Part shown: in pieces, positions 1 to 64,000 of the stretch | Layout of the letters: every line of letters starts with the position of its first letter | Numbering within the stretch: the first letter of the stretch is position 1 | Assembly: GCF_000194605.1 (NCBI RefSeq) | Contig: NC_015321.1 | Location: forward strand, 2,418,001-2,482,000 | Origin: Fluviicola taffensis DSM 16823 | Lineage (GTDB): Bacteria; Bacteroidota; Bacteroidia; Flavobacteriales_D; Crocinitomicaceae | DNA length: 64,000 bases | Direction of reading: 5' to 3' | The notes under the pieces: model-generated | The model's input: only the letters and a program-made list of their open reading frames with translations | Told to the model about the DNA's origin: nothing | Database searches by the model: none | Translations under genes and position numbers: made by a program

Positions 1-807
1 TATACGGTAACTGGAACGAACGCCAATGGATGTGAAAGCACTGACCAAGTAGTTGTAACGGTAAATGCATTACCAACTGTTTCTGCAGGGATTGATTTAT
101 CAGTTTGTGTGGGAGGAAATATTATTTTGAACGGTTCAGGAGCAGTTTCTTACACTTGGAATAATGGAGTTTCAAATGGAGTTCCTTTTGTTCCAGGATC
201 AACCCAAACTTATACACTAACGGGCACAGATGTAAATGGTTGTACGAATACGGATCAAGTAACTATTTCAGTGGTTCCAATTCCAACAGCATCTATTTCT
301 TCCGATGTGAATTCTGGAAATCCAGTTTTGACCGTGAATTTTGATAATAATTCATCCAATGCTTCAACCTATCATTGGAATTTTGGAAACGGAAGTGAGT
401 TGAATGCAACTACAGATGTTGGTCAGCAATCTAATTACTCCAATTCTGGACAATACATGGTTGTTTTAACTGCAGCAAATGGCTCTTGTATTGATACTGA
501 TACGCTTTTGATTACAGTGATCCCTTTCCCTGATCCAATCATTGTCATTCCAAATATTTTTACTCCAAACAATGATAAAAACAACGATGAATTTTTCATT
601 ACGGTTAGCTATGTGAAATCTGTGAAAGTTTCTATTTTCAATCGTTGGGGAAATAAAATGTGTGATTATGACAATGTACATGGCTCGTGGGATGGTACAG
701 TGAATGGAGATATGTCTTCTGAAGGTGTTTACTTCTTTAAATATGAAATCGAAGGAATTAATGGAACGATGCTCACTGGTCAAGGAAATATTCAATTAAT
801 CAGATAA
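1..807 (+). CDS. PKD-repeat surface protein with gliding-type C-terminal domain (5' end missing)
   Basis: The reading frame is open from base 1, so only the C-terminal part of a large secreted protein is present. It contains Ig/PKD-like beta repeats with the pattern 'TYTLTGTDVNGCTNTDQVTI' and a PKD-type segment around window positions 350-510 ('YHWNFGNGS'). The last ~85 residues start with 'IPNIFTPNNDKNND' and contain 'IFNRWGNKM' and 'SEGVYFFKYE', the hallmarks of the CHU_C/gliding-motility-associated C-terminal domain, a type B T9SS signal. Such proteins are known to pass the outer membrane through T9SS and act as adhesins or surface proteins. The substrate cannot be inferred. Confidence 0.85.
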   Translation, partial: YTVTGTNANGCESTDQVVVTVNALPTVSAGIDLSVCVGGNIILNGSGAVSYTWNNGVSNGVPFVPGSTQTYTLTGTDVNGCTNTDQVTISVVPIPTASISSDVNSGNPVLTVNFDNNSSNASTYHWNFGNGSELNATTDVGQQSNYSNSGQYMVVLTAANGSCIDTDTLLITVIPFPDPIIVIPNIFTPNNDKNNDEFFITVSYVKSVKVSIFNRWGNKMCDYDNVHGSWDGTVNGDMSSEGVYFFKYEIEGINGTMLTGQGNIQLIR

Positions 808-823
808 AACGTAAAACTTGAAT

Positions 824-857
824 CAAAAAAGACTGCATCTGATGTAGTCTTTTTTTG
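824..857 (+). terminator. Rho-independent terminator
   Basis: An A-run and GACTGCATC are mirrored by GATGTAGTC and a T-run, giving a stem of about 9 bp with a small loop and a U-tract on the plus strand, 17 bases after the stop codon of the preceding gene. Confidence 0.75.
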
Positions 858-875
858 TTTGACTACATTTGTACT

Positions 876-1814
876 ATGCGTGTAGTTCGGCAGTTGAATT
901 CAGAGGAAAAATTTAATAGACCAATTCTTACTTTGGGGACTTACGATGGCGTTCATCTTGGTCATCAGGAAATTATTCGTTCCCTGGTTGAAAAAGCAAG
1001 AACAGAGAATAAAGAATCGGTGCTTTTTACTTTCGATCCGCATCCGAGAAAAGTGTTATATCCGGAGAGTTACTCTGTTAAATTGATTGACACAGTGGAT
1101 GAGAAACTTGAAAAGTTAAAGGAATTGGGATTGGATACTGTTATTCTGTTTCCGTTCACGAAAGAGTTTTCGCGGCTATCCGCAATGGAATTTGTGCGGG
1201 ATGTTTTAGTGAATCAAATTGGTGTGAGCGAGATGCATATTGGCCACGATCATCATTTCGGAAAAAACAGGGAAGGATCTTTTCAAGAATTACAAGAACT
1301 AGGAGAATTGTATGATTTTAGCGTTTTTCAGTTGCCTGCAATCTTCTTAGAAGAAACAGCGATTAGTTCTACCAAGATTCGAAATGCTATTTTGGATGGA
1401 AATGTTGAATACGCGAATCAATTATTGGGAAGCTCTTTTGTTTTGCAAGGAAAGGTTGTTAAAGGTCAACAAATTGGAAGAACTATTGGTTTTCCAACTG
1501 CAAATATCGATTTAGATAACACAGAAAAGATTGTTCCTAAAAATGGCGTGTATGCTGCGCAGGTTCATATTGGTTCAAAAAGCTATCATGCAGTTATGAA
1601 TATTGGAACACGCCCAACTATTGCAAACAATGGCTCTGTTACTATTGAGGTTTACCTCTTTGATTTTAATGAAGACATTTACGATCAATTCATAAAAGTT
1701 GAAGTCAAGCAACGAATACGTGATGAACAACGTTTTGAAAATATAGAAGATTTAAAAAATCAAATTCAATTGGATGAAATTTCTGCTCGCAATTACTTTT
1801 CTTCTCTCATTTAA
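876..1814 (+). CDS. ribF: Bifunctional riboflavin kinase / FAD synthetase
   Basis: The enzyme phosphorylates riboflavin to FMN and adenylylates FMN to FAD in the cytoplasm. The N-terminal nucleotidyltransferase half shows 'LTLGTYDGVHLGHQ' with the HLGH nucleotide-binding motif, then 'TFDPHPRKVL' and 'ISSTKIR'. The C-terminal riboflavin kinase half shows 'GKVVKGQQIGRTIGFPTANI' (the PTAN motif) and 'NIGTRPT'. The 312-residue length is normal. I chose ATG 876 over an in-frame TTG at 855 because the family begins with a short lead into the first beta strand. A TAcaTTTG -7-like box (864-871) lies directly before the start, so the transcript may have almost no leader. Confidence 0.95.
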   Translation: MRVVRQLNSEEKFNRPILTLGTYDGVHLGHQEIIRSLVEKARTENKESVLFTFDPHPRKVLYPESYSVKLIDTVDEKLEKLKELGLDTVILFPFTKEFSRLSAMEFVRDVLVNQIGVSEMHIGHDHHFGKNREGSFQELQELGELYDFSVFQLPAIFLEETAISSTKIRNAILDGNVEYANQLLGSSFVLQGKVVKGQQIGRTIGFPTANIDLDNTEKIVPKNGVYAAQVHIGSKSYHAVMNIGTRPTIANNGSVTIEVYLFDFNEDIYDQFIKVEVKQRIRDEQRFENIEDLKNQIQLDEISARNYFSSLI

Positions 1815-2343
1815 TGGGATCTTTGCTCAAGATTCGCTGAGAATTTACAAATGGGATGAGGTTCAAAAAGCCAATCCTGATACAATATATGCCATTGATG
1901 CTTCTAAGCTTAAATGGAAAACTCTTCCAGATAAACTTTATTCGTTTAAGAATTTGAAATATTTAAATATTTCAAAAAATAAGTTGGAAGAACTTCCCGT
2001 GTCAATGAATGTGTTTAAAAAATTGAAAACGTTAGATGCAACAAAAAACAGCTTGCCAGATGCGGTTGTTATTTGTCAGCTTCCCAAGCTTCAAAAAGTG
2101 CATTTAGCAAGAAATGAAATTTCCACATTGCCTTCTTGTATTGGATATTTATCCGAATTAAAGGTGCTGGATATCTGGGATAATCCGCTTTCTGGTTTAC
2201 CGGAAGAATTATTTGCACTAAAAAAATTGGAGTATGTTGATATGCGTAGTATCATGTTTGGTCCACAATTCCAAGCAAAATGGATGGAAGGAATGCCAAA
2301 CGTTAAGTGGTATTTTGATCCACCATGTCATTGCGTAGAGTAG
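1774..2343 (+). CDS. Secreted leucine-rich-repeat protein
   Basis: This is a 189-residue protein with a clear signal peptide (MKFLLAITFLLSFNGIFA, cleavage probably before QDS). About five leucine-rich repeats follow, for example 'LKYLNISKNKLEELPVSM', 'LQKVHLARNEISTLPSCI' and 'LKVLDIWDNPLSGLPEEL'. LRRs of this spacing mediate protein binding; no enzymatic domain is visible. The start overlaps the 3' end of ribF by 41 bases in another frame, suggesting translational coupling, although no functional link with flavin synthesis is apparent. The protein ends with 'PPCHCVE'. The partner is unknown. Confidence 0.8.
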   Translation: MKFLLAITFLLSFNGIFAQDSLRIYKWDEVQKANPDTIYAIDASKLKWKTLPDKLYSFKNLKYLNISKNKLEELPVSMNVFKKLKTLDATKNSLPDAVVICQLPKLQKVHLARNEISTLPSCIGYLSELKVLDIWDNPLSGLPEELFALKKLEYVDMRSIMFGPQFQAKWMEGMPNVKWYFDPPCHCVE

Positions 2344-2507
2344 GAGTCTGCTTTAGTGGACGAAGGCTGATCTACATCATTAATTTGAGAAATTTTTAAA
2401 AAAATAATTATTTTTTCCAACCTTTTAAAAAGTCTTGTATCTAAAGGGTGTCAAGTATAAATCAGAAATCTTTCTGATTGGTTTGGTAAATTGGGTTTTA
2501 GGTTTGG

Positions 2508-2537
2508 AAAAGGGTACTATTTGGATTGTACCCTTTT
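2508..2537. terminator. Bidirectional terminator between convergent genes
   Basis: AAAAGGGTAC (2508-2517) and GTACCCTTTT (2528-2537) form a perfect 10-bp stem with a 10-base loop. It has T-runs on both strands and lies between the LRR gene and the convergent ddl gene. The remaining bases of 2344-2611 hold a small inverted repeat (ATCAGAAA/TTTCTGAT near 2460-2478) and no gene. Confidence 0.8.
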
Positions 2538-2611
2538 TCATTTTATAAGGTTTTGTAAAATTCTTTGCTTACTCAGTTCATTAGCGGTTCAAAATAAAAA
2601 GAATAATTCTT

Positions 2612-3577
2612 TTATTTCAGTTCCACCTCAAAAATTTCTGTCCAGAAATCAATGATTGAAATTCCAGCTTCTGCCAACATTTGAGGTACTAAACTTGCTG
2701 CAGAGAAACCTGGAGTTGTGTTTACTTCAATGACATAAGGAATATCATCAACCAACATAAAGTCAATACGAGCAATGGATTTTAATTGAAGTAAACTGTA
2801 CACTTGTTTGGACTGCTCCCAAACCAATTCTTTGATTGAATCAGGAATGCGAGCTGGAGTTATTTCTTGAGATTGACCTAAGTATTTTGCCTCGTAATCG
2901 AAAAAATCATTTTCAGTAACGATTTCAGTCAATGGAAGCGTAACCAATCCTGAAGTTGAACGATAAATCCCACAAGTAACTTCTGTTCCTTTTAAAAAAG
3001 ATTCAATAACAATTGTGTCTCCTTCTTCAAATGCTTTGTCTAAAGCTACTTGTAAATCTGACGCTTTGGAAACTTTACTAATTCCAAAACTAGAACCAGA
3101 ATCGCAAGGCTTCACAAAACAAGGTAAGCCCAATTGATCCAAAATTTCTTGGTTCGTAAATTTCTTAGGCGAATTTAAGAAAAGCGATTTTGCCACAGGA
3201 ACTCCAAAACGTGCCAAAAACTGATTGCAATACCATTTGTCAAAACTCAATTCGGAAGCAAGTGCATTTGAATTCACATAAGGAACCCCCTTTATGTCTA
3301 AAAGTGCTTGAATTTTCCCGTTCTCACCCGGATTTCCATGAATGTAAATCAAGCCAATATCAATCTTTCGCTCTTTTCCATTGATAGAGTAACTCATACT
3401 CTCAATAGAAAACGGAAGTTTTTCCGTGTTCATTGGAACGAACCAACCTTCTTCAACCACATGAATAGGAACAACCTCATATCCAAGAGGGAAATTATCC
3501 ATTATGGTTTGAGCACTTTTTAAAGAGATTTCAAATTCGGAAGAATACCCACCACAAAACAAACCAACTAGCTTCAT
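2612..3577 (-). CDS. ddl: D-alanine--D-alanine ligase
   Basis: This is an ATP-grasp ligase that makes the D-Ala-D-Ala dipeptide for peptidoglycan precursors in the cytoplasm. The 321-residue protein shows the N-terminal 'GLFCGGYSSEFEISLKSA' (GGxSxE substrate loop), 'IHGNPGENG' (the HGxxGE-type motif), 'PCFVKPCDSGSSFGISKV' (ATP-binding loop), and 'ARIDFMLVDDIPYVIEVNTTPGFSAASLVPQM' with the metal-binding E/N and the terminal NTTPG..S signature. Length is normal. It is transcribed away from the PASTA gene; ddl, a PASTA protein and rluD often cluster in Bacteroidota, which suggests an envelope-growth neighbourhood. Confidence 0.96.
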   Translation of the reverse strand: MKLVGLFCGGYSSEFEISLKSAQTIMDNFPLGYEVVPIHVVEEGWFVPMNTEKLPFSIESMSYSINGKERKIDIGLIYIHGNPGENGKIQALLDIKGVPYVNSNALASELSFDKWYCNQFLARFGVPVAKSLFLNSPKKFTNQEILDQLGLPCFVKPCDSGSSFGISKVSKASDLQVALDKAFEEGDTIVIESFLKGTEVTCGIYRSTSGLVTLPLTEIVTENDFFDYEAKYLGQSQEITPARIPDSIKELVWEQSKQVYSLLQLKSIARIDFMLVDDIPYVIEVNTTPGFSAASLVPQMLAEAGISIIDFWTEIFEVELK

Positions 3578-3671
3578 ATCGTCATTTTGGACAAAATTAG
3601 CGGATATTTTATGCTTGATTTTAATGAGACAGAAAAGTTTTCAGAATAGATTGTTAAAAGCTTCGTCCCTC

Positions 3672-3706
3672 TTTGTATTCTTGCAGGAACATTCTTTTTA
3701 TATTTG
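3672..3706 (+). promoter_or_regulatory. Bacteroidota-type promoter for the PASTA gene
   Basis: TATATTTG (3699-3706) matches TAnnTTTG, with TTTG at 3672-3675 and a spacer of 23 bases. The box ends 19 bases before ATG 3726. The spacing is at the long end of the known range. Confidence 0.5.
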
Positions 3707-3725
3707 TGCAACATACGTTCAATTT

Positions 3726-4514
3726 ATGAAGTTTTTTCAGAAGCTAAAAGCATTTGTTTGGAGCAGACATTTTTTAAAGCATTCCATTTTTATTTTGCTT
3801 ACTTATATTGTAGTAATTGGAATACTAGTAATGTACTTAGATTCATATACCAATAATGGTGAAAAGATTGATGTGCCGAACATCGTAGGATTGAATTCTC
3901 AAAGTGGGCAAGCTAAGCTTGAAGCATTGGAATTGAAAATAGAAGTCTTAGACTCTGTTTATAAACCAGACGTTCCTGCTGGAACGATTGTTTCGCAAGA
4001 TCCACTTCCAACCTCAAAATCGATGGTTTACGTGAAATCTGGCAGGATTATTCGGGTTCAGGTTTCCAAAAAATCACGCCTAGTTGAAATGCCAAGTTTG
4101 ATTGATAAATCAGAGCGAATCGCAGAAAGCGTTTTGAAAAACAGAGGATTGAAATACCGTAAAACCTATGTAGCGACAAATGAGTCGAATGGCGCAGTTT
4201 TGAAACAATTGTATAAAGGCAAAGAAATCAAAGAGGGAACGAAGGTTCCAATTGGAAGTGTAATTACTCTAGTCGTTGGACAAAATGATACAGCTCAGCC
4301 CGTTGAAGCAATCGATTTGACAGGTTTAACAATATCTGAAGCGAAAGCGCGTTTAAGTGGAATATCACTTCATCTTTTCGTTGGAGTCTGTAATGGATGT
4401 GCAAATGCTGCCGATACAACTACTGCTGTTATCAATTCGCAAAGTCCGGAATATATTGAAGGAGTAATGGTTTCACCAGGGTCAACAATTACAGTTTCAG
4501 CTGATAAGAAGTAG
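3726..4514 (+). CDS. Membrane-anchored PASTA domain protein
   Basis: A short cytoplasmic N-terminus and one transmembrane segment (about residues 20-40, 'HSIFILLTYIVVIGILVMYL') precede three PASTA domains: 'IDVPNIVGLNSQSGQAKLEAL...', 'VEMPSLIDKSERIAESVLKN...' and 'IDLTGLTISEAKARLSGI...'. PASTA domains are known to bind peptidoglycan or muropeptides. There is no kinase domain. The 262-residue form starting at ATG 3726 is preferred over upstream in-frame codons because it places a basic stretch directly before the membrane segment and sits behind a good -7 box. Divergence from ddl supports a periplasmic cell-wall role, but the exact function is unknown. Confidence 0.85.
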   Translation: MKFFQKLKAFVWSRHFLKHSIFILLTYIVVIGILVMYLDSYTNNGEKIDVPNIVGLNSQSGQAKLEALELKIEVLDSVYKPDVPAGTIVSQDPLPTSKSMVYVKSGRIIRVQVSKKSRLVEMPSLIDKSERIAESVLKNRGLKYRKTYVATNESNGAVLKQLYKGKEIKEGTKVPIGSVITLVVGQNDTAQPVEAIDLTGLTISEAKARLSGISLHLFVGVCNGCANAADTTTAVINSQSPEYIEGVMVSPGSTITVSADKK

Positions 4515-4530
4515 TTAATTTAAGTGTCAG

Positions 4531-6726
4531 ATGAGATTACCTTTATTTGTTTTTGCGTTAGCAATGTGTTTTTCGTCCTTTGGACAAGAAGTGTTAGGTC
4601 CAATTGGTTCAATGAAAAGAGCACATTCACTTAGATTTAAGCCAAAAAGCGGTCTAACCATTGACAGTACAGTCATCTATTCTTTTGATACCTTGTCATT
4701 GCCTTTGCTAGATGAGTTCTCTCATTCCAAATATTCGCTGAGAAATGCACAGCCAGGGGACGTAGGTGTAACAGAGCAAAAGTTTTACTATTTGACAGAT
4801 CAGGCAAATGTTCCGTTGGCAAATACAATCAAATTTTCAACAATTCCAACAAAACGATATACTACTACAAATAATGTAACTAACGAAGCTGATTTACCGT
4901 TGATTTCGATCAAAATGGCAAATTTTCAATATTATCCAGTTATTTATTCGACCATTCAACTATATCCACCATACAATATCTATGACTCCTTAGATTTTGC
5001 AAATAGTCCCGATACGATTCAGTTGACGAATCCGGATACCAAGCAAGATTCAATTATGGTATTCTTTTCTCATGAAACGGATCTAAATAGGTACTGGGTA
5101 GATGGCTCGACTTATCACAACTACACAGCAGCTGTAAATCCTTGGACCCTTGGAGTTGCATCGTTTGATGGATTAGATGAAACGGGTTATCCTTATGCAA
5201 TTGGAACTACTCAATCCGGTTATGCAGATTACTTGACCTCTAAAGTTATTGATTTGTCTTCATACGTTCCAAATGATTCAATATACATGTCTTTTTTAGT
5301 GCAAAAACAAGGTTTTGGAGATATTCCAGAAGTGGAGGACTCGCTAATTTTAGAGTTTTACAACAAAGCAGCAGATAAATGGCAGCGTGTTTGGCACACA
5401 AATGGAGGCGCTTTAAACAATTTTAAAATCGCTCATTTTCGGATAATAAATGCAAGTTACCTTACAAATGGATTCAAATTCAGATTTAAAAATTACGGTG
5501 GACTTTCTGGAATGCTGGATGAATTCCATCTAGATTATGTGCATTTGAGAAGTGGTAGTGGTTACCAAGATACATTGTTTAAAGATTATGCCTTTGTTTA
5601 TAAAGTCGGTTCACTAATAGATGCTTATACACAGGTTCCCTGGGAACATTGGTTAAGTGATCCAACTCACATGAATCCAAATGTAAAAGTGGTTGTTCGA
5701 AATGGGTCAAATATTTCTGAAAACAATATGAATGGAACGGTGAAAGTAGATTTCAACGGAACAACGGAGGGTTCATTTACCTTAATTGGTCAGACCTTGT
5801 CAGGAAACAATATTAATTATGCACCGCGAACTACTTATGAAAGTTTTCATGATTTCACAGGAGGTTACACCTTTTCAACAACTCCAGTAGCAGATATCAA
5901 AACCTTTGATGTTATTGGAAGCGCTGGTGCTCCATTTCCAAATTTATCCATGAATGATTCTTCTTATACACAACAGGTGTTTGAGAATGTTTATGCTTAT
6001 GATGATGGTTCTGCGGAAGCTGGTTATGGTGTCAATCAAGTTCAAGGAAGAGTTGCAGTGAAGTTTCAGCCTTATAAGGCTGATACCTTGCTTGGTGTGA
6101 GGATGTGTTTTGTCCCAACGATAAAAGACATGTCAAATAAACTGTTTTTATTGACCGTTTGGGCAGATAATAATGGTGTGCCGGGAGCTGTTTTGTACGA
6201 AGATCAATTTTTCTTTCCGAGAACACCTATTTATGAAGAAGGAAGAGGGGTTTTTACAGATTATTTATTGAAAGATACACGATTGCCGCTAGGAACTGGT
6301 GCTTTTTATGTTGGAACGAGACAAGTTGATGCAGATCCCTTACATATTGGATTTGATAAAAACAACCCGCAACAAAGTAAAACATTCTATTCGTTGAATG
6401 GAGGGGTAACATGGGCCACTACAGGTTATCCTGGCGTTCCTTTAATTCGTCCATTATTTCAAACAAATGACAATTTTGATTTGTCCGTAAATGAATTCAA
6501 AGAAGAAATTGAGTGGAGTGTGTATCCAAACCCAACTTCAGGAATGGTAAATATCGATTGGAAATCAACCGAAAATTTTCCTGGAGCCACTTTAGTTGAT
6601 TCTCAAGGTAGAATTATTTTGAATGTTTCATCTGAAACTCTGAGTTTTGACCTAACCGATGCTCCTAGTGGTATTTACTTTATTAAATTGACGAATTCGC
6701 AAGTAGTCAAAAAAATTATTCGATAA
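4531..6726 (+). CDS. T9SS cargo protein with type A sorting domain
   Basis: This is a 731-residue secreted protein with a signal peptide (MRLPLFVFALAMCFSSFGQ). The final ~75 residues form a type A T9SS sorting domain: 'YPNPTSGMVNIDW', 'LVDSQGRII', 'DAPSGIYFIKLTNSQVVKKIIR'. The middle has no catalytic motif that I recognise; it contains beta-rich segments such as 'SVIDLSSYVPNDSIYMSFLVQ'-like stretches, which recall jelly-roll/MAM-like modules in other Bacteroidota cargo. It lies 16 bases after the PASTA gene and 3 bases before rluD, so it is probably part of that operon. It could be a cell-surface structural or adhesive protein. Confidence 0.8.
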   Translation: MRLPLFVFALAMCFSSFGQEVLGPIGSMKRAHSLRFKPKSGLTIDSTVIYSFDTLSLPLLDEFSHSKYSLRNAQPGDVGVTEQKFYYLTDQANVPLANTIKFSTIPTKRYTTTNNVTNEADLPLISIKMANFQYYPVIYSTIQLYPPYNIYDSLDFANSPDTIQLTNPDTKQDSIMVFFSHETDLNRYWVDGSTYHNYTAAVNPWTLGVASFDGLDETGYPYAIGTTQSGYADYLTSKVIDLSSYVPNDSIYMSFLVQKQGFGDIPEVEDSLILEFYNKAADKWQRVWHTNGGALNNFKIAHFRIINASYLTNGFKFRFKNYGGLSGMLDEFHLDYVHLRSGSGYQDTLFKDYAFVYKVGSLIDAYTQVPWEHWLSDPTHMNPNVKVVVRNGSNISENNMNGTVKVDFNGTTEGSFTLIGQTLSGNNINYAPRTTYESFHDFTGGYTFSTTPVADIKTFDVIGSAGAPFPNLSMNDSSYTQQVFENVYAYDDGSAEAGYGVNQVQGRVAVKFQPYKADTLLGVRMCFVPTIKDMSNKLFLLTVWADNNGVPGAVLYEDQFFFPRTPIYEEGRGVFTDYLLKDTRLPLGTGAFYVGTRQVDADPLHIGFDKNNPQQSKTFYSLNGGVTWATTGYPGVPLIRPLFQTNDNFDLSVNEFKEEIEWSVYPNPTSGMVNIDWKSTENFPGATLVDSQGRIILNVSSETLSFDLTDAPSGIYFIKLTNSQVVKKIIR

Positions 6727-6729
6727 AAG

Positions 6730-7758
6730 ATGAATGAAGATGTTCAAGATGTTGACCAAGAAGAAGAAGAACTTTTTGAACATTACCGATTTACGGCAGA
6801 TTTAGGACAAGAGTCCGTTCGAATTGATAAGTATTTATTAGATCGAATGCCAAATACTTCTCGGAATAAGATTCAATCTGCAGCCAAGAGTGGAAGTGTA
6901 GTTGTGAATGGAAGTTCGGTGAAATCCAATTACAAGATCAAACCCAAAGATGAGGTAACGATTGTTCTACCGTATCCAGTTAGAGAACTCGAATTAATTG
7001 CTCAAGATATTCCCATAGATATTGTCTATGAAGACGATGAGGTGATTGTGGTCAATAAGCCACCAAACATGGTCGTTCATCCTGGTTATGGAAATTATAC
7101 GGGAACTTTGGTAAATGCATTAGTCTATCATTTTGATAATCTACCTGAGCGGAAATTGGATTATTTTGGAAGACCTGGTTTGGTTCATAGGTTAGACAAG
7201 CACACAACAGGTGTAATGGTTGTGGCGAAAACAGAAGATGCTTTGACTAATTTGGCGAAGCAATTTTATGACCGAACGACTGAAAGAAGGTATCAAGCAC
7301 TTGTTTGGGGAGATGTGGAAGAAGATATGCGCATAGAAGGGAATTTGGGACGCTCTCTCAATAACAGAAAAGTGATGACCGTTTTTCCAGAAGGTGATTA
7401 TGGGAAACATGCAGTAACTCACGTAAAGGTTCTTAAAAGATATGGGTTGGTAACTTTGATAGAGTGCAAACTTGAAACAGGAAGAACACATCAAATCCGA
7501 ACGCATTTAAAATGGAAAGGCTATCCACTTTTTCACGATTTGGAATATGGAGGAGACCGTATCGTTAGAGGTACTACGCATGATAAGTACAAACAGTTTA
7601 TCTCCAATTGCTTCGATTTAATTCCAGGCCAAGCTTTGCATGCAAAATCATTAGGATTCCAACATCCAAAAACAGGTGAATGGAAACAATTTGAGACTGA
7701 TTTACCGCTAGGTTTTCAGGATTTACTGCAAAAATGGGATAGATACGTTGCTGAATGA
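6730..7758 (+). CDS. rluD: RluA-family 23S rRNA pseudouridine synthase (RluD type)
   Basis: The enzyme isomerises uridine to pseudouridine in structured RNA, in RluD's case helix 69 of 23S rRNA. An acidic N-terminus (EDVQDVDQEEEELFEHY) precedes an S4 RNA-binding domain ('VRIDKYLLDRMPNTSRNKIQSAAKSGSVVVNGSSV'). The catalytic domain has 'VVNKPPNMVVHPG', 'GLVHRLDKHTTGVMVVAKT' with the catalytic Asp in HRLDK.TTG, and 'LIECKLETGRTHQIRTHLKWKGYPLFHD'. The 342-residue length fits. It is co-oriented with and very close to the preceding gene. Assignment to RluD rather than another RluA-family member rests on length and S4 presence. Confidence 0.92.
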   Translation: MNEDVQDVDQEEEELFEHYRFTADLGQESVRIDKYLLDRMPNTSRNKIQSAAKSGSVVVNGSSVKSNYKIKPKDEVTIVLPYPVRELELIAQDIPIDIVYEDDEVIVVNKPPNMVVHPGYGNYTGTLVNALVYHFDNLPERKLDYFGRPGLVHRLDKHTTGVMVVAKTEDALTNLAKQFYDRTTERRYQALVWGDVEEDMRIEGNLGRSLNNRKVMTVFPEGDYGKHAVTHVKVLKRYGLVTLIECKLETGRTHQIRTHLKWKGYPLFHDLEYGGDRIVRGTTHDKYKQFISNCFDLIPGQALHAKSLGFQHPKTGEWKQFETDLPLGFQDLLQKWDRYVAE

Positions 7759-7873
7759 TTTATCACAAAAACACGATTTGACGTTTTTTTTGGCGAATAA
7801 ATGGTGTGTATTCAAAATTTTAATTTAATTTCGGCAATCATGATAATTGAGAAACTATACCGTAATAATTGTA

Positions 7874-7881
7874 TAACTTTG
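7874..7881 (+). promoter_or_regulatory. Putative -7 box for the OmpA/PorE-like gene
   Basis: TAacTTTG at 7874-7881, 38 bases before ATG 7920, in a 161-base AT-rich gap after rluD. A TTG lies at 7847-7849, with a 24-base spacer, slightly longer than ideal. Confidence 0.4.
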
Positions 7882-7919
7882 ATTATCAGTGTTAATATAT
7901 AAAAAGATTGCACCTTGCT

Positions 7920-10097
7920 ATGAATGTTAAAAAGCTTATTTTATCTGGACTTTTAATTGCTTCAGTGGTTTCTTGTGGGCCTGTAAAGCAACTAAAAGAG
8001 GCAAATACTCAGTTTAGGAGTGGGAATTATTGTGAAGCTGCAGCAAAATGTGCGCTAGCTTACTCAAAAATCAATCGTAAGTCCAAATCTGGTCTCAACA
8101 TGAAAGGCGAAATGGCTTTCAAAACAGCAGAGTCATACAGATTTGTGGATGATATTAAGAATGCTAACGAGTGGTATGAAAGAGCTATTTTGTTGAAATA
8201 TCAGCAAAAAGAGCCATTAGTACTGCTTTACAATGCAGATATGCTTCGTCAATTGGCTGATAATAAAAAAGCTATTGAGAATTATACTGCGTATAAAAAT
8301 TTGGTTCCGGATGATCCAAGAGCTGAAATAGGAATTCAATCTTGTAAAATGTATGAAGAGTTCAAAGAAAACAGAACACGCCATACAGTATCCAATGTGA
8401 AAGCATTGAACAAAGAAGGGTTCGAAATTGCCCCTATGTTCGTTGATAAAAAGGAAACTAAAATTGCTTTTGGAACATCTAGTGAGCGTCCAGGTATTAA
8501 AAGTGCAAAAGATCTTTTAACATGTGAAGGGCGTTACATGGATATCTTTGTTGCTGAATTAGATAAAAAAGGTAACTGGCTAGAGCCTAAACCAATTGAA
8601 GGAGATAGTATCAATACTGAGGATTATAGCGAGGGTACGTTGTGTATTGATGGTCGTGGAAAAACAATGTTCTTTACACGTTGTCCTAATATTAAAAAGA
8701 GAAATTTAGGTTGTGACATTTACATGTCTGAATTAGAGGGAAGAGGATGGGGACGTCCGAAAAAACTTTCTTTGAAACCAAGTGATACACTTTCTGTTGG
8801 TCATCCATGTGTTACGGATGATGCTAAGTTCTTGATTTTTGCTTCTGATATGCCAGGTGGACAAGGAGGTAAAGATTTGTGGTACACAACTTATGAGAAA
8901 AAAGGTGATACTTGGACTCCTCCAGTTAATATGGGGCCTGAAATCAATACCGCAGGAGATGAGTTATTCCCAAGTTTTGCAAAAAATGGAGATTTAATCT
9001 ATTCTTCAAATGGTCTTCCAGGAATGGGAGGTTTGGATTTGTATCGTGCGGAAAAAGTTGGAGATAAAAACCAATGGGAAAAATCGACAAATTTAGGTTC
9101 CCCGATTAACTCAGACTTTAATGATTATGCATTGGTTGAGGTAAATGACAGAAAAGGTTACTTCACTTCTGAACGTAAAGGAAATGTTGGTGTACAAACA
9201 AGTCCAGATATCTGGATGTATGAATTACCTCCAAATATTTTCTCTTTGAAAGTGAACGTGTTTGATTTAACAGATAAAACACGTCAAACAAAAATTGATG
9301 GGGTAAAAGTAATTGTAACCGGATCAAATGCAAATGAAAAATGGGAAGGTTTAACTGCAAAAGACGGATCTGTTTATTGGGATAAAAAACCAAATGGAGA
9401 CCGTTATATAGCAGAAGATTCTGATTATAAAATTCAAATCTCGAAAGAAGGATACTACGAAGACAAAAATGGTGCTTCAATCTCAACAAAAGGATTGAAA
9501 TACAATCAAGACTTTGTTTTGGATATGGGATTATTCCCGAAAGCAAGACCTATTCGTCTTCCAGAGGTTCGTTACCCTCTTGCAAAATGGGATTTGTTAG
9601 TTGATTCGACAATTAATTCTAAGGATTCATTAATTTATGTATACGACTTGTTGATTGCAAATCCAGGGTTAGTTCTTGAGTTGAGTTCACATACTGACCC
9701 TCGTGGAAATGATGTATATAACCAAGTTCTTTCTGAAAATCGTGCTAAAGCTTGTTACAAGTACTTAGTAGAAGAAAAAGGAGTTGACCCACGCAGAATT
9801 ATTCCAGTTGGAAAAGGAGAGCGCGAGCCAAGAACTGTTTATTTGTTAGCTGGTAAATACTTGGAGTCTGAACCGAAAGATGCAGAAGGAAATCCAATCC
9901 CTGGGGCGCAAGTAATTGTGCTGAAAGAAGCATATATGAACCAGTTCAAGAAAACAAACAAGAAATTGTTTGATCAATTGCAACAGTTCAATAGACGTAC
10001 AGAAGGAAAAGTGGTTACATTGGAATTCGATGCTACAAATGCACTTCCAGCTAATCCTGACTTCTTAATCTTTAAAGCATTGCCCAAAGCAAAGTAG
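7920..10097 (+). CDS. OmpA-family lipoprotein with TPR, PD40 propeller and CRD (PorE-like)
   Basis: A lipobox ('LIASVVSCGP', Cys near residue 20) indicates an outer-membrane lipoprotein. Domain order: TPR-like helices (about residues 25-150), WD40/PD40 beta-propeller blades with repeated 'CIDGRGKTMFFTRC', 'VTDDAKFLIFASDMPGGQGGKDLWYT' and 'FAKNGDLIYSSNGLPGMGGLDLYRAE' (about 165-440), a carboxypeptidase-regulatory-like beta sandwich (about 445-545), and a C-terminal OmpA peptidoglycan-binding domain ('LELSSHTDPRGNDVYNQVLSENRAKA'). This four-part order is that of PorE, the T9SS protein thought to anchor the machinery to peptidoglycan. Several PorE/P60-like paralogues exist in such genomes, so the T9SS role is inference. 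ATG 7920 is chosen over an upstream TTG because it starts a proper signal peptide. Confidence 0.85.
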   Translation: MNVKKLILSGLLIASVVSCGPVKQLKEANTQFRSGNYCEAAAKCALAYSKINRKSKSGLNMKGEMAFKTAESYRFVDDIKNANEWYERAILLKYQQKEPLVLLYNADMLRQLADNKKAIENYTAYKNLVPDDPRAEIGIQSCKMYEEFKENRTRHTVSNVKALNKEGFEIAPMFVDKKETKIAFGTSSERPGIKSAKDLLTCEGRYMDIFVAELDKKGNWLEPKPIEGDSINTEDYSEGTLCIDGRGKTMFFTRCPNIKKRNLGCDIYMSELEGRGWGRPKKLSLKPSDTLSVGHPCVTDDAKFLIFASDMPGGQGGKDLWYTTYEKKGDTWTPPVNMGPEINTAGDELFPSFAKNGDLIYSSNGLPGMGGLDLYRAEKVGDKNQWEKSTNLGSPINSDFNDYALVEVNDRKGYFTSERKGNVGVQTSPDIWMYELPPNIFSLKVNVFDLTDKTRQTKIDGVKVIVTGSNANEKWEGLTAKDGSVYWDKKPNGDRYIAEDSDYKIQISKEGYYEDKNGASISTKGLKYNQDFVLDMGLFPKARPIRLPEVRYPLAKWDLLVDSTINSKDSLIYVYDLLIANPGLVLELSSHTDPRGNDVYNQVLSENRAKACYKYLVEEKGVDPRRIIPVGKGEREPRTVYLLAGKYLESEPKDAEGNPIPGAQVIVLKEAYMNQFKKTNKKLFDQLQQFNRRTEGKVVTLEFDATNALPANPDFLIFKALPKAK

Positions 10098-10129
10098 TTA
10101 ATTGACGCTTAGCTGAAGAAATAAGATAC

Positions 10130-10162
10130 AAAAGCCCCGACATTTATTGTTGGGGCTTTTTT
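10130..10162 (+). terminator. Rho-independent terminator
   Basis: AAAAGCCCCGAC and GTTGGGGCTTTT form a stem of about 11 bp with a short loop and a T-run, 33 bases after the OmpA/PorE-like gene. Confidence 0.85.
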
Positions 10163-10190
10163 TGTATCCCATCCTCTCAAAGGAATTTCG

Positions 10191-10198
10191 TAACTTTG
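10191..10198 (+). promoter_or_regulatory. Putative -7 box for purM
   Basis: TAacTTTG lies 17 bases before ATG 10216 and directly downstream of the preceding terminator. No well-spaced TTG -33 element is evident. Confidence 0.4.
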
Positions 10199-10215
10199 CC
10201 CTTTCAAATTTAAGT

Positions 10216-11388
10216 ATGTCAGATATTCGATACAATTTAAGAGGAGTTTCCGCTGGAAAAGAAGAGGTTCACAATGCAATCAAAAAAGTTGATAAAGGCT
10301 TGTTTCCAAAAGCATTCTGTAAAATCGTACCTGATTACTTGACAGGAGATGAAGATTACTGTATCGTTATGCATGCAGACGGTGCAGGAACAAAGTCTTC
10401 ATTGGCCTACATGTACTGGAAAGAAACAGGAGATGTTTCTGTTTGGAAAGGAATTGCACAAGATGCATTGATCATGAATATCGATGATTTATTGTGTGTT
10501 GGAGCAACTGAAAACATCTTACTTTCTTCAACAATCGGAAGAAATAAAAATTTGATCACAGGCGAAGTTATTGCTGCAATTATCAATGGTACCGAAGAAT
10601 TATTGGAAACATTGCGTCAACAGGGAATTGGAATTTTCTCTACAGGTGGCGAAACAGCTGATGTGGGGGATTTGGTGCGAACAATCATTGTTGATTCAAC
10701 GGTCGTTTGCCGCATGAAACGATCTGAAGTAATTTCCAATCATACCATTCAAGGAGGCGATGTAATCGTTGGATTAGCATCTTTCGGTCAAGCAACTTAC
10801 GAAGATTCTTACAATGGAGGAATGGGGTCGAATGGACTAACATCTGCTCGTCACGATGTCTTCAATAAAACATTGGCAGCTAAGTATCCTGAAAGTTTTG
10901 ATGCTGCAGTTCCAGTTGATTTAGTGTATTCGGGATCTAAAAATTTGACTGACAAAATTGATGGTGTTTCTATTGATGCAGGAAAATTAGTGCTTTCTCC
11001 AACAAGAACGTATGCTCCAGTTATTAAAAGCATTTTGGATAAATACCGCGCTTCTATTCATGGAATGGTTCATTGTTCAGGAGGGGCGCAAACAAAAGTG
11101 CTCCACTTTGTGGATGATGTTCATGTAATAAAAGACCAACTATTTCCAATTCCACCTTTGTTCAAAATGATTCAAGAGGAGTCTGGAACCGATTGGGAGG
11201 AAATGTATAAGGTTTTCAATATGGGACACCGTATGGAAATTTATGTTCCAGCTGAAGTCGCTCAAGGAATTATCGAAATCAGTGAATCATTTGGCATTGA
11301 AGCTCAAATTATTGGTCGCGTTGAATCAATGACTGGAAAGCAAGTTACAGTGCGCTCAGAAGTTGGAGAATTCATTTACAAGGGATAA
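10216..11388 (+). CDS. purM: Phosphoribosylformylglycinamidine cyclo-ligase (AIR synthase)
   Basis: The enzyme closes the imidazole ring (FGAM + ATP to AIR) in de novo purine synthesis. The 390-residue protein has the PurM N-terminal signature 'MHADGAGTKSSLAYMYWKETGD', 'QDALIMNIDDLLCVGATE' (the metal/ATP-binding region), 'GIFSTGGETADVGDLVRT' (GGETA) and 'GDVIVGLASFGQ'. The C-terminal PurM domain has 'IHGMVHCSGGAQTKVLHF' and 'VFNMGHRMEIYVP'. The longer length and DGAGTKS in place of DGVGTK are typical of the Bacteroidota branch. ATG 10216 is chosen because the preceding in-frame residues overlap a terminator and promoter. Confidence 0.93.
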   Translation: MSDIRYNLRGVSAGKEEVHNAIKKVDKGLFPKAFCKIVPDYLTGDEDYCIVMHADGAGTKSSLAYMYWKETGDVSVWKGIAQDALIMNIDDLLCVGATENILLSSTIGRNKNLITGEVIAAIINGTEELLETLRQQGIGIFSTGGETADVGDLVRTIIVDSTVVCRMKRSEVISNHTIQGGDVIVGLASFGQATYEDSYNGGMGSNGLTSARHDVFNKTLAAKYPESFDAAVPVDLVYSGSKNLTDKIDGVSIDAGKLVLSPTRTYAPVIKSILDKYRASIHGMVHCSGGAQTKVLHFVDDVHVIKDQLFPIPPLFKMIQEESGTDWEEMYKVFNMGHRMEIYVPAEVAQGIIEISESFGIEAQIIGRVESMTGKQVTVRSEVGEFIYKG

Positions 11389-11521
11389 CAAGGATTCGCT
11401 TTTGCATTCTTTGCTTCTTAGCGGTATGATTTCGTGTATTATCCGCAAAGAAAAAGACTACGAAAAGCTGAATATCTTCTGTTTCGAATAGATATGGAGA
11501 ATTAAAAGATTAGAAAAATAG

Positions 11522-12601
11522 ATGCAAGAATTATTAAGTAAACTAGAAGCAATTCACTTTCGTTTCATCGAAGTTGGTAAGATGATTACTGACCCAGAAA
11601 TTATTTCTGATATGGAGCGTTATGTGAAATTGAATAAGGAATATCGAGATTTAGAAGAGGTAGATGCAGCATATAAGTCCTATAAAAATGTACTAGACAA
11701 TCTCAAAAGTTCGAAAGAAATGCTTGAGGTTGAAACAGATCCTGAAATGCGAGAAATGGCAAAAATGGAGATCAATGAACTAGAGCAGCAAAGACCAATC
11801 ATTGAAGAAGAGATAAAAGTGCTCTTGATTCCAAAGGATCCAGAAGATGATAAAAATGCAATTATCGAGCTACGGGCTGGAACTGGTGGAGATGAGGCTT
11901 GTATTTTCGTGGAGGATATCTATAGAATGTATACCATGTATTTCAAAGAAATGGGGTGGGCTTACGAAATTGTAAACTCTTCAGAAGGTTCTGCGAAAGG
12001 TTATAAAGAGGTGTCTATGAGTATTTCCGGTGCGGGAATTTATGGAATGTTAAAGTTCGAATCGGGAGTTCACCGTGTGCAACGCGTTCCTGAAACCGAA
12101 TCTCAAGGCCGTGTTCATACATCAGCAATTACTGTGGCGGTTTTACCTGAAGCTGAAGAAGTGGATTTTGAACTAGACATGAATGATGTGCGTAAGGATA
12201 CTTTTCGGGCTTCTGGTGCAGGTGGACAGCACATTAACAAAACAGAATCTGCAATTCGATTGACACACATTCCAACAGGAACAGTTGTTGAATGTCAAGA
12301 TGGTCGTTCGCAGCACAAAAACTTGGCGCAAGCTATTTCTGTATTGCGTTCCCGCTTATACCAAGCAGAGTTGGATCGCGTTCATCAAGAACGTGCCGCT
12401 CATCGTAAAACATTGGTATCTACTGGAGACCGATCTGCAAAAATTAGAACGTACAATTATCCCCAAGGTCGAATTACTGATCACCGAATCAATAAAACGA
12501 TTTACAATTTAAGTGCTTTTATGAATGGAGACGTTCAAGAAATGATTGATGCACTGAAGATGGCTGAAAATGCTGAGAAGATGAAAGGCGAATTGAACTA
12601 A
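11522..12601 (+). CDS. prfA: Peptide chain release factor 1
   Basis: This protein recognises UAA and UAG stop codons and triggers peptidyl-tRNA hydrolysis. The 359-residue protein has an N-terminal helical domain, 'IIELRAGTGGDEACIFVEDIYRMY', the stop-codon recognition region 'SGVHRVQRVPETESQGRVHTSAITVAV', and the catalytic GGQ loop 'FRASGAGGQHINKTESAIRLTHIPTG' with Gln methylation context. It ends with the conserved 'RTYNYPQGRITDHRINKTIYNL'. The 133-base gap before it carries no gene. All expected features are intact. Confidence 0.96.
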   Translation: MQELLSKLEAIHFRFIEVGKMITDPEIISDMERYVKLNKEYRDLEEVDAAYKSYKNVLDNLKSSKEMLEVETDPEMREMAKMEINELEQQRPIIEEEIKVLLIPKDPEDDKNAIIELRAGTGGDEACIFVEDIYRMYTMYFKEMGWAYEIVNSSEGSAKGYKEVSMSISGAGIYGMLKFESGVHRVQRVPETESQGRVHTSAITVAVLPEAEEVDFELDMNDVRKDTFRASGAGGQHINKTESAIRLTHIPTGTVVECQDGRSQHKNLAQAISVLRSRLYQAELDRVHQERAAHRKTLVSTGDRSAKIRTYNYPQGRITDHRINKTIYNLSAFMNGDVQEMIDALKMAENAEKMKGELN

Positions 12602-12657
12602 GTGAACTTTTTGTAGCTTGGACTGTTATAGATTTGAAATAATTCAAAAGAAATAGG

Positions 12658-12685
12658 AAACTCTCAAATTTTTGGGAGTTTTTTT
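12658..12685 (+). terminator. Rho-independent terminator after prfA
   Basis: AAACTCTCAAA and TTTGGGAGTTT form an 11-bp stem (one G-T pair) with a 2-base centre, followed by a T-run. Confidence 0.8.
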
Positions 12686-12786
12686 CGTTTAGGTTAGTAC
12701 CTTTGGCCGAATAATGAAAACCATTCACCATTTTTTTGTATTAAGGCGAGAATATAAACACGAATTTTACACCACAACTAAATAAT

Positions 12787-15108
12787 ATGAGATTAGGATT
12801 ACAAATTTTCATTCTTCTAATTACCACCATTTCATTTGGACAAACGAACGCTACTTTGAGCGGGACAGTGAAGGATTTTACAAAAGGAGAAGAAGTTATT
12901 GGGGCAACAATTCGTGTGAAAGACCAACGATTGGGTGCTGTTACGAATGAATACGGATTTTACTCTTTGACTTTGCCTGTTGGTAAGTATACCATTCAAA
13001 TCTCTTCTGTAGGCTTCTTGTTAATTGAAAAGGAAATCGATTTAACGACATCGCAAACTCTGGACTTTCAGTTGAAAACAGATGCAGATGAGAAGGAGTT
13101 GGATGAAGTTGTTATTTCAAAAGATCGCCCAGATGGAAATGTAAGAGATCCGTTGATGGGAGTTGAAAGAATTGATCCCAAAGAGATTTCTAAAATCCCA
13201 GTAATTTTTGGGGAAAAGGATATTATCAAAACGATGCAGTTAATTCCTGGAGTTAAAAATGCTGGTGAAGGAAGTTCTGGATTTTATGTTCGTGGTGGCG
13301 GAGCCGATCAAAATTTAATTCTTTTGGATGAAGCTCCAGTTTACAATGCAAGTCATTTATTGGGATTTTTCTCCACCTTCAATTCAGATGCGATTAAAGA
13401 TGCAATGCTTTACAAAGGAAATCAACCGTCTAATTATGGTGGCCGATTGTCTTCTGTGCTGGATATTAAAATGAATGATGGAAATCAGAAACGTTTCAAC
13501 GTTGGTGGTGGAATAGGATTAATATCTTCTAAATTGATGATTGAAGGACCAATCGTAAAAGATAAAGCGTCGTTTTTGATTTCTGGAAGAAGAACTTATG
13601 CGGATTTATTTTTGAAGTTGTCGGATAAATTTAAAGACAATAAACTGTTCTTCTATGATTTGAATGCAAAGTTAAATTACAGACTTGGAAAGAAAGACCG
13701 TTTGTTTGTTTCTGGTTATTTTGGAAGAGATAAATTGGGTTTAGGAGATGTGTTTGGAATCAATTGGGGAAATGCAACTGGGACCTTACGATGGAATCAT
13801 ATTATCAATCAAAAATGGTTTTCAAATACTTCTTTTATCTATAGTAAATATGATTATAAAATCTCTATTTCTGGGGGTGATGTGAAATTTGATATTACGT
13901 CTCAAATTCAAGATTTTAATGTGAAACAAGAATTCCAATGGTTTCCAAATAATCGAAACAAGGTCAAAATTGGTTTGAATGTAATCAATCACGGAATTAC
14001 TCCAGGTCAGATTGATGCAAATGAGGGTTCAGGAATCAATGTGAAACGAATTCAGCCAACGAATTCTATTGAGAATGCAGTCTATATCTCTAATGATTAC
14101 ACAATCACTGAAAATTTGACGATGAGTTACGGATTGAGAGGCTCTAATTTGATTGCCTTGGCAAATGGTGATGACATGTATACGTACAATCCAGATGGAA
14201 CAGTTGCAACAACAACAGATTATACGAAGAACAAATTGTTGAAATCCTATTTCAATGTTGAGCCGCGACTTTCGTTGAGCTGGCAGTACTTGAAAGGTCA
14301 ATCGATTAAAGCAGCGTATGCTCGAAATACACAAAATATTCATCAGGTTTCTAATTCCACTTCGGGTTCTCCAACGGATGTTTGGCTTTCTTCTAGCTTG
14401 AATATTAAACCAGAAATTTCAGATCAAGTAGCATTGGGATGGTTCAAAAATTTCTTGGATAATAAGTTAGAATTGAGCACGGAAGTTTACTACAAGTCGC
14501 TTCAAAATCAGTTGGACTTTAAAAATGGTGCGAATGAACAAGCTAATGAGCGCTTGGAAGGAGAGTTGCTTTCTGGAATAGGAAGAGCTTATGGTTTGGA
14601 AATCATGTTGAAGAAGAAATCAGGAAAATTCACAGGCTGGATTGGATATACGCTTTCTCGAACTGAACGTAAAATAAATGGAATTAATGATGGAAATTGG
14701 TATGTAGCAAAACAAGATAGAACACATGATTTATCAGTGGTTGGTATTTATGAGATTACACCCAAATGGTCTGTTTCTGCATTGTTTGTTTTTTATACTG
14801 GAAATGCAGTTACTTTTCCTTCAGGGAAATACCAAATTGATGGACAAACCTATTTTATTTATACTCAGAGAAATGGATACCGTATGCCAAATTACCACCG
14901 ATTGGATTTAGGGGTCACTTGCTTACTAAAAAACACCAAGAAGTTTGAAAGCAGTTTAAATATCTCCATTTACAATGCGTATGCTCGAGAGAATGCTTAT
15001 TCAATAACCTTTAGAGAGAATGTGGATGACCCTTCCAAAACAGAAGCTGTTCAAACAACGTTATTCCGTATTATCCCTGCGATCACTTATAACTTCAAAT
15101 TCAAATAA
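12787..15108 (+). CDS. TonB-dependent outer membrane receptor
   Basis: This is a 773-residue outer-membrane protein that is expected to use TonB energy to import a ligand. After the signal peptide (MRLGLQIFILLITTISFGQ) comes a carboxypeptidase-regulatory-like domain ('ATLSGTVKDFTKGEEVIGATIRVKD...GFYSLTLPVGKYTIQISSVGF', about residues 22-110). The plug follows ('KTMQLIPGVKNAGEGSSGFYVRGGGADQNLILLDEAPVYN', about 145-245), then a 22-strand-type barrel ending in 'RIIPAITYNFKFK' with the terminal aromatic residue. The ligand is not predictable. It is followed by a DUF4249 lipoprotein gene, a frequent pairing in Bacteroidota, suggesting the two work together. Confidence 0.9.
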   Translation: MRLGLQIFILLITTISFGQTNATLSGTVKDFTKGEEVIGATIRVKDQRLGAVTNEYGFYSLTLPVGKYTIQISSVGFLLIEKEIDLTTSQTLDFQLKTDADEKELDEVVISKDRPDGNVRDPLMGVERIDPKEISKIPVIFGEKDIIKTMQLIPGVKNAGEGSSGFYVRGGGADQNLILLDEAPVYNASHLLGFFSTFNSDAIKDAMLYKGNQPSNYGGRLSSVLDIKMNDGNQKRFNVGGGIGLISSKLMIEGPIVKDKASFLISGRRTYADLFLKLSDKFKDNKLFFYDLNAKLNYRLGKKDRLFVSGYFGRDKLGLGDVFGINWGNATGTLRWNHIINQKWFSNTSFIYSKYDYKISISGGDVKFDITSQIQDFNVKQEFQWFPNNRNKVKIGLNVINHGITPGQIDANEGSGINVKRIQPTNSIENAVYISNDYTITENLTMSYGLRGSNLIALANGDDMYTYNPDGTVATTTDYTKNKLLKSYFNVEPRLSLSWQYLKGQSIKAAYARNTQNIHQVSNSTSGSPTDVWLSSSLNIKPEISDQVALGWFKNFLDNKLELSTEVYYKSLQNQLDFKNGANEQANERLEGELLSGIGRAYGLEIMLKKKSGKFTGWIGYTLSRTERKINGINDGNWYVAKQDRTHDLSVVGIYEITPKWSVSALFVFYTGNAVTFPSGKYQIDGQTYFIYTQRNGYRMPNYHRLDLGVTCLLKNTKKFESSLNISIYNAYARENAYSITFRENVDDPSKTEAVQTTLFRIIPAITYNFKFK

Positions 15109-15110
15109 GA

Positions 15111-15235
15111 GCCAGCAATGGCTGGTGATAAAAGACAAGCGTTAGCGCGGTCATAAAAGCACTGTTTTCGATATGAATCCACTTCCGTGGATTGCGAAAG
15201 TTAAAATGAATAGAAAGCACCCACAAAAGTGGATT
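15111..15235. repeat. Cluster of short hairpin-forming inverted repeats
   Basis: The gap between the receptor and DUF4249 genes holds GCCAGC-AATG-GCTGGT (15111-15126), an AGC-GTTA-GCG element (15138-15147), AATCCAC-TTCC-GTGGATT (15176-15193) and CCAC-AAAA-GTGG (15221-15232). The word GTGGATT occurs twice more or less in phase with its complement. No T-tract follows, so these are not ordinary terminators. A related pair of hairpins lies at 59589-59627. Confidence 0.5.
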
Positions 15236-15256
15236 AAATAAATTAAATGCACAAAG

Positions 15257-16033
15257 ATGAAATTCATACTTACAGCCCTAGTTTCTTTTACTTTTATTCT
15301 TGTATTTTCAGGATGTCAAAAAGTCATTGATATTGATTTGAATGATACGGACCAAAAAGTGGTTGTTGAAGGGACAATTCTTCGCGGAGATACGATTCAG
15401 CGAGTTCGAGTGACTAAAACACAAAATTTTGATGAGAGTACTTCGCCTCCTGCTGTCGATGATGCAACGGTGAGTGTTGTCGATAATTTGGGGAATGCAG
15501 CTTCATTTACTTCCGTAGGCAATGGTTGGTACGAATTAACGTCTTATCCAGGTGTTGAAGGAAGAACTTATACATTAACAGTGTCGGTTGATGGGGAAAC
15601 GTATTCTGGCAGTAGTACGATGCCCAATTACATGCCTTTGGATAGTTTATTCGTAGAGTATTATCCTTTTGGTGCAGATACATTGATTTCATTGGTTCCT
15701 TCACATTACGATGAGGCTGGAGTTACTAATTTTTACCAGTTTCATATTTATAGAAATGGTGAAAAAGACAAGGGTATCTACATTCAAGATGATCAATTTA
15801 CGGATGGCAATTTAATTCTTCAACCACTTTTTGTATCCGATTTGGAAGTGAATGATATTGTTCGTGTCGATTTGTTTTGTATTGATAAACCGGTTTACAG
15901 TTACTTTAATCAGTTATCAGTAAATTCGTCGAGTTCAGCAACTCCAGCAAACCCTATTTCCAATATGACTGGAGGTTGTTTGGGTTATTTTTCTGCACGA
16001 ACTTTCCATTCGAGAACAATCGTTGTTAATTAA
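15257..16033 (+). CDS. DUF4249 family lipoprotein
   Basis: This is a 258-residue protein with a lipoprotein signal ('LVSFTFILVFSGCQKVIDIDL', Cys near residue 21), placing it in the outer membrane or periplasm. The start 'CQKVIDIDLNDTDQKVVVEGTI' followed by 'VTKTQNFD...VDDATVSVVDN' and 'GRTYTLTVSVDGETYSGSSTMP' is typical of DUF4249, a beta-rich family found mostly beside TonB-dependent receptors. The family's function is unknown. It may be a surface-exposed partner in the uptake of the receptor's ligand. Its stop overlaps the convergent beta-barrel gene by 8 bases. Confidence 0.85.
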   Translation: MKFILTALVSFTFILVFSGCQKVIDIDLNDTDQKVVVEGTILRGDTIQRVRVTKTQNFDESTSPPAVDDATVSVVDNLGNAASFTSVGNGWYELTSYPGVEGRTYTLTVSVDGETYSGSSTMPNYMPLDSLFVEYYPFGADTLISLVPSHYDEAGVTNFYQFHIYRNGEKDKGIYIQDDQFTDGNLILQPLFVSDLEVNDIVRVDLFCIDKPVYSYFNQLSVNSSSSATPANPISNMTGGCLGYFSARTFHSRTIVVN

Positions 16034-16682
16034 AGATAGATTGTTTAAATCCTATATTTCCAGCAACCATAATAATCGGATACCCACTAATAGAGGACGA
16101 TCCAGCATCACTTCCGTTTAGTTGTAAAAAAGGGAATCCAGTGTTGAATTCTATGAAAAGAAAGCTATTATGGCTTAACGCAAATTGATATCCCAAACAG
16201 ACTCCTAAATAAACTGAAAATTGTTTATTGTCTTTAACATAGTCGTTTAAGTAGTAATCACTAGTATTGAAATCGCCTATTGTTCTTTTAATTGTTGAAT
16301 AGGAAAAGCCAACTTTACCCCCAGCATAAAGAGTGCTTTCAAATGCATCTTCTGAAAAGTAATGCATGTATTCGACACTTATTCCCGCATTTTGATATTT
16401 GGAGTAAACGGGTACGTGGTCATCAAATAAATAGGAATCTGGATAGGCATAGATTGTCCCAACATCCTCGTATTTCATGGGGAAATCGTAAAATATACTG
16501 GCTCTAACGGACGAATTGTAATATTCTCCCAATGGAACTTCTGTAAAAAGAGCGATATTTCCCCCATTCATTCCTGGCTCAAAGTAACGATTGTATCCAC
16601 CTTTTGCACCAACAAATAGTTGTGCATGTATTGTTTGTGTACTCAGAAATATGATACAGATAAGTTGAAGTGTTTTTTTCAT
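16026..16682 (-). CDS. Outer membrane beta-barrel protein, paralogue 1
   Basis: This is a 218-residue protein with a signal peptide (MKKTLQLICIIFLSTQTIHA). The mature part consists of alternating amphipathic strands, such as 'LFVGAKGGYNRYF', 'SVRASIFYDFPMKY', 'NAGISVEYMHYFS' and 'STLYAGGKVGFSYSTI', and ends in 'NIGFKQSIFN'. This is the pattern of a small 8-stranded outer-membrane barrel (OmpW/OMP_b-brl-like). The family is not specific enough to name a function. It lies 2 bases downstream of a second barrel gene with matching layout, so the pair probably arose by duplication and is co-transcribed. Confidence 0.75.
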   Translation of the reverse strand: MKKTLQLICIIFLSTQTIHAQLFVGAKGGYNRYFEPGMNGGNIALFTEVPLGEYYNSSVRASIFYDFPMKYEDVGTIYAYPDSYLFDDHVPVYSKYQNAGISVEYMHYFSEDAFESTLYAGGKVGFSYSTIKRTIGDFNTSDYYLNDYVKDNKQFSVYLGVCLGYQFALSHNSFLFIEFNTGFPFLQLNGSDAGSSSISGYPIIMVAGNIGFKQSIFN

Positions 16683-16684
16683 AA

Positions 16685-17332
16685 TTAAAATAATTGATAC
16701 CTTACTCCTAATTGAAGTCCCAAAGAGAATTCTGGAAAACCATCGTATTCTTTGCTATTTGCTTGAAGTTTAATGAATGGAAGTATTCCTAAAATATCTC
16801 CATATATGAAAAATCGATCACTTAGTTGAAATTCATACCCCATGGCAGCCCCAAGATTGAGTGAAAGTTGAGTAATTGTAAATAGATCGTATTTCATTTT
16901 GTAAAATGAAATTTCCATGGGAGACCATTCTCGTGTAACTTTTGAAAATGTTAATCCAATGATGAATCTCCCGTAAAATCCACCAGTTGATGCATCAGCA
17001 TCTCCTGCGTATTGCTTGTATTCAATAGAAATGGAATTGTGTTTGAACGTTTCTTTCGTTCTTGCTTGTGTATAGTAATCAGAAACTTCCGTATCTGTTC
17101 CTGCATATTTTAAAGCGGGTGTTTCATCTCCAAGTTTCGAATAAGGAAAAGTGTAATAGTAACTAGTACGAATTGATCCAGGCCAATTTTCATCCAGTGA
17201 ATATTCCGTAAAAACACCTACAATTGCGCGAGAATTCAATTGATATCCTCCAAACCCACCTACAGAAAACTGTGAGTGAACCGAAAAAGAGTTGTATAAA
17301 ACAACCAGGAGTAAAGATAGAATGAGCCTCAT
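16685..17332 (-). CDS. Outer membrane beta-barrel protein, paralogue 2
   Basis: This is a 215-residue protein with a signal peptide (MRLILSLLLVVLYNSFSVHS). Its strands 'FSVGGFGGYQLNSRAIVGVFTEY', 'SIRTSYYYTFPYSKL' and 'HNSISIEYKQYA' align in order with those of the downstream gene ('SVRASIFYDFPMKY', 'NAGISVEYMHYFS'). It ends in 'LGLQLGVRYQLF' with the terminal Phe expected of BAM substrates. It is the first gene of a two-gene operon divergent from pyrF. The function is unknown. Confidence 0.75.
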   Translation of the reverse strand: MRLILSLLLVVLYNSFSVHSQFSVGGFGGYQLNSRAIVGVFTEYSLDENWPGSIRTSYYYTFPYSKLGDETPALKYAGTDTEVSDYYTQARTKETFKHNSISIEYKQYAGDADASTGGFYGRFIIGLTFSKVTREWSPMEISFYKMKYDLFTITQLSLNLGAAMGYEFQLSDRFFIYGDILGILPFIKLQANSKEYDGFPEFSLGLQLGVRYQLF

Positions 17333-17479
17333 GAAGGTGGAATTTGATGCAAAAGTATTCTTTTTGACCTTTCCAAAACGATTTGTGTGATACGAAACTT
17401 TTAAACGTTGTTTTTAGCTCATTCAAAACACGAAATTATTTAGGGATACTTTGTATCTTTACGCTCTTAAATTAAGTGG

Positions 17480-18298
17480 ATGACAAGACAGGGATTAATT
17501 CAGCAAATTCGCGAAAAGAAATCATTCTTATGCGTAGGATTAGATACTGACATGGATAAAATTCCTGCTCATTTGTTGAAATTAGAAGATCCAATTTTCG
17601 AATTTAACAAAGCAATCATTGATGCAACGAAAGATTTGTGTGTTGCTTATAAACCCAACGTTGCGTTTTATGAAGCTTTAGGTCCAAAAGGATGGGAGTC
17701 TTTGAAAAAAACAATCGATTATATCCCTTCTCACTGTTTGACAATTGCTGATGCGAAACGAGGAGATATTGGAAATACGTCAACTTATTACGCCAAAACA
17801 TTCTTTGAATATTTAAACTGCGACGCAGTAACTGTTGCTCCTTATATGGGAGAAGATTCTGTGACACCATTTCAAGAGTTTAAAAATAAATGGGTCATTT
17901 TACTAGCCTTAACGTCGAATAAAGGTGCTTTAGATTTTCAATTCACAACAGATTCGAATGGAGAAGAATTGTATAAAAAAGTACTGAAAAAGAGTTCCAA
18001 ATGGGGTTCTGAAGAGAATTTGATGTATGTTGTTGGCGCAACGCGTGCTGAAGGAATTGCTGAAGTTCGTAAGATTGTTCCAAATCACTTTTTCCTCGTT
18101 CCTGGAGTTGGAGCACAGGGTGGGAGTTTGGAAGATGTTGCGAAATACGGGTGGAATAACGATTGCGGATTACTAGTGAATGCCTCCAGATCGATTATTT
18201 ATGCATCTAATGGTACGGATTTTGCCGAAAAGGGCAGAGAAGAGGCTAAAAAACTTCAACAAGAAATGGAACTAATTTTGAAGGAGAAACATTTTTAA
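17480..18298 (+). CDS. pyrF: Orotidine 5'-phosphate decarboxylase, type 2
   Basis: The enzyme converts OMP to UMP, the last step of de novo pyrimidine synthesis. The 272-residue length and the order '[15 protein letters not shown]', '[27 protein letters not shown]', '[22 protein letters not shown]' (catalytic D-x-K-R-G-D), '[14 protein letters not shown]' and '[14 protein letters not shown]' are those of the longer type 2 subgroup. It begins the likely operon pyrF, fatty acid hydroxylase homologue, mtnB, with gaps of 12 and 1 bases. Confidence 0.95.
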
Positions 18299-18310
18299 GA
18301 AAGTCGGCTT

Positions 18311-19204
18311 ATGGTTGATTATGTAGAAAAACTCATCATTTTCATTAGCACACCCATTTATGCATTACTGATTTTGGGAGAAATCATTCTCAGTAATTGG
18401 CATAATAGAAAGTTGTATACCGTTGGAGATACCGTCCAAAATGTTTATTTGATGCTTGCAAATATGGGTGTCGACGTATTAATGCGTGGAATTACCCTTT
18501 TTGTTTTGTTGTCATTTTTCGACTATAGATTTGTTTCTTGGGATACAACTTCTTGGTATTATTGGGCTTTACTATTCTTTGCCGAAGATTTTATTTTCTA
18601 TTGGATTCATCGAATTGATCATATTGTGCGCTTTTTCTGGGCGATTCACGTTACCCATCATTCTTCTGAAAATTACAACCTAACAACCGGTTTTCGCTCT
18701 TCCGTTTTTCAACCAGTTTATCGTTTTATTTGGTTTATCCCCCTTGTTTTTTTAGGATTTAAACCTTTTGATATTTTCATTATGTACTCGATTACACAGA
18801 CTTATGGAATATTGGTTCACACGAAAGCTGTATACAAATTAGGATTTTTAGAGACGTTCTTAGTAACGCCTTCTCATCACCGCGTTCATCACGCTTCCAA
18901 TGTAGAGTATTTGGATAAAAACATGGGAATGATTCTCATCGTTTGGGATAAATTATTTGGAACTTTCCAAGCAGAAATTGAAGGTCTTCCAATTCAATAT
19001 GGGTTGTATGAAAAGCAGATTAGTCAAAATCCAGCCAATGTGATTTTTCATGAATGGGGTGCGATTTACAAAGATGTTCGTAAAACAAAAGGGCTTAAGA
19101 ATAAATGGTTGTATATTACTAAACCTCCAGGATGGAGTCATGATGGAAGTACAATGACTTCTACTCAATTGCGAAAACAGATCAAACACGAGCAAAATAA
19201 TTAA
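18311..19204 (+). CDS. Fatty acid hydroxylase / sterol desaturase family membrane protein
   Basis: This is a 297-residue integral membrane di-iron oxidase. Four hydrophobic segments surround the eight-histidine signature: 'YWIHRIDH' (HxxxH), 'AIHVTHHSSE' (HxxHH) and 'TPSHHRVHHASN' (HHxxHH), with a further 'LVHTKAVYKLG'. These bind two irons and hydroxylate or desaturate lipid substrates. Bacterial members act on varied lipids, and the substrate here is unknown. It sits 12 bases after pyrF and 1 base before mtnB, which gives no clue to substrate beyond co-expression. Confidence 0.87.
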   Translation: MVDYVEKLIIFISTPIYALLILGEIILSNWHNRKLYTVGDTVQNVYLMLANMGVDVLMRGITLFVLLSFFDYRFVSWDTTSWYYWALLFFAEDFIFYWIHRIDHIVRFFWAIHVTHHSSENYNLTTGFRSSVFQPVYRFIWFIPLVFLGFKPFDIFIMYSITQTYGILVHTKAVYKLGFLETFLVTPSHHRVHHASNVEYLDKNMGMILIVWDKLFGTFQAEIEGLPIQYGLYEKQISQNPANVIFHEWGAIYKDVRKTKGLKNKWLYITKPPGWSHDGSTMTSTQLRKQIKHEQNN

Positions 19205-19205
19205 A

Positions 19206-19817
19206 ATGGAAGATTTGAAAAGCCAATTGGCTCAAGTAATTCGAGGGTATCATCAAAAAGGATGGTCTCCAGCAACATCAACGAATTACTCGTTCAGACT
19301 TCCAACTAATTCAAACGTTATCGTTGTTTCAAAATCGGGAATTGATAAATCACTTTTTTCTGAAAATGATTTTATGGAAGTCGATATGCAAGGAAATGCA
19401 TTAGCGGCTTATGAGGGAATTCGTCCATCTGCAGAAACGCTCATCCATTGTAAATTGTATCAGTTATTTCCTGAAATGATGTGTATTGTTCACAGTCATT
19501 CGGTGTATTCTGTTTTACAATCCATGAAAAACCAAACTTCAGTTGAATTAAGTGGTTACGAAGTATTGAAAGGATTTGAAGGGATCAAAACGCATGAAAC
19601 AACTGTTCAAGTTCCAATTTTCGATAATACACAAGATATGCCCGCTTTTGCTAATGTGCTAGAGGAGGATAAAGTTCGTTTAACTGTTCCAGCTTTCATT
19701 ATGCGCCAACATGGAACCTATGCGTGGGGAAAAAACTTGTTTGAAGCAAAAAGACACCTGGAAACAGCTGAATATTTATTTGAAGTAGATTGGAAATTTT
19801 CTGAAAAATCTGTTTGA
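19206..19817 (+). CDS. mtnB: Methylthioribulose-1-phosphate dehydratase
   Basis: The enzyme dehydrates 5-methylthioribulose 1-phosphate in the methionine salvage pathway. It is a class II aldolase-fold Zn enzyme of 203 residues: 'GWSPATSTNYSFRL' (the family's GW.p.TsGN-like start), 'VVSKSGIDKSLF', 'RPSAETLIHCKLYQLFPEMMCIVHSHSVYSVLQ' (Zn ligands in HSHS), and 'FIMRQHGTYAWGKNLFEAKRHLETAEYLFEV' (third His ligand in RQHG). mtnD, mtnC and mtnA lie about 8-11 kb downstream, which supports the assignment over a fuculose-type aldolase. Confidence 0.9.
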   Translation: MEDLKSQLAQVIRGYHQKGWSPATSTNYSFRLPTNSNVIVVSKSGIDKSLFSENDFMEVDMQGNALAAYEGIRPSAETLIHCKLYQLFPEMMCIVHSHSVYSVLQSMKNQTSVELSGYEVLKGFEGIKTHETTVQVPIFDNTQDMPAFANVLEEDKVRLTVPAFIMRQHGTYAWGKNLFEAKRHLETAEYLFEVDWKFSEKSV

Positions 19818-19890
19818 AATTTCCAACCAAAAACGACTTGCTTCCGTTGTTAATTGAGCATTCAATTAAAACACCCTTAAAAAAACATCC

Positions 19891-21078
19891 GTGAAATTAG
19901 TTTTGATCTTCTTGGCAAGTTGCCTTTCAATGAATTCCTTTACACAAACGTTCTTGCCTCTAAACAGCGGTGTTTCTACGCAACTAAACGCAATAAGTTT
20001 CTCGAATCAATCAATGGGGATTGTTGTTGGTAATTCTGGAGTGATCCGTAAAACCTCAAATGCGGGATTGACTTGGTCAGCTTCCAGTTCGGGTACCTCG
20101 GTTGATTTAACAGATGTCACTTTTATTGATGCAACAACTTTTATTGCCATCGGAAAATTAGGTACAATTCTTAAAACAACGAATGCTGGAGGAAGTTGGA
20201 CAGCGGTTAGTTCCAATACAAATAATGATTTATTAGGTGTTTTCGCAAATGGTTCGCGGGTATACATTTCAGGGGCAAATGGTATTGTTTTGGCGTCGAT
20301 AAATGGCGGAAATGCTTGGACAACGGTGAATTCAGGTACCTCATTTCATTTGAATAAAGTGTATTTCGTTTCAGAATTTGTGGGTTTTGCTGTTGGAGAT
20401 GGTGGAACGATCCTAAAAACGAATAATGGCGGCCAAGCTTGGAATTTTCTTACAAGTGGAAATAATACGCATTCATTGAGAAGTGTCTATTTTATCGATG
20501 ATAATGTGGGAGTTGCTACTGGCGGAATTGTTGGCTCTAATGAATCGGTCATTCTACGAACATTGAATGGCGGACAAACTTGGAGTTCTACGAATTATCC
20601 CAATATGTATTTGAATGCGCTTGGCTTCATGGATTATTCCCTTGGTTACGCAGTTGGAGGAAGTATCACTGGAAATACAAGTTCTATTTATAAAACAACG
20701 TCTCAAGGAACTTCTTGGACGTTAGAAACGTCCACTTCTTCCCGTCAATTAGGTGTTTGTATACCAACTAGTAATTTGGCTTTTACTTGCGGATTGAATG
20801 GAACAATTCTTCGTTTTGCTTCTAATACTGTAGGAATGGAGGAATCTGATGCTGATTTGATGATTCAGATTAGTCCGAATCCGAGTCATGGAGTTTTCTA
20901 TGTTTCTTCCGAGGCGAATTCTGATTTTTCCATAGAAATTTTATCTGTGAACGGAGAACGCTTAGCGTTTATAGAAGTAGGAAATCAAATCGATTTGACT
21001 TCTTTTCCCGATGGAATTTATATGGCTGTGATTAAATCAGAATCTTCAACGGTAATTCGTAAATTGGTGAAGGAGTAA
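19891..21078 (+). CDS. YCF48/BNR-repeat T9SS cargo protein
   Basis: This is a 395-residue secreted protein. I accept the GTG at 19891 because it yields a proper signal peptide (MKLVLIFLASCLSMNSFTQ). Five or so propeller blades follow with the repeated core 'VVGNSGVIRKTSNAGLTWSASS', 'AIGKLGTILKTTNAGGSWTAVSS' and 'AVGDGGTILKTNNGGQAWNF', the YCF48/photosystem-II-stability-factor-like repeat found in many non-photosynthetic bacteria. The C-terminal ~75 residues are a type A T9SS sorting domain ('ISPNPSHGVFYVSS', 'SFPDGIYMAVIKSE'). It is a surface or secreted propeller protein of unknown target. Confidence 0.83.
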   Translation: MKLVLIFLASCLSMNSFTQTFLPLNSGVSTQLNAISFSNQSMGIVVGNSGVIRKTSNAGLTWSASSSGTSVDLTDVTFIDATTFIAIGKLGTILKTTNAGGSWTAVSSNTNNDLLGVFANGSRVYISGANGIVLASINGGNAWTTVNSGTSFHLNKVYFVSEFVGFAVGDGGTILKTNNGGQAWNFLTSGNNTHSLRSVYFIDDNVGVATGGIVGSNESVILRTLNGGQTWSSTNYPNMYLNALGFMDYSLGYAVGGSITGNTSSIYKTTSQGTSWTLETSTSSRQLGVCIPTSNLAFTCGLNGTILRFASNTVGMEESDADLMIQISPNPSHGVFYVSSEANSDFSIEILSVNGERLAFIEVGNQIDLTSFPDGIYMAVIKSESSTVIRKLVKE

Positions 21079-21101
21079 AGCATTTAATCCATTTTCAAAT
21101 T

Positions 21102-21398
21102 ATGAAGTATGACATTCTTATTTTAAGTGTTAGTTTTTTGTTGATGGGATTGAATTTGTTGACCTTTTATTTTAAGCTAAGAAAAAATTCAGATTTATTC
21201 TATTTGGTTTCTATTTGCAGTATCGTTTGGTCATTCATTTTCGGTTTTTTGTATGGATTTCCACTTGATGAAGGAGTTGTTCCTGAAAACCAAATCGCTC
21301 TTTATGAAAGAGGAAGAGCTGTTGTATTTGGTCTTTTTTTATTGAATGCTGTTCTTTTATCTCTGATGATTCTAAAATATTATAGAATAAAGAGGTGA
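21102..21398 (+). CDS. Small integral membrane protein, unknown function
   Basis: This is a 98-residue protein with three hydrophobic segments ('ILILSVSFLLMGLNLLTFYF', 'LVSICSIVWSFIFGFLYGF', 'VVFGLFLLNAVLLSLMILKYY') and a basic C-terminus (RIKR). I do not recognise the family. It lies 23 bases after the propeller gene and may be co-transcribed. Confidence 0.6.
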   Translation: MKYDILILSVSFLLMGLNLLTFYFKLRKNSDLFYLVSICSIVWSFIFGFLYGFPLDEGVVPENQIALYERGRAVVFGLFLLNAVLLSLMILKYYRIKR

Positions 21399-21490
21399 TT
21401 TACAGGAATGGTTATTTGACTCAATTTTCAGGAAATGGAACTGACTAGAATTAGAATCTGTTGCGTTATCTCGTAAGGAGGATTCATGAA

Positions 21491-21530
21491 TGATACTATC
21501 ATTTGATAGTATCAAAGATATCTTTTTTTA
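21491..21530. terminator. Hairpin with T-run between convergent genes
   Basis: TGATACTATCA (21491-21501) and TGATAGTATCA (21504-21514) form a perfect 11-bp stem with a 2-base centre. AAAGATATC and a T-run follow. It ends just before the stop codon of the convergent gene at 21533. Confidence 0.6.
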
Positions 21531-21532
21531 AT

Positions 21533-21871
21533 CTAATTCACTTCCTCCAATACCGAGTTACCTTTCGAACAGTCTCCCGAAGTCCATTGCCAAGTTTCGT
21601 GCAGGCGGATTCTTCCGTCGCTCAAAATTTCTGGGGTAGATTGACAAATTCCAGTCATCAACTCGCCTTTGTTGTTTACTTGATGATAGCGCATATCGAT
21701 TTTTCCGTAAGCATCTACCAAACCAATGAGTTGTCCGCTAACAATCTGTCCGCCGGAATAAGAGCAAGTTAAAATGTTTCCTTCCTGTTGATAGTGGAAA
21801 AGAGTTTCTTCTGAAGTTTCTCCATTTTCAGTGTTGTTAACTGGTCGAAATTTTTTAGTGTGGTAGTTCAT
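21533..21871 (-). CDS. Conserved small beta-rich protein (often mislabelled N-acetylglutamate synthase)
   Basis: This 112-residue soluble protein begins 'MNYHTKKFRPVNNTENGETSEETLFHYQQEGNILTCSYSGG' and continues 'GQLIGLVDAYGKIDMRYHQVNNKGELMTGICQSTPEIL' and 'RLHETWQWTSGDCSKGNSVLEE'. As I recall, proteins of this family occur widely in Bacteroidota and Firmicutes and are frequently annotated as N-acetylglutamate synthase. No acetyltransferase (GNAT) motif is visible, so I do not accept that name. The pattern suggests a small beta-barrel or lipocalin-like fold. The function is unknown. Confidence 0.75.
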   Translation of the reverse strand: MNYHTKKFRPVNNTENGETSEETLFHYQQEGNILTCSYSGGQIVSGQLIGLVDAYGKIDMRYHQVNNKGELMTGICQSTPEILSDGRIRLHETWQWTSGDCSKGNSVLEEVN

Positions 21872-21899
21872 TATTAAGCATTTGAAATCAGTAATTCTT

Positions 21900-22757
21900 C
21901 TATTCGTTTTCTACTTGATTGATCGATTTAATTTGGGAAGTGTGGTGTTTTTTTATGGATTCAATCAATGAGCTGATAGATTCGTTCGAATATTCACAGC
22001 CACCGCAAGAATGAGCGAAACCTTTTTTCTTCGAAACAGCGTCAATCATTTTAAAAATACATCGGTTAAATTTTATCCCTGATTCCTTTAATGTCAGGAT
22101 ACCATCAATTGCATATAATTGAATTTCGGCAACTGGAGATTTCAGCCAATTAATCAATCCATCTTTGTTTTTAGACCGCACTAATTCATTCATTTTTTGT
22201 CGGTACTCGGGTTCAGATCCACCGAAACCGCAATGAGTTCCGTAAACAATACCTGCCTCAAATAATGCATTAAAATCTAATGGGGTATGATAGGTTTTTT
22301 GAAAACTCGCTTTCAGGACTTTCAACTCATTATTGGATTCTTCTTTCAGGAATATTTGAGAAATAGTTCGTGTGCATTCCACTGATTCATCGTCCTCCAT
22401 TTCTTCGAACCGAATAATTTTATAATAGGCTATTTTCCCGTCTTTCTTTTTCAGTAAGCTAATTTCATACTTCCTAATAGTAGGCTTTCCGGTATTCCAT
22501 TCCTGATTTCTTTCTATGTTAAATTCAATGATTTGTTCAAAGAAACCTTTAACCAGCTCACGTTCTAATTTAGAATCCCAATGATAGGTAATTCTCTTAG
22601 TGGAATTTGGTTTTAAGCAATTGAGGCCGTTTTCTAGTTCAAAAGAGTCAAAATTTTGACAGAATGAAAGCAGCTTCTCTTCTTCGCCCTGAGCAAAGAC
22701 AGTTGAGCAAAAAACTAGAGTAGTTAGAGCAATAGCAACCAGTTTTTCACGAAGCAT
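21900..22757 (-). CDS. Exported protein of unknown function
   Basis: This is a 285-residue protein with a signal peptide (MLREKLVAIALTTLVFCSTVFAQ). It contains a mixed region with 'FFEQIIEFNIERNQEW' and a C-terminal helical part 'RQKMNELVRSKNKDGLINWLKSPVAEIQLYAIDGILTLKESG' that resembles a single HEAT-like repeat. A Cys pair 'SCGGCEY' lies near the end. I recognise no catalytic motif. Its start overlaps the stop of the 74-residue gene upstream by one base, so the two are translationally coupled. Confidence 0.65.
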   Translation of the reverse strand: MLREKLVAIALTTLVFCSTVFAQGEEEKLLSFCQNFDSFELENGLNCLKPNSTKRITYHWDSKLERELVKGFFEQIIEFNIERNQEWNTGKPTIRKYEISLLKKKDGKIAYYKIIRFEEMEDDESVECTRTISQIFLKEESNNELKVLKASFQKTYHTPLDFNALFEAGIVYGTHCGFGGSEPEYRQKMNELVRSKNKDGLINWLKSPVAEIQLYAIDGILTLKESGIKFNRCIFKMIDAVSKKKGFAHSCGGCEYSNESISSLIESIKKHHTSQIKSINQVENE

Positions 22758-22981
22758 TAATTGGTGGATTTTTCTGTGTAGTCTACTATCTTTAAATCGA
22801 AAGCTTTCATCATACTCTCAAGTTCATATTTCAATCCTTCCGGACTATGAACTGTTGAAACGATTGAATTTTGTGTATACCCTTCAATTTCGCCATTTTC
22901 TTTGTAGTAAACTTCATGAATTCCATATTCAAATTCTGAATCTGAAACTTTCCGTTTCATTATTCTGTAATTCCAACTCAT
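22757..22981 (-). CDS. Small conserved protein of unknown function
   Basis: This is a 74-residue soluble protein starting 'MSWNYRIMKRKVSDSEFEYGIHEVYYKENGEIEGYTQN' and ending in an amphipathic helix 'PEGLKYELESMMKAFDL'. Short proteins beginning MSWNYRI are scattered through many bacteria, but no function is known to me. It overlaps the downstream exported-protein gene by one base. Confidence 0.65.
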   Translation of the reverse strand: MSWNYRIMKRKVSDSEFEYGIHEVYYKENGEIEGYTQNSIVSTVHSPEGLKYELESMMKAFDLKIVDYTEKSTN

Positions 22982-23005
22982 TTCTTTGGGTTGTGTTGTA
23001 ATAAT

Positions 23006-23419
23006 TTAATCTAAATAAAATCTCGTTCTCAGATTTAAAAATACGATATATCCTGATGCAAGTATGCAGAAATAGAATCCTATAACTAAATAATCCGTAT
23101 AAAAATAAATTAGAAAGCTAGTTAATCCCAACCAAATAGATGCCAAAAAGGCTAGGATAAACTCAATAAAGAAAGATTTTTTAATGAAGGAAATTCCCTG
23201 AATTAGAAGTGTGAAAACTATAAAAAAGAGTATTATGTTTGATTCATAACCATATATGATTGTTTTGAAACGATAAGGTGCCAATTGAACGCTTGTTTCA
23301 TCAAATTTAAATCGGGTAAGAATAATTTGGCTATGAATGAAAAGAGAAGAAAGCAAAACAAGATAAGGAAGATATAGGTTTTGAAATATTTTTGAATCTT
23401 TGTTAGATGAGGGACGCAA
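23006..23419 (-). CDS. Integral membrane protein, unknown function
   Basis: This is a 137-residue protein with four predicted membrane helices ('LYLPYLVLLSSLFIHSQIIL', 'IILFFIVFTLLIQGISFI', 'FFIEFILAFLASIWLGLTSFLIYFY', 'LVIGFYFCILASGYIVFLNL'). The frame was preferred over an overlapping 68-residue frame because it keeps a regular membrane topology throughout. No family is recognised. Confidence 0.6.
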   Translation of the reverse strand: MRPSSNKDSKIFQNLYLPYLVLLSSLFIHSQIILTRFKFDETSVQLAPYRFKTIIYGYESNIILFFIVFTLLIQGISFIKKSFFIEFILAFLASIWLGLTSFLIYFYTDYLVIGFYFCILASGYIVFLNLRTRFYLD

Positions 23420-23501
23420 GTGATTACATTTTTATTCAATCAAATGTATCTATTTTCAACTACTTTCTCGTAAATTAGTACCATGGTAAATAAATTATTC
23501 C

Positions 23502-24632
23502 ATGAGTAAAGAAGTAACACGTAGAAATTTTGTTCAACGGCTCTCAGCTGCTTCTGCGTCAGTATTCGCGTTGCCTTGGTTGGCAAGTGGAAAGGGAGAA
23601 TCTGAATCAACAATAGAAAAGAATATGAATCCGATAAAACGTTCGTTCCCCTTAGGTTTTCAATGGGAAACACAAGATCCGTTCTTGTTTTGTGTCCATC
23701 ACGAAGACCAGTTTCCAAAAGGAAATGAACAAATGGGGCCCGATTCGGACTATTTCAAAGGTCGGCACATGGGCGATGATTTCATTATCAAAGATGGTTT
23801 TCGCATGTATCACGGAAAGAAGGTCCCTGGTTTTCCTGGGCATCCGCATCGTGGATTTGAAACGATTACGGTCGTTCGAAAAGGCTTGGTCGATCACGCT
23901 GATTCTTTAGGTGCAGCGGGTCGTTATGGAAATGGCGATGTGCAATGGATGACAGCTGGAAAAGGAGTGCAGCATTCAGAAATGTTCCCGTTGATGTCGC
24001 AATCGGAAGAGAATCCTTTGGAATTGTTTCAGGTTTGGCTCAATCTTCCGAAAAAAGATAAAATGGTAGAACCACATTTTAAAATGTTGTGGCGAGAAAG
24101 TATTCCGAACCTGAAGTTTGACTCCGATAAAGTATTGGTCGAATTAATTGCAGGAACTTGGGGAGAAAATAAGGCAGGAACTCCGCCACCCGATTCATGG
24201 GCTTTTCCAAAAGAAAATGAGGTGTTGATTGTGAATGTCAAAATGGAACCTAATTCAACGATTACTTTGCCAAAATCACTTGCTTTGGTGAATCGAAGTT
24301 TGTTTTTCTACGAAGGAGATCAATTAACGATTAACGAGCAAACATTTGAATCCTATTCCGGATTTTTCACGGATCCATCTTTGGAAACTGTTTTGGTTTC
24401 TCATGATACGCCAGTAAGTTTGTTCTTATTGCAAGGAAAACCGATTGATGAGCAAGTGATGCAGTACGGACCGTTTGTGATGAATACAAAAGAGGAAATA
24501 AAACAAGCTTTTGATGATTACCATGCTACGCAATTCGGTGGTTGGCCCTGGGAGCGCTATGATCAGGTTCACGGAAGAGAAAAATCGCGCTTTGCATTAC
24601 ATGCAGATGGAACTTTGGAAGAGAAATCGTAG
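23502..24632 (+). CDS. Pirin-family protein with Tat signal
   Basis: This is a 376-residue cupin protein. The N-terminus has a twin-arginine motif and hydrophobic core ('KEVTRRNFVQRLSAASASVFALPWLASG'), implying export of a folded, metal-loaded protein, which is unusual for pirins, usually cytoplasmic. The pirin N-domain shows 'PGFPGHPHRGFETITVVRKGLVDHADSLGAAGRYGNGDVQWMTAGKGVQHSEM' with His and Glu metal ligands. A C-terminal cupin half follows ('GPFVMNTKEEIKQAFDDYHATQFGGWPW'). Some pirins have quercetinase activity, others are regulators; the activity here is unknown. Confidence 0.85.
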   Translation: MSKEVTRRNFVQRLSAASASVFALPWLASGKGESESTIEKNMNPIKRSFPLGFQWETQDPFLFCVHHEDQFPKGNEQMGPDSDYFKGRHMGDDFIIKDGFRMYHGKKVPGFPGHPHRGFETITVVRKGLVDHADSLGAAGRYGNGDVQWMTAGKGVQHSEMFPLMSQSEENPLELFQVWLNLPKKDKMVEPHFKMLWRESIPNLKFDSDKVLVELIAGTWGENKAGTPPPDSWAFPKENEVLIVNVKMEPNSTITLPKSLALVNRSLFFYEGDQLTINEQTFESYSGFFTDPSLETVLVSHDTPVSLFLLQGKPIDEQVMQYGPFVMNTKEEIKQAFDDYHATQFGGWPWERYDQVHGREKSRFALHADGTLEEKS

Positions 24633-24738
24633 GAAGACTTAAAAGACGAAAGATCGCTGCGCTGAAAGACTAGAGACATAAGACTAAACATTCAGTCTTT
24701 GTTTTTTTGTCTCGAGTCTTTTGTCTAAAGTCTTGAGT
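24633..24738. repeat. AGAC-rich intergenic palindromic element, copy 1
   Basis: The left half has repeated AGACT/AGAC words (24634-24685) and the right half repeated AGTCT/GTCT words (24693-24740), forming a long imperfect inverted repeat with a GATCGCTGCGC insert. A second copy with the same design lies at 25531-25608; the two bracket the gene at 24739-25497. It could be a miniature mobile element or REP-like repeat. Confidence 0.6.
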
Positions 24739-25497
24739 CTAGTTGTAAGATTTCCCATTGTAATAGAAAACGATTTTCTTGTCGCGTTTTTCCGTAATTT
24801 TTTCTTCGCACTCGCCATTTACTTTTTCGTTGATGGTAGTTGTAGTATGTTCTTTAATCACAAGGTTGAAATAGCCATTTGTTGTTTCCGTTTCAAATGA
24901 AAGTATTGATTTTTTAGAGTGAAATTCTCCAGCGCAATTCGTGTCCCATTCTCCATTAAAACGTTCAACGAGCTCGGCCGTTAAAACTCTACGTAATGAA
25001 TTTTTCTCTTGTACATACAAAGAAAGATGCTCTTCATTATAAGGATTTGGTCTACTGCTGCCAACATAATTTACTCGGATTCCAAACGCGCGAATTTCTT
25101 TTGTAAGCATATATGGTGCAGTATCAATCGTAATGCTCGAAATGTATACAGCATCGCTAAACAAGGAGTTTTCAGATTTGAATTTCTGAATAATCTTTCC
25201 CGTTTGATTATTGACAACTAGAACAATTGCATCCACATCGAACATTCCCTCATCTTCAGAAATCAATTTGGGAATCACCATTACGGTTTGCGTTTTCGCA
25301 TGTGGAAGAACTTTTGCTGTAAATAATTCATTTCTCAATTGGCTTTCTTTTATCCCAAGTTGTTTTAAAACCTTCAATTTCAATGAATCATTTGAAATCG
25401 TTTGAAAGGAAGCTTGGTTCTCAAACAATACAGCATAATTGGAATAGCCTTTGAATCCGAGAATCAAAAAAGAAAAGATTAGCAATGCGTTTTTCAT
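24739..25497 (-). CDS. Exported protein of unknown function
   Basis: This is a 252-residue protein with a signal peptide (MKNALLIFSFLILGFKGYS). The mature part looks beta-rich ('ELFTAKVLPHAKTQTVMVIPKL', 'VDAIVLVVNNQTGKIIQKF', 'FNLVIKEHTTTTINEKVNGECEEKITEK'). I recognise no catalytic motif. It stands alone, flanked by two copies of an AGAC-rich palindromic repeat, and so may have been moved as a unit, although repeats of this kind may also simply be terminators. Confidence 0.6.
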   Translation of the reverse strand: MKNALLIFSFLILGFKGYSNYAVLFENQASFQTISNDSLKLKVLKQLGIKESQLRNELFTAKVLPHAKTQTVMVIPKLISEDEGMFDVDAIVLVVNNQTGKIIQKFKSENSLFSDAVYISSITIDTAPYMLTKEIRAFGIRVNYVGSSRPNPYNEEHLSLYVQEKNSLRRVLTAELVERFNGEWDTNCAGEFHSKKSILSFETETTNGYFNLVIKEHTTTTINEKVNGECEEKITEKRDKKIVFYYNGKSYN

Positions 25498-25530
25498 AGG
25501 AAAGATTTCACTTTAAAAGTAGTGTTTTCA

Positions 25531-25608
25531 GCAGAGACGGAAGACTTAAGACCATTACCCTTTAGGTAAATTTCGTCTTGAGTCTTCTGTCTATTGTCTG
25601 AAGTCTTT
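25531..25608. repeat. AGAC-rich intergenic palindromic element, copy 2
   Basis: AGAGACGGAAGACTTAAGAC on the left and several GTCTT/GTCT words on the right (25574-25607) make an imperfect inverted repeat resembling copy 1 (24633-24738). Its T-rich end adjoins the stop of the OmpA gene at 25609. Confidence 0.6.
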
Positions 25609-26490
25609 TTATTTCCCAGAACCATTCAATAAATTCATAATCTCATCCAATTTCGGAGAAAGAATGATTTCCGTTCTTCGGTTTTTTGCTTTTCCTTCTG
25701 TTGTATCGTTGGAAGCTTTCGGGAAGTATTCACCACGACCAGAAGCTGTCATACGTGTTGCTGCAACGGCATATTTTTCATTCAACATACGTGTAATTGA
25801 AGTTGCTCGGGCAACACTTAAATCCCAGTTGTCTTTGAATACGGCGGTTTTAATCGGAACATTATCCGTGTGTCCTTCTACCAAAATTTGAATATCTGGA
25901 TTTTTGTTCAATACATCTGCAAGAACTTTCAATGCTTCAACTCCTTTTGGTTCAACACCTGTAGATCCTGATTTGAATAGCAATTTATCTGACATAGAGA
26001 CATATACTTTTCCATCGCGAATTTCCATCGTAAGCTCGTCTGAGTTAAATCCAACCAATGCATCGCGTAAAGTTTGATTCAGTTTTTTTGTCAGTTCATC
26101 TTGGCGAGCAATAATCGCTTGCATTTCACGAAGCATACGTTCTTTTTCCTGTAAATCTTGATCTTTATTTTGGAGATCTTTGTCTTTTTGACTCAACTGT
26201 GCCAGCTGACTTTCAGTGAGGTTTTCTTGTCCAGAAAGTTTGATTTGAAGATTCTTCTTATCATCCGTTAGTTGCTTATTGACAGCAGTAAGCTGTTCAT
26301 TTGCCGATTTTTGGTCAGCGAGAGTCGTACATAATGAATCACGCTCTGCTACAACCGCCTGAAGTCGTTTTCCACCTTTCTTTTTCTCTGGAATAGGTTC
26401 GCCACAGGTGTAAATTGGTTTGCAAGAAGAAACTGCCATAATTCCGATGGAAAAAATTCCCATCAGCATGGATTTATTGAATACATTCAT
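25609..26490 (-). CDS. OmpA-family lipoprotein with coiled coil
   Basis: This is a 293-residue envelope protein. A lipoprotein signal ('FSIGIMAVSSCKPIYTCG', Cys near 23) is followed by a long coiled coil (about residues 40-140: 'LQAVVAERDSLCTTLADQKSANEQLTAVNKQL...'). A C-terminal OmpA/MotB peptidoglycan-binding domain follows ('ILVEGHTDNVPIKTAVFKDNWDLSVARA', 'ASGRGEYFPKASNDTTEGKAKNRRTEI'). It probably tethers the outer membrane to peptidoglycan. A monocistronic arrangement is likely. Confidence 0.88.
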   Translation of the reverse strand: MNVFNKSMLMGIFSIGIMAVSSCKPIYTCGEPIPEKKKGGKRLQAVVAERDSLCTTLADQKSANEQLTAVNKQLTDDKKNLQIKLSGQENLTESQLAQLSQKDKDLQNKDQDLQEKERMLREMQAIIARQDELTKKLNQTLRDALVGFNSDELTMEIRDGKVYVSMSDKLLFKSGSTGVEPKGVEALKVLADVLNKNPDIQILVEGHTDNVPIKTAVFKDNWDLSVARATSITRMLNEKYAVAATRMTASGRGEYFPKASNDTTEGKAKNRRTEIILSPKLDEIMNLLNGSGK

Positions 26491-26589
26491 AACTCGTTGT
26501 TTTAATTATTTCGATCTGCTAAAGAAAAGGAAATCTGAAAAAAAATCTCGAATTATTAGTGTTTTTTAAGAGTTTCTAAGCAATAAGCT

Positions 26590-27759
26590 CTAAAAAGCTT
26601 CTCCAATAAAGATGTAAAATCCTTGACCTTCTTTGGTGAAAGCCACATCTAAACGCACCCAAACATCTTTCTTGCGAAATAGTAAAAATCGTAATCCAGC
26701 TCCTCCAGCGATTAACAAATGATTGGATTCGACGGATGAAAAAGTGTTATAAACGAAACCAGTACTTGCGAAGAAAGTTGCTCCCCATCTCTTGGCAAAA
26801 CTGAAAGGAAGCATGCGGTATTCTGCCTGAGCGGCGATTAAATTTCGATCTCGAAAACGACCTAAGTAATATCCGCGCATGATGCTTTCTCCTCCCAAAA
26901 GTGCTAATTGATTAAAAGGCGGATTTCCCATGCTGAATTGCCCTACTGCATGAAGAGCAAGTACATTCCGTTTTCTAATAGGGTGAAACCATCGAATGTC
27001 TGAATAAATCGTTGAGAATTCGTATTTACTACCAAATTGGGGTCCGTAGTACAGAAAAGCTAGTTCAGAGAAAAATCCATGACGCACATTGAGTACATTA
27101 TGTCGGTTGTCATATAAAACACCAGCACCTATTCCTAAGTTGGTAGATCCTTGATGTCCCAAGGGTTTTTCATAGCTGTTGTTTGTATCGTAATCATTGA
27201 AACGAACTTTGCCCAGATGATGCAGATCAAATTCGATTCCCCCATAAAAATTTCCATAGAGTTTATGCAGTAAACGTTCTTTAAGTTGAAATTGAAGCGC
27301 TTCTACTTTTGAAAGTTTGACATTTGGAGCATTTGCGCCAATTCCGTAAAAAGTCAATGGAAAACTTTGGAACTTTAGTTTTCCCAAAAAGAACCAGTTG
27401 TTTTTATCCGAATAAATGGCGTGTTCAATAATTCCACCAAATTGATTTTGCAAGGTATAAAAAGCAAATCCGTTTATTTCACTCAATCGATTGTTCGTAT
27501 CTCCTTTTGCGTAGCGCACATATAATGCACTGATTCCCAATTCCAAGCTTGTCTCTGGAGAATATGCTACTGTCGGATATGCCAAGAATTGAGCTTTGTT
27601 TTTGGGCATCGTATCAAAAAAGATACGCTTGAAATAACGAACTGGAAACGACTCCTTTTTTTGACCAACTACGGGAAGAGCGCTTAGTGAAAAAAGAAAA
27701 ACTAGAATAGAAAGAATTCTGCGACGAGAAAAAATTAATCTAGTAATTTGATAGAACAT
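26590..27759 (-). CDS. BamA/Omp85-like outer membrane protein
   Basis: This is a 389-residue protein with a signal peptide ('ILSILVFLFSLSALPVVG'). There is no POTRA region. The barrel shows surface-antigen (D15) features such as 'LGIGAGVLYDNRHNVLNVRHGFFSELAFLYY', 'HAVGQFSMGNPPFNQLALLGGESIMRGYYLGRFRDRNLIAAQAEYRM' (the family's RGY...RD.n...aq.EYR motif) and a C-terminus 'VRLDVAFTKEGQGFYIFIGEAF'. Short Omp85 members without POTRA domains are common in Bacteroidota; their cargo is unknown. The gene is divergent from mtnD. Confidence 0.83.
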   Translation of the reverse strand: MFYQITRLIFSRRRILSILVFLFSLSALPVVGQKKESFPVRYFKRIFFDTMPKNKAQFLAYPTVAYSPETSLELGISALYVRYAKGDTNNRLSEINGFAFYTLQNQFGGIIEHAIYSDKNNWFFLGKLKFQSFPLTFYGIGANAPNVKLSKVEALQFQLKERLLHKLYGNFYGGIEFDLHHLGKVRFNDYDTNNSYEKPLGHQGSTNLGIGAGVLYDNRHNVLNVRHGFFSELAFLYYGPQFGSKYEFSTIYSDIRWFHPIRKRNVLALHAVGQFSMGNPPFNQLALLGGESIMRGYYLGRFRDRNLIAAQAEYRMLPFSFAKRWGATFFASTGFVYNTFSSVESNHLLIAGGAGLRFLLFRKKDVWVRLDVAFTKEGQGFYIFIGEAF

Positions 27760-27793
27760 CTATTAAGAATGAGTTCGTTTGAAAAAAGTATCT

Positions 27794-27801
27794 TAAATTT
27801 G
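27794..27801 (+). promoter_or_regulatory. Putative -7 box for mtnD
   Basis: TAaaTTTG lies 50 bases before ATG 27852, in the 92-base gap shared with the divergent Omp85-like gene. Confidence 0.35.
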
Positions 27802-27851
27802 TATCACAGCGGGGTTGCCGTTTTTAGTATTGACAAATCCAACATGTTACA

Positions 27852-28391
27852 ATGGCGATATTATCTATTCCAGATCTGAACAAAACGATTCACGACGTAA
27901 GCGAAATTAGACATTTTTTGAACACCCGCGGAATCTTTTTTGATCAATGGCAAGCAGATGTTGTATTTGAAGATAGCGCCAATCAAGAAGAAATTCTAAA
28001 AGCTTATGAATCTAGTTTGACTCCATTTATGAATTCAGGTGGTTATCAAACGGCGGACGTAATTACAATCAATAAATTGACCGAAAATTACGAAGCTATT
28101 CGTAATAAATTCTTAGCAGAACACACACATTCTGAAGATGAAATTCGATTTTTTGTGGATGGAGAAGGATTGTTTTGGTTCAATTTAGAAAATGAACCAG
28201 TTTTCAATCTACTTTGTGAAAAAGGAGATTTGATTTCCGTTCCCGAAGGCACAAAACATTGGTTTGATGCAGGAGAAACAAATCCGTTTGTGAAAGCAAT
28301 TCGCATTTTCATTGATATGAGTGGTTGGATCCCAGATTATACAGGCTCAGGATTAGAAGGACGATTTGCTGAATTTCGAGTAGAAAGATAA
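27852..28391 (+). CDS. mtnD: Acireductone dioxygenase
   Basis: This metal-dependent cupin dioxygenase cleaves acireductone to the keto-acid precursor of methionine plus formate (Fe form), or to off-pathway products (Ni form). The 179-residue protein has 'NTRGIFFDQWQADVVF', the metal-binding 'EHTHSEDEIRFFVDGEGLFWF' (HxHxxxE) and 'GDLISVPEGTKHWFDAGE' (the fourth ligand His), all intact. It is followed with no gap by a membrane protein gene and then mtnC and mtnA. Confidence 0.95.
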   Translation: MAILSIPDLNKTIHDVSEIRHFLNTRGIFFDQWQADVVFEDSANQEEILKAYESSLTPFMNSGGYQTADVITINKLTENYEAIRNKFLAEHTHSEDEIRFFVDGEGLFWFNLENEPVFNLLCEKGDLISVPEGTKHWFDAGETNPFVKAIRIFIDMSGWIPDYTGSGLEGRFAEFRVER

Positions 28392-29117
28392 ATGAGTTTA
28401 CTCAGAGAGTATTACTCACTTTTTATCAATGGGATATGGATTGTTATCACTTTGATTGGTTATTTTTTTTGGTCTTGGGATATCGGTCAAACAATTTTAT
28501 TCTTGAATGTTTCATTCTTTAGCTTATTCCTAAATCACTATTTCTCTTTGTGTGAATTAACCTACAAGAACACAGTGATTGCCTCCATAAAGGGAACGCT
28601 TAAGCATGAAGATTTATCTCAACCATTGGTGATTATTTGGCAAATATTCGTTTTTGTCTTCAATTTGTTCTTGTTTACCTTTGCTCTTGCCATATCATTG
28701 ATTATTACAGGAGCTATTGCCGGTTCTTTTTTCTATAAAGCTTTAAAAGTGAATGATTTTTCACAATTCCTGGAAAAATGGGATGGACAATGGTCGAATG
28801 TTATTTTAGTATCAGGAATCATTTTAGTTTTCGAATTTCTTGGTTTTAGAAGAGATTTGAAAAAATTAAATGTTCATGAAATGAAAGATTGGAATATTTT
28901 TTTGCCAATGATTAAAAACACAAAATTTAAATTCAATGCCTATTTCTGGGGATCCATTGTGGCGATTATTATTGACAGCTTAGTAAGTGATTTTAAGACA
29001 TTCGGATACGTTTGTTTGCTGTGGATGTTTATTTGTAACTTCATTTGGTCTTATATAGATGTAAGATTCAAATCTGTGCCACTTCCCATTGAGGCATATC
29101 ACGAAGAGGAGGAATAA
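28392..29117 (+). CDS. Polytopic membrane protein, unknown function
   Basis: This is a 241-residue protein with about six hydrophobic segments, among them 'GIWIVITLIGYFFWSW', 'ILFLNVSFFSLFLNHYF', 'VIIWQIFVFVFNLFLFTFALAISLIITGAIAGSFF' and 'NVILVSGIILVFEFL'. The start codon directly follows the mtnD stop, and mtnC lies 48 bases on, so it may be part of the salvage operon. A transport role for a sulfur metabolite would be speculation. No family is recognised with confidence. Confidence 0.65.
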   Translation: MSLLREYYSLFINGIWIVITLIGYFFWSWDIGQTILFLNVSFFSLFLNHYFSLCELTYKNTVIASIKGTLKHEDLSQPLVIIWQIFVFVFNLFLFTFALAISLIITGAIAGSFFYKALKVNDFSQFLEKWDGQWSNVILVSGIILVFEFLGFRRDLKKLNVHEMKDWNIFLPMIKNTKFKFNAYFWGSIVAIIIDSLVSDFKTFGYVCLLWMFICNFIWSYIDVRFKSVPLPIEAYHEEEE

Positions 29118-29153
29118 TTCGTTCAACAAATAGTTCGCTTCTGTTTTACTTTG

Positions 29154-29161
29154 TAATTTTG
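29154..29161 (+). promoter_or_regulatory. Putative -7 box for mtnC
   Basis: TAatTTTG ends 4 bases before ATG 29166; if used, the transcript would start at or inside the start codon. No clear -33 partner. Confidence 0.3.
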
Positions 29162-29165
29162 AAAT

Positions 29166-29861
29166 ATGATTTTGAAAAGCCCTAAATACATTCTTACTGA
29201 CATCGAAGGAACCACTTCTTCCATTTCTTTTGTAGCCGAAAAATTATTTCCCTATTTCCGAAATAACATTCTGGATTTAGCAGAAATGACTGAAAATCCA
29301 ATTGTGAAAGCAGCTTTTGAGCAAACGATTCAATTGGCAAAATCGGAAGACGGAGAAACAATTTCTACCGACCAGGAAATTATTGATAAATTGTACGAAT
29401 GGAGTGTAGAAGACCGTAAAATTACTCCGCTTAAAACCTTACAAGGAGTTCTTTGGGAGAAAGGATATCAAGAAGGAGAATTGAAAGGTCATGTTTATCC
29501 GGAAGTAGCTGCGAATTTGAAGAGTTGGAAAGAACAAGGAATCGAGTTAGGAGTTTTTTCTTCAGGTTCTGTTTCTGCACAGAAATTAATCTTTGGGTAT
29601 AGTATTTCGGGTGATTTAACGCCTTATTTTTCCTCCTACTTCGATACAAATACAGGAGGAAAGAGAGAATCCGAAACCTACAAAAAAATTGCCCAAGTAC
29701 TTCAAATAAATCCTTCAGAAATTCTTTTTTTGAGTGATATTGTGGAAGAATTGGAAGCTGCAGATTCAAATGGATTTCAAACAATCCAGTTGTCGAGAGA
29801 TGGAATGACTCCTTCTTGGAAACAATTTGTAACTTCTTTTGATGAGATAACTTTTGAATGA
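29166..29861 (+). CDS. mtnC: Acireductone synthase (enolase-phosphatase)
   Basis: This is a HAD-superfamily enzyme that enolises and dephosphorylates 2,3-diketo-5-methylthiopentyl-1-phosphate to acireductone. The 231-residue protein has the HAD motif I variant 'ILTDIEGTTSSISFVAEKLFPYFRN', with the family-specific EGT, 'GHVYPEVAANLKSWKEQGIELGVFSSGSVSAQKLIF' (motif II Ser) and 'PSEILFLSDIVEELEAADSNGFQTIQL' (motif IV acidic residues). Length and motif order match bacterial MtnC. Confidence 0.94.
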   Translation: MILKSPKYILTDIEGTTSSISFVAEKLFPYFRNNILDLAEMTENPIVKAAFEQTIQLAKSEDGETISTDQEIIDKLYEWSVEDRKITPLKTLQGVLWEKGYQEGELKGHVYPEVAANLKSWKEQGIELGVFSSGSVSAQKLIFGYSISGDLTPYFSSYFDTNTGGKRESETYKKIAQVLQINPSEILFLSDIVEELEAADSNGFQTIQLSRDGMTPSWKQFVTSFDEITFE

Positions 29862-29943
29862 ATTTTGATTAACGCATTTTTTGCAAGCTTTTGACTTTAA
29901 CTTAAAATTCATCTTTACGTCAAGTGATTTTTGTGAATTAGAT

Positions 29944-29951
29944 TAATTTTG
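29944..29951 (+). promoter_or_regulatory. Putative -7 box for mtnA
   Basis: TAatTTTG lies 18 bases before ATG 29970 in a 108-base gap after mtnC. Confidence 0.35.
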
Positions 29952-29969
29952 CAGACAGAAAATTGAACC

Positions 29970-31034
29970 ATGAGCGCATTTAGAACCATTTGGACAACCG
30001 AAGACCACTACGTAGAAGTTATCGATCAACGCAAATTACCACACGAATGGGTAGTTGAAAAATTGATTTCGTACAAAGATGCTGAACGTGCAATCAAAGA
30101 TATGGTGGTTCGTGGCGCTCCGTTAATTGGCGCAACAGCAGCTTATGGAATTTATTTGGCAGCAAGAGAAGGAGCTAATTTAGACGAAGCTTTTACAGCA
30201 TTACGTGCTTCACGACCAACGGCTGTGAATTTATTCTGGGCTTTGGATCGCATGAAAACGAAATTAGAAAATGCTTCTGATTTGGTTCAAACAGCTTGGG
30301 AAGAAGCAGCTCAAATTGTGGAAGATGATGTGGAAACGTGTCGAATGATTGGTGTTCACGGGTTGCCGCTGATTGAAGAAATTTCTCAAAGAAAGCAAGA
30401 AGAAGTTGTCAATATTCTCACGCATTGTAATGCAGGAATGTTGGGATGCATCGAATGGGGAACAATCACATCTCCTATTTATCAAGCAGCACAAAAGGGA
30501 ATCAAAGTACATGTTTGGGTGGATGAAACTCGTCCGCGTTTGCAAGGAGCAAATCTGACTTGTTATGAATTAACGAGACACAATATTCCACACACTTTAA
30601 TTGTTGATAACCAAGGTGGACATTTGATGCAACATGGAATGGTGGATATGTGTATTGTTGGTACAGATCGCACGACTCGAAATGGAGATGTTGCCAATAA
30701 AATTGGGACATATTTGAAAGCTTTGGCTGCACATGACAATCAGATTCCATTTTATGTAGCGCTTCCATCAACTACTTTAGACATGACTATTCGTGATGGA
30801 TTGAAAGAGATTCCAATTGAACAAAGAAACCAAGATGAGGTTCGCTATATTGTCGGAAAAAGCAAGGCTACAGGGCAGTTAGATGAAGTGTTAATCTGTC
30901 CAGAAACCACAAATGCGAGCAACTATGGTTTTGATGTAACTCCAGCTCGATTGGTTTCAGGATTAATCACTGAAAGAGGAATTTGCGCAGCAAGTGAAAA
31001 AGGATTAGTAGCTTTATTTCCAGAGTACAAATAA
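29970..31034 (+). CDS. mtnA: S-methyl-5-thioribose-1-phosphate isomerase
   Basis: The enzyme converts methylthioribose 1-phosphate to methylthioribulose 1-phosphate, the substrate of MtnB. The 354-residue eIF2B-related protein has 'DMVVRGAPLIGATAAYGIYLAARE' (RGAP substrate loop), 'NILTHCNAGMLGCIEWGT' (catalytic Cys), 'VWVDETRPRLQGANLTCYEL' and 'DMCIVGTDRTTRNGDVANKIGTYLKAL' (catalytic Asp in GTDR). Its end is 7 bases from that of the convergent LTA-synthase-like gene. No mtnK or MTA nucleosidase/phosphorylase is in the window. Confidence 0.95.
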   Translation: MSAFRTIWTTEDHYVEVIDQRKLPHEWVVEKLISYKDAERAIKDMVVRGAPLIGATAAYGIYLAAREGANLDEAFTALRASRPTAVNLFWALDRMKTKLENASDLVQTAWEEAAQIVEDDVETCRMIGVHGLPLIEEISQRKQEEVVNILTHCNAGMLGCIEWGTITSPIYQAAQKGIKVHVWVDETRPRLQGANLTCYELTRHNIPHTLIVDNQGGHLMQHGMVDMCIVGTDRTTRNGDVANKIGTYLKALAAHDNQIPFYVALPSTTLDMTIRDGLKEIPIEQRNQDEVRYIVGKSKATGQLDEVLICPETTNASNYGFDVTPARLVSGLITERGICAASEKGLVALFPEYK

Positions 31035-31041
31035 GCCCGAC

Positions 31042-33510
31042 TTATTCCCAAGCGGTTCCTTCCAGACTGTTTTTCCTGATTTTTATGTTTTTTAGCTTGG
31101 GGTTATGCAAATAATAAATCACCCTAAAAAGCTCTCCTTTTGAACTAAATTTTCTGGTATCAATGAATAAGGAGTATTTAATTTTATTCCATTTCTTTAA
31201 GCGAGGTGGGTCTTGATACTTAGCTGTATGACTTCCCCACAAGACGATTTTTTTAGGATGTATTTGCTCTATTGTAAAATTGATGTAGGCATACTCTTTT
31301 AAATCATCATAATCGGTTAAGAAAATTTCGCCTTCCAACTGAATTTCTAGTCTTTTCCATTTTTTTTGAATATTAATTGCTTGACCAAGATCTATGAAAT
31401 CCTTTTTTGAGCCTTTATCAATTTCATCGACAGGTGCATAAGAAAGTTTTATTTTTTTTCCGTGTCGTGCAAATTGCTTGTATTGTTCGTTTGGAAGTAT
31501 TTTATCGTATTCATGATAATATCTTGCCAATTTCTGATAGACCGAAAGTTGCTTCGTCATTTTTTCATTGATTTGCTTGTTTTTAATACGAACAAGTTTT
31601 AAGTCTTTATTGATTTTGAATAACTGCCCCTCGAATTGCATGTAGTTATTCAAAATGAGGTGTTTTGTTTCACTGTCTAAGCTAACGAGAGGAAGGGTTC
31701 TTTCACATTTGAATGACTTTTCGAATGAAAGCTCTTTTCCAAAAAACGGAACTTGTTTGGGGAGTTTTAATTCTGGATAAGTGACCCTTAGATAATTTAT
31801 GATTGTTGGGGTCAAGTCATTGTGGGAAGAAATTGCGTTAAACTGTTCCGATTTTTTTAGTAAAGGTGAATAAATAAGTAATGGGGTCTGATAACGTTGA
31901 ATTTCCGTTTCACAAAGTAATGAATTTCCATGATCTCCAAGAATAAAGAAAATCGTATTATCGAAATCAGGTTTTTTAGAAGCTTTCTTAAAATAGTTCT
32001 TTAAAGCTTCATCGGTAAACAGGTAACTTCCTAATAGTTCAGAATGATGGTGAATGGCTGCTTTTTGAGCAGGAGAACACTTGATTTTGCTCATCTTCTC
32101 TTTCAATAAGAGGAGGTATTTATCTTTGTTTGGATAAGAATATGGTTCGTGCGTACTAATCGTTAAGAAAACATCTAGCTTTGGGTTCTTATTTTGGTGT
32201 TTTTTATCATCTAGAATCGATTTTTCGAAAAGGTGATCATCTGAATAACCCCAAAAAGATTTTACTCCGTCTCTGACTTTTGAAAACCGAGGTTCCCAGG
32301 AATTTACGGTGTAATCTGTCTGATTATAATCCATGAAATCCCTCATATTAACAAAGCTAAGATCCACACCACAATAAAATCGCGAGTGATAATTTTTCAA
32401 AAGAGAGATTAATGACCAATGACGAGGCAATTCCTCGGTTTGCATAAATTGTTTTTCTGGTGGGTTTGGAGATGAAGCTAATATTGCAGGCAATACATTA
32501 TGAGTTCTTTCACAACTAGATATGAAATTCGGAAAATAGAGACTCTTTGAAGATAGTGAATCCATGAAAGGCATTACATTACAGGGATTTTTAGCACTTT
32601 CTTTTACTAGGAAAGTAGATAAAGATTCTACAATAATGATGACGATGTTTGGCGGACCTTTTGGAGACTTGTGAATGAAATTAGCAAATTCACTTTCAGC
32701 TTTGAGTTCATGAATTAATGAATACTCGTTATTTCTAGTGGATGGATCTGGAAAGAAAGAGTCGTCTAATTCTCTGAACGTTTTTGAATTAATAGATTCT
32801 GTTTCGTTTTTAGCAAAAAAATGCTTTTCGGAAACATCAACAAAGGCTAGTAGTTTGTTATTGATTACACGATCACCTACATAATCTTCTGATTGAATCA
32901 ATTTCCAAGGATAGGCAATCAAAGAGCTGATCATTAAAAGGAAAAAAACAACGAAGACATACTTTCTAAGCCTAAATTTTTTAATCAGTTTGGCTATCAA
33001 AAAATAGCAGATAATTAACAAAAGAGGAAACGAAACGGATAGGAATGTGAGATTGGAATCTAAATTGGCTGAAATAATTAACTCAGAGTTCGTGAGCTGA
33101 TAAAAAGCATCTCCAAGGAGTTGATTTGTTTGTACAAAGTAAACAGTAAGCGTGTAATTTATAAGGATACTTAAAATTGAAATGAGATGAAAGGGGAATA
33201 GGTTTGTTTTTCTGATAATAATCCTAAGAAGTAGAATAAGTAGCATTCCTATTGATGAGATAATTAGTGTCATCATCAAATCCATAATAAAACCCTTTAA
33301 ATGATAAATTGGTTTTAATGGAATTCCAAATATTTCTTTTGGCTCGTTGATGATCTGAAAGATTCTAGAAAAAACAAATACAAAAAATAAGGAAGTTGAA
33401 TATGGAATTACCTTTTTGATGAAGGTTTGAAATTGATTCATGTAGGGTGCTAAATATTTACGCAAACATACTATTTCTGTTTTAATAAATTTTAGAAGCG
33501 ATAGATTCAT
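31042..33510 (-). CDS. LTA synthase-like sulfatase-fold membrane protein
   Basis: This is an 822-residue protein of the LtaS/alkaline phosphatase superfamily. Five membrane helices lie in the first ~190 residues, followed by an extracytoplasmic sulfatase domain: 'PPNIVIIIVESLSTFLVKES' (metal-binding Glu), 'SCERTHNVLPAILAS' (nucleophile Thr region), 'LDVFLTISTHEPYSYP' (His) and 'DNTIFFILGDHGNSL' (Asp-His pair). A beta-rich C-terminal tail follows. Bacteroidota lack lipoteichoic acid, so the protein more likely transfers phospho-head groups to glycans or lipids. A second in-frame ATG (33441) is possible. The leftmost island repeat lies 36 bases upstream, so its promoter now sits at the island edge. 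Confidence 0.85.
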   Translation of the reverse strand: MNLSLLKFIKTEIVCLRKYLAPYMNQFQTFIKKVIPYSTSLFFVFVFSRIFQIINEPKEIFGIPLKPIYHLKGFIMDLMMTLIISSIGMLLILLLRIIIRKTNLFPFHLISILSILINYTLTVYFVQTNQLLGDAFYQLTNSELIISANLDSNLTFLSVSFPLLLIICYFLIAKLIKKFRLRKYVFVVFFLLMISSLIAYPWKLIQSEDYVGDRVINNKLLAFVDVSEKHFFAKNETESINSKTFRELDDSFFPDPSTRNNEYSLIHELKAESEFANFIHKSPKGPPNIVIIIVESLSTFLVKESAKNPCNVMPFMDSLSSKSLYFPNFISSCERTHNVLPAILASSPNPPEKQFMQTEELPRHWSLISLLKNYHSRFYCGVDLSFVNMRDFMDYNQTDYTVNSWEPRFSKVRDGVKSFWGYSDDHLFEKSILDDKKHQNKNPKLDVFLTISTHEPYSYPNKDKYLLLLKEKMSKIKCSPAQKAAIHHHSELLGSYLFTDEALKNYFKKASKKPDFDNTIFFILGDHGNSLLCETEIQRYQTPLLIYSPLLKKSEQFNAISSHNDLTPTIINYLRVTYPELKLPKQVPFFGKELSFEKSFKCERTLPLVSLDSETKHLILNNYMQFEGQLFKINKDLKLVRIKNKQINEKMTKQLSVYQKLARYYHEYDKILPNEQYKQFARHGKKIKLSYAPVDEIDKGSKKDFIDLGQAINIQKKWKRLEIQLEGEIFLTDYDDLKEYAYINFTIEQIHPKKIVLWGSHTAKYQDPPRLKKWNKIKYSLFIDTRKFSSKGELFRVIYYLHNPKLKNIKIRKNSLEGTAWE

Positions 33511-33545
33511 TGAAAATTAACAGTAAAGTTCTTTTTTCAAATCAT

Positions 33546-33563
33546 CTTTTTTCCTAACTTAAA
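33546..33563 (+). repeat. Left attachment repeat of the island
   Basis: CTTTTTTCCTAACTTAAA, identical to 54396-54413. The bases immediately outside differ on both sides (T versus A before; A versus T after), as expected for an att core left after site-specific recombination. Confidence 0.8.
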
Positions 33564-33592
33564 AAATAACCGATTTGTTTTAAGAAATTTTA

Positions 33593-33711
33593 TAGGATTT
33601 CAACTCCCGCGCTATTGCTTCGTTTCAGGAGATTTTGTAACTTATTCAAATGATTTGGAATTTACCGGAATTTCGTGATAGGTGAACAATTTTCTGCACC
33701 TTTTTCGTACC
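33593..33711 (+). repeat. Candidate integrase arm sites, left end
   Basis: TAGGATTTCAA (33593-33603) and CCTTTTTCGTACC (33699-33711) lie between the left att repeat and the integrase gene. The same two blocks recur in the same order and orientation at the right end (54313-54323 and 54331-54344, with one extra T). Arm-type binding by the integrase N-terminal domain is inference. Confidence 0.4.
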
Positions 33712-33765
33712 CCGTATAAGCTCTGAACCACCTAGATTTGAATCAACGATAAACACAAAATCACC

Positions 33766-35076
33766 ATGAAATTAAAAATTAATTTTGTCTTGAAGACAGG
33801 AATGGAGGGTGAAATTCCCGTCATTGCCATTATCAACTTCGGGTACAAAGAATTTGATGCACTAAAATTAAAGTACGTTTACAAGCCCCTGAAGTATTAC
33901 ACCGGAATCAAAATTGCTCGCCAGGATTGGAATGAAACACTCAAGCAACCTTTCCAAAAGAGTAAGCAGAATGAATTGCTGAACATTCAGAAAACCATAG
34001 AAGATGTTTTCCAATATCTTCAAATGAAAGATAAAGTTTCCAACGAAGCAATCAAGAATGAATTGGATGTGAAGCTTAAAGGGAAATCGGATGAGGTTGT
34101 CACCAAAGTTCGTTTAATCGATTTCATCAACCAGGAATTCGTCCATCGCGACTCCTATTCGCTTAAAACCAAACAACGTTTTGAATCCTTTGTTAGGCGT
34201 CTTGAAGATTTTGAAAAAGAGATTCGGAAACCACTTTATAGCAATGACATGAATGAGCAGTTGTATGCTCAGTATATGGAAATGAGAAGAGAGAAAGTCA
34301 AAAAGCAAAACAGCCTTTGGCTATCGTTTGCAGATTTCAAGACGGTCATGCGAAGAATTGCAAAGACTTATAATGTGGATGTTTTTATCCCAACCGTTGA
34401 AATATCTCCCAATGATAAGGTTCGATTTTTAAAGTTCGAAGAGAAAATCTATTTGAACTTCGAGCAAATTCAGAAAGTGATTAAGCATAAACCAGATACA
34501 GAGCGAATGAGGGATACGAAATTGATCTTTCTAACGTTGCTTTTTACCGGGTGCAGGTATTCCGATGTATTCAAAGTCAAACCAGAGTTTTCTTATTCCA
34601 AGAATGGAGTTTCTTTTGACTACGCACGATTCATCACCCAAAAGCGCGATGTAGAAGTGGTCATTCCGATCCTGAAGCCATTAAAGGATGCCTGGAAACA
34701 AAACGGGGGTGCAATCGCTCACCAGTATACTGAAGTCGCATTCAATCTGAACGTAAAAGAATTGATTCGCCTGTGTGAGATGGAAGAGAAAATAACCCTA
34801 AGTTTTACAAACAGCAGGGGAAAGAAAGAGTTTGAAACCAAACCTTTCCATAATTTTGTCTCATCCCATACAGGCAGACGTTCATTTATTACCAATTTGA
34901 TTAATTACGTTCCTGTTACCATCCTGACCAAAATCACTTCTCACCAACTCAAAGAAACCAGTATCATTTTTGGATACAACAAAACTTCCTTGCTTGAAAA
35001 TGCAGTGTTGTTTGTGAAAGAGTTAGGTAGGTTACAAGAGAGTAATCAAGATCACTTTAAGATTCGGTTGATTTGA
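33766..35076 (+). CDS. Tyrosine recombinase / site-specific integrase
   Basis: This is a 436-residue phage-type integrase that would catalyse integration and excision of the island. The N-terminal arm-binding domain (about residues 1-95, 'PLKYYTGIKIARQDWNE') is followed by a SAM-like core-binding domain (about 110-215) and the catalytic domain with 'LFTGCRYSDVFKVK' (first Arg), 'SSHTGRRSFITNLI' (H-x-x-R), 'TKITSHQLKETSIIFGYNK' (the H/W and nucleophile Tyr region). The order and length match Bacteroidota element integrases. A TAgaTTTG -7-like box is at 33733-33740. It is the first gene inside the left att repeat. Confidence 0.93.
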   Translation: MKLKINFVLKTGMEGEIPVIAIINFGYKEFDALKLKYVYKPLKYYTGIKIARQDWNETLKQPFQKSKQNELLNIQKTIEDVFQYLQMKDKVSNEAIKNELDVKLKGKSDEVVTKVRLIDFINQEFVHRDSYSLKTKQRFESFVRRLEDFEKEIRKPLYSNDMNEQLYAQYMEMRREKVKKQNSLWLSFADFKTVMRRIAKTYNVDVFIPTVEISPNDKVRFLKFEEKIYLNFEQIQKVIKHKPDTERMRDTKLIFLTLLFTGCRYSDVFKVKPEFSYSKNGVSFDYARFITQKRDVEVVIPILKPLKDAWKQNGGAIAHQYTEVAFNLNVKELIRLCEMEEKITLSFTNSRGKKEFETKPFHNFVSSHTGRRSFITNLINYVPVTILTKITSHQLKETSIIFGYNKTSLLENAVLFVKELGRLQESNQDHFKIRLI

Positions 35077-35090
35077 AAGAGTCATAAAAA

Positions 35091-35123
35091 TGAAATAGCC
35101 CCGCAATTTGCGGGGCTATTTCA
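35091..35123. terminator. Bidirectional terminator, 16-bp perfect stem
   Basis: TGAAATAGCCCCGCAA (35091-35106) and TTGCGGGGCTATTTCA (35108-35123) are perfect complements around one central base, located between the integrase gene and the convergent HTH gene. The stop codon region of the HTH gene directly adjoins it. Confidence 0.85.
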
Positions 35124-35450
35124 TTAACGGCGGTTGATAAAGTTGAGTAAATCGTGTCTCGAATACCTCAATGTCCGGAGGTTCAATTTGATTGGCTTGA
35201 ATATTCCATCGTTGACCATTCGGATGAATCCGCTGCGGGACACCTTCAACAATGAAATCGCTGATTTGAGTGTCAACAGTTCATCCTCTGATTTGCTTTC
35301 CGTTACTGGAACAGGAGATTCTGTTGGTCTTAAATCGATTTGCTTTCTCAGATCCCGGATTTCATTTTTGAGCGATTGATTCTCTTTCATGATATCGTCA
35401 ACCCTTTTGGACAGCCCTTCAAAGGCCATCAACACTAATTTGAGTTCCAT
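35124..35450 (-). CDS. Excisionase-like HTH protein with coiled coil, copy A
   Basis: This is a 108-residue protein with an N-terminal coiled coil (about residues 10-40, 'GLSKRVDDIMKENQSLKNEIRDLRKQI') and a C-terminal winged MerR/HTH_17-like domain ('LTLKSAISLLKVSRSGFIRMVNDGIFKPIKLNLRTLRYSRHDLLNFINR'). Such domains occur in recombination directionality factors and small regulators in Bacteroidota elements. It is a paralogue of the gene at 35498-35827, with the same two-part design. A role in controlling excision beside the integrase is likely but not proven. Confidence 0.75.
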   Translation of the reverse strand: MELKLVLMAFEGLSKRVDDIMKENQSLKNEIRDLRKQIDLRPTESPVPVTESKSEDELLTLKSAISLLKVSRSGFIRMVNDGIFKPIKLNLRTLRYSRHDLLNFINRR

Positions 35451-35497
35451 ACTGGTGATTTAATCGGTGGTGGATACTACTACTGCGAAAACCAGGA

Positions 35498-35827
35498 TTA
35501 ATGTGATCCCTGTTTCTTTTCGATATACTCCATAATTGCAGCCCTGGAAAAGCGAACGGTTCGTTCATTGAGCCGGATTGCGACTAGTTCACCATCGCGG
35601 ACCAACTTAATGAGTGAGTTTTTACCGATGCTTAGAATCTGCTTTACCTGTTCATTGGTGAGCAATTCATCTTCATTCTTTTTGGATGAGTTTGTTTCAA
35701 TAGGCGCTACCCGGTTTCCCGTCTTTTCCAATTGGGAAATACGCTGCTGCTGTTCCCGGATTTGGGCTTTTAATTTTTCAATTTCCTCGCTCATTCTTTC
35801 AATAGCGAGTCTAACCACTGTTTCCAT
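35498..35827 (-). CDS. Excisionase-like HTH protein with coiled coil, copy B
   Basis: This is a 109-residue protein. Its coiled coil 'MSEEIEKLKAQIREQQQRISQLEK' precedes a C-terminal HTH ('DELLTNEQVKQILSIGKNSLIKLVRDGELVAIRLNERTVRFSRAAIMEYIEKK'). The shared core 'DELLT...L.I....I..V.DG....I.LN.RT.R.SR......I' with copy A shows duplication. The N-terminal helices suggest dimers or heterodimers. The two genes are 47 bases apart and co-directional. Confidence 0.75.
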   Translation of the reverse strand: METVVRLAIERMSEEIEKLKAQIREQQQRISQLEKTGNRVAPIETNSSKKNEDELLTNEQVKQILSIGKNSLIKLVRDGELVAIRLNERTVRFSRAAIMEYIEKKQGSH

Positions 35828-36242
35828 GATTAAGATGTTTAATTAGTTGATAATCATTTTGGCTTCCGATCATCTGACAGTTGCGCGGTCGTCATCCAAT
35901 TCGGTCACCGTGTTTTATATCAAAACAGTTTTACAGCTATTTACAAGCGGGGCGGTTTTCTCTGGCGGTTTTAACACATTCGATTGCCTTAAATAGAGAA
36001 TATGTCCTCATTTCCCCGACACCCTTGTTTATCATTTGTTCCCGATATCGTCTTATTGGAACAAATGTGCTTTGCCTTTCTTCTTCTACTGGCGCAAGCT
36101 GTATTTTCTGTTTTAATGCTTTAACACAATTATAATTCAGAAAAGGGACCTAAAAAAATATTGGGGTACCCCAAAAATTCAACTTTTTCTAAGTTTTAAC
36201 ATTTGAAGCATCCAAAGGACTGGAAAGGACGAAAACATCCTG
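35828..36242. other. Gene-free stretch in the island with one strong stem-loop
   Basis: No convincing coding region. CATTTGTTCC (36033-36042) and GGAACAAATG (36058-36067) form a perfect 10-bp stem with a 15-base loop. Two AACCGCC words on the minus strand lie near 35945-35975. A terminator at 36151-36174 belongs to the neighbouring gene. An 84-codon open frame at 35881-36135 has no protein-like composition and is rejected. Confidence 0.5.
36151..36174 (-). terminator. Terminator for the gene at 36243-37079
   Basis: On the minus strand TTGGGGTACCCCAA (36174-36161) is a perfect palindrome followed by TATTTTTTTA, 68 bases after the stop codon. Confidence 0.6.
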
Positions 36243-37079
36243 CTATTTGAGTGTCTTTTTAACTTTTTCAATGTCTGAATCAATTAAGGAAATTACGGGA
36301 ACTAATCCCCAATCTTCGAAAAAGGACCGAACAATCTCCAGGTTTTGGAGTGTTGTTTTTGGACTTGAAAATGTCAACGGACGAAGCAGTTTTTTATATA
36401 AATCAGAATTGGTGATCTTAGTGTATGGAATCCCTAAAAAATCATGCAAAGCAGCTGCACATTTACTGACGTTCTTTTTTTGCTTTCCTCCACGTGATTG
36501 GGAGAGGTAATGGAATATTAAAACCTGTTGGGAACGTGTTAGTTTTGATTCAAGGGGTTGTTCTATCTCTTCTTCCAAAGAAGAAAATTCTTCGTGAAGT
36601 TCATGTACTGCTTCATTCAATGCTAAGAGTAACAGGATCTTTTTCTCGCTGTATTTTAATAGTCGCTGTTCTGTGGCGATGAGTTCTAAAATCGAAGTGT
36701 GACTCTCTTTTAACGCTTGAATGTACAGCCCATTCAATTGATAAAATCTTTCCGATAAAGTGGTCCGGATTATCATTGTCTGTTCGATTATAGTTGAGGT
36801 CCTTTCTTCCATTTCAGAAAGCCTGCCAAGAGTCAATTCCAACGAATGACTTTCATCCACTTTCCGGTAATGGTTAAATATTGAAGTAAGTAAATGAAAA
36901 AAGACAGAATACCTGGGGATCGACTTATTTTCAGCAAATAATGTCTGAAAATAATATGCTCTTGCATAGGCTTTATTATTTGCCCTTTCGATACCATCCA
37001 GGTACTTTTTCTTCAATGAATGATAGAATCGCGAATAAGCCTTCAAAAACAACTCTTTAGGTGGGTGATTTGCTTCCAT
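36243..37079 (-). CDS. Mobile-element-associated helical protein, unknown function
   Basis: This soluble protein of 278 residues is helix-rich throughout. The C-terminal half ('LTRSQQVLIFHYLSQSRGG...KCAAALHDFLGIPYTKITNSDLYKKLLRP...TLQNLEIVRSFFEDWGLVPVISLIDSDIEKVK') follows a pattern I know only from unnamed proteins of Bacteroidota mobile elements; a distant relation to RteC-type regulators of excision is possible but unproven. ATG 37079 is preferred to 37094 because it follows a stop-rich AT stretch more closely; either is possible. Three ACTYCATGT repeats lie 80-120 bases upstream. Confidence 0.6.
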   Translation of the reverse strand: MEANHPPKELFLKAYSRFYHSLKKKYLDGIERANNKAYARAYYFQTLFAENKSIPRYSVFFHLLTSIFNHYRKVDESHSLELTLGRLSEMEERTSTIIEQTMIIRTTLSERFYQLNGLYIQALKESHTSILELIATEQRLLKYSEKKILLLLALNEAVHELHEEFSSLEEEIEQPLESKLTRSQQVLIFHYLSQSRGGKQKKNVSKCAAALHDFLGIPYTKITNSDLYKKLLRPLTFSSPKTTLQNLEIVRSFFEDWGLVPVISLIDSDIEKVKKTLK

Positions 37080-37449
37080 AATCCTATAACGCATTCAATC
37101 TCCTAAATCTTACATTGAATTAGTTAAAATTCCTGAAACCCAGTAAAACCCCAAGTCACTCCATGTTACTTCATGTTGGGATCAGCTAACTTCATGTAGT
37201 GAATCAGGTTGTTTTTAGGTCATTTTTTTGCTTTCGATATTGAAAACAAGTAAAACTTGGCGGAATTGTGCAATTGCAACACTTCTTGGCTGCTTACATA
37301 ATTCACAGTTGCGTTTGAGGAATCATGCTGAAATTCTATCTTGCAACCGATTTAGGTGGTTAGGTTAGGTTGATTAGTGAATGGAGTAATGACGCCTGTC
37401 TTACTCCATTTGCACTTTATACCATCTTTGATAATCTGATATTCCAATA
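37080..37449. other. Gene-free stretch with phased repeats and a hairpin
   Basis: ACTCCATGT (37158-37166), ACTTCATGT (37168-37176) and ACTTCATGT (37189-37197) are direct repeats spaced 10 and 21 bases apart, that is, on one face of the helix. GTGGTTAGGTTAG (37357-37369) precedes a hairpin of AATGGAGTAA (37380-37389) and TTACTCCATT (37401-37410). The same 13-mer precedes another 10-bp hairpin near 40400 on the minus strand. No gene is seen. Confidence 0.5.
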
Positions 37450-37794
37450 TCAAAGATTCGACAGATTTTGTTCATTAATGAATTGTTCCAGATAATCATA
37501 AATTTTAGCAGTAAGGGCATCTATTTTTCTATTTGATTGTCCAACAGTTAGTTTTAGTACTGGCTTTGACATTTCCACATACTTATCAAAGATTTCATCC
37601 ACATCATTGCGATTCTCCAGGTCCATTATCTCAAAAATGATAGAACTAATATCTAATTGATAATCATCTGCGCGAACCTGCATCTTTTGAAGCAAGTTGA
37701 TCATTTTCCAATTAATTAAATCTTGCTTGATTAGATTGATTATGATGGTCTTATTACAGATGAAAGTTTGTGGGATAGTTGGGAGTGCTACCAT
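37450..37794 (-). CDS. Small helical protein, unknown function
   Basis: An up to 114-residue protein ending 'IYDYLEQFINEQNLSNL', with an acidic middle 'EIMDLENRNDVDEIFDKYVEMSKPVLKL'. The start is uncertain: ATG 37794 lies at the edge of the folded element, while ATG 37704 would give 84 residues ('MINLLQKMQVRADDYQLD'). No family is recognised. Confidence 0.45.
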   Translation of the reverse strand: MVALPTIPQTFICNKTIIINLIKQDLINWKMINLLQKMQVRADDYQLDISSIIFEIMDLENRNDVDEIFDKYVEMSKPVLKLTVGQSNRKIDALTAKIYDYLEQFINEQNLSNL

Positions 37795-38259
37795 TGAGAG
37801 GAGGTTTAATTCCCGTTCAGCACCAAAACAGGAAGTTCATAAAAACAAGCAGGCGTGGTGCTCAGCTTACTGTTATCGAGGTATCGCCAAACACCTATCC
37901 GCAGTAAACCAAAGACAACCACGCCCGTTTCCAGGAGTGGTTAGTCTATCAGTTCTTGCGGATCTTAATTTGGCGATTTTCGATAACAAGATCTAATAGC
38001 TAACGCTACTCTAATATTTTTAGGTAACTTACTTTGTTTATATACAAAGTTACCATTTCGTTCAATCTTAAACCAATTTCAAATAATTTTAAAAAATATT
38101 ATTGGTTCAAGTATACAAAAATAAGAGTTATTTTTCAAAAATAGATTAATTTATTTTACCTTATTTTTGAATTTGTGTTTTTAAAATCACTTTTTCAAAT
38201 AAGTGATATATGCTGAAAGCCTTTAAAAATCGCTGGTATTGCATATATTAGTCAGCAAA
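37795..38259. other. Long non-coding region with a strongly folded element
   Basis: The 465-base gap holds a nested stem-loop structure. TGTTATCGA (37871-37879) pairs with TCGATAACA (37980-37988); ATCGCCAAA (37883-37891) with TTTGGCGAT (37969-37977); ATCCGCA (37897-37903) with TGCGGAT (37957-37963); AACCAC (37917-37922) with GTGGTT (37937-37942). AGCACC (37819-37824) can also pair with GGTGCT (37857-37862), and GGCGTGG (37852-37858) with CCACGCC (37919-37925) as an alternative. A TAacTTTG box on the minus strand (38052-38045 region) could start a transcript through it. It may be a structured RNA or a DNA site; a 99-codon plus-strand frame across it is not convincing. Confidence 0.55.
38032..38049. 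promoter_or_regulatory. Inverted repeat, candidate operator
   Basis: CTTTGT (38032-38037) and ACAAAG (38044-38049) flank TTATAT. GTAACTT/AAGTTAC words extend the symmetry. It lies between the folded element and the Xre-type regulator gene, a plausible binding site for that regulator. Confidence 0.35.
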
Positions 38260-38499
38260 ATGAAGACATTGGGCAAAGACGAAAAAACACTTCACAACCG
38301 CATTAAAATTGTTCTTGCAGAGAAGAATATGTCGCAAAGTGAACTAAGCGAGTTAACGGGATTGTCCAAAAGTCGTATTTCTAGTTACTGTACAAATAAT
38401 TCTCAGCCATCTTTGGAAACTTTAAGAATGATTGCAACAGTATTGAAAGTAAATGCGACACGACTGATCGTTCCAACACCAGACGGAGATGAAAAATGA
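38260..38499 (+). CDS. Xre-family HTH regulator
   Basis: This is a 79-residue DNA-binding protein made almost entirely of a Cro/C1-type HTH: 'LHNRIKIVLAEKNMSQSELSELTGLSKSRISSYCTNNSQPSLETLRMIATVLKVNATRLI'. ATG 38260 is chosen over the in-frame codon at 38239, since the family begins a few residues before the HTH. Co-directional with the two following small genes, it may control them. Confidence 0.8.
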   Translation: MKTLGKDEKTLHNRIKIVLAEKNMSQSELSELTGLSKSRISSYCTNNSQPSLETLRMIATVLKVNATRLIVPTPDGDEK

Positions 38500-38582
38500 T
38501 TCTTCGATTATAAACGCTTTTTAATTCAAAGCATCAAAAATTTAATTCCACTATTTACACTACTATTCATTGAAATAACCGC

Positions 38583-39029
38583 ATGAGAACAATTATAGCA
38601 ATCTGGCATTCTGCAGACATGGGGAAAAGCGCAACTATTCGTGCATTTGCTAATTTATTGATTACGACTTTTCCAGATTTTGAACCCATAACTCCAGTTC
38701 CTCCAAATGTTCCTCCAAATGGAGATTTTATACTTGTTGTGCGAATCAATGGGGTAGTGATCGGAATAACTAGTCAGGGTGATCCGGGTACGGGATTAGA
38801 AAATCGTTTAATGAATTTAGCTGACAACCATGAATGCAATATCATTTTGTGTTCTACTAGAACAAGAGGTGAAACAGTAATAGCAGTTGATCGAGTGGCA
38901 GGAAGACGAGGTTATGAAACAATTTGGACTTCCACTTACCAGATTGCAGGAGAAGCTAATCAAAGGATAGTAAATGGTCTGAAAGCAAGACATTTGATGG
39001 ATTTAGTACAGACCTTGGGGTTGTTGTAA
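38583..39029 (+). CDS. Small P-loop-like protein
   Basis: This is a 148-residue protein starting 'MRTIIAIWHSADMGKSATIRAFANLLITTF', a beta strand and loop like a Walker A motif, with the first Gly replaced by His ('HSADMGKS'). A second strand 'DFILVVRINGVVIGITSQGDPGTG' resembles the switch/Walker B area, and 'NIILCSTRTRGETVIAVDRVA' a later core strand. This suggests a reduced P-loop NTPase of the ParA/MinD or kinase kind. It is too short for a full ATPase, and the activity is unknown. It lies between the Xre and GIY-YIG genes (gaps of 83 and 26 bases). Confidence 0.55.
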   Translation: MRTIIAIWHSADMGKSATIRAFANLLITTFPDFEPITPVPPNVPPNGDFILVVRINGVVIGITSQGDPGTGLENRLMNLADNHECNIILCSTRTRGETVIAVDRVAGRRGYETIWTSTYQIAGEANQRIVNGLKARHLMDLVQTLGLL

Positions 39030-39055
39030 ATAAAAATTTTAACCAAACAGAATTT

Positions 39056-39529
39056 ATGAACAATAGGGGTTCCATTGAGTTAGGTATCTTTGATCTACAA
39101 ATAACAAATAATCAAATTTTGGAAATAAGGAATTCTGCCGATAGTGTGCTAATTCCCAAATTTAAATATCCTTTTTCAGGGAGTCAATTCAAAATTTATT
39201 TGTTGACGGATCACGAAAATGTACTTTATATTGGCACCACCAAAAATTCAATAAAGAATAGACTGCGTTATGGTTTATTAGCATCCGGAAAAAACGGCTA
39301 TCATGGTTACAAATGGAAAAGTCAGCCAACGATCAAACTTCATGTTTGGTGCTTCGAAGGTTTGGATAAAGAGAAAATAGAGAACATTGAAGCAGAATTC
39401 GTGTACCTAATAAGGAAAGAAACAGGCAAATGGCCGATCTATCAAAACGAAATACATTTCAATAACCTTTTTGATAATCAGGGTGAAGAGATTGCTGAAT
39501 CATTGTATAAACAAATTCAATATATTTAA
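39056..39529 (+). CDS. GIY-YIG-type nuclease-like protein
   Basis: This is a 157-residue protein. After a ~45-residue lead comes a GIY-YIG fold: 'KIYLLTDHENVLYIGTTKNSIKNRLRYGL', with KIY at 47-49 (GIY position), YIG at 58-60 and the conserved Arg 69. 'KIENIEAEFVYLIRKETGKWPIYQNEIHF' supplies the catalytic-type Glu (112 or 114) and the Asn/His downstream. These residues are those needed for metal-dependent DNA cleavage. It sits 26 bases after the P-loop-like gene in the defence island; a restriction-like role is possible but unproven. Confidence 0.75.
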   Translation: MNNRGSIELGIFDLQITNNQILEIRNSADSVLIPKFKYPFSGSQFKIYLLTDHENVLYIGTTKNSIKNRLRYGLLASGKNGYHGYKWKSQPTIKLHVWCFEGLDKEKIENIEAEFVYLIRKETGKWPIYQNEIHFNNLFDNQGEEIAESLYKQIQYI

Positions 39530-39532
39530 TTA

Positions 39533-40339
39533 TTAACCACTTTTCGACAGTTTAGACTTCAATTTGTCAACATAGTTATCGGTGTTTTTATCGTGCCAGT
39601 CGAACATACGAATTTCTATTATAGATAGCATTAGAAGTAATGAATGTTCTTCACTGAAATAATCCACGTTGAACCCATGTAGTATCGGATTTCGATTAAA
39701 TTCATCCGGCTTTCCAGACCCAGCAAATAACTTGTGGGTAAAAGCGTTGAAGTTAATTGCGTTATCCTTCATGTAAAATAACAGTTTGGGTTCCCAAATA
39801 TCGAGCGGAATAACAGGTCTAATGTTGTCTTTGGGAGGGATATTGCCGAAATCTCGAATTACCCCTTCTAATTGGGCAAATAGAGTAGGAATTGAAAGCG
39901 TATATAAGCCATTGAAATGTGCTTGAAATGCGTCGGTTAAAATCGCTCTTCTTTTTTCCATATAATCTAGTTCCACACAACACGCTTCCAACATTTTTAG
40001 CATTGGTTCCTCAGTGCAAGTTGTTTTGTAAGCTTCGAAAAAATCTGCTTTTGAGAGAGTATTATTTTGAAGTTTTTCTCTTAGAATTTGCGACTGACCA
40101 ACAGTAATAATAGCGAAATAGTAAAAATCATTGTCTTTACAAAAGTTCTTGATTGGAACGTCTAATTGAGAAGCTAGATTCGTAAAATCATTTGTTAGAT
40201 CAACTGATAAGGTTGCCCCAGTTCGTGAATCTTTAAAGAGTGGTAAAATTCGGTCAGGCAAGTCTAATCCCATATGGCAATATTTATACGGTCGTCCTGA
40301 TCCACAATGGCATGGTGATTTTTTCGGCACTTTTTTCAT
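39533..40339 (-). CDS. SEC-C metal-binding motif protein
   Basis: This is a 268-residue soluble protein. The N-terminus 'KKSPCHCGSGRPYKYCHMGLD' is a SEC-C zinc motif (Cys10, Cys12, Cys21, His22), as found at the end of SecA and in many proteins of unknown role. The remainder is helix-rich ('FEAYKTTCTEEPMLKMLEACCVELDYMEKR', 'LYTLSIPTLFAQLEGVIRDFG') with the late motif 'NRNPILHGFNVDYFSEEHSLLLMLSIIEI', which resembles the end of a HEPN-like or abortive-infection-like helical domain ('R-N..LHG'). That link is inference. It converges with the GIY-YIG gene with a gap of 3 bases. Confidence 0.65.
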   Translation of the reverse strand: MKKVPKKSPCHCGSGRPYKYCHMGLDLPDRILPLFKDSRTGATLSVDLTNDFTNLASQLDVPIKNFCKDNDFYYFAIITVGQSQILREKLQNNTLSKADFFEAYKTTCTEEPMLKMLEACCVELDYMEKRRAILTDAFQAHFNGLYTLSIPTLFAQLEGVIRDFGNIPPKDNIRPVIPLDIWEPKLLFYMKDNAINFNAFTHKLFAGSGKPDEFNRNPILHGFNVDYFSEEHSLLLMLSIIEIRMFDWHDKNTDNYVDKLKSKLSKSG

Positions 40340-40356
40340 AAGATGAAAAATAAGTA

Positions 40357-40400
40357 TAAAAAAGAAAAAGGCAGTAATGCAAAGAACTTACATTACTGCC
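40357..40400 (-). terminator. Orphan minus-strand terminator
   Basis: Read on the minus strand, GGCAGTAATG (40400-40391) and CATTACTGCC (40379-40370) form a perfect 10-bp stem with an 11-base loop, followed by TTTTTCTTTTTTA. No annotated minus-strand gene ends here, so an unrecognised short transcript from 40400-40550 may end at it, or it may insulate the SEC-C gene. Confidence 0.55.
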
Positions 40401-40552
40401 CATCTAACCTAACCACTATTCACTTTTTATAATGAATCAAAAAAGATGCCAAGGCATAATCTAACTTAGTATTTTCTTAGTTTGAATTTATAGAACGTAT
40501 TTTTTGGTAGCTTTAGTATGTAATAATTGTTATAGTGTTAAACTACCTATTA

Positions 40553-40792
40553 ATGAGCCATCAAGAAGAATTAAATAGAGCAATCGAAGAAACCCAAAAT
40601 AAATTTGCAGAGTTAATTTCTAAAATGATTAGAAGTATCAATGACAAAAAAAGCATCGTTGAATTTCTGAATACTAAGAAACCACCGGTCGAGATTCTGA
40701 AAAGAATAAATGCAATAGCTATCGAAAATGAAGATTATGAAACTTGCGACGCTATTAAAGAATATACGATTGAGCATGGAATAAACTTGTAA
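40553..40792 (+). CDS. Small helical protein, unknown function
   Basis: This is a 79-residue protein (ATG 40553 preferred over in-frame 40535), charged and helical: 'HQEELNRAIEETQNKFAELISKMIRSINDKKSIVEFLNTKKPPVEILKRINAIAIENEDYETCDAIKEYTIEHGI'. The last part resembles a UVR-type helical hairpin ('A...EDYE.....I..Y'), but that similarity is weak. It stands alone, upstream of the Hachiman-like operon. Confidence 0.5.
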   Translation: MSHQEELNRAIEETQNKFAELISKMIRSINDKKSIVEFLNTKKPPVEILKRINAIAIENEDYETCDAIKEYTIEHGINL

Positions 40793-40931
40793 GAATGACT
40801 ATCAAATATTATTTTTTTGTTTGTAATGGTTCAACCTCAATTGAAATACAATACTTCAAAATCAACCTAATTCATCTTTCAATTGTCTGATAGATGATCA
40901 TTCGAAAGCGGTTATTTGCGTTAATCGACTG

Positions 40932-40961
40932 AATAGTAATCAAATTAATTTGATTACTATT
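40932..40961. promoter_or_regulatory. 30-bp perfect palindrome upstream of hamA
   Basis: AATAGTAATCAAA (40932-40944), TTAA, and TTTGATTACTATT (40949-40961) form an uninterrupted 30-bp palindrome that ends 36 bases before the hamA-like start codon. There is no T-tract, so it is more like an operator or cruciform than a terminator. Confidence 0.6.
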
Positions 40962-40997
40962 GTGTTTAATAACAACTATTTACTTATTCTCCATTGA

Positions 40998-41696
40998 ATG
41001 AAAATAATCCACCAAACTAAAGTCGATATGTCTATTCATGGCATCTCAACAGAATGTGGAGTTTATATGATTCACGTCAAAATTTTAGATATAAACCACA
41101 GAGCGAAAGAAATTATTGATACTCTACTCGATCGTAGTTGGATAAAAAGACTTGGGGTCATCGATCAAAAAGCATACAACGCGAGAGCAGAAAAAACTAT
41201 AACTCACCTTGTTGAAAATATACTAAACCATGTAGAGGACACTGTTACAGAAGAGTTTGGAGAGTATCTAATTTCGGATTCAGCCGGTAATGCACTTAGT
41301 GAAGTACATAAGCACAAGAAAATAGCCCTAGCAGAACTATGGAAGGAACAAATGACCGGAAACCCAGGATTTGACTTCCATACTGAAAGCCCTATGGAAT
41401 TAGTCATTTTTGGAGAGGCTAAATTTAAATCATCAGGAAGCCCATATACTGTTGCACTTAATCAAATCGTGAGTTTTATAACAGATCAAAAAGATGTAAT
41501 GGAACTGGCTGATTTGCAAAAATTGGCTAGTGAGAAATCTATCCAAAATGCTCTAGACAATAAAAAAGGTTTTATTGCTGCTTTTTCTTTAAACGCAAAA
41601 AACCAATCAGCAATTTTTGAGAAAGCGCTAAAAACTGACGCCGCCAAAAATTTGTTGAATTTTGCTGAATTATATCTAATTGGTATTGAAATATGA
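40998..41696 (+). CDS. hamA: Hachiman-like HamA nuclease (DUF1837)
   Basis: This is a 232-residue protein with a HamA/AbpA-like (DUF1837) pattern: 'AEKTITHLVENILNHVEDTVTEEFGEYLISD', 'HKKIALAELWKEQMTGNPGFDFHTESPMELVIFGEAKF'. Asp126, Glu140 and Lys142 (G-E-A-K) form a PD-(D/E)xK nuclease-like active site. In known Hachiman systems HamA is the DNA-degrading effector held in check by the HamB helicase. The gene overlaps hamB by 4 bases (ATGA), as is usual for this pair. A perfect palindrome lies 36 bases upstream. The assignment rests on motif, gene order and size. Confidence 0.8.
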   Translation: MKIIHQTKVDMSIHGISTECGVYMIHVKILDINHRAKEIIDTLLDRSWIKRLGVIDQKAYNARAEKTITHLVENILNHVEDTVTEEFGEYLISDSAGNALSEVHKHKKIALAELWKEQMTGNPGFDFHTESPMELVIFGEAKFKSSGSPYTVALNQIVSFITDQKDVMELADLQKLASEKSIQNALDNKKGFIAAFSLNAKNQSAIFEKALKTDAAKNLLNFAELYLIGIEI

Positions 41697-44026
41697 GTTT
41701 GATTAAAATTATTAATGGTGAAGAATTGCATAAAACACTTAAAATGATTTTGATGCGTATTCATTCCCAAGGTCCAATAGAAGCTAGTGACTTTGAAAAG
41801 CTTGCTTACGCGAAAAAATTTCATGCGGATATTTTTTCGCGTTATGAACAGATGTTATTGAATTTCGTAGGTCTTTTTTACAAGGCTTCAAAGCCAAATA
41901 ACCTTTTGGGTGAAGTATATTCAATCATGGCTGATTCTATCGAATTAGAAACTGGAAATCGATTCACACCTGTCCAAGCCGATGCATTTAAGAAAATTCG
42001 AGATAATGTCTATTTCTCTTTTTCAGCACCAACGAGTGCAGGAAAATCATACCTTTTTAGAGAAATGATTAATCGGTATTATGGCGATATAGTGATTATG
42101 GTTCCATCTCGTGCGCTAATTGCGGAATACATGATTATCCTGGAGGCATTAGTTGATACTGAGACTATGGTTTTACAGTTTGTAGAAATAGTCAATATTA
42201 AAAAAACAAAAAGACGAATCTTCATTTTGACACCTGAACGAGGTGTAGAAATTTTTAAGCATATTCCTAAACTAGCAATTGATCTAATTCTATTTGATGA
42301 AGCTCAAATTTCAGAAGAAGAAGTCCGTGGAATGAGATTTGATTCATTCGTCCGACGCATTGACAAATTCCTCCCGGAGGTTAAGAAAGTATTTACACAC
42401 CCATTCGTTTTAAATCCAGAAGCACAATTGTCTAAACATGACTTTTATGACCATTCAGCGGCGTTTTGCTACAAACAAAATTCAGTCGGAAAAATATTTC
42501 TGAGCATTGAAAATGAGCGTTTCAATTACTTCTCGCCATACAAATTTAACGAAACAGAATTATTGAATTCGGTGGAGGACATCGTTAAAGAAAAGCTAAA
42601 ACGAAACGGAACAGCACTTATTTACACTTCGAAAACAAAAATATACGACAGGACATATTTGATCGAATTTGATCGGTACATACAGCTTTGTGATAAACTG
42701 ACCGACCCGAAAGCATTAACCTATATAGAAGAACTTCGTGCGTTTATAGGTGCTTCTAAAAGTGGAAACAAACATTCAAGCCTTATTGAAATGATGGAGA
42801 GAGGAATAGTTATTCATCATGGATCAATACCATTAAAAGCTCGATTGATAATTGAAGCTTTTGTCAATGACAACTTCGCGAAAATTTGTTTCTCTACCTC
42901 AACATTAATTCAAGGTATTAATATGCCATTCGATATCGTTTGGATTAGTGATTTTCGTTTTACCGGATCTGACTCAAAAAAAATATTAGACTTAAAAAAC
43001 CTAATTGGAAGAGCTGGAAGAAGTACGGGAATTGTCGATTCCTTTGACTACGGATACGTAATTATCGAAAAAAAGAATGTTCCTACGTTTATCACTAGGC
43101 TTCAAGAACCTTCAGTGATTAAGCCAATTTCTCAATTAGCTGAAGAGGTGAAGAACATCGATATCGATTTAATAGACATTGTTGATGCGATGAAAAAGGA
43201 TGATTTCAATGATGAATTACATTTAACTAATACTCAGGTTCGCAGAATTGAAGAGTTTGACGTTGATAAAGACATCCGCTATATATTAGATAATCTGATA
43301 TTAGATAACAAAGTTCTGACAGGAAAAAAGTATTATTCTCTTAGCGACCATTATAGACGAAAGATTAAACAATCTTTTGAAAGAATATTTGTAGCTCATT
43401 TGAGAAGAAAAGAGCTAAATAAAGGAGAAAAGTCAATTTTAAGTGCCTCTATTCCAATCTTACTTTGGCAGATTCAGGGTCGATCATTTGCAGAAATGGT
43501 TAATCTTCGTCATGGTTATTTAACCAGTCGTAGATTAGTTAGAGATATTAGAAATAGAGTTAAGAGAAAAGAAATTACAGGATCTGATGCTAAACGTCAA
43601 CTTGCTGAGATTAAAATTCTTCGTTCTCCTATGGCAGCGCCACTTCCAGATTCTAAAGTTAGAGCACCAAGCTTGTTTAATTCTGATGAGTCTATTGTTG
43701 ATCTTGATTATGACAAATTAGTTTATGATACATATGATTACTTAGATAAAGTTATAGGCCAGTCTTTGACTGATCCGATTTGCGGGGCATTACAACTTTT
43801 CAACAACAAATATTCTGATGAACGTGCTATTGCTCTTTACAACTATATTAAATACGGCACTAATGAAACAAAGGAAATTTGGCTATTAAAGTATGGGTTT
43901 AGTTATGATGATGTTGATTGGATAAAGAATTATATCGACTCAATAGATGAAAATGAAATAGTCTTTTCACGAACTATCAGGGAACTTAGCCCAGCCCAGC
44001 AGGAAACGATTAAAAAATACATTTGA
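41693..44026 (+). CDS. hamB: Hachiman-like HamB SF2 helicase
   Basis: This is a 777-residue DEAD/DEAH-like helicase of the Ski2-like kind. Motifs: a Q-motif-like 'FTPVQADAF' (91-99), Walker A 'APTSAGKS' (112-119), 'MVPSRALIAEY' (Ia), 'DEAQ' (202-205), 'STLIQGINMPFDIVWI' (motif V region), 'LIGRAGRSTG' (motif VI). In Hachiman, HamB translocates on DNA and controls the HamA nuclease when phage DNA is altered or repair intermediates appear. A conserved GRAGRS and an intact ATP site indicate an active ATPase. It is translationally coupled to hamA and followed after 20 bases by the cyclase-like gene. Confidence 0.82.
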   Translation: MSLIKIINGEELHKTLKMILMRIHSQGPIEASDFEKLAYAKKFHADIFSRYEQMLLNFVGLFYKASKPNNLLGEVYSIMADSIELETGNRFTPVQADAFKKIRDNVYFSFSAPTSAGKSYLFREMINRYYGDIVIMVPSRALIAEYMIILEALVDTETMVLQFVEIVNIKKTKRRIFILTPERGVEIFKHIPKLAIDLILFDEAQISEEEVRGMRFDSFVRRIDKFLPEVKKVFTHPFVLNPEAQLSKHDFYDHSAAFCYKQNSVGKIFLSIENERFNYFSPYKFNETELLNSVEDIVKEKLKRNGTALIYTSKTKIYDRTYLIEFDRYIQLCDKLTDPKALTYIEELRAFIGASKSGNKHSSLIEMMERGIVIHHGSIPLKARLIIEAFVNDNFAKICFSTSTLIQGINMPFDIVWISDFRFTGSDSKKILDLKNLIGRAGRSTGIVDSFDYGYVIIEKKNVPTFITRLQEPSVIKPISQLAEEVKNIDIDLIDIVDAMKKDDFNDELHLTNTQVRRIEEFDVDKDIRYILDNLILDNKVLTGKKYYSLSDHYRRKIKQSFERIFVAHLRRKELNKGEKSILSASIPILLWQIQGRSFAEMVNLRHGYLTSRRLVRDIRNRVKRKEITGSDAKRQLAEIKILRSPMAAPLPDSKVRAPSLFNSDESIVDLDYDKLVYDTYDYLDKVIGQSLTDPICGALQLFNNKYSDERAIALYNYIKYGTNETKEIWLLKYGFSYDDVDWIKNYIDSIDENEIVFSRTIRELSPAQQETIKKYI

Positions 44027-44046
44027 GCAAGAAAAACTAAATATTT

Positions 44047-44982
44047 ATGAACTTTACACAAGTTGCCGAAAAGATAAAAGAAGACGGTGCTAGCATCGTG
44101 AATGCGACAGAATGGAATGAGCATTGGGATGATCATTATGTAATCTTTGCAGACTTAATAGCATTCGCACAAAGGTGTGTCCTCAGTCCTGGAATTACAG
44201 TCAACAACATTGTGCGTTTTCATCGTGCAATAAACGACGCTCTAGCTGGAATTAGTGATATTGTAAAATACCAATTTACAGATGCTTGCTATCTTATAAC
44301 AAAAAACCCGAAGTCAGCTCTTATTGCTGCTTCGAATATTCAAAATGAATGTTTGTTACACAACTATGTACAAATGAAGAAAGTCCCTCATCCCCTGTTT
44401 TTTCATATGATAGTGCCCAAAATTGTAATCTCAAAAGGTAAAGTATTAGGTATTATGGGAACGGTTGAAATAGAGAAGATAAAGAGATATTCAGGAATTT
44501 CCCCTAAAGAATTCTTAGCAGGTGAGGGAATAGTAAGAGCTTATTATTTAGAAAAGAATACCACTGGTGGATTAATCTCTATTGATCCGAATTGTATTGA
44601 AGATCTAAAAAAAGTTAGCAGTGGCTCCAAACGTACAAAAACGGACGCGCTCTATAGATCATGGAAAAATGATAAATCAAACAGTTTATTTTCACATGAT
44701 GGGGTTATCGATGTTCCATGGTTAGCTTTGCAACCTAGACAAATTAATAAAGGGGAATTGACTGTGGAGGATTCTGAAAATTTCAAAATAAAAGTAGAAT
44801 CATTTAATTTCCTATGGAGAACCAATTTTACCGAACATATAAATGAGGGAACAAGCACGAATACATTAAAGCAATATGGTGGTGGTATAAGTCATTTATG
44901 TGAATTAATGCAAATTTATAGTAACTCAGGTCCAAGAAGCTGGGATTTGGTAGAATTAAATTCTGCGATCTCCAAAATTTGA
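44047..44982 (+). CDS. Cyclase-homology-domain-like protein, third gene of the Hachiman-like operon
   Basis: This is a 311-residue protein not normally part of Hachiman. The order of core elements resembles the class III nucleotidyl cyclase fold: 'HYVIFADLIAFAQRC' (Asp36 where cyclases have the first metal Asp in LDIxGFS), 'RFHRAINDALAGISDIVKYQFTDACYLI' (Asp79 where they have SDS), 'LFFHMIVPKIVISKGKVLGI' (the RG-type strand), and 'AGEGIVRAYYLEKNTTGGLISIDPNC' (the G..v..A..lE segment). Both metal-type Asp residues are present. Whether it makes a signal nucleotide, binds nucleotides or regulates HamAB is unknown. The C-terminal ~90 residues contain 'HDGVIDVPWLALQ' and look unrelated. Confidence 0.55.
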   Translation: MNFTQVAEKIKEDGASIVNATEWNEHWDDHYVIFADLIAFAQRCVLSPGITVNNIVRFHRAINDALAGISDIVKYQFTDACYLITKNPKSALIAASNIQNECLLHNYVQMKKVPHPLFFHMIVPKIVISKGKVLGIMGTVEIEKIKRYSGISPKEFLAGEGIVRAYYLEKNTTGGLISIDPNCIEDLKKVSSGSKRTKTDALYRSWKNDKSNSLFSHDGVIDVPWLALQPRQINKGELTVEDSENFKIKVESFNFLWRTNFTEHINEGTSTNTLKQYGGGISHLCELMQIYSNSGPRSWDLVELNSAISKI

Positions 44983-45098
44983 TTTATTCTAATTCTTCTG
45001 CAAATCTAATTATGCGTAGAAGATGACAAAAAAGACAACTACTCATACATTGGTTTGCAGTTGTTATCTTATTATATTGAATTTAGAACGGTAATCAG

Positions 45099-45971
45099 TC
45101 AATACTGTTTTTCAAAAGAAATTTTGGCGTCGTTAATAGTAATAGTATAAGAATCATTATCACATTTGTCTATTTGATTTATGATTTTTTCAAAATCTGA
45201 TAAGTCGCCACGCTGATACCATTCAATCAAGTCTCTTTCAAAAGTCTCAAAATCATCGAAGTTTCTATATCCTAATAGAAAAAGTGTCTCAGGTGAACCA
45301 TTCTTATCATGCTTTTGTATAAATATTCTCTCAATTTTCTCACTATAAAACTTTCTAATGAGAATAGAATAAGCAACAACATCATGACTGTCCAGATAAG
45401 GAACTAATAAATCATTATAGCCTGGGGGAACTTTAAGTTTGGTACTTACAATACCCTTACCATATTCTAATCTTATTTTTCTATTATGTCGTTTTTTGTC
45501 GGGAAACAATGTGTGAACTACTTTCGAGTCTTTATAAGTCAAGAGATGATATTTTTCGGTGCTTCCTTCAAAACAATAAGTTCCTGTATACAAATCAAAA
45601 AAATCTGGTCTTTTGTTCTTAGCTGTATTTTTATTTTCATTTGTATAAATAGCATCCGCAATTTTTACAAAGTCAATAATAGGTATCATATTGGGGTGAA
45701 ACTTACTTGGATTGTCTAGTTTAAATTTTTTGTCTTCATTTTGAAGCCAATAATTTTTAAATGAAAAGAAATTATGGCGATCTCTTAAATGACCGTAGCC
45801 GGTGTCACCATTCCCTTCTACAAAAATCAAGTGGTTTTCTGAAGATACAGCTCTAATTGTTGTTTCATCAGATTCACCTGTAAATATCACGGCCCCAATA
45901 TATTTATCGAAATCATTTGAAAAGTCCCTTTCGATTTTAGACAAATCAATTTTTGATAGTAGTTTCTCCAT
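45099..45971 (-). CDS. Predicted BECR-fold nuclease-like protein
   Basis: This 290-residue protein is not assigned to a named family. 'GDTGYGHLRDRHNFFSF' (about residues 55-71) followed by 'NPSKFHPNMIPIIDFVKIADAIYTN' recalls the G-H-I..RH....... plus 'ip..i..I..A' pattern of BECR (barnase-EndoU-ColicinE5/D-RelE) nucleases, with His61, Arg65 and His66 as candidate active residues. A beta-rich part 'YHLLTYKDSKVVHTLFPDKKRHNRKIRLEY' follows. An RNase effector would fit the island, but this is inference. It is convergent with the cyclase-like gene and divergent from the DUF4238 gene. Confidence 0.45.
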   Translation of the reverse strand: MEKLLSKIDLSKIERDFSNDFDKYIGAVIFTGESDETTIRAVSSENHLIFVEGNGDTGYGHLRDRHNFFSFKNYWLQNEDKKFKLDNPSKFHPNMIPIIDFVKIADAIYTNENKNTAKNKRPDFFDLYTGTYCFEGSTEKYHLLTYKDSKVVHTLFPDKKRHNRKIRLEYGKGIVSTKLKVPPGYNDLLVPYLDSHDVVAYSILIRKFYSEKIERIFIQKHDKNGSPETLFLLGYRNFDDFETFERDLIEWYQRGDLSDFEKIINQIDKCDNDSYTITINDAKISFEKQY

Positions 45972-46055
45972 TTTTCTAACTTTGATATAAGATCATTACT
46001 CTTTCTAATACAAAAGTAATGGAGAGACACTTTATCATTCAATCTCACTTAAAAA

Positions 46056-47123
46056 ATGGCAGAAAAAAAGAAACAGCATTTTGTTCCCCAATTATTGCTC
46101 AGACATTTTTCGACTGATAGAGATAAAAAACTGATTAATATTTTTAATTCAGACAGCAAGTTCTATAAATCAAATTGCCCATTAAAAAGTCAAGGACAAG
46201 AAAGCTATTTCTACGGAGAAGATGGCATAATTGAAAACGCACTCGGAGAACTTGAAAGTAATGCTGCCCCGATAGTTAGTAACATAATCTCAAATAAGAC
46301 CATTCCTAAACGGGATTCTTTAGACAGCCAAAATTTATTCTTATTTAGCATGTTACTTTCTTTTAGGACCAAGAATACCGTAAAGCATATGAATGAGGTT
46401 GTTGATAAACCGTTTCAAGAAATTAAAAAACTTGATTCTAGATTTAATGATAATAAATACGATAATATTCATGTTGGACTTAAAAACCCCGCAGCATTTT
46501 CACTTAGCATGATATCTAAAGAAGTTTTAAACGCGTATGATTTAGGACTTAAACTAATCGTAAATAAATCGAACAAAAAATTCATAACCTCTGATCACCC
46601 AGCTGTTTTATATAATCAATTCTTGGAAGAGAGAAAACACCCAGGTGGGCATCTTGGCATATTCACAAAAGGTCTTCAACTCTTTTTTCCAATTTCACCA
46701 GAATGTATGTTAGTATATTATGATACATGGGCATATAAAGTTGGGAATAAAAAAGATAACATTATTTACACTCAAAACTCAAGTGACATTGACCAATTAA
46801 ACTTTCTTCAAATGGTTAATTGTACAGAAATGATTTATACTAACGATTCTGTTAAGGAGTTTGAACTATTTCGTTTTTCAGATAAAGCCAAATCTCTTAG
46901 AACACAGGACAGAACAAAATTTTATGAAGTCAATACCCGCTATAAGGACGATGAAGGGTTAGAACACATTCAATATATACAACACGGCGATAATAGAAAC
47001 ATTAACCTGAAACTTTCATTTATCAAGCAACCCCAAGGAGCAAAATCCCATAAATTAAGTGATTATGTGCTTCAATTTAGAGACGAGCGTCTGAGGTATC
47101 GTAAAAGAAATGCATCTCACTAA
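46056..47123 (+). CDS. DUF4238 protein
   Basis: This is a 355-residue protein starting 'MAEKKKQHFVPQLLLRHFSTDRDKKLINIFN', the conserved DUF4238 start (HxVPxxxLRxF). Later comes 'KLIVNKSNKKFITSDHPAVLYNQF', the family's second conserved block, and 'TKGLQLFFPISPECMLVYYD'. DUF4238 proteins are often found in variable and defence regions, but their biochemical role is not established. It is transcribed divergently from the BECR-like gene over an 84-base gap, so the two may be linked. Confidence 0.75.
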   Translation: MAEKKKQHFVPQLLLRHFSTDRDKKLINIFNSDSKFYKSNCPLKSQGQESYFYGEDGIIENALGELESNAAPIVSNIISNKTIPKRDSLDSQNLFLFSMLLSFRTKNTVKHMNEVVDKPFQEIKKLDSRFNDNKYDNIHVGLKNPAAFSLSMISKEVLNAYDLGLKLIVNKSNKKFITSDHPAVLYNQFLEERKHPGGHLGIFTKGLQLFFPISPECMLVYYDTWAYKVGNKKDNIIYTQNSSDIDQLNFLQMVNCTEMIYTNDSVKEFELFRFSDKAKSLRTQDRTKFYEVNTRYKDDEGLEHIQYIQHGDNRNINLKLSFIKQPQGAKSHKLSDYVLQFRDERLRYRKRNASH

Positions 47124-47285
47124 TACAGCGAACTATAACTTAAATGAATATTGTGATAAATATTGATTAACGAGATTGAAAGCCAATATTGTGTATTAGT
47201 TTTTGTAACGCTTAAATTCTTTGTTTTCAAAAGGACATTTGGAACATAATAACTTGCATATCGATATTTGATTCTTAAAAATTAA

Positions 47286-48134
47286 TTATTCAAATTTTTC
47301 GTATCCTGGTGGTGTTGCCTTAAATTTTTTCTTTTTAGGATCAATTTTTTTTTGTTGTTCAGCATCAAGACTGCTTACAGGTAATGAAATAACTTGGGTT
47401 GAAAAAAGGTTTTGTCCTTTGTGGCGATATATGATTCTTTTGAAGGAATCTTTGAAAGGTGAAAAGCCAATTGAATCACCAAATTCACCGGTGTTACAAA
47501 TCACCACATTACAAAACACAAGGCGTGAAATTGCTTCTGCCAAAAAATAGTATGATTCTGTGTCCGGATTATGAGCAATAATTACTAAGTGATGAATCCG
47601 TCCTTTGTACACTACAAATCTTTCAATATCAAAAAAGTCAGAACATATAGCAATACCTATTTTTCCGAATTCGTCAGCATCTAGAATAAAAATTTCTGGT
47701 TGGGACAATAGGGTTGCTCCTGCAAACATCTCTTCTTCGTATCTTGAATAAAAAGTTTTACCGAAATAAAAGAAGGAAGTACTTCTAGATTTTTGATCCT
47801 CAGGCCAGTTTTTTGGTACTATAACGACAGCTTTATTACTAACACAGTTTCCGTTCCAGACAAAATCAAGTCCCGCTATCACGATAGCTCCAGAGGAAGC
47901 ACTTAATTTTCTGAGTTCGTATTCATATCCAAGCGGAACCGAAAGTTCTGGAATAAGGATAATATTAGGTTTTCCATAACCATTCATTAAATCGACAAAC
48001 CCTTTTTTAATTTCATACCATGCTTTTTCCTCGCTATGAATAGACATTTTATTAGGGGCATTTTTAGGCCAAGCAACATCACTTTCAACAATAGTCTGAA
48101 TGAATCCGATTTTCAAATTTTCTTGATATACCAT
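47286..48134 (-). CDS. Nitrilase-family protein of the RT operon
   Basis: This is a 282-residue carbon-nitrogen hydrolase-fold protein. The nitrilase E-K-C triad can be placed at Glu63 ('NIILIPELSVPLGYE'), Lys126 ('FYFGKTFYSRYEE') and Cys164 ('GKIGIAICSDFFDIERF'), with 'VIIAHNPDTESYYFLAEAIS' after. Its stop-to-start distance to the upstream RT gene is 3 bases. RT plus nitrilase pairing is known from DRT type 1 (UG1) and related UG/Abi defence RTs, where the nitrilase part may be fused or separate. Its role there is not settled; the likely product or trigger here is unknown. Confidence 0.82.
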   Translation of the reverse strand: MVYQENLKIGFIQTIVESDVAWPKNAPNKMSIHSEEKAWYEIKKGFVDLMNGYGKPNIILIPELSVPLGYEYELRKLSASSGAIVIAGLDFVWNGNCVSNKAVVIVPKNWPEDQKSRSTSFFYFGKTFYSRYEEEMFAGATLLSQPEIFILDADEFGKIGIAICSDFFDIERFVVYKGRIHHLVIIAHNPDTESYYFLAEAISRLVFCNVVICNTGEFGDSIGFSPFKDSFKRIIYRHKGQNLFSTQVISLPVSSLDAEQQKKIDPKKKKFKATPPGYEKFE

Positions 48135-48137
48135 AGT

Positions 48138-51100
48138 TTATTCCTCGATTAATTCTTGGTAATTATCCCTATTCATTTGTTTGAGGTGAATTGGGATAAG
48201 TTGCCTAGGTTGATGATTTGATACCGAGAGCTGCTGCTTTTCTAATTCCAATTGACTGAAATCAATATATTTAATGAATGCTTGAATATCAACAAAATAA
48301 GGAGGGTCTAAAGAAGTGTCATCAACGAATGAATGTCCTTTTTTTGTTTCTAAATATCGAATCATTGCTGTCTCTTGATTTCTTTTAGAAAAACATCCGT
48401 CTATAATGTCTCTTGTTACAGAAGATATTGGAACGTTTTTGAGTTTAACCTTTGCAAGGCTGAGCCAGTTTTGCTGATGTCCCAAAGGATTCCATCTATT
48501 TGGCAAGTCATTATTCTTTGACAGCAAACAGATAAGCAATGATCCCAGTGAATTGATAATACTTTCATTTCTTCTATTACTAATAAACGGCATAAAATTG
48601 TCTGTATCGTATGCTATAAAGCGATTATCATAAATTAAGTCATCTTTTGCCCTTAGAGTTATTTGTTTTTTTCGAACCATTAGCCTTAGTGTTTCCCAAG
48701 TTAGGGGCTCAGTTCTGGTAGAAGGTTTATCAATCCAATCTCGGTCAAGCTTAAAATTGTTTGGATGAATATTTCTTGAGTAATCTGCCTTTTGACTAAA
48801 ATCAAAAATATCGATTGTCTCAAATTTTTCTTTTAGGGCAACTGCTATCTGTTTAATAACTTCTAAAGCCATCCATTCTCCTACACGCGGATCAAATATT
48901 ATATGCTCTTTAGATTCCTGATTTACTTCAACCTCTCTCTGTTGCAACCATTCAATCCAATCATATAAAGTTATGTAGTCTTTTAACGGAACTGTTTTTC
49001 GTCTAATTTTTGCAAGAATATCATATTCTGTGCTGGCCCCTTCGTGAACTAATCCTTGATAAACATCGAATAGCCAACCTTCATTTTTTTCGAACGAAGA
49101 TTTATTTTCATCTATTCCTTTAAGCAGTTCAATATTTAAATTTTTTGGGAAAAGCTGGATAAGCACCTGATCATTAATCTTTGATGGATTTAGAAGAGGG
49201 ACAACGTTTTTCCACAGATAAGGTTCTTTATTTTCTTCATAAGGTAACTGATTATATAACCACCAGATCCAAACACTGAAGTCATAGTTTGTATTCCTAC
49301 AGAATCTATTAGGATCATCCCAATTTATTAGATTATACTTCTGAATCAACCCTTTTTTATCTTCTTCAAGAAGATAAAGAATTGTTCCTGAACAAAATTT
49401 AAAAAGATCAAGAGAATTCTTCTCATAAGTCTTAGACTTTTCTGTTATACTTCCATCAAAGTATTTAAAAAGACTATCTTTCAAAATATCTTGCATAAAT
49501 CCCTTACTTCTTTTCAATTGCTTATACGAAGAATTTTTACTCGTGACGATTCTAAATGCCTTTAATAGCAATTGAGTAATTACCTGAAGTGTTAAGGAAT
49601 GAATAAAGGTGATTGATAAGTTGTTAGTTTCACCACCACCTTTTAAATCCTCAATTTCTTTTAAGACCTTATTAATCCGTAAGCTACCGGATTTTGATAA
49701 GAATTCTAAAATTCGAGACCATAATCTAACCTTTTGATGATTTTCTCTAATTGCCTTTAGCAATAATTTAATAGTTCGATCAGAAATTTTTTGTTCATTC
49801 GTATCAAGAACAATTTGCTCCTTTTTAATTAGCTCATTTGTAAGTTTAATTTCTGATTTAATTACCGAAGTGTCTTCCTTCTTCTTTTTGCTCTTTTCTA
49901 ATTCTATACTAAGATTTACCAGTTTGCTTTGAAGTCCATAATAAGCTTCAATATTAAATGTAAGCTGTGGTACGAGTGATGACAACATTCTTGCAGCAAA
50001 GGCTACTCTAGTGTCACGTCGCAATTCCTGATCTGGAAATTCAGTAACCAACAAATGTTCTATATCCGCTATGAGACTTTTCTCTTCATCAGGACCCAAA
50101 AGATGGAATTCGGTGCTTGCAATTTTAGACACTTTAGCTAAAGTTTGCGTCATTAGTGGGCTTGGGAAGTCGGGATCTAACTTTGCTGCTTCTACAGCAG
50201 ACTGATATAATTTGCCATCTTTTTTCTGATCTTCACTAGCTTCTAAATATTTACCAAGTTCTATCGGCTCCGTTTTCGTAACATTGAAATTAGTACCCAA
50301 CTCTTCTCCTTCTATAATCTGTCTGTATTCCTCTAACCATTTTGTTAAGTCTTCAAACGAAGTAGCAAGGATGACGTGATCATCAACATACCTGAAATGG
50401 GCGATGTTTTTCTGAGTGTTAAGCTTATCATTAATTATCTTATCTATCTTTAGCAGTGCCACATTCGATAAGAAGCCAGCTACAAATAGTCCAGTAGGCA
50501 AATGGTTAAACTCACCAGATTGGGCTGATATTTTTTTTAATTCTTCATCAGTCCATCCAACGGTATCAATTTCAAATGCCAATAAATTGCTTATTAAATC
50601 GTAAAGTTTTTCTTCTTGATTAGGTAAGTATTCTCTAATGTTTGATTCAATTATAGCATTATTAAGATTAGGATAAAATTTTTCCAAATCTACTCCAGCC
50701 CAGAACAATTGACCACTAAGATTGTCAGTCCAATATGAACTTTCGATATAGTTGACTTTGAGAGGATGAGTATTGTCTAACTTTTTATTCACCTCCAACA
50801 TTTCTATTTCGTTTTCATCCAACTCTTCAGATATTGCGCCATTACCCGAAAGAAATTTTGAAGTAAGATTTATATGTCGACGATAGAGAGGCCAGCTTTG
50901 GGACCATTTACGGTAAGTGTTTTTCGTGGTGTTCCTGTAATATCCAAAATTCAACTCGCGTTTTTTTGATGCCGCATCCCATTCATAAAAAGTAGATATA
51001 TACAATCGATTACCATAGCTCCAAAACGGCATGAGATAATCTAATTCTTTGCCAATGATATTCACGACAGCTAACCATGTAACCTGATCTCGCACTTTGA

Positions 51101-51362
51101 TCCAAAATGTTTGCCGTGTTCTCGGCCCGTCATCATCCTTCTTTTTAGGAAACGCAACTGGTAATATCGGGTTAAGATTGTATGATCCATTTAATAAACT
51201 CTCTTGGATTGATCGCAACTCTTCCTTGAGATTGATTTCAAACTGAGCTACTTCCAATTCATCGAACCAAATATCTCCAGGCTGATAAAAAGACTTCGCT
51301 TTTTCCCATGCCCAGGTGAGGTTTTTAGTTTCTGCTATTTGATCTAAGGTATTCATTGACAT
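48138..51362 (-). CDS. UG/Abi-type reverse transcriptase (defence-associated RT)
   Basis: This is a 1074-residue protein, assuming the start at 51362. The RT core (about residues 60-345) shows 'RTRQTFWIKVRDQVTWLAVV', 'FWAGVDLEKFYPNLNNAI' (motif A, Asp225), 'LPTGLFVAGFLSNVALLKID' (motif B, 288-307) and 'FRYVDDHVILATS' (motif C, YVDD 325-328), so all catalytic acids are present. About 700 residues follow, with a coiled coil (~505-555) and a long alpha-helical part, as in large UG RTs. Upstream in-frame codons to 51476 would overlap the primase gene by 152 bases; 51362 or 51356 leaves 32-38. No maturase or endonuclease domain and no intron or retron context were found. DRT1-like by nitrilase linkage. 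Confidence 0.88.
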   Translation of the reverse strand: MSMNTLDQIAETKNLTWAWEKAKSFYQPGDIWFDELEVAQFEINLKEELRSIQESLLNGSYNLNPILPVAFPKKKDDDGPRTRQTFWIKVRDQVTWLAVVNIIGKELDYLMPFWSYGNRLYISTFYEWDAASKKRELNFGYYRNTTKNTYRKWSQSWPLYRRHINLTSKFLSGNGAISEELDENEIEMLEVNKKLDNTHPLKVNYIESSYWTDNLSGQLFWAGVDLEKFYPNLNNAIIESNIREYLPNQEEKLYDLISNLLAFEIDTVGWTDEELKKISAQSGEFNHLPTGLFVAGFLSNVALLKIDKIINDKLNTQKNIAHFRYVDDHVILATSFEDLTKWLEEYRQIIEGEELGTNFNVTKTEPIELGKYLEASEDQKKDGKLYQSAVEAAKLDPDFPSPLMTQTLAKVSKIASTEFHLLGPDEEKSLIADIEHLLVTEFPDQELRRDTRVAFAARMLSSLVPQLTFNIEAYYGLQSKLVNLSIELEKSKKKKEDTSVIKSEIKLTNELIKKEQIVLDTNEQKISDRTIKLLLKAIRENHQKVRLWSRILEFLSKSGSLRINKVLKEIEDLKGGGETNNLSITFIHSLTLQVITQLLLKAFRIVTSKNSSYKQLKRSKGFMQDILKDSLFKYFDGSITEKSKTYEKNSLDLFKFCSGTILYLLEEDKKGLIQKYNLINWDDPNRFCRNTNYDFSVWIWWLYNQLPYEENKEPYLWKNVVPLLNPSKINDQVLIQLFPKNLNIELLKGIDENKSSFEKNEGWLFDVYQGLVHEGASTEYDILAKIRRKTVPLKDYITLYDWIEWLQQREVEVNQESKEHIIFDPRVGEWMALEVIKQIAVALKEKFETIDIFDFSQKADYSRNIHPNNFKLDRDWIDKPSTRTEPLTWETLRLMVRKKQITLRAKDDLIYDNRFIAYDTDNFMPFISNRRNESIINSLGSLLICLLSKNNDLPNRWNPLGHQQNWLSLAKVKLKNVPISSVTRDIIDGCFSKRNQETAMIRYLETKKGHSFVDDTSLDPPYFVDIQAFIKYIDFSQLELEKQQLSVSNHQPRQLIPIHLKQMNRDNYQELIEE

Positions 51363-52332
51363 CTTTAAAGTTATTAGGTAGCTGACGTTTTGCAATAGAT
51401 TTACCAACGCTGTTGAATTCGGACCGTAATTTTTGAAAAAACCTTTCCCCAGCATCATCTCTGTCAGGTATGACAATTATTTCAAAATCCATCAAGGCTG
51501 GAATAAGTGATTTATCAAAACTTGAAGCACCTAGAACACCAATACAATAATAACCAAGCTGTATCATAGAAAGTGTATCTGGTATGCCTTCACAAATAAA
51601 TAAGTGATCTCCAAGCTTCATTTGTTGTAGACAACTTAAATTGTAAGTAGGTTTTATTAGCCCGATTAAGTTTAGATATTTTGGTTCTTTATTATTAATT
51701 CGACGAGCTTGTATATAATTGACTCTTGATACCGGATCAATAAATGGGAATAAAATCACAGGATCCCACCAAATTGAAGTGATTCCGTATTTATCATGAT
51801 TCTTTGCAAGGCCGCAATTTAATAATTGATCATCTCCCCACTTTTTTCTTAAGTCTTCAAAAAAGATAGACGGATGTTGCAAATCACGTATTTGCATTTG
51901 TTCAATAATTGATTCTTTAAACCCTCTGTTCTTCAAATAATCAATTCCTGATTTACTAATAGTAGCATGACTTATTAACCATTCGTAAATTTCAGAATTA
52001 GCATGTATTTCAATCTTAGGAATAACTCTCTTTTTTAAGGATGGTGATGAAAATTGTTGAATATTAGCAGTTCCACCTAAAAAGGCATTTTCGAGCCAAC
52101 TACATGATGATAAAAAATTTGAACCACTATATTTTTCAACAAGAGTTATTACATCTCCTCCTTGATTGCAGCCATGACAAAAAAACATCCCTTTCTTTTC
52201 ATCAAATTCCAAGCTAGGTGTATTTTCTTCATGCATGAAGCAAAGAACTTTTTTTCTTTTTACCTCGATTCCAAGTTTTATAGCAACTTCTGTGATAGAT
52301 AATTCTCGAAGTCTATTTAAATCAAATTTCAT
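51325..52332 (-). CDS. DnaG-like primase/TOPRIM protein of the RT operon
   Basis: This is a 335-residue protein. The N-terminal CHC2 zinc finger, 'VLCFMHEENTPSLEFDEKKGMFFCHGCNQGGDVITLVEKY', has Cys31, His34, Cys52 and Cys55. The C-terminal TOPRIM domain has 'HLFICEGIPDTLSMIQLG' (Glu248) and 'IIVIPDRDDAGERF' (Asp290, Asp292). These are the essential elements of bacterial DnaG; the middle is short, and no helicase-binding domain follows. It is the first gene of the operon and overlaps the RT start by 38 bases, so the three proteins are almost certainly made together. It may prime cDNA synthesis or act as a nuclease; a DNA-synthesising defence complex is inference. Confidence 0.88.
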   Translation of the reverse strand: MKFDLNRLRELSITEVAIKLGIEVKRKKVLCFMHEENTPSLEFDEKKGMFFCHGCNQGGDVITLVEKYSGSNFLSSCSWLENAFLGGTANIQQFSSPSLKKRVIPKIEIHANSEIYEWLISHATISKSGIDYLKNRGFKESIIEQMQIRDLQHPSIFFEDLRKKWGDDQLLNCGLAKNHDKYGITSIWWDPVILFPFIDPVSRVNYIQARRINNKEPKYLNLIGLIKPTYNLSCLQQMKLGDHLFICEGIPDTLSMIQLGYYCIGVLGASSFDKSLIPALMDFEIIVIPDRDDAGERFFQKLRSEFNSVGKSIAKRQLPNNFKDVNEYLRSNSRN

Positions 52333-52364
52333 TATTCAGTTTAGTGGATTAATCAAGTGCTATT

Positions 52365-52440
52365 CAAAGATATAATTTGATTTGAATTTATTATCACCTA
52401 ATCATTTTGCCGATTATCTAAACATGTCATTTATTATCAC
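52365..52440 (-). promoter_or_regulatory. Promoter and direct repeats before the primase-RT-nitrilase operon
   Basis: On the minus strand TAtcTTTG (52372-52365) matches the -7 box, 32 bases before the primase start. No clear -33 TTG is present. The 12-mer ATTTATTATCAC (plus-strand text) occurs at 52386-52397 and 52429-52440, 43 bases apart, just upstream of the box, a plausible regulator site. Confidence 0.45.
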
Positions 52441-52469
52441 TTTATAAGGATTGAAATTGGGTATAATTC

Positions 52470-53327
52470 CTATGCGATTTCTCTTTTCAGTTCCTCGATA
52501 AACTCTGAAGAATTAAGATTTGTGAATTCCAATATTTTCCGGTACAAACAAGAACGCAATAGTTCTGAGAGGTTTACGATTATTTTACCTAAATAGGCAT
52601 GTTTCTCTCTTGAATCCATTTCATTGAGTTCTACACTAGACCCATGTACGATTTCACTTCTTAGTTCATATGCTTTAATAAGAATGTTATATACTTCTTC
52701 CCGATCATATTTAGTTGAAAGAAATTTAGAACATCTGGTTGCAATATTTCGTTTAATGGAACCCTCATTGTTTTTTACTAATAGAGCTTCAAATGCGATC
52801 ATTAAGTCGATAACTTGATCTTCCTGTTCAGATTTTTGAATTGAGAAGAGGTATCGACGGAGAGCTATTTGAATCGGTTGATTTTCAGATTGAAGTTGAT
52901 ATCTTTTCCAATAATCTTTAATCTTTTCAGAGTCTTCTATTTTGAGAAAATATTCCTCTGAAAAATGAGCTGATACCTTAGGATTTGTTGTGAATCCAGC
53001 TTGACGGTATTCTCCTTCAGACATAATATGACGAAGGGCATAAGCAACCTTCGTTTTACCACCCAAGAAAATTGCAAAGAAAAGGTTCAAATCATCGAGC
53101 AATTTGAATAATTTCCTTGGAAATGTACTTTCATTACTTTCTGTGTATTCATATTCAATAATAAATTGTTGGGTTTTAAGATTGTCATATTTTATTCGAT
53201 CATATATTTCTTCTAACTCATGATCGGCACCTTTTCGAATGATTATATGATCACTTAACTTAATTTCAGTTAACTCAGAATTAAATCCCAAAAGAAGAAT
53301 TTTGTCTTTGCGTTGAATTTCTCTCAT
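52470..53327 (-). CDS. HEPN-domain protein (ApeA-like)
   Basis: This is a 285-residue protein. The last ~120 residues are a HEPN-type helical domain: 'DQVIDLMIAFEALLVKNNEGSIKRNIATRCSKFLST' and 'AYELRSEIVHGSS', with the RNase motif R-x4-H at Arg223 and His228. The N-terminal ~150 residues ('HIIIRKGADHELEEIYDRI', 'HFSEEYFLKIEDSEKIKDYWKRY') form a recognition domain like that of other Apea-HEPN proteins. Known ApeA-like proteins cleave RNA and stop growth upon infection. It follows the AbiV-like gene after 10 bases, suggesting a two-gene unit. Confidence 0.78.
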   Translation of the reverse strand: MREIQRKDKILLLGFNSELTEIKLSDHIIIRKGADHELEEIYDRIKYDNLKTQQFIIEYEYTESNESTFPRKLFKLLDDLNLFFAIFLGGKTKVAYALRHIMSEGEYRQAGFTTNPKVSAHFSEEYFLKIEDSEKIKDYWKRYQLQSENQPIQIALRRYLFSIQKSEQEDQVIDLMIAFEALLVKNNEGSIKRNIATRCSKFLSTKYDREEVYNILIKAYELRSEIVHGSSVELNEMDSREKHAYLGKIIVNLSELLRSCLYRKILEFTNLNSSEFIEELKREIA

Positions 53328-53337
53328 TTTCTAATGG

Positions 53338-54105
53338 TTAATCGTTAGGATCTTTAACTTCTTCCTGGGATGGATCCTTGGTTATTTTAATTGGATTACG
53401 ATTCTTTATTTCATCTCTACGACTTGCGATTATTTCTGCAATTCTTTCCTCTAACTTAATATTCTTAAAAATCTCTTTATTCTCTTCAGGTATACTTTCT
53501 AAGTATTCGACAATTTGCAAGATTTGGGTTTGAAAATTCTCAACTATTCTATGTGCAACCAGGTATTCATCTTCCGTCACCTGCATTGGTGTTTCAATGC
53601 GATTAGAATAATCGACGTAAAACCCTTTATTCTTTTGAAGATTCGCATTATCCCACCAATCAAATAATTCAGGTAGGGTTCTGAATAATGCTAGCGCTTC
53701 TTTTTTTGCTTCACGAACGATTGTTTCTCCAGAATCTGATATTTGAATTCTCCCCGAAATTTGATCTCTCGATTTTTCGACTATGCCCATCATAAGCGTC
53801 ATGATAGGATACATTATACTTATTAAAGACGCCAAATTATGTTTAATAATATGATCAGTAAAGAATAAGTGTATCCTTTGAATATCTTTAAGCTTAAATC
53901 CGAAATGCTGAGCATAAATCAGAACACCTGAGACTGATTGTTCTGTAGAGAGAATAAGAAGTGATACCGGAATACCATAATGACCGGTTTCGGATGCAGC
54001 TTCTGCCGATTTCTTGTGCATTTCAGCAGATTCGAAGTTCTTTTTTGCAGCTTCCAGGTATTCATCTTCTTTAATTGTCTTAAGGAGGTTACGTTCGATT
54101 TTCAT
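53338..54105 (-). CDS. AbiV-family abortive infection protein
   Basis: This is a 255-residue helical protein. The N-terminal part 'DEYLEAAKKNFESAEMHKKSAEAASETGHYGIPVSLLILSTEQSVSGVLIYAQHFG' follows the AbiV pattern (repeated helices with '...AL.iLa.EE..K...' replaced by 'SLLILSTEQSVSG'). The C-terminal tail is charged (about residues 200-255, 'LEERIAEIIASRRDEIKNRNPIKITKDPSQEEVKDPND'). In Lactococcus AbiV blocks phage late gene translation when it meets a phage protein. It is the outermost island gene on the right, co-directional with the HEPN gene. Family assignment is moderate because similarity is limited to the N-terminal half. Confidence 0.65.
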   Translation of the reverse strand: MKIERNLLKTIKEDEYLEAAKKNFESAEMHKKSAEAASETGHYGIPVSLLILSTEQSVSGVLIYAQHFGFKLKDIQRIHLFFTDHIIKHNLASLISIMYPIMTLMMGIVEKSRDQISGRIQISDSGETIVREAKKEALALFRTLPELFDWWDNANLQKNKGFYVDYSNRIETPMQVTEDEYLVAHRIVENFQTQILQIVEYLESIPEENKEIFKNIKLEERIAEIIASRRDEIKNRNPIKITKDPSQEEVKDPND

Positions 54106-54475
54106 AATGAATAGTATGTGTTTCAGTTTCTTGAACTAAAGTAAATTAATTTCGATATGTTACACCTGATACAATCTAATCTTCACATTATTTAAGAATC
54201 AACGACGAGAATGGCTACTTTTTCATTTGGTTACGAATTGATGAATCTTCCGAAGAATCCTTCTGACCTCATTCTAAACCATCTGAACTTTTTTGATACC
54301 TTTAAATGTGTGTAGGATTTCAATTCTAACCCTTTTTCTGTACCTAGCAGGTTAAAAGGTTTCAAAATATTTGATTTTCAGTTGGTTCAGGCGAACTTTT
54401 TTCCTAACTTAAATAAGAAAAGGCACTGCTTCTGATTAAAAAACAAGTTCAGTGCATTTTGCAAATAATTGAAAG
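54106..54475. other. Right end of the island and adjoining gene-free stretch
   Basis: The 370-base gap contains no gene. It holds an imperfect att-like copy (GAACTTTTTTGATACC, 54285-54300, then TTTAAAT), arm-like blocks TAGGATTTCAA (54313-54323) and CCTTTTTCTGTACC (54331-54344), and the exact 18-bp right repeat (54396-54413). The last 62 bases are chromosomal upstream sequence of the DUF2851 gene. Confidence 0.5.
54396..54413 (+). repeat. Right attachment repeat of the island
   Basis: CTTTTTTCCTAACTTAAA, identical to 33546-33563 and in the same orientation. It lies 63 bases before the DUF2851 start codon. Excision at these repeats would remove 20850 bp and leave one copy between the LTA-synthase-like and DUF2851 genes. 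Confidence 0.8.
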
Positions 54476-55744
54476 ATGAATGAAAATTACCTCCACTTTC
54501 TCTGGAAAAACAAACGTTTTCCGACTCATAATTTGACTACAATTGAGGGTCGAAAAATTGAAATATTACACGTTGGAATTCACAATCACGATTCTGGCCC
54601 CGATTTTTTCAACGGGCAAATTCGTATAGATGAGATTCATTATTCTGGAAACATTGAAATGCACGTCAAATCCTCCGATTGGAACTTGCATGGACATCAG
54701 TTTGATCCAGCCTATTCCAATGTGATTCTGCATGTGGTTTACGAACACGATCAATTGATTTTCATTGAAGGAATTCCGATTCCAACCGTAGAATTGAAGA
54801 GAATCATCGATTGGGAAAACTTCAAGTGGTTTAATCAGTATTACAAAGGCAATAAAACCATTCTTTGCGAATCTTTCCTCTCAAGCCTTCCGCCTCCCAT
54901 TTTTTGGAATCAGGTAGAACGCTCGCTTATCCAAAGAGTTCAACGAAAAACTTCAGAGTTAAATCTGCTTCTGCAAACCTCCGAAATGTCTTATAAAGAA
55001 GTTTTATTTCGAATAATCTCAAAGGCTTTTGGTATGAAAGTCAATCAACTTCCATTTCAAGAGCTGGCTAACCGAATTCCGTTTGAGAAATTTATCAAAG
55101 CCTCTCAAAAACAGAAAATGGCCATAGCTTTTGGTGTTAGTGGCTTTTTAGAAAACGATGAATTCAAAAGTAGTTACCAAAACGAATTGAGAGCCGAATG
55201 GGATTTCCAACGCTACAAATTAAAATTACATGCTGCAAACAGACATATTTGGAAATTTAAAGGGTGCAGACCTGGTGGTTTTCCAACACAAAGATTGGCA
55301 CAGTTTGCAACTTTTGTGCATGAAATGGACTGGTCGTCTTCCTTGTGGTTTTTGTCTGCAAAAGAATTAGTGCAACAATTGCAAGGTAAATTGATGAAGC
55401 CTGCCAACGAATATTGGAAAACACATTTTGATTTCGATAAAGAAAAAAGTGCTCCATCTTCCATGAGTATTGGAACTGCAAATACGATTATCATTAACAG
55501 CATTGTTCCCTTTTTATGTTGGCTGACTGAAAAATTAAGCGATGAGGTTTATCGAAATCGGGCTTTCGAGATATTGGAACAACTTCCAGCGGAGAATAAT
55601 GAGAAAGTGATGGCCTGGAAACGAATAGGCTTTGTCGCTAAAAATGCGTTTGAATCTCAAGGATTGATTGAGTTGAGCAATGAATTTTGCACCAAGAAAG
55701 GATGTTTGAAATGCGTGATTGGGAATACCGTTTTAAAAGTATAA
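54476..55744 (+). CDS. DUF2851 family protein
   Basis: This is a 422-residue soluble protein typical of Bacteroidota. The conserved start 'ENYLHFLWKNKRFPTHNLTTIEGRKIEILHVGIHNHDSGPDFFNGQIRIDEIHYSGNIEMHVKSSDWNLHGHQFDPAYSNVILHVVYEHD' and the Cys-rich end 'NEFCTKKGCLKCVIGN' fit DUF2851. The H/D-rich N-terminal part and the C-terminal Cys motif (C..KGC..C) suggest metal binding or DNA-related nuclease activity, but no function is established to my knowledge. It is the first core gene right of the island; its upstream region was cut off from its former neighbour by the insertion. Confidence 0.85.
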   Translation: MNENYLHFLWKNKRFPTHNLTTIEGRKIEILHVGIHNHDSGPDFFNGQIRIDEIHYSGNIEMHVKSSDWNLHGHQFDPAYSNVILHVVYEHDQLIFIEGIPIPTVELKRIIDWENFKWFNQYYKGNKTILCESFLSSLPPPIFWNQVERSLIQRVQRKTSELNLLLQTSEMSYKEVLFRIISKAFGMKVNQLPFQELANRIPFEKFIKASQKQKMAIAFGVSGFLENDEFKSSYQNELRAEWDFQRYKLKLHAANRHIWKFKGCRPGGFPTQRLAQFATFVHEMDWSSSLWFLSAKELVQQLQGKLMKPANEYWKTHFDFDKEKSAPSSMSIGTANTIIINSIVPFLCWLTEKLSDEVYRNRAFEILEQLPAENNEKVMAWKRIGFVAKNAFESQGLIELSNEFCTKKGCLKCVIGNTVLKV

Positions 55745-55834
55745 TTGAAAATGGAGAATGTGAGAATTGAAAAGAAGAGAAAGTCATAAACTTTTCAATT
55801 CAAAAAAAGTGTAATTTTGATACAGGAATAAACG

Positions 55835-56071
55835 ATGAAAAGAACCCTTCAAAAAATAGCTTTTTTCTTTGAGATGCGCTCCTTTGGAGTATGCTCTTGG
55901 TGGGCTCGAAAATTGGGTATTCAAACCAATAAGGTCCGACTCGGATTTATCTATGCAACGTGTATTGGATTAGGGTCTCCTTTGATTCCGTACTTAATCA
56001 TGGCTTGGATTTTAGAACACAAACACTATTTCCAATTCAAATCTAAAAAACGCTCTATCTGGGAGTTGTAA
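55835..56071 (+). CDS. PspC-domain membrane protein
   Basis: This is a 78-residue protein with a basic N-terminus and a PspC-type segment: 'GVCSWWARKLGIQTNKVRLGFIYATCIGLGSPLIPYLIMAWILEHKHYF', including one hydrophobic helix. PspC proteins take part in membrane-stress response in Proteobacteria; in Bacteroidota small PspC proteins are common and less well characterised. It lies 12 bases before the RmlD-like gene. Confidence 0.75.
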   Translation: MKRTLQKIAFFFEMRSFGVCSWWARKLGIQTNKVRLGFIYATCIGLGSPLIPYLIMAWILEHKHYFQFKSKKRSIWEL

Positions 56072-56083
56072 AAAACCATATTT

Positions 56084-56989
56084 ATGAAAATTCTGATTAC
56101 GGGCTCTAATGGTTTGTTGGGACAAAAAATCGTCAAACGCTGTTTGAAACACCATATTTCATTTATTGCCACTTCGAAAGGAGTAAACCGAAATCCAGAA
56201 TGCCCATCAGAGAATTACATTGAATTGGATTTGGTGAATTCGGAAGAAGTTGAGGCTTTGATTAAAGCCCAAAAACCAACAGCAATTATTCATACTGCTG
56301 CATTAACCAATGTGGACTATTGTGAATTACATCCCGAAGAATGCTACTTTGTAAATGTTCGCGCATCGAATGTCTTATTTGAAGCAGCGAAAAAAGTGAA
56401 GGCACATTTTCAACTATTGTCCACAGATTTTGTCTTCGATGGTGAAAACGGACCCTACAAGGAAGATGACACTGTAAATCCATTAAGTATTTATGCACAG
56501 TCGAAAGTAGATGCGGAAGAACTGTTATTGAATGATTCGGACACGAATTGGTCAATTGCCAGGACAATTATCGTATACGGAACAGGTTTCGGCTTATCTC
56601 GATCCAATATGATTCTATGGGCTTTAGAAGCTTTACCAAAAGGAGAAGTCATGAAATTAGTTGATGATCAGTTTCGTGCCCCAACTTGGGCAGATGACTT
56701 AGCTTATGGATGTGTTGAAATCATCAAACGGAATGAAAGGGGGATTTTTCACCTTTCCGGACCAGTAACAAGATCTGTCAAAGCAATTGTGGAAGAAGTT
56801 GGAAAAGCATTGGAATTAGAGAATATTGCCATCGAAACAATTTCTTCTACTACCTTGAATCAGGCTGCAAAGCGTCCACCAAGAACCGGTTTCGACCTCT
56901 CAAAAGCTGCTCAAAAATTGGATTATCTCCCTTTAGATATTCAAGAATCAATACCTCTCTTGTTGCGAGACATTGATTATTATAGCTAA
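56084..56989 (+). CDS. RmlD-like NAD(P)-dependent sugar reductase
   Basis: This is a 301-residue extended short-chain dehydrogenase: 'MKILITGSNGLLGQKIVKRCL' (GxxGxxG), 'IHTAALTNVDYCELHPEECYFVNVRAS', 'LLSTDFVFDGENGPYKEDDTVNPLSIYAQSKVDAEELL' (active-site Ser/Thr, then Y-x-x-x-K as YAQSK), and 'TWADDLAYGCVEII'. This pattern matches dTDP-4-dehydrorhamnose reductase homologues. No other rhamnose-pathway gene is nearby, so it may act on another sugar nucleotide or have a different role. Confidence 0.83.
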   Translation: MKILITGSNGLLGQKIVKRCLKHHISFIATSKGVNRNPECPSENYIELDLVNSEEVEALIKAQKPTAIIHTAALTNVDYCELHPEECYFVNVRASNVLFEAAKKVKAHFQLLSTDFVFDGENGPYKEDDTVNPLSIYAQSKVDAEELLLNDSDTNWSIARTIIVYGTGFGLSRSNMILWALEALPKGEVMKLVDDQFRAPTWADDLAYGCVEIIKRNERGIFHLSGPVTRSVKAIVEEVGKALELENIAIETISSTTLNQAAKRPPRTGFDLSKAAQKLDYLPLDIQESIPLLLRDIDYYS

Positions 56990-57001
56990 CTTGAACCAAC
57001 T

Positions 57002-57868
57002 ATGACACACTTTCACTATTCAAAATCTACTAAACGAGGCATCTTCATTTTCACTGTTCTGTTGATTGCTGTTTTCGTACTTCCCGACTTGATTCAATAT
57101 TTCCGACCGAAATCGAAGATTGAAATAAATCAATGGACTATTCAAGAGAAACAAGCAGTCCAAAAGTTATCAAGAGAGACCACCACTAATTATCGAAAAA
57201 ACTGGAAGGAAGGCCGTTATTCAAAACCTGTTTCTAAATTTAATCCCAATGAATATACTCTAGAGCAATGGATGGCTTTGGGGCTTTCGGAAAAACAAAG
57301 TGCCATCGTTCTCAAATTCACCAATCGAAAAATCTACTCCAATGAAGAATTGAAACGCGTTTTTGTGATTTCGAACGAACTTTTTGAGCTGATAAAAGAT
57401 TCTACGATTTATCCAGAAAGACCAAAGAATTTTGATAAGCAAACGGAATATATTTTAGAACAAGAGCTGATTGTATTAGATGTCAATCGAGTTACATTGG
57501 ATGAAATGTTAGCAGCTCGAGATATCAGTGTTTTTGATGCAAAGCAAATTATCAAATACCGAGATGAGTTAGGAGGGTTTTATTCAAAAGATCAATTAAA
57601 TGAGGTTTGGCAGGCTACGCCAGAGAAAGTAATCCTTTGGGAAAAGCATATTCAAATTGATTTGAAGAACGTCAAAACAATCAATATCAACAACTGTAGC
57701 TCGAAACAATTATCATTTCATCCATATATTTCTTGGAATTTGGCAAATTCTCTCGTAAAATTGCGCACTCAAATCGGTTCTTACAAAGAAGTGCAAGAGA
57801 TTAAAAAATCAGTTTTGATGACAGATGAACTGTATGAAAAGCTGAAACATTACCTTATAGTTGAATAA
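57002..57868 (+). CDS. Helix-hairpin-helix protein with membrane anchor
   Basis: This is a 288-residue protein with one N-terminal transmembrane helix ('RGIFIFTVLLIAVFVLPDLIQYF'). It has repeated ComEA-type helix-hairpin-helix units: 'FNPNEYTLEQWMALGLSEKQSAIVLKFTNRKIYSNEELKRVFVI', 'VLDVNRVTLDEMLAARDISVFDAKQIIKYRDELGGFYSKDQL' and 'INNCSSKQLSFHPYISWNLANSLVKLRTQIGSYKEVQEI'. HhH modules bind DNA backbone. ComEA-like function in DNA uptake is possible, but the protein is larger than ComEA. Its last base is shared with the apt start codon (ATG at 57868), so the two are translationally coupled. Confidence 0.82.
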   Translation: MTHFHYSKSTKRGIFIFTVLLIAVFVLPDLIQYFRPKSKIEINQWTIQEKQAVQKLSRETTTNYRKNWKEGRYSKPVSKFNPNEYTLEQWMALGLSEKQSAIVLKFTNRKIYSNEELKRVFVISNELFELIKDSTIYPERPKNFDKQTEYILEQELIVLDVNRVTLDEMLAARDISVFDAKQIIKYRDELGGFYSKDQLNEVWQATPEKVILWEKHIQIDLKNVKTININNCSSKQLSFHPYISWNLANSLVKLRTQIGSYKEVQEIKKSVLMTDELYEKLKHYLIVE

Positions 57869-58395
57869 TGATAGAAGAAAAAATAAAGGGAGTTATTAGA
57901 GATGTTATTGATTTTCCAAAACCAGGAATAGTTTTCAAAGATATCACTCCAATCATGTTAGATCCTAAATTATCAAAAGAAATTGTCGATCATTTGGTTT
58001 CTATTTACAAAGATCAAAACCTAGATAAAATCGCTGGAATTGAAAGTCGTGGCTTTTTGTTTGGCTACCCACTGGCCATGGAACTAGGAATTCCTTTTGT
58101 ATTGATTCGCAAGGCTGGAAAATTACCCTATCATAAAATTAGCCATTCTTATGACCTAGAATATGGCTCTGCTACTATTGAAATGCACATTGATGCAGTT
58201 CAAAAAGGAGAGAAGGTATTGATTCATGATGATTTATTAGCTACTGGTGGATCAGCTTCTGCAGCTGCGGAATTGATTCAGAAATGCGGAGGAGAAGTAG
58301 CTGGATTTAACTTCCTAGTAGGATTAAATTTTCTGAATGGGATTGAAAAATTGAAAAACTACTCTAATAATATTACTAATTTAGTGATTTATTAG
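57868..58395 (+). CDS. apt: Adenine phosphoribosyltransferase
   Basis: The enzyme salvages adenine to AMP with PRPP. The 175-residue protein has 'IRDVIDFPKPGIVFKDITPIML' (the Apt start), 'IAGIESRGFLFGYPLAMELGIPFVLIRKAGKLP' and the PRPP-binding 'EKVLIHDDLLATGGSASAAAELI'. All key residues are present. Apt also provides adenine disposal from MTA/SAH hydrolysis, which fits with the methionine salvage genes elsewhere in the window. Confidence 0.95.
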   Translation: MIEEKIKGVIRDVIDFPKPGIVFKDITPIMLDPKLSKEIVDHLVSIYKDQNLDKIAGIESRGFLFGYPLAMELGIPFVLIRKAGKLPYHKISHSYDLEYGSATIEMHIDAVQKGEKVLIHDDLLATGGSASAAAELIQKCGGEVAGFNFLVGLNFLNGIEKLKNYSNNITNLVIY

Positions 58396-58448
58396 AAATT
58401 ATATAATCGAAGAATAAATTAACGGCACCCCCGATAATACTGTTAATC

Positions 58449-59588
58449 ATGAATTTTGAACTAAACGAGAATCAATTAATGATCACGCAAATGGTGCGTG
58501 ATTTTGCGGAAAGACAAATCCGTCCAAACATGAATAAATGGGATGCGGAAGAGCATTTCCCAGTAGATATCATGAAAGAAATGGGAAAACTAGGTTTACT
58601 AGGAATATACATCCCAGAACAATACGGTGGTAGCGGTTTTTCCTACATGGAATATGCAACTGCACTAATGGAATTAGGAAAAGTATGTGGTGGAATTGGT
58701 TTGAGTGTTGCTGCACACAATTCCCTTTGTACAGGTCATATTTATTACCACGGAAACGAAGAACAAAAGAAAAAATATCTTCCAAAATTAACTTCGGGAG
58801 AATTTATCGGAGCATGGGGTCTGACTGAACCAAATACAGGTTCTGATGCGATGCGTATGAAATGTACGGCGGTGAAAGATGGTGATTATTGGGTAGTGAA
58901 TGGTGCTAAAAACTGGATTACTCATGGTCTTTCAGGAGATGTAGCGGTTGTTTTGATCCGTACGGGAGAATTATTGGATTCGAATGGAATTACTGCTTTT
59001 ATTGTTGAAAAAGGAACACCTGGATTTTCAGCTGTAAAAATCAAAGATAAATTAGGTGTTCGTGCATCTGAAACGGCTGAGTTGATTTTTGATAATGTGC
59101 GTTTGCATGAATCGCAAGTGATTGGCGAAGTAGGACAAGGGTTCAAACAAGCAATGCACATTTTAGATGGTGGACGTATTTCAATCGCAGCACTTTCTTG
59201 TGGAATTGCTCGTGGAGCTTACGAAGCATCTGTTAAATATGCGAAAGAGCGTGAGCAATTCGGTCAACCAATTGGTAAATTTCAGGCGATTGGATTCAAA
59301 TTGGCTGATATGGCAACTGAAGTGGAAGCTGCAGAATTGTTGACATTCCAAGCTGCGGATTACAAGAATAGAAACCAAAAAATGACGACTCAAGGTGCAT
59401 TTGCTAAATACTTCGCTTCTGAGGTTTCTGTTAGATGTGGAAATGAAGCTGTTCAGATTATGGGCGGTTACGGATACACAAAGGAGTATCCTGCTGAGAA
59501 ATTCTTGCGCGATGCAAAATTGATGACTATTGGTGAAGGAACTTCTGAAATCCAAAAATTGGTTATTTCAAGAGAACTTTTGAAGTAG
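58449..59588 (+). CDS. Acyl-CoA dehydrogenase
   Basis: This is a 379-residue FAD flavoenzyme that introduces the first double bond in acyl-CoA beta-oxidation or amino-acid degradation. Motifs: 'GAWGLTEPNTGSDAMRMKCTA', 'WVVNGAKNWITHG', 'GRISIAALSCGIARGAYEASVKYAKEREQFGQPIGKFQAI' and 'QIMGGYGYTKEYPAEKFLRDAKLMTIGEGTSEIQKLVISREL' with the catalytic Glu in EGTSEIQ. The length fits short- or medium-chain members. Substrate chain length cannot be read from sequence with certainty. It is a single gene between apt and rpsU. Confidence 0.93.
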   Translation: MNFELNENQLMITQMVRDFAERQIRPNMNKWDAEEHFPVDIMKEMGKLGLLGIYIPEQYGGSGFSYMEYATALMELGKVCGGIGLSVAAHNSLCTGHIYYHGNEEQKKKYLPKLTSGEFIGAWGLTEPNTGSDAMRMKCTAVKDGDYWVVNGAKNWITHGLSGDVAVVLIRTGELLDSNGITAFIVEKGTPGFSAVKIKDKLGVRASETAELIFDNVRLHESQVIGEVGQGFKQAMHILDGGRISIAALSCGIARGAYEASVKYAKEREQFGQPIGKFQAIGFKLADMATEVEAAELLTFQAADYKNRNQKMTTQGAFAKYFASEVSVRCGNEAVQIMGGYGYTKEYPAEKFLRDAKLMTIGEGTSEIQKLVISRELLK

Positions 59589-59627
59589 TTGAAGCACTGC
59601 TTCAACGAGGTTTGAGCGTTAGCTCAA
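59589..59627. repeat. Two adjacent hairpin-forming inverted repeats
   Basis: TTGAAGCA-C-TGCTTCAA (59589-59605) and TTGAGC-GTTA-GCTCAA (59612-59627) are perfect hairpins separated by 6 bases, right after the acyl-CoA dehydrogenase stop. The AGC-GTTA-GC core is shared with 15138-15147 and with TAGC-GTTA-GCTA on the minus strand near 38000. No T-tract is present. Confidence 0.55.
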
Positions 59628-59678
59628 CGGTGACATGATATTATTTGCAAGTTTTCAGCAAATATTTTTGAAATACGC

Positions 59679-59708
59679 TTTGTTGAAAAGAAAAAACAAT
59701 TATCTTTG
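59679..59708 (+). promoter_or_regulatory. Promoter of rpsU
   Basis: TTTG (59679-59682), an 18-base spacer and TAtcTTTG (59701-59708) form a near-ideal Bacteroidota promoter. The mRNA leader to ATG 59763 would be about 45-50 bases. Confidence 0.7.
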
Positions 59709-59762
59709 CGCTCCCTATAAACGTATAGGTAATAAAAAGCTAACAATAGAATTTAAATAGAT

Positions 59763-59954
59763 ATGTTAATCATTCCAGTTAAAGAAGGCGAGAACATCGA
59801 AAGAGCGCTTAAGAAGTACAAGAAGAAATATGACAAAACAAATGTCATGAAAGAATTACGTCGTCGTAAAGAATTCGTGAAACCATCTGTTATTGATCGT
59901 CAGGCGAACATTCGTGCAGCTTATGCTCAAAAAATGAAATCTCAAGAGATTTAA
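59763..59954 (+). CDS. rpsU: 30S ribosomal protein S21
   Basis: This is a 63-residue basic protein of the small ribosomal subunit: 'MLIIPVKEGENIERALKKYKKKYDKTNVMKELRRRKEFVKPSVIDRQANIRAAYAQKMKSQEI', the Bacteroidota S21 form. In this phylum S21 helps hold the anti-Shine-Dalgarno tail of 16S rRNA, which fits with the scarcity of Shine-Dalgarno sites here. Its own strong promoter lies upstream and its terminator downstream. Confidence 0.95.
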   Translation: MLIIPVKEGENIERALKKYKKKYDKTNVMKELRRRKEFVKPSVIDRQANIRAAYAQKMKSQEI

Positions 59955-59983
59955 TACGGTTGAATTCGCATTAAATGAAATTG

Positions 59984-60011
59984 AAGGTCCGATTTATTCG
60001 GGCCTTTTTTT
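59984..60011 (+). terminator. Terminator after rpsU
   Basis: AAGGTCCGA and TCGGGCCTT form a 9-bp stem (one G-T pair) with a 5-base loop and a run of seven T. Confidence 0.85.
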
Positions 60012-60029
60012 GTACCTTGTATTTCTGTT

Positions 60030-60911
60030 ATGTCCTATAAAGATTCCTTCATACATTATTTAGAAGTCGAGAAGCGGTATTCGAAACATACTATCTTGGC
60101 TTATGAAGAGGATTTAAATCAATTTGTTTCTTTTTCTGAATTAAAGGAATCTGTGGAATGGAGGGAGGTGAACTATCAATTGGTGCGCGCTTGGGTTGTG
60201 GGCCTTTTAGAGAGCGGTCAGAGTAATCGCACAGTTTCTCGTAAGATTTCATGTCTGCGTTCTTTTTTCAAGTGGTTAATAAACGAAGGGAAGATTGGAG
60301 AGAATCCAATGCTTCGGATTAGAGGTCCTAAAGTAGAGAAAAGACTTCCGCAATTTGTGAAACAGACAGAAATCGACGGGGCTAGAATTGAAGGGTTGTT
60401 TTCTTCCAATTTTGAAGGTGTACGAGACCGATTGATGTTTGAGTTGTTTTATCAAACTGGAATTCGTTTGAGTGAGCTGATTGAGTTGAAGAATAAAGAT
60501 GTTTCCAGTGTAAGTATTAAAGTTTTAGGAAAGAGAAATAAGGAGCGCATTATTCCGATAGGTCAAGAATTGCACGAAATTATTTTGGCCTACCAATCCA
60601 TAAAGCCAGGTGGGCCCGATAGCCAAATTTTGTTATTTGTCAAAAAAGATGGCAGGAAATTATCTCCAAAGTTTGTTTATAGAAAAATAAATACATATCT
60701 TGGAAGTGTAACGAATGTGCAAAAAAAGAGTCCGCATATCTTGCGTCACACGTTTGCAACGCACATGTTGAATAATGGTGCAGGACTGGAAACTCTGAAA
60801 GAACTTTTGGGGCATGCTAATTTATCTGCAACCCAAGTTTATACGCATAATTCGTTCGCGCAAATAAACTCGATATATTCACATGCTCACCCACGTGGGC
60901 GCAAAAAGTAA
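60030..60911 (+). CDS. XerC/XerD-like tyrosine recombinase
   Basis: This is a 293-residue tyrosine recombinase expected to resolve chromosome dimers. The N-terminal SAM-like domain ('FIHYLEVEKRYSKHTILAYEEDLNQFVSF') is followed by the catalytic domain: 'YQTGIRLSELIELKNKDV' (Arg), 'KRNKERIIPIG' (Lys), 'SPHILRHTFATHMLNNGAGLETLKELLGHANLSATQVYTHNSF' (H-x-x-R, H and the nucleophile Tyr). Which of XerC or XerD it represents cannot be decided. Position between rpsU and hpf, 5 bases before hpf, is common in this phylum and marks it as a core gene, unlike the island integrase. Confidence 0.92.
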   Translation: MSYKDSFIHYLEVEKRYSKHTILAYEEDLNQFVSFSELKESVEWREVNYQLVRAWVVGLLESGQSNRTVSRKISCLRSFFKWLINEGKIGENPMLRIRGPKVEKRLPQFVKQTEIDGARIEGLFSSNFEGVRDRLMFELFYQTGIRLSELIELKNKDVSSVSIKVLGKRNKERIIPIGQELHEIILAYQSIKPGGPDSQILLFVKKDGRKLSPKFVYRKINTYLGSVTNVQKKSPHILRHTFATHMLNNGAGLETLKELLGHANLSATQVYTHNSFAQINSIYSHAHPRGRKK

Positions 60912-60916
60912 AAGTC

Positions 60917-61213
60917 ATGGACGTTAAAGTGCATTCTATCCATTTCAAAGCAGATCAAAAATTAATTGATTTCGTTAATGAGAAAGTTGAAAAACTTCAA
61001 GTTTTTTTTGATCATATAATTGTAGGGGAAGTTTTTTTGAGGTTGGACAAGAATTCTGATGGAGAAAATAAGATAGCAGAAGTGAAAATATTGATGCCCG
61101 GAAAAGAACTATTTGCAAAGAAACAATGCAAATCTTTTGAGGAAGCGGCAGATTTATGTATCGATGCCTTGCGAACACAGGTAAAAAAATACAAGAGTAA
61201 ATTGGTTAATTAG
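60917..61213 (+). CDS. hpf: Short ribosome hibernation-promoting factor (HPF/RaiA family)
   Basis: This is a 98-residue protein of the HPF/RaiA family with one domain: 'MDVKVHSIHFKADQKLIDFVNEKVEKLQVFFDHIIVGEVFLRLDKNSDGENKIAEVKILMPGKELFAKKQCKSFEEAADLCIDALRTQVKKYKSKL'. Such proteins bind in the 30S decoding centre and suppress translation in stationary phase. It lacks the C-terminal dimerisation domain of the long HPF. It is encoded 5 bases after the recombinase gene. Confidence 0.92.
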   Translation: MDVKVHSIHFKADQKLIDFVNEKVEKLQVFFDHIIVGEVFLRLDKNSDGENKIAEVKILMPGKELFAKKQCKSFEEAADLCIDALRTQVKKYKSKLVN

Positions 61214-61235
61214 TGATTGAAAATGAATTATTTAG

Positions 61236-61268
61236 ATGGGCGACTTGAAGGGTTGCCCATTTTTTTTT
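61236..61268 (+). terminator. Terminator after hpf
   Basis: ATGGGCGAC (61236-61244) and GTTGCCCAT (61252-61260) form a 9-bp stem with a 7-base loop followed by eight T. Confidence 0.9.
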
Positions 61269-61388
61269 GATTTTTTTTCATTCAACCCCTTGCGGTTAGT
61301 TAATTAATTACTAGATTTGCAAACCCAAATGGGAAAAACACTTTAAAGAATCGTTCTTTTAAATCGTATTTATTACCAAAACTTTAAT

Positions 61389-61462
61389 GCCGGTGTAGCT
61401 CAGCTGGCTAGAGCAGCTGATTTGTAATCAGCAGGTCGGGGGTTCGAGTCCCTCCACCGGCT
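61389..61462 (+). tRNA. tRNA-Thr (anticodon TGT)
   Basis: 74 bases. The acceptor stem GCCGGTG pairs with CACCGGC; anticodon stem GCTGA/TCAGC with loop TTTGTAA, anticodon TGT (reads ACA and others). The T arm has GGTTCGAGTCC. First of four tRNA genes before tuf. Confidence 0.95.
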
Positions 61463-61475
61463 CGCATTAAAGGAT

Positions 61476-61557
61476 GGGAGTGTCGCATAGTGGCTATTGC
61501 AGTAGACTGTAAATCTATCACCTTACGGTATCGCTGGTTCGAGTCCAGCCACTCCCA
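61476..61557 (+). tRNA. tRNA-Tyr (anticodon GTA)
   Basis: 82 bases with the long variable arm expected of class II tRNAs. Acceptor stem GGGAGTG/CACTCCC; anticodon loop CTGTAAA gives GTA. T arm GGTTCGAGTCC. Confidence 0.95.
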
Positions 61558-61579
61558 CACAAAGTAAAGAATATAATAA

Positions 61580-61652
61580 GCGGGAGTAGCTCAGTTGGTA
61601 GAGCGTCAGCCTTCCAAGCTGAGGGTCGCGAGTTCGAATCTCGTCTCCCGCT
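61580..61652 (+). tRNA. tRNA-Gly (anticodon TCC)
   Basis: 73 bases. Acceptor stem GCGGGAG/CTCCCGC; anticodon stem CAGC/GCTG with loop CTTCCAA, anticodon TCC. T arm AGTTCGAATCT. Confidence 0.95.
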
Positions 61653-61675
61653 CAATTACGATATAAAAAGGATAG

Positions 61676-61747
61676 GCCGGTGTAGCTCAGGGGTAGAGCG
61701 CTTTCTTGGTAAGGAAGAGGTCACGAGTTCAATTCTCGTCATTGGCT
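61676..61747 (+). tRNA. tRNA-Thr (anticodon GGT)
   Basis: 72 bases. The acceptor stem GCCGGTG/CATTGGC has two G-T wobble pairs; anticodon stem CTTTC/GGAAG (with a wobble) and loop TTGGTAA, anticodon GGT. T arm AGTTCAATTCT. Last tRNA before tuf. Confidence 0.92.
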
Positions 61748-61834
61748 CTGCAGGGATTCACTCATTACGTTATATGGGTGAAATTTTGTATTAGTAAGAA
61801 AAAGGTTTATTAACTACGTAACAAATAAAAACAA

Positions 61835-63025
61835 ATGGCTAAGGAAAATTTTAATCGTTCCAAACCGCACGTTAACATCGGGACTATCGGGCACGTTGAC
61901 CATGGTAAGACTACGTTAACAGCTGCAATCTCTAGCGTGTTAGCTTCTAAGGGATTGGCTGCGGTTCGTGATTTCTCTTCTATTGACAACGCTCCTGAAG
62001 AAAAAGAGCGTGGTATTACTATTAACACATCACACATCGAGTACGAAACTCTTAACCGTCACTACGCACACGTTGACTGTCCAGGTCACGCGGATTACGT
62101 AAAGAACATGGTTACTGGTGCTGCTCAGATGGATGGTGCTATCTTGGTTGTTGCTGCAACTGATGGTCCAATGCCTCAAACTCGTGAGCATATCCTATTA
62201 GGAAAACAAGTTGGTGTTCCTCGTTTAGTTGTATTCATGAATAAAGTGGATATGGTTGATGACGCTGAGTTGTTAGAACTAGTTGAAATGGAAGTTCGTG
62301 AATTGTTGTCTTTCTATGACTATGATGGTGACAATGCTCCAGTTATTCAAGGTTCTGCATTAGGTGCATTGAACGGAGAAGCTGAGTGGGTTGCTAAAAT
62401 CGACGAATTAATGGATGCGGTTGATACTTATATCGAATTGCCTCCACGTGATGTTGATAAGCCTTTCTTGATGCCAGTTGAAGATGTATTTACGATTACA
62501 GGTCGTGGTACAGTAGCAACAGGACGTATCGAAACAGGTGTTATTAACTCTGGAGATCCAGTTGAGATCTTAGGGATGGGTGAAGAGAAATTGACTTCTA
62601 CTGTAACTGGGGTTGAGATGTTCCGCAAAATCTTGGATAGAGGTGAAGCAGGTGACAACGTTGGTCTTTTATTACGTGGTATTGAGAAATCTCAAATCAA
62701 ACGTGGAATGGTAATCTGTAAACCAGGTTCTGTTAAACCACACGCTGATTTCAAAGCTGAAATCTACGTATTGAAAAAAGAAGAAGGTGGACGTCACACT
62801 CCATTCCATAACAGATACCGTCCTCAGTTTTACTTCCGTACAACTGACGTTACTGGAGAGATTTTCTTGACAGACGGACGTGAGATGGTTATGCCAGGTG
62901 ATAACGTAACAATTACTGTTAAGTTGATCGTTCCTGTAGCAATGGACAAAGGTTTACGTTTTGCAATCCGTGAGGGTGGTAGAACTGTAGGTGCTGGTCA
63001 AGTTACAGAGCTTATCTCAGCTTAA
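61835..63025 (+). CDS. tuf: Elongation factor Tu
   Basis: This is a 396-residue GTPase that delivers aminoacyl-tRNA to the ribosome. Motifs: '[17 protein letters not shown]' (P-loop), '[15 protein letters not shown]' (switch I), '[13 protein letters not shown]' (DxPGH, catalytic His), '[12 protein letters not shown]' (NKxD) and '[10 protein letters not shown]' (SAL). Domains II and III follow ('[14 protein letters not shown]', '[21 protein letters not shown]'). The arrangement tRNA-Thr-Tyr-Gly-Thr-tuf-tRNA-Trp-secE-nusG is the ancient one also found in Proteobacteria. Confidence 0.98.
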
Positions 63026-63048
63026 TTAGACTGAAAAAATAATAAAAC

Positions 63049-63079
63049 AAAAGGGTTAGAATTTTTTCTAACCCTTTTT
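63049..63079 (+). terminator. Terminator between tuf and tRNA-Trp
   Basis: AAAAGGGTTAGAA (63049-63061) and TTCTAACCCTTTT (63066-63078) form a perfect 13-bp stem with a TTTT loop. It lies 24 bases after the tuf stop and 3 bases before tRNA-Trp, so it probably reduces read-through into secE-nusG. Confidence 0.85.
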
Positions 63080-63081
63080 AC

Positions 63082-63154
63082 ACGGGCGTAGCTCAGCTGG
63101 TAGAGTAGTGGTCTCCAAAACCATTGGTCGTGGGTTCGAATCCTACCGCCCGTG
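63082..63154 (+). tRNA. tRNA-Trp (anticodon CCA)
   Basis: 73 bases. Acceptor stem ACGGGCG/CGCCCGT, discriminator G; anticodon stem GTGGT/ACCAT with loop CTCCAAA, anticodon CCA. Located 19 bases before secE. Confidence 0.95.
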
Positions 63155-63173
63155 CAAATAAAATAAATTGACC

Positions 63174-63395
63174 ATGTCAAAGTTTAGAAATTATTTTAGC
63201 GAAACAATTACTGAGATGACTCAGAACGTTACGTGGCCGACGTGGAAGGAATTACAGAGCAATTCACTGATTGTGGTTATTGCATCTGTGATTTTTGCAT
63301 TGTTGGTCTTCGCTATGGATACTGTTTTTGGAATCACAGGAACTACCACTTCTGCATGGAAGGGTGCGATTGGATTTATCTATTCTTTCTTTTAA
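63174..63395 (+). CDS. secE: Preprotein translocase subunit SecE
   Basis: This is a 73-residue subunit of the SecYEG channel in the inner membrane. It has an N-terminal amphipathic helix 'FRNYFSETITEMTQNVTWPTWKELQSNSLIVVIASVIFALLVFAMDTVFG' with the conserved 'VTWPTWKEL' and one membrane helix. ATG 63174 is used, not an in-frame TTG at 63168. It is 8 bases before nusG. Confidence 0.95.
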   Translation: MSKFRNYFSETITEMTQNVTWPTWKELQSNSLIVVIASVIFALLVFAMDTVFGITGTTTSAWKGAIGFIYSFF

Positions 63396-63403
63396 TTATA
63401 AAA

Positions 63404-63955
63404 ATGGGAGATATTAAAAAACGTTGGTACGTAGTACGTGCAGTGAGTGGAAAAGAGAAAAAGGTTAAAGAATATTTGGATCTTGAAATTTCTCGCCTGA
63501 AACTGGATGATTATGTGTCTCAAGTATTGATTCCAACTGAGAAAGTTTTTCAAATCCGTAATGGAAAGAAAATCTCAAAGGAAAAAGCATATTTACCAGG
63601 ATATGTATTGATTGAAGCGGCATTGTTAGGTGAGGTTCCTCACGTAATTAAAGGAATTCCAAATGTAATTGGATTCTTAGGTGCTGAAAAAGGGGGAGAC
63701 CCACAACCAATGCGTTTATCCGAAGTAAATAGAATCTTAGGAAAAGTAGACGAATTGTCTGAAACAGAAGAGGAATTGAAAATCCCATTTGTTATCGGAG
63801 AATCGGTTAAGGTGATTGATGGACCTTTCAATAACTTCTCAGGAGTTGTTGATGAAATCAATGAAGACAAGAAGAAACTGAAAGTAATGGTTAAAATCTT
63901 CGGTCGTAAGAATCTTTTGGAGCTTAGCTACATGCAAGTCGAAAAAGAAGGATAA
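63404..63955 (+). CDS. nusG: Transcription termination/antitermination factor NusG
   Basis: This is a 183-residue transcription elongation factor that binds RNA polymerase and links it to Rho or the ribosome. The NGN domain ('KKRWYVVRAVSGKEKKVKEYLDLEISRLKLDDYVSQVLIPTEKVFQIRNGKK', 'YLPGYVLIEAALLGEVPHVIKGIPNVIGFLG') is followed by a KOW domain ('ESVKVIDGPFNNFSGVVDEINEDKKKLKVMVKIFGRKNLLELSYMQVEK'). ATG 63404 is the correct start; the longer in-frame extension overlaps secE in another frame. The window ends 45 bases after it, where rplK would be expected. Confidence 0.97.
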   Translation: MGDIKKRWYVVRAVSGKEKKVKEYLDLEISRLKLDDYVSQVLIPTEKVFQIRNGKKISKEKAYLPGYVLIEAALLGEVPHVIKGIPNVIGFLGAEKGGDPQPMRLSEVNRILGKVDELSETEEELKIPFVIGESVKVIDGPFNNFSGVVDEINEDKKKLKVMVKIFGRKNLLELSYMQVEKEG

Positions 63956-64000
63956 CATGTATTAACCGCAGCAGTGGGTTTATTGATTAAAGCTTCCCTT

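What the first reader, a model, noticed from the sequence alone, without database searches (positions are those of the whole stretch)
47286..52332. Three-gene operon joining a DnaG-like primase, a UG/Abi reverse transcriptase and a nitrilase
Seen directly: a CHC2 zinc finger (Cys31, His34, Cys52, Cys55) plus TOPRIM (Glu248, Asp290/292) protein, a ~1074-residue RT with intact motif A Asp225 and YVDD 325-328, and a stand-alone nitrilase with an E63-K126-C164 triad, overlapping or 3 bases apart. Established: RT plus nitrilase is the DRT type 1/UG1-related defence theme. Inference: the linked primase may supply primers, or a nuclease step, for cDNA synthesis by the RT. I do not know a described system with all three, although it may fall in a known UG subgroup.
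Basis: partly seen in the sequence, partly recalled or inferred. Interest (0 to 1): 0.85.

Follow-up and report, generated by a model that had tools for sequence, protein, structure and literature searches.

The report
Primase–reverse transcriptase–nitrilase phage-defence operon (UG6)
Three tightly linked bacterial genes, for a primase-like enzyme, a reverse transcriptase and a nitrilase, form a defence system of a catalogued but apparently untested kind (UG6); the primase, inherited with the other two in the close relatives examined, is its unexplained part.

Summary
It is not a new combination of parts: PADLOC 2023 has models for the RT (RT_UG6, E 7e-207) and for both partners, named RTasDnaG-like (2e-86) and RTasNitrilase (5e-95). 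My searches of the held library found no paper that tests UG6. Of 44 UG6-like RT rows, all 38 on one side of one well-supported branch, the window included, have the DnaG gene; all 6 on the other side lack it. DnaG, RT and nitrilase distances track each other (Mantel r 0.93-0.97, 32 loci). Natural fusions exist on both sides (DnaG-RT, RT-nitrilase). Catalytic residues are invariant in the three alignments. In one clade, mainly Alphaproteobacteria, a DEDD 3'-5' exonuclease of one of two families lies by the trio in 14 of 16 distinct loci; one family has a PADLOC RT-associated model, the other matched none. The operon sits in a ~20.9-kb integrated island. Best reading: a DRT1-related system whose RT makes DNA, whose nitrilase is the effector, and whose primase acts on that DNA or on phage single strands; the mechanism is inferred.

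The parts
51325..52332 (-). DnaG-like protein, 335 aa: CHC2 zinc ribbon (C31,H34,C52,C55), RNA-polymerase-like part, TOPRIM (E248, D252, D290, D292, D324); no room for a helicase-binding domain
   Evidence: (PDLC03800 E 2.1e-86)
48138..51362 (-). UG6 reverse transcriptase, 1074 aa from ATG (1112 from upstream TTG 51476): RT core about 1-410 (D225, YVDD 325-328), conserved LMTxTLxxVS motif 403-412, mostly helical remainder
   Evidence: (PDLC03782 E 6.7e-207)
47286..48134 (-). stand-alone nitrilase, 282 aa, catalytic E63, K126, E133, C164
   Evidence: (PDLC03804 E 5e-95)
52365..52372 (-). possible Bacteroidota -7 box TATCTTTG, 33-40 bases upstream of the DnaG-like ATG (consensus recalled; such matches are no more frequent here than by chance)
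   Evidence: 4 found, 8.6 expected
33546..33563 (.). left 18-bp direct repeat of the island (probable attachment site)
54396..54413 (.). right 18-bp direct repeat of the island (probable attachment site)
   Evidence: both island ends align to one short stretch in each of three sister genomes
33766..35076 (+). integrase of the island, 436 aa
   Evidence: phrog_1 integrase E 1.9e-13

Best explanation
This is a UG6 defence-associated RT system carried on an integrated mobile island. Working model: the RT, a relative of DRT1, makes DNA (probably protein-primed and template-free, as published for DRT1 and DRT5); the separate nitrilase is the effector that stops growth of the infected cell once the RT-DNA complex is in the right state; the DnaG-like primase works on single-stranded DNA, either the RT's own product (laying down RNA or starting a second strand) or phage replication intermediates, and so couples the RT product to infection. 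In members of one clade an adjacent 3'-5' exonuclease would trim the RT's DNA and hold the system off. Shown here: identity, gene order, intact active sites, co-inheritance, fusions, exonuclease adjacency, mobile context. Inferred: every catalytic and physiological step.
For: Identity: RT_UG6, RTasDnaG-like and RTasNitrilase profiles. Unit of inheritance: DnaG present in 38 of 38 rows on one side of a branch with SH-aLRT 100 and absent in 6 of 6 on the other; Mantel r 0.970 RT-DnaG, 0.957 RT-nitrilase, 0.928 DnaG-nitrilase over 32 loci, largest of 999 shuffles 0.28; DnaG and RT frames overlap in 33 of 35 loci measured, the other two 6 and 8 bases apart. Physical coupling: DnaG-RT fusion of 1467 aa in L011, RT-nitrilase fusion of 1270 aa in L039; the PADLOC UG29 model has a DnaG-like N-part. 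Kinship to DRT1: 99.6% probability against three DRT1-like proteins over profile columns 9-475; DRT1 9yfd is the best solved hit of the 32-row RT profile (E 3.8e-13) and the only one of the nitrilase at E 0.1 (1.1e-9). Active sites invariant. Exonuclease by 14 of 16 distinct loci of one clade and, from the same DnaQ-like family (E 1.4e-19), by a Leptospira RT-nitrilase fusion. Published parallels: DRT1 needs RT and nitrilase activity and primes from S402 (PMC13275509, sections 5 and 9 and passages); ExoI restrains DRT9 DNA (PMC12483538, passages).
Against: No experiment was done or found. DRT1 is one polypeptide and works without a primase; DnaG was found in none of 7 plasmid RT-nitrilase regions searched, so the primase may mean a different mechanism. 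The DRT1 priming serine is reported as not conserved in other class 3 DRTs and I could not align it securely. The lysine that all 12 housekeeping DnaGs have at the column of window residue 232 is a lysine in 0 of 36 UG6 proteins (the alignment there is gapped), and the protein is too short for a helicase-binding domain, so primase activity may be altered. By structure the RT core lies nearer to group II intron, G2L4 and DGR RTs (Z 20-22) than to DRT9 and DRT2 (15-16) or Abi RTs (12-14), which fits templated synthesis too. The window has no such exonuclease.
Confidence: 0.55

Rival explanations
1. The DnaG-like protein makes short RNA primers on an RNA or DNA template that the RT extends, so that synthesis is templated and primer-dependent rather than protein-primed.
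For: Primase fold with intact zinc ribbon and TOPRIM acids; natural DnaG-RT fusion; RT core closest to template-using group II and G2L4 RTs.
Against: Relatives DRT1 and DRT5 make DNA without added primer or template (PMC13275509, section 5); the 6 loci of the other group have RT and nitrilase without DnaG, though in 2 of them (L046, L047) the RT frame is broken; no conserved noncoding block beside the operon in the sets tested and no Rfam match.
Confidence: 0.2
2. The DnaG-like protein is a sensor or decoy that binds phage single-stranded DNA, priming intermediates or the phage helicase, with little or no catalysis needed, and releases the nitrilase from the RT complex.
For: No helicase-binding domain and loss of one lysine conserved in DnaG; DRT1 activation depends on a phage ssDNA helicase (PMC13275509, section 9).
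Against: Metal-binding acids of TOPRIM and the zinc ligands are invariant in 34 of 34, which argues for catalysis.
Confidence: 0.2
3. The TOPRIM protein acts as a nuclease on phage or RT-made nucleic acid.
For: [quoted passage not shown]
Against: The protein has the zinc-binding and RNA-polymerase-like parts of a primase over nearly its full length; a separate exonuclease is present in other members.
Confidence: 0.05

Closest known systems
UG6 defence-associated RT group (PADLOC RT_UG6, with RTasDnaG-like, RTasNitrilase, RTasSbcB; origin recalled as Mestre et al. 2022, not held)
   Same: RT, DnaG-like and nitrilase profiles all match strongly
   Different: Nothing tested in the window departs from it; an SbcB-like gene is absent here but was found in only 4 of the loci read
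DRT1 (class 3, RT-nitrilase; PDB 9yfd, PMC13275509)
   Same: Homologous RT N-part and core, homologous nitrilase with the catalytic residues
   Different: Nitrilase is a separate gene and a primase is added; priming serine not identified; three DRT1-like plasmid loci have no DnaG hit in the ~10.6 kb read
UG5-nitrilase (PADLOC RT_UG5-nitrilase)
   Same: Nitrilase relative (E 1.2e-33); RT plus nitrilase
   Different: Fused nitrilase; no DnaG hit beside the E. coli plasmid example
DRT7/UG10 (RT fused to a primase-polymerase)
   Same: RT joined to a primase activity
   Different: Its primase is given as AE_Prim_S-like / primase-polymerase (PMC8934634 and PMC13213688, passages), which I recall to be an unrelated fold to the DnaG/TOPRIM type; no nitrilase is mentioned in the passages read
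UG29 (PADLOC RT_UG29)
   Same: Model N-part matches the DnaG-like protein (8-295 on 10-324)
   Different: One 2280-position protein; the window RT matches it only marginally (E 6.8e-4)
Bacterial replicative primase DnaG
   Same: Zinc-binding and RNA-polymerase-like domains
   Different: 335 aa only; 97.2 bits against a cut-off of 283.6 for TIGR01391

Membership tests
UG6 DRT | RT best matches the UG6 profile | tested here: met
   688 bits, next best 68.5
UG6 DRT | DnaG-like partner gene | tested here: met
   288.8 bits; 38 of 38 rows on its side of the tree, 38 of 44 in all
UG6 DRT | nitrilase partner gene | tested here: met
   316.8 bits; 42 of 44 rows; in the other two (L030, L049) the contig ends shortly after or within the RT
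UG6 DRT | antiphage activity | not testable with these tools
   no experiment; no held paper found that tests UG6
DRT1 / class 3 | RT related to DRT1 | tested here: met
DRT1 / class 3 | nitrilase fused to the RT C-terminus in one protein | tested here: not met
   separate genes 3 bases apart; fused in L039 only among the 44 rows
DRT1 / class 3 | nitrilase catalytic residues | tested here: met
   E63, K126, E133, C164, 28 of 28
DRT1 / class 3 | protein priming at the DRT1 serine (S402) | tested here: inconclusive
   region cannot be aligned securely; T405, T407, S412 are conserved hydroxyls nearby
DRT1 / class 3 | filament formation and template-free synthesis | not testable with these tools
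   biochemistry needed
DRT7/UG10 | fused AEP-type primase-polymerase | tested here: not met
   the primase part is of CHC2/TOPRIM type and a separate gene
UG29 | single fused protein of the UG29 model | tested here: not met
Replicative DnaG | zinc ribbon and TOPRIM catalytic residues | tested here: met
Replicative DnaG | equivalog score of the DnaG model | tested here: not met
   97.2 against a cut-off of 283.6 bits
Retron / class 2 DRT | adjacent structured noncoding RNA | tested here: inconclusive
   no Rfam match; conservation falls off at the gene ends, but covariation was not tested

The most novel reading that the evidence does not exclude
UG6 is a primase-coupled RT defence in which a DnaG-type primase, a fold unrelated (recalled) to the primase-polymerase of DRT7/UG10, processes or primes on DNA made by a DRT1-like RT, making a duplex or RNA-DNA product that licenses a free nitrilase, with a dedicated 3'-5' exonuclease as the off-switch in some lineages. 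Two unrelated primase folds would then have been joined independently to defence RTs, and DEDD exonucleases recruited more than once as built-in antidotes.
Probability: 0.3. Interest if true: 0.75.

Novelty: new member of a known kind. Interest (0 to 1): 0.5.

Why it matters
UG6 appears to be an untested branch of the RT-nitrilase defences, and its strict primase-RT-nitrilase set gives a clean way to ask what a primase adds to a defence RT. The separate nitrilase and primase genes allow each step to be removed singly, which the fused DRT1 does not. The exonuclease neighbours, two families in the same role, fit the published idea that the DNA product itself is the signal and must be trimmed to keep the cell alive. 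If the primase is needed for defence, it would be a second primase type joined to an antiviral RT.

Tried and rejected
Considered and set aside: (1) Argonaute as an alternative first gene. In L006/L045 (the same genome) a full-length pAgo lies directly before the RT (13-base overlap with the earliest RT start, 5-base gap to its first ATG), but 0 of 11 other members of that pAgo family have an RT, nitrilase or DnaG hit in the ~1.5 kb held around them, less where the contig ends sooner, and the pAgo profile hit no other locus; taken as island neighbours. (2) Family search for UG29: it rang in 256 of 296 genomes and 9 of 14 controls, evidently on housekeeping DnaG, and says nothing about UG29. 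(3) Drt1a search: 0 of 148 genomes and no control rang, so uninformative. (4) UG6 in mobile records: no match in plasmids with two RT queries, none in phages with one; in viral contigs 24 stretches matched a pattern and none was confirmed. (5) Noncoding RNA: no Rfam match; outside the genes conservation falls to background upstream in a betaproteobacterial set of 7, a Bacteroidota set of 3 and an alphaproteobacterial set of 3, and downstream in the first two sets, in the Bacteroidota set after about 100 bases. (6) Terminators and promoters: 0 terminator-like sites, 22 promoter-like against a shuffled mean of 31.7. (7) DRT1 9yfd did not appear among the fold matches (that library ends on 8 April 2026), so its fold was not compared; in the VIA list group II intron RTs come first.

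Rows dropped before counting: of the 45 loci, L044 (second half of the Variovorax gene of L049) and L052 (Bradyrhizobium, broken frames, no DnaG or nitrilase hit) were left out of the tree; L006 and L007 repeat L045 and L030. 43 loci plus the window make the 44 rows. They hold one pair with identical RT region, L018 and L051. RT frames are broken in L042, L046 and L047, which were kept with their first pieces. The alignments used 34, 28 and 32 proteins, not every row. The first profile round was contaminated by the two fusion proteins and was redone without them. Start codons are the first possible ones, so overlaps are upper bounds; a spurious short ORF made L023 look overlapping, mended. The 45 loci were picked by two RT peptide patterns, not by neighbours. 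The exonuclease search used profiles of the loci's own proteins, so distant exonucleases elsewhere could be missed.
Full report
Observation. The three genes are present as described, on the minus strand: DnaG-like protein 52332-51325, RT with ATG at 51362 and stop at 48138 (1074 aa; an upstream TTG gives 1112), nitrilase 48134-47286. The first two frames overlap by 38 bases and the last two are 3 bases apart. Pfam finds a CHC2 zinc ribbon, DNAG_N and TOPRIM domains in the first and RVT_1 in the second; it gives no match for the nitrilase at E 0.001.

Identity. PADLOC-DB (2023) matches the RT to RT_UG6 (688 bits), the first protein to RTasDnaG-like (288.8 bits) and the third to RTasNitrilase (316.8 bits). 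So each part has a catalogued model, two of them named as RT-associated. I recall that these groups come from Mestre et al. 2022, which is not held. Among held papers, PMC8934634 (passages read) lists a UG6 RT with a nitrilase neighbour and dnaG among occasional neighbours of RT genes. My searches for a functional study of UG6 found none; that covers only the held open-access library.

Relatives. UG6 is rare: 2 of 395 genomes of the phylum sample and 2 of 100 of the family sample, own genome included in both. A pattern scan of a collection of 84,980 species genomes with an alignment of three RTs gave 45 loci. After removing one half-gene and one broken copy, 43 loci and the window, 44 rows, went into a tree of the RT region. 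DnaG is next to or fused to the RT in 38 of 38 rows on one side of a branch with SH-aLRT 100, and in 0 of 6 on the other; the label needs one change. The 6 are Bacteroidota with RT and nitrilase only; in 2 of them, L046 and L047, the RT frame is broken. [quoted passage not shown] Nitrilase was found in 42 of 44 rows; in the other two (L030, L049) the contig ends shortly after or within the RT. Pairwise distances of the three proteins in 32 loci correlate at 0.970 (RT-DnaG), 0.957 (RT-nitrilase) and 0.928 (DnaG-nitrilase), against at most 0.28 in 999 shuffles. DnaG and RT frames overlap in 33 of 35 loci measured; L023 and L036 have gaps of 6 and 8 bases.

Fusions. L011 (Proteiniphilum MAG) has DnaG and RT in one 1467-aa protein; L039 (Elusimicrobiota MAG) has RT and nitrilase in one 1270-aa protein. 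Together they argue that all three work in one complex or pathway.

Active sites. In 34 DnaG-like proteins the four zinc ligands, R210, E248, D252, D290, D292 and D324 are invariant. Against 12 housekeeping DnaGs, a basic residue at window 218 is kept (K 18, R 18 of 36), but the lysine that all 12 have at the column of window 232 is a lysine in 0 of 36 UG6 proteins; that stretch aligns with gaps, so the placing is not certain. The predicted fold (mean pLDDT 91.7) matches DnaG first (2au3, E 4e-16; further DnaG catalytic cores, T4 and T7 primases and Twinkle follow). In 32 RTs motif A D225 and the VDD of motif C are invariant; after them comes a conserved motif LMTxTLxxVS (403-412), with S412 in 32 of 32, T405 in 30 and T407 in 31. 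These are candidate priming hydroxyls by position only. In 28 nitrilases E63, K126, E133 and C164 are invariant.

Kinship to DRT1. The profile of 32 RTs finds DRT1 (9yfd) as its best solved relative (E 3.8e-13); an earlier profile of 3 RTs did not list it. Comparison with three DRT1-like plasmid proteins gives 99.6% probability over profile columns 9-475. The nitrilase has DRT1 as its only solved hit at E 0.1 (1.1e-9). DRT1 (PMC13275509: abstract, sections 5 and 9, other passages) makes semirandom DNA from its own S402 without template, needs both RT and nitrilase activity, and causes abortive infection. The paper says S402 is not conserved in other class 3 DRTs, so the UG6 priming site is open. 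The RT model (mean pLDDT 84.6) is closest in its first ~400 residues to group II intron, G2L4 and DGR RTs (Z 20-22); DRT9 and DRT2 come at about 15 and Abi RTs at 12-14, the Abi RTs aligning over a longer stretch, up to residue 708.

A fourth gene. One clade of the tree holds 17 rows, 16 of them distinct, mainly Alphaproteobacteria (L026 is a Leucothrix MAG). Of these 16, 14 have a DEDD exonuclease by the trio: 10 a DnaQ-like protein of 297-325 aa (L015, L018, L019, L021, L023, L037, L038, L043 downstream; L031, L034 upstream) and 4 an ExoI-like protein (L024 and L029 upstream, L025 downstream, L041 on the opposite strand 756 bases away). L026, whose contig begins just upstream, and L042 have none. 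Profiles of the two kinds hit no other locus of the set at E 0.01, nor the 64-kb window. PADLOC has a model RTasSbcB for the second kind; the DnaQ-like ones tested (L015, L034, L043) match only generic DEDDh and PDC-S48 models. No locus has both kinds. A Leptospira RT-nitrilase fusion of another group has an annotated 3'-5' exonuclease 11 bases downstream, which the UG6 DnaQ-like profile hits at E 1.4e-19; the six other plasmid RT-nitrilase regions searched have none, and none of the seven has a DnaG hit. Published work shows that host ExoI degrades DRT9 DNA and that cells without it could not be transformed with DRT9 (PMC12483538, passages), and that RecBCD holds back DRT3 (PMC13174585, a preprint, passages). 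I infer that these exonucleases hold the RT product down.

Context. In three sister genomes none of the window genes of 120 aa or more between 33766 and 54105 was found in the stretches fetched (20-40 kb each). In G481 the two flanking genes (31042-33510 and 54476-55744) lie 136 bases apart; in G473 the left one is missing and the right one lies 107 bases from the next gene; in G404 both are there with about 6.6 kb between them. An 18-bp direct repeat lies at 33546-33563 and 54396-54413, and both island ends align to one short stretch in each of the three genomes (sequence just right of the repeat also resembles a few other places in G473). The first gene inside is an integrase. The operon is therefore in a mobile island of about 20.9 kb, with an AbiV-type HEPN gene, a Hachiman-type helicase and others.

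Mechanism. The RT makes DNA, the nitrilase is the effector, and the primase acts on single-stranded DNA. That the primase is needed is supported by co-inheritance but not shown. The nearest published parallel for a primase is DRT7/UG10, where an RT-primase-polymerase fusion is reported, in a preprint summarised in PMC13213688 (passages), to make palindromic duplex-like DNA; I recall its primase to be of another fold.

Verdict. A real, well-conserved member of a catalogued but apparently untested group.

Noticed in passing
window 33546-54413: About 20.9-kb island with an integrase and 18-bp direct repeats; its genes were not found at the corresponding site of three sister genomes.
   Followed up: yes
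window 41693-44026 with 40998-41696: Helicase of the Hachiman HamB type (PDLC00190 E 8.8e-53) right after a 232-aa gene without a PADLOC or PHROGs match; possible divergent HamA.
   Followed up: partly
window 53338-54105 and 52470-53327: AbiV-family HEPN gene and a second, unclassified gene with a HEPN-like RSEIVHG stretch (RxxxxH), directly upstream of the DnaG-like gene on the same strand.
   Followed up: partly
L006 3985-6054 (same genome as L045): Full-length pAgo directly before a UG6-like RT, next to SIR2, HerA and DUF4062 genes; 11 other members of this pAgo family show no RT beside them.
   Followed up: yes
L015 12097-13008 and nine other distinct loci: DnaQ-like DEDD exonuclease with an extra C-terminal part, joined to UG6 operons; those tested match no PADLOC RT-associated model.
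   Followed up: partly
L011 12213-12845 and L036 12146-12796: Proteins of 210 and 216 aa, hydrophobic and alike by eye (not tested), right after the nitrilase; possible counterpart of Drt1b; no Pfam or PADLOC match.
   Followed up: partly
L095 1753-5984 (Leptospira plasmid): RT-nitrilase fusion whose RT part fits no UG model well, followed 11 bases later by a 3'-5' exonuclease gene of the same family as that of UG6 operons.
   Followed up: partly
G000:C1:3221419-3221583 (L002): Weak second RT match in the own genome within a 534-aa frame.
   Followed up: no
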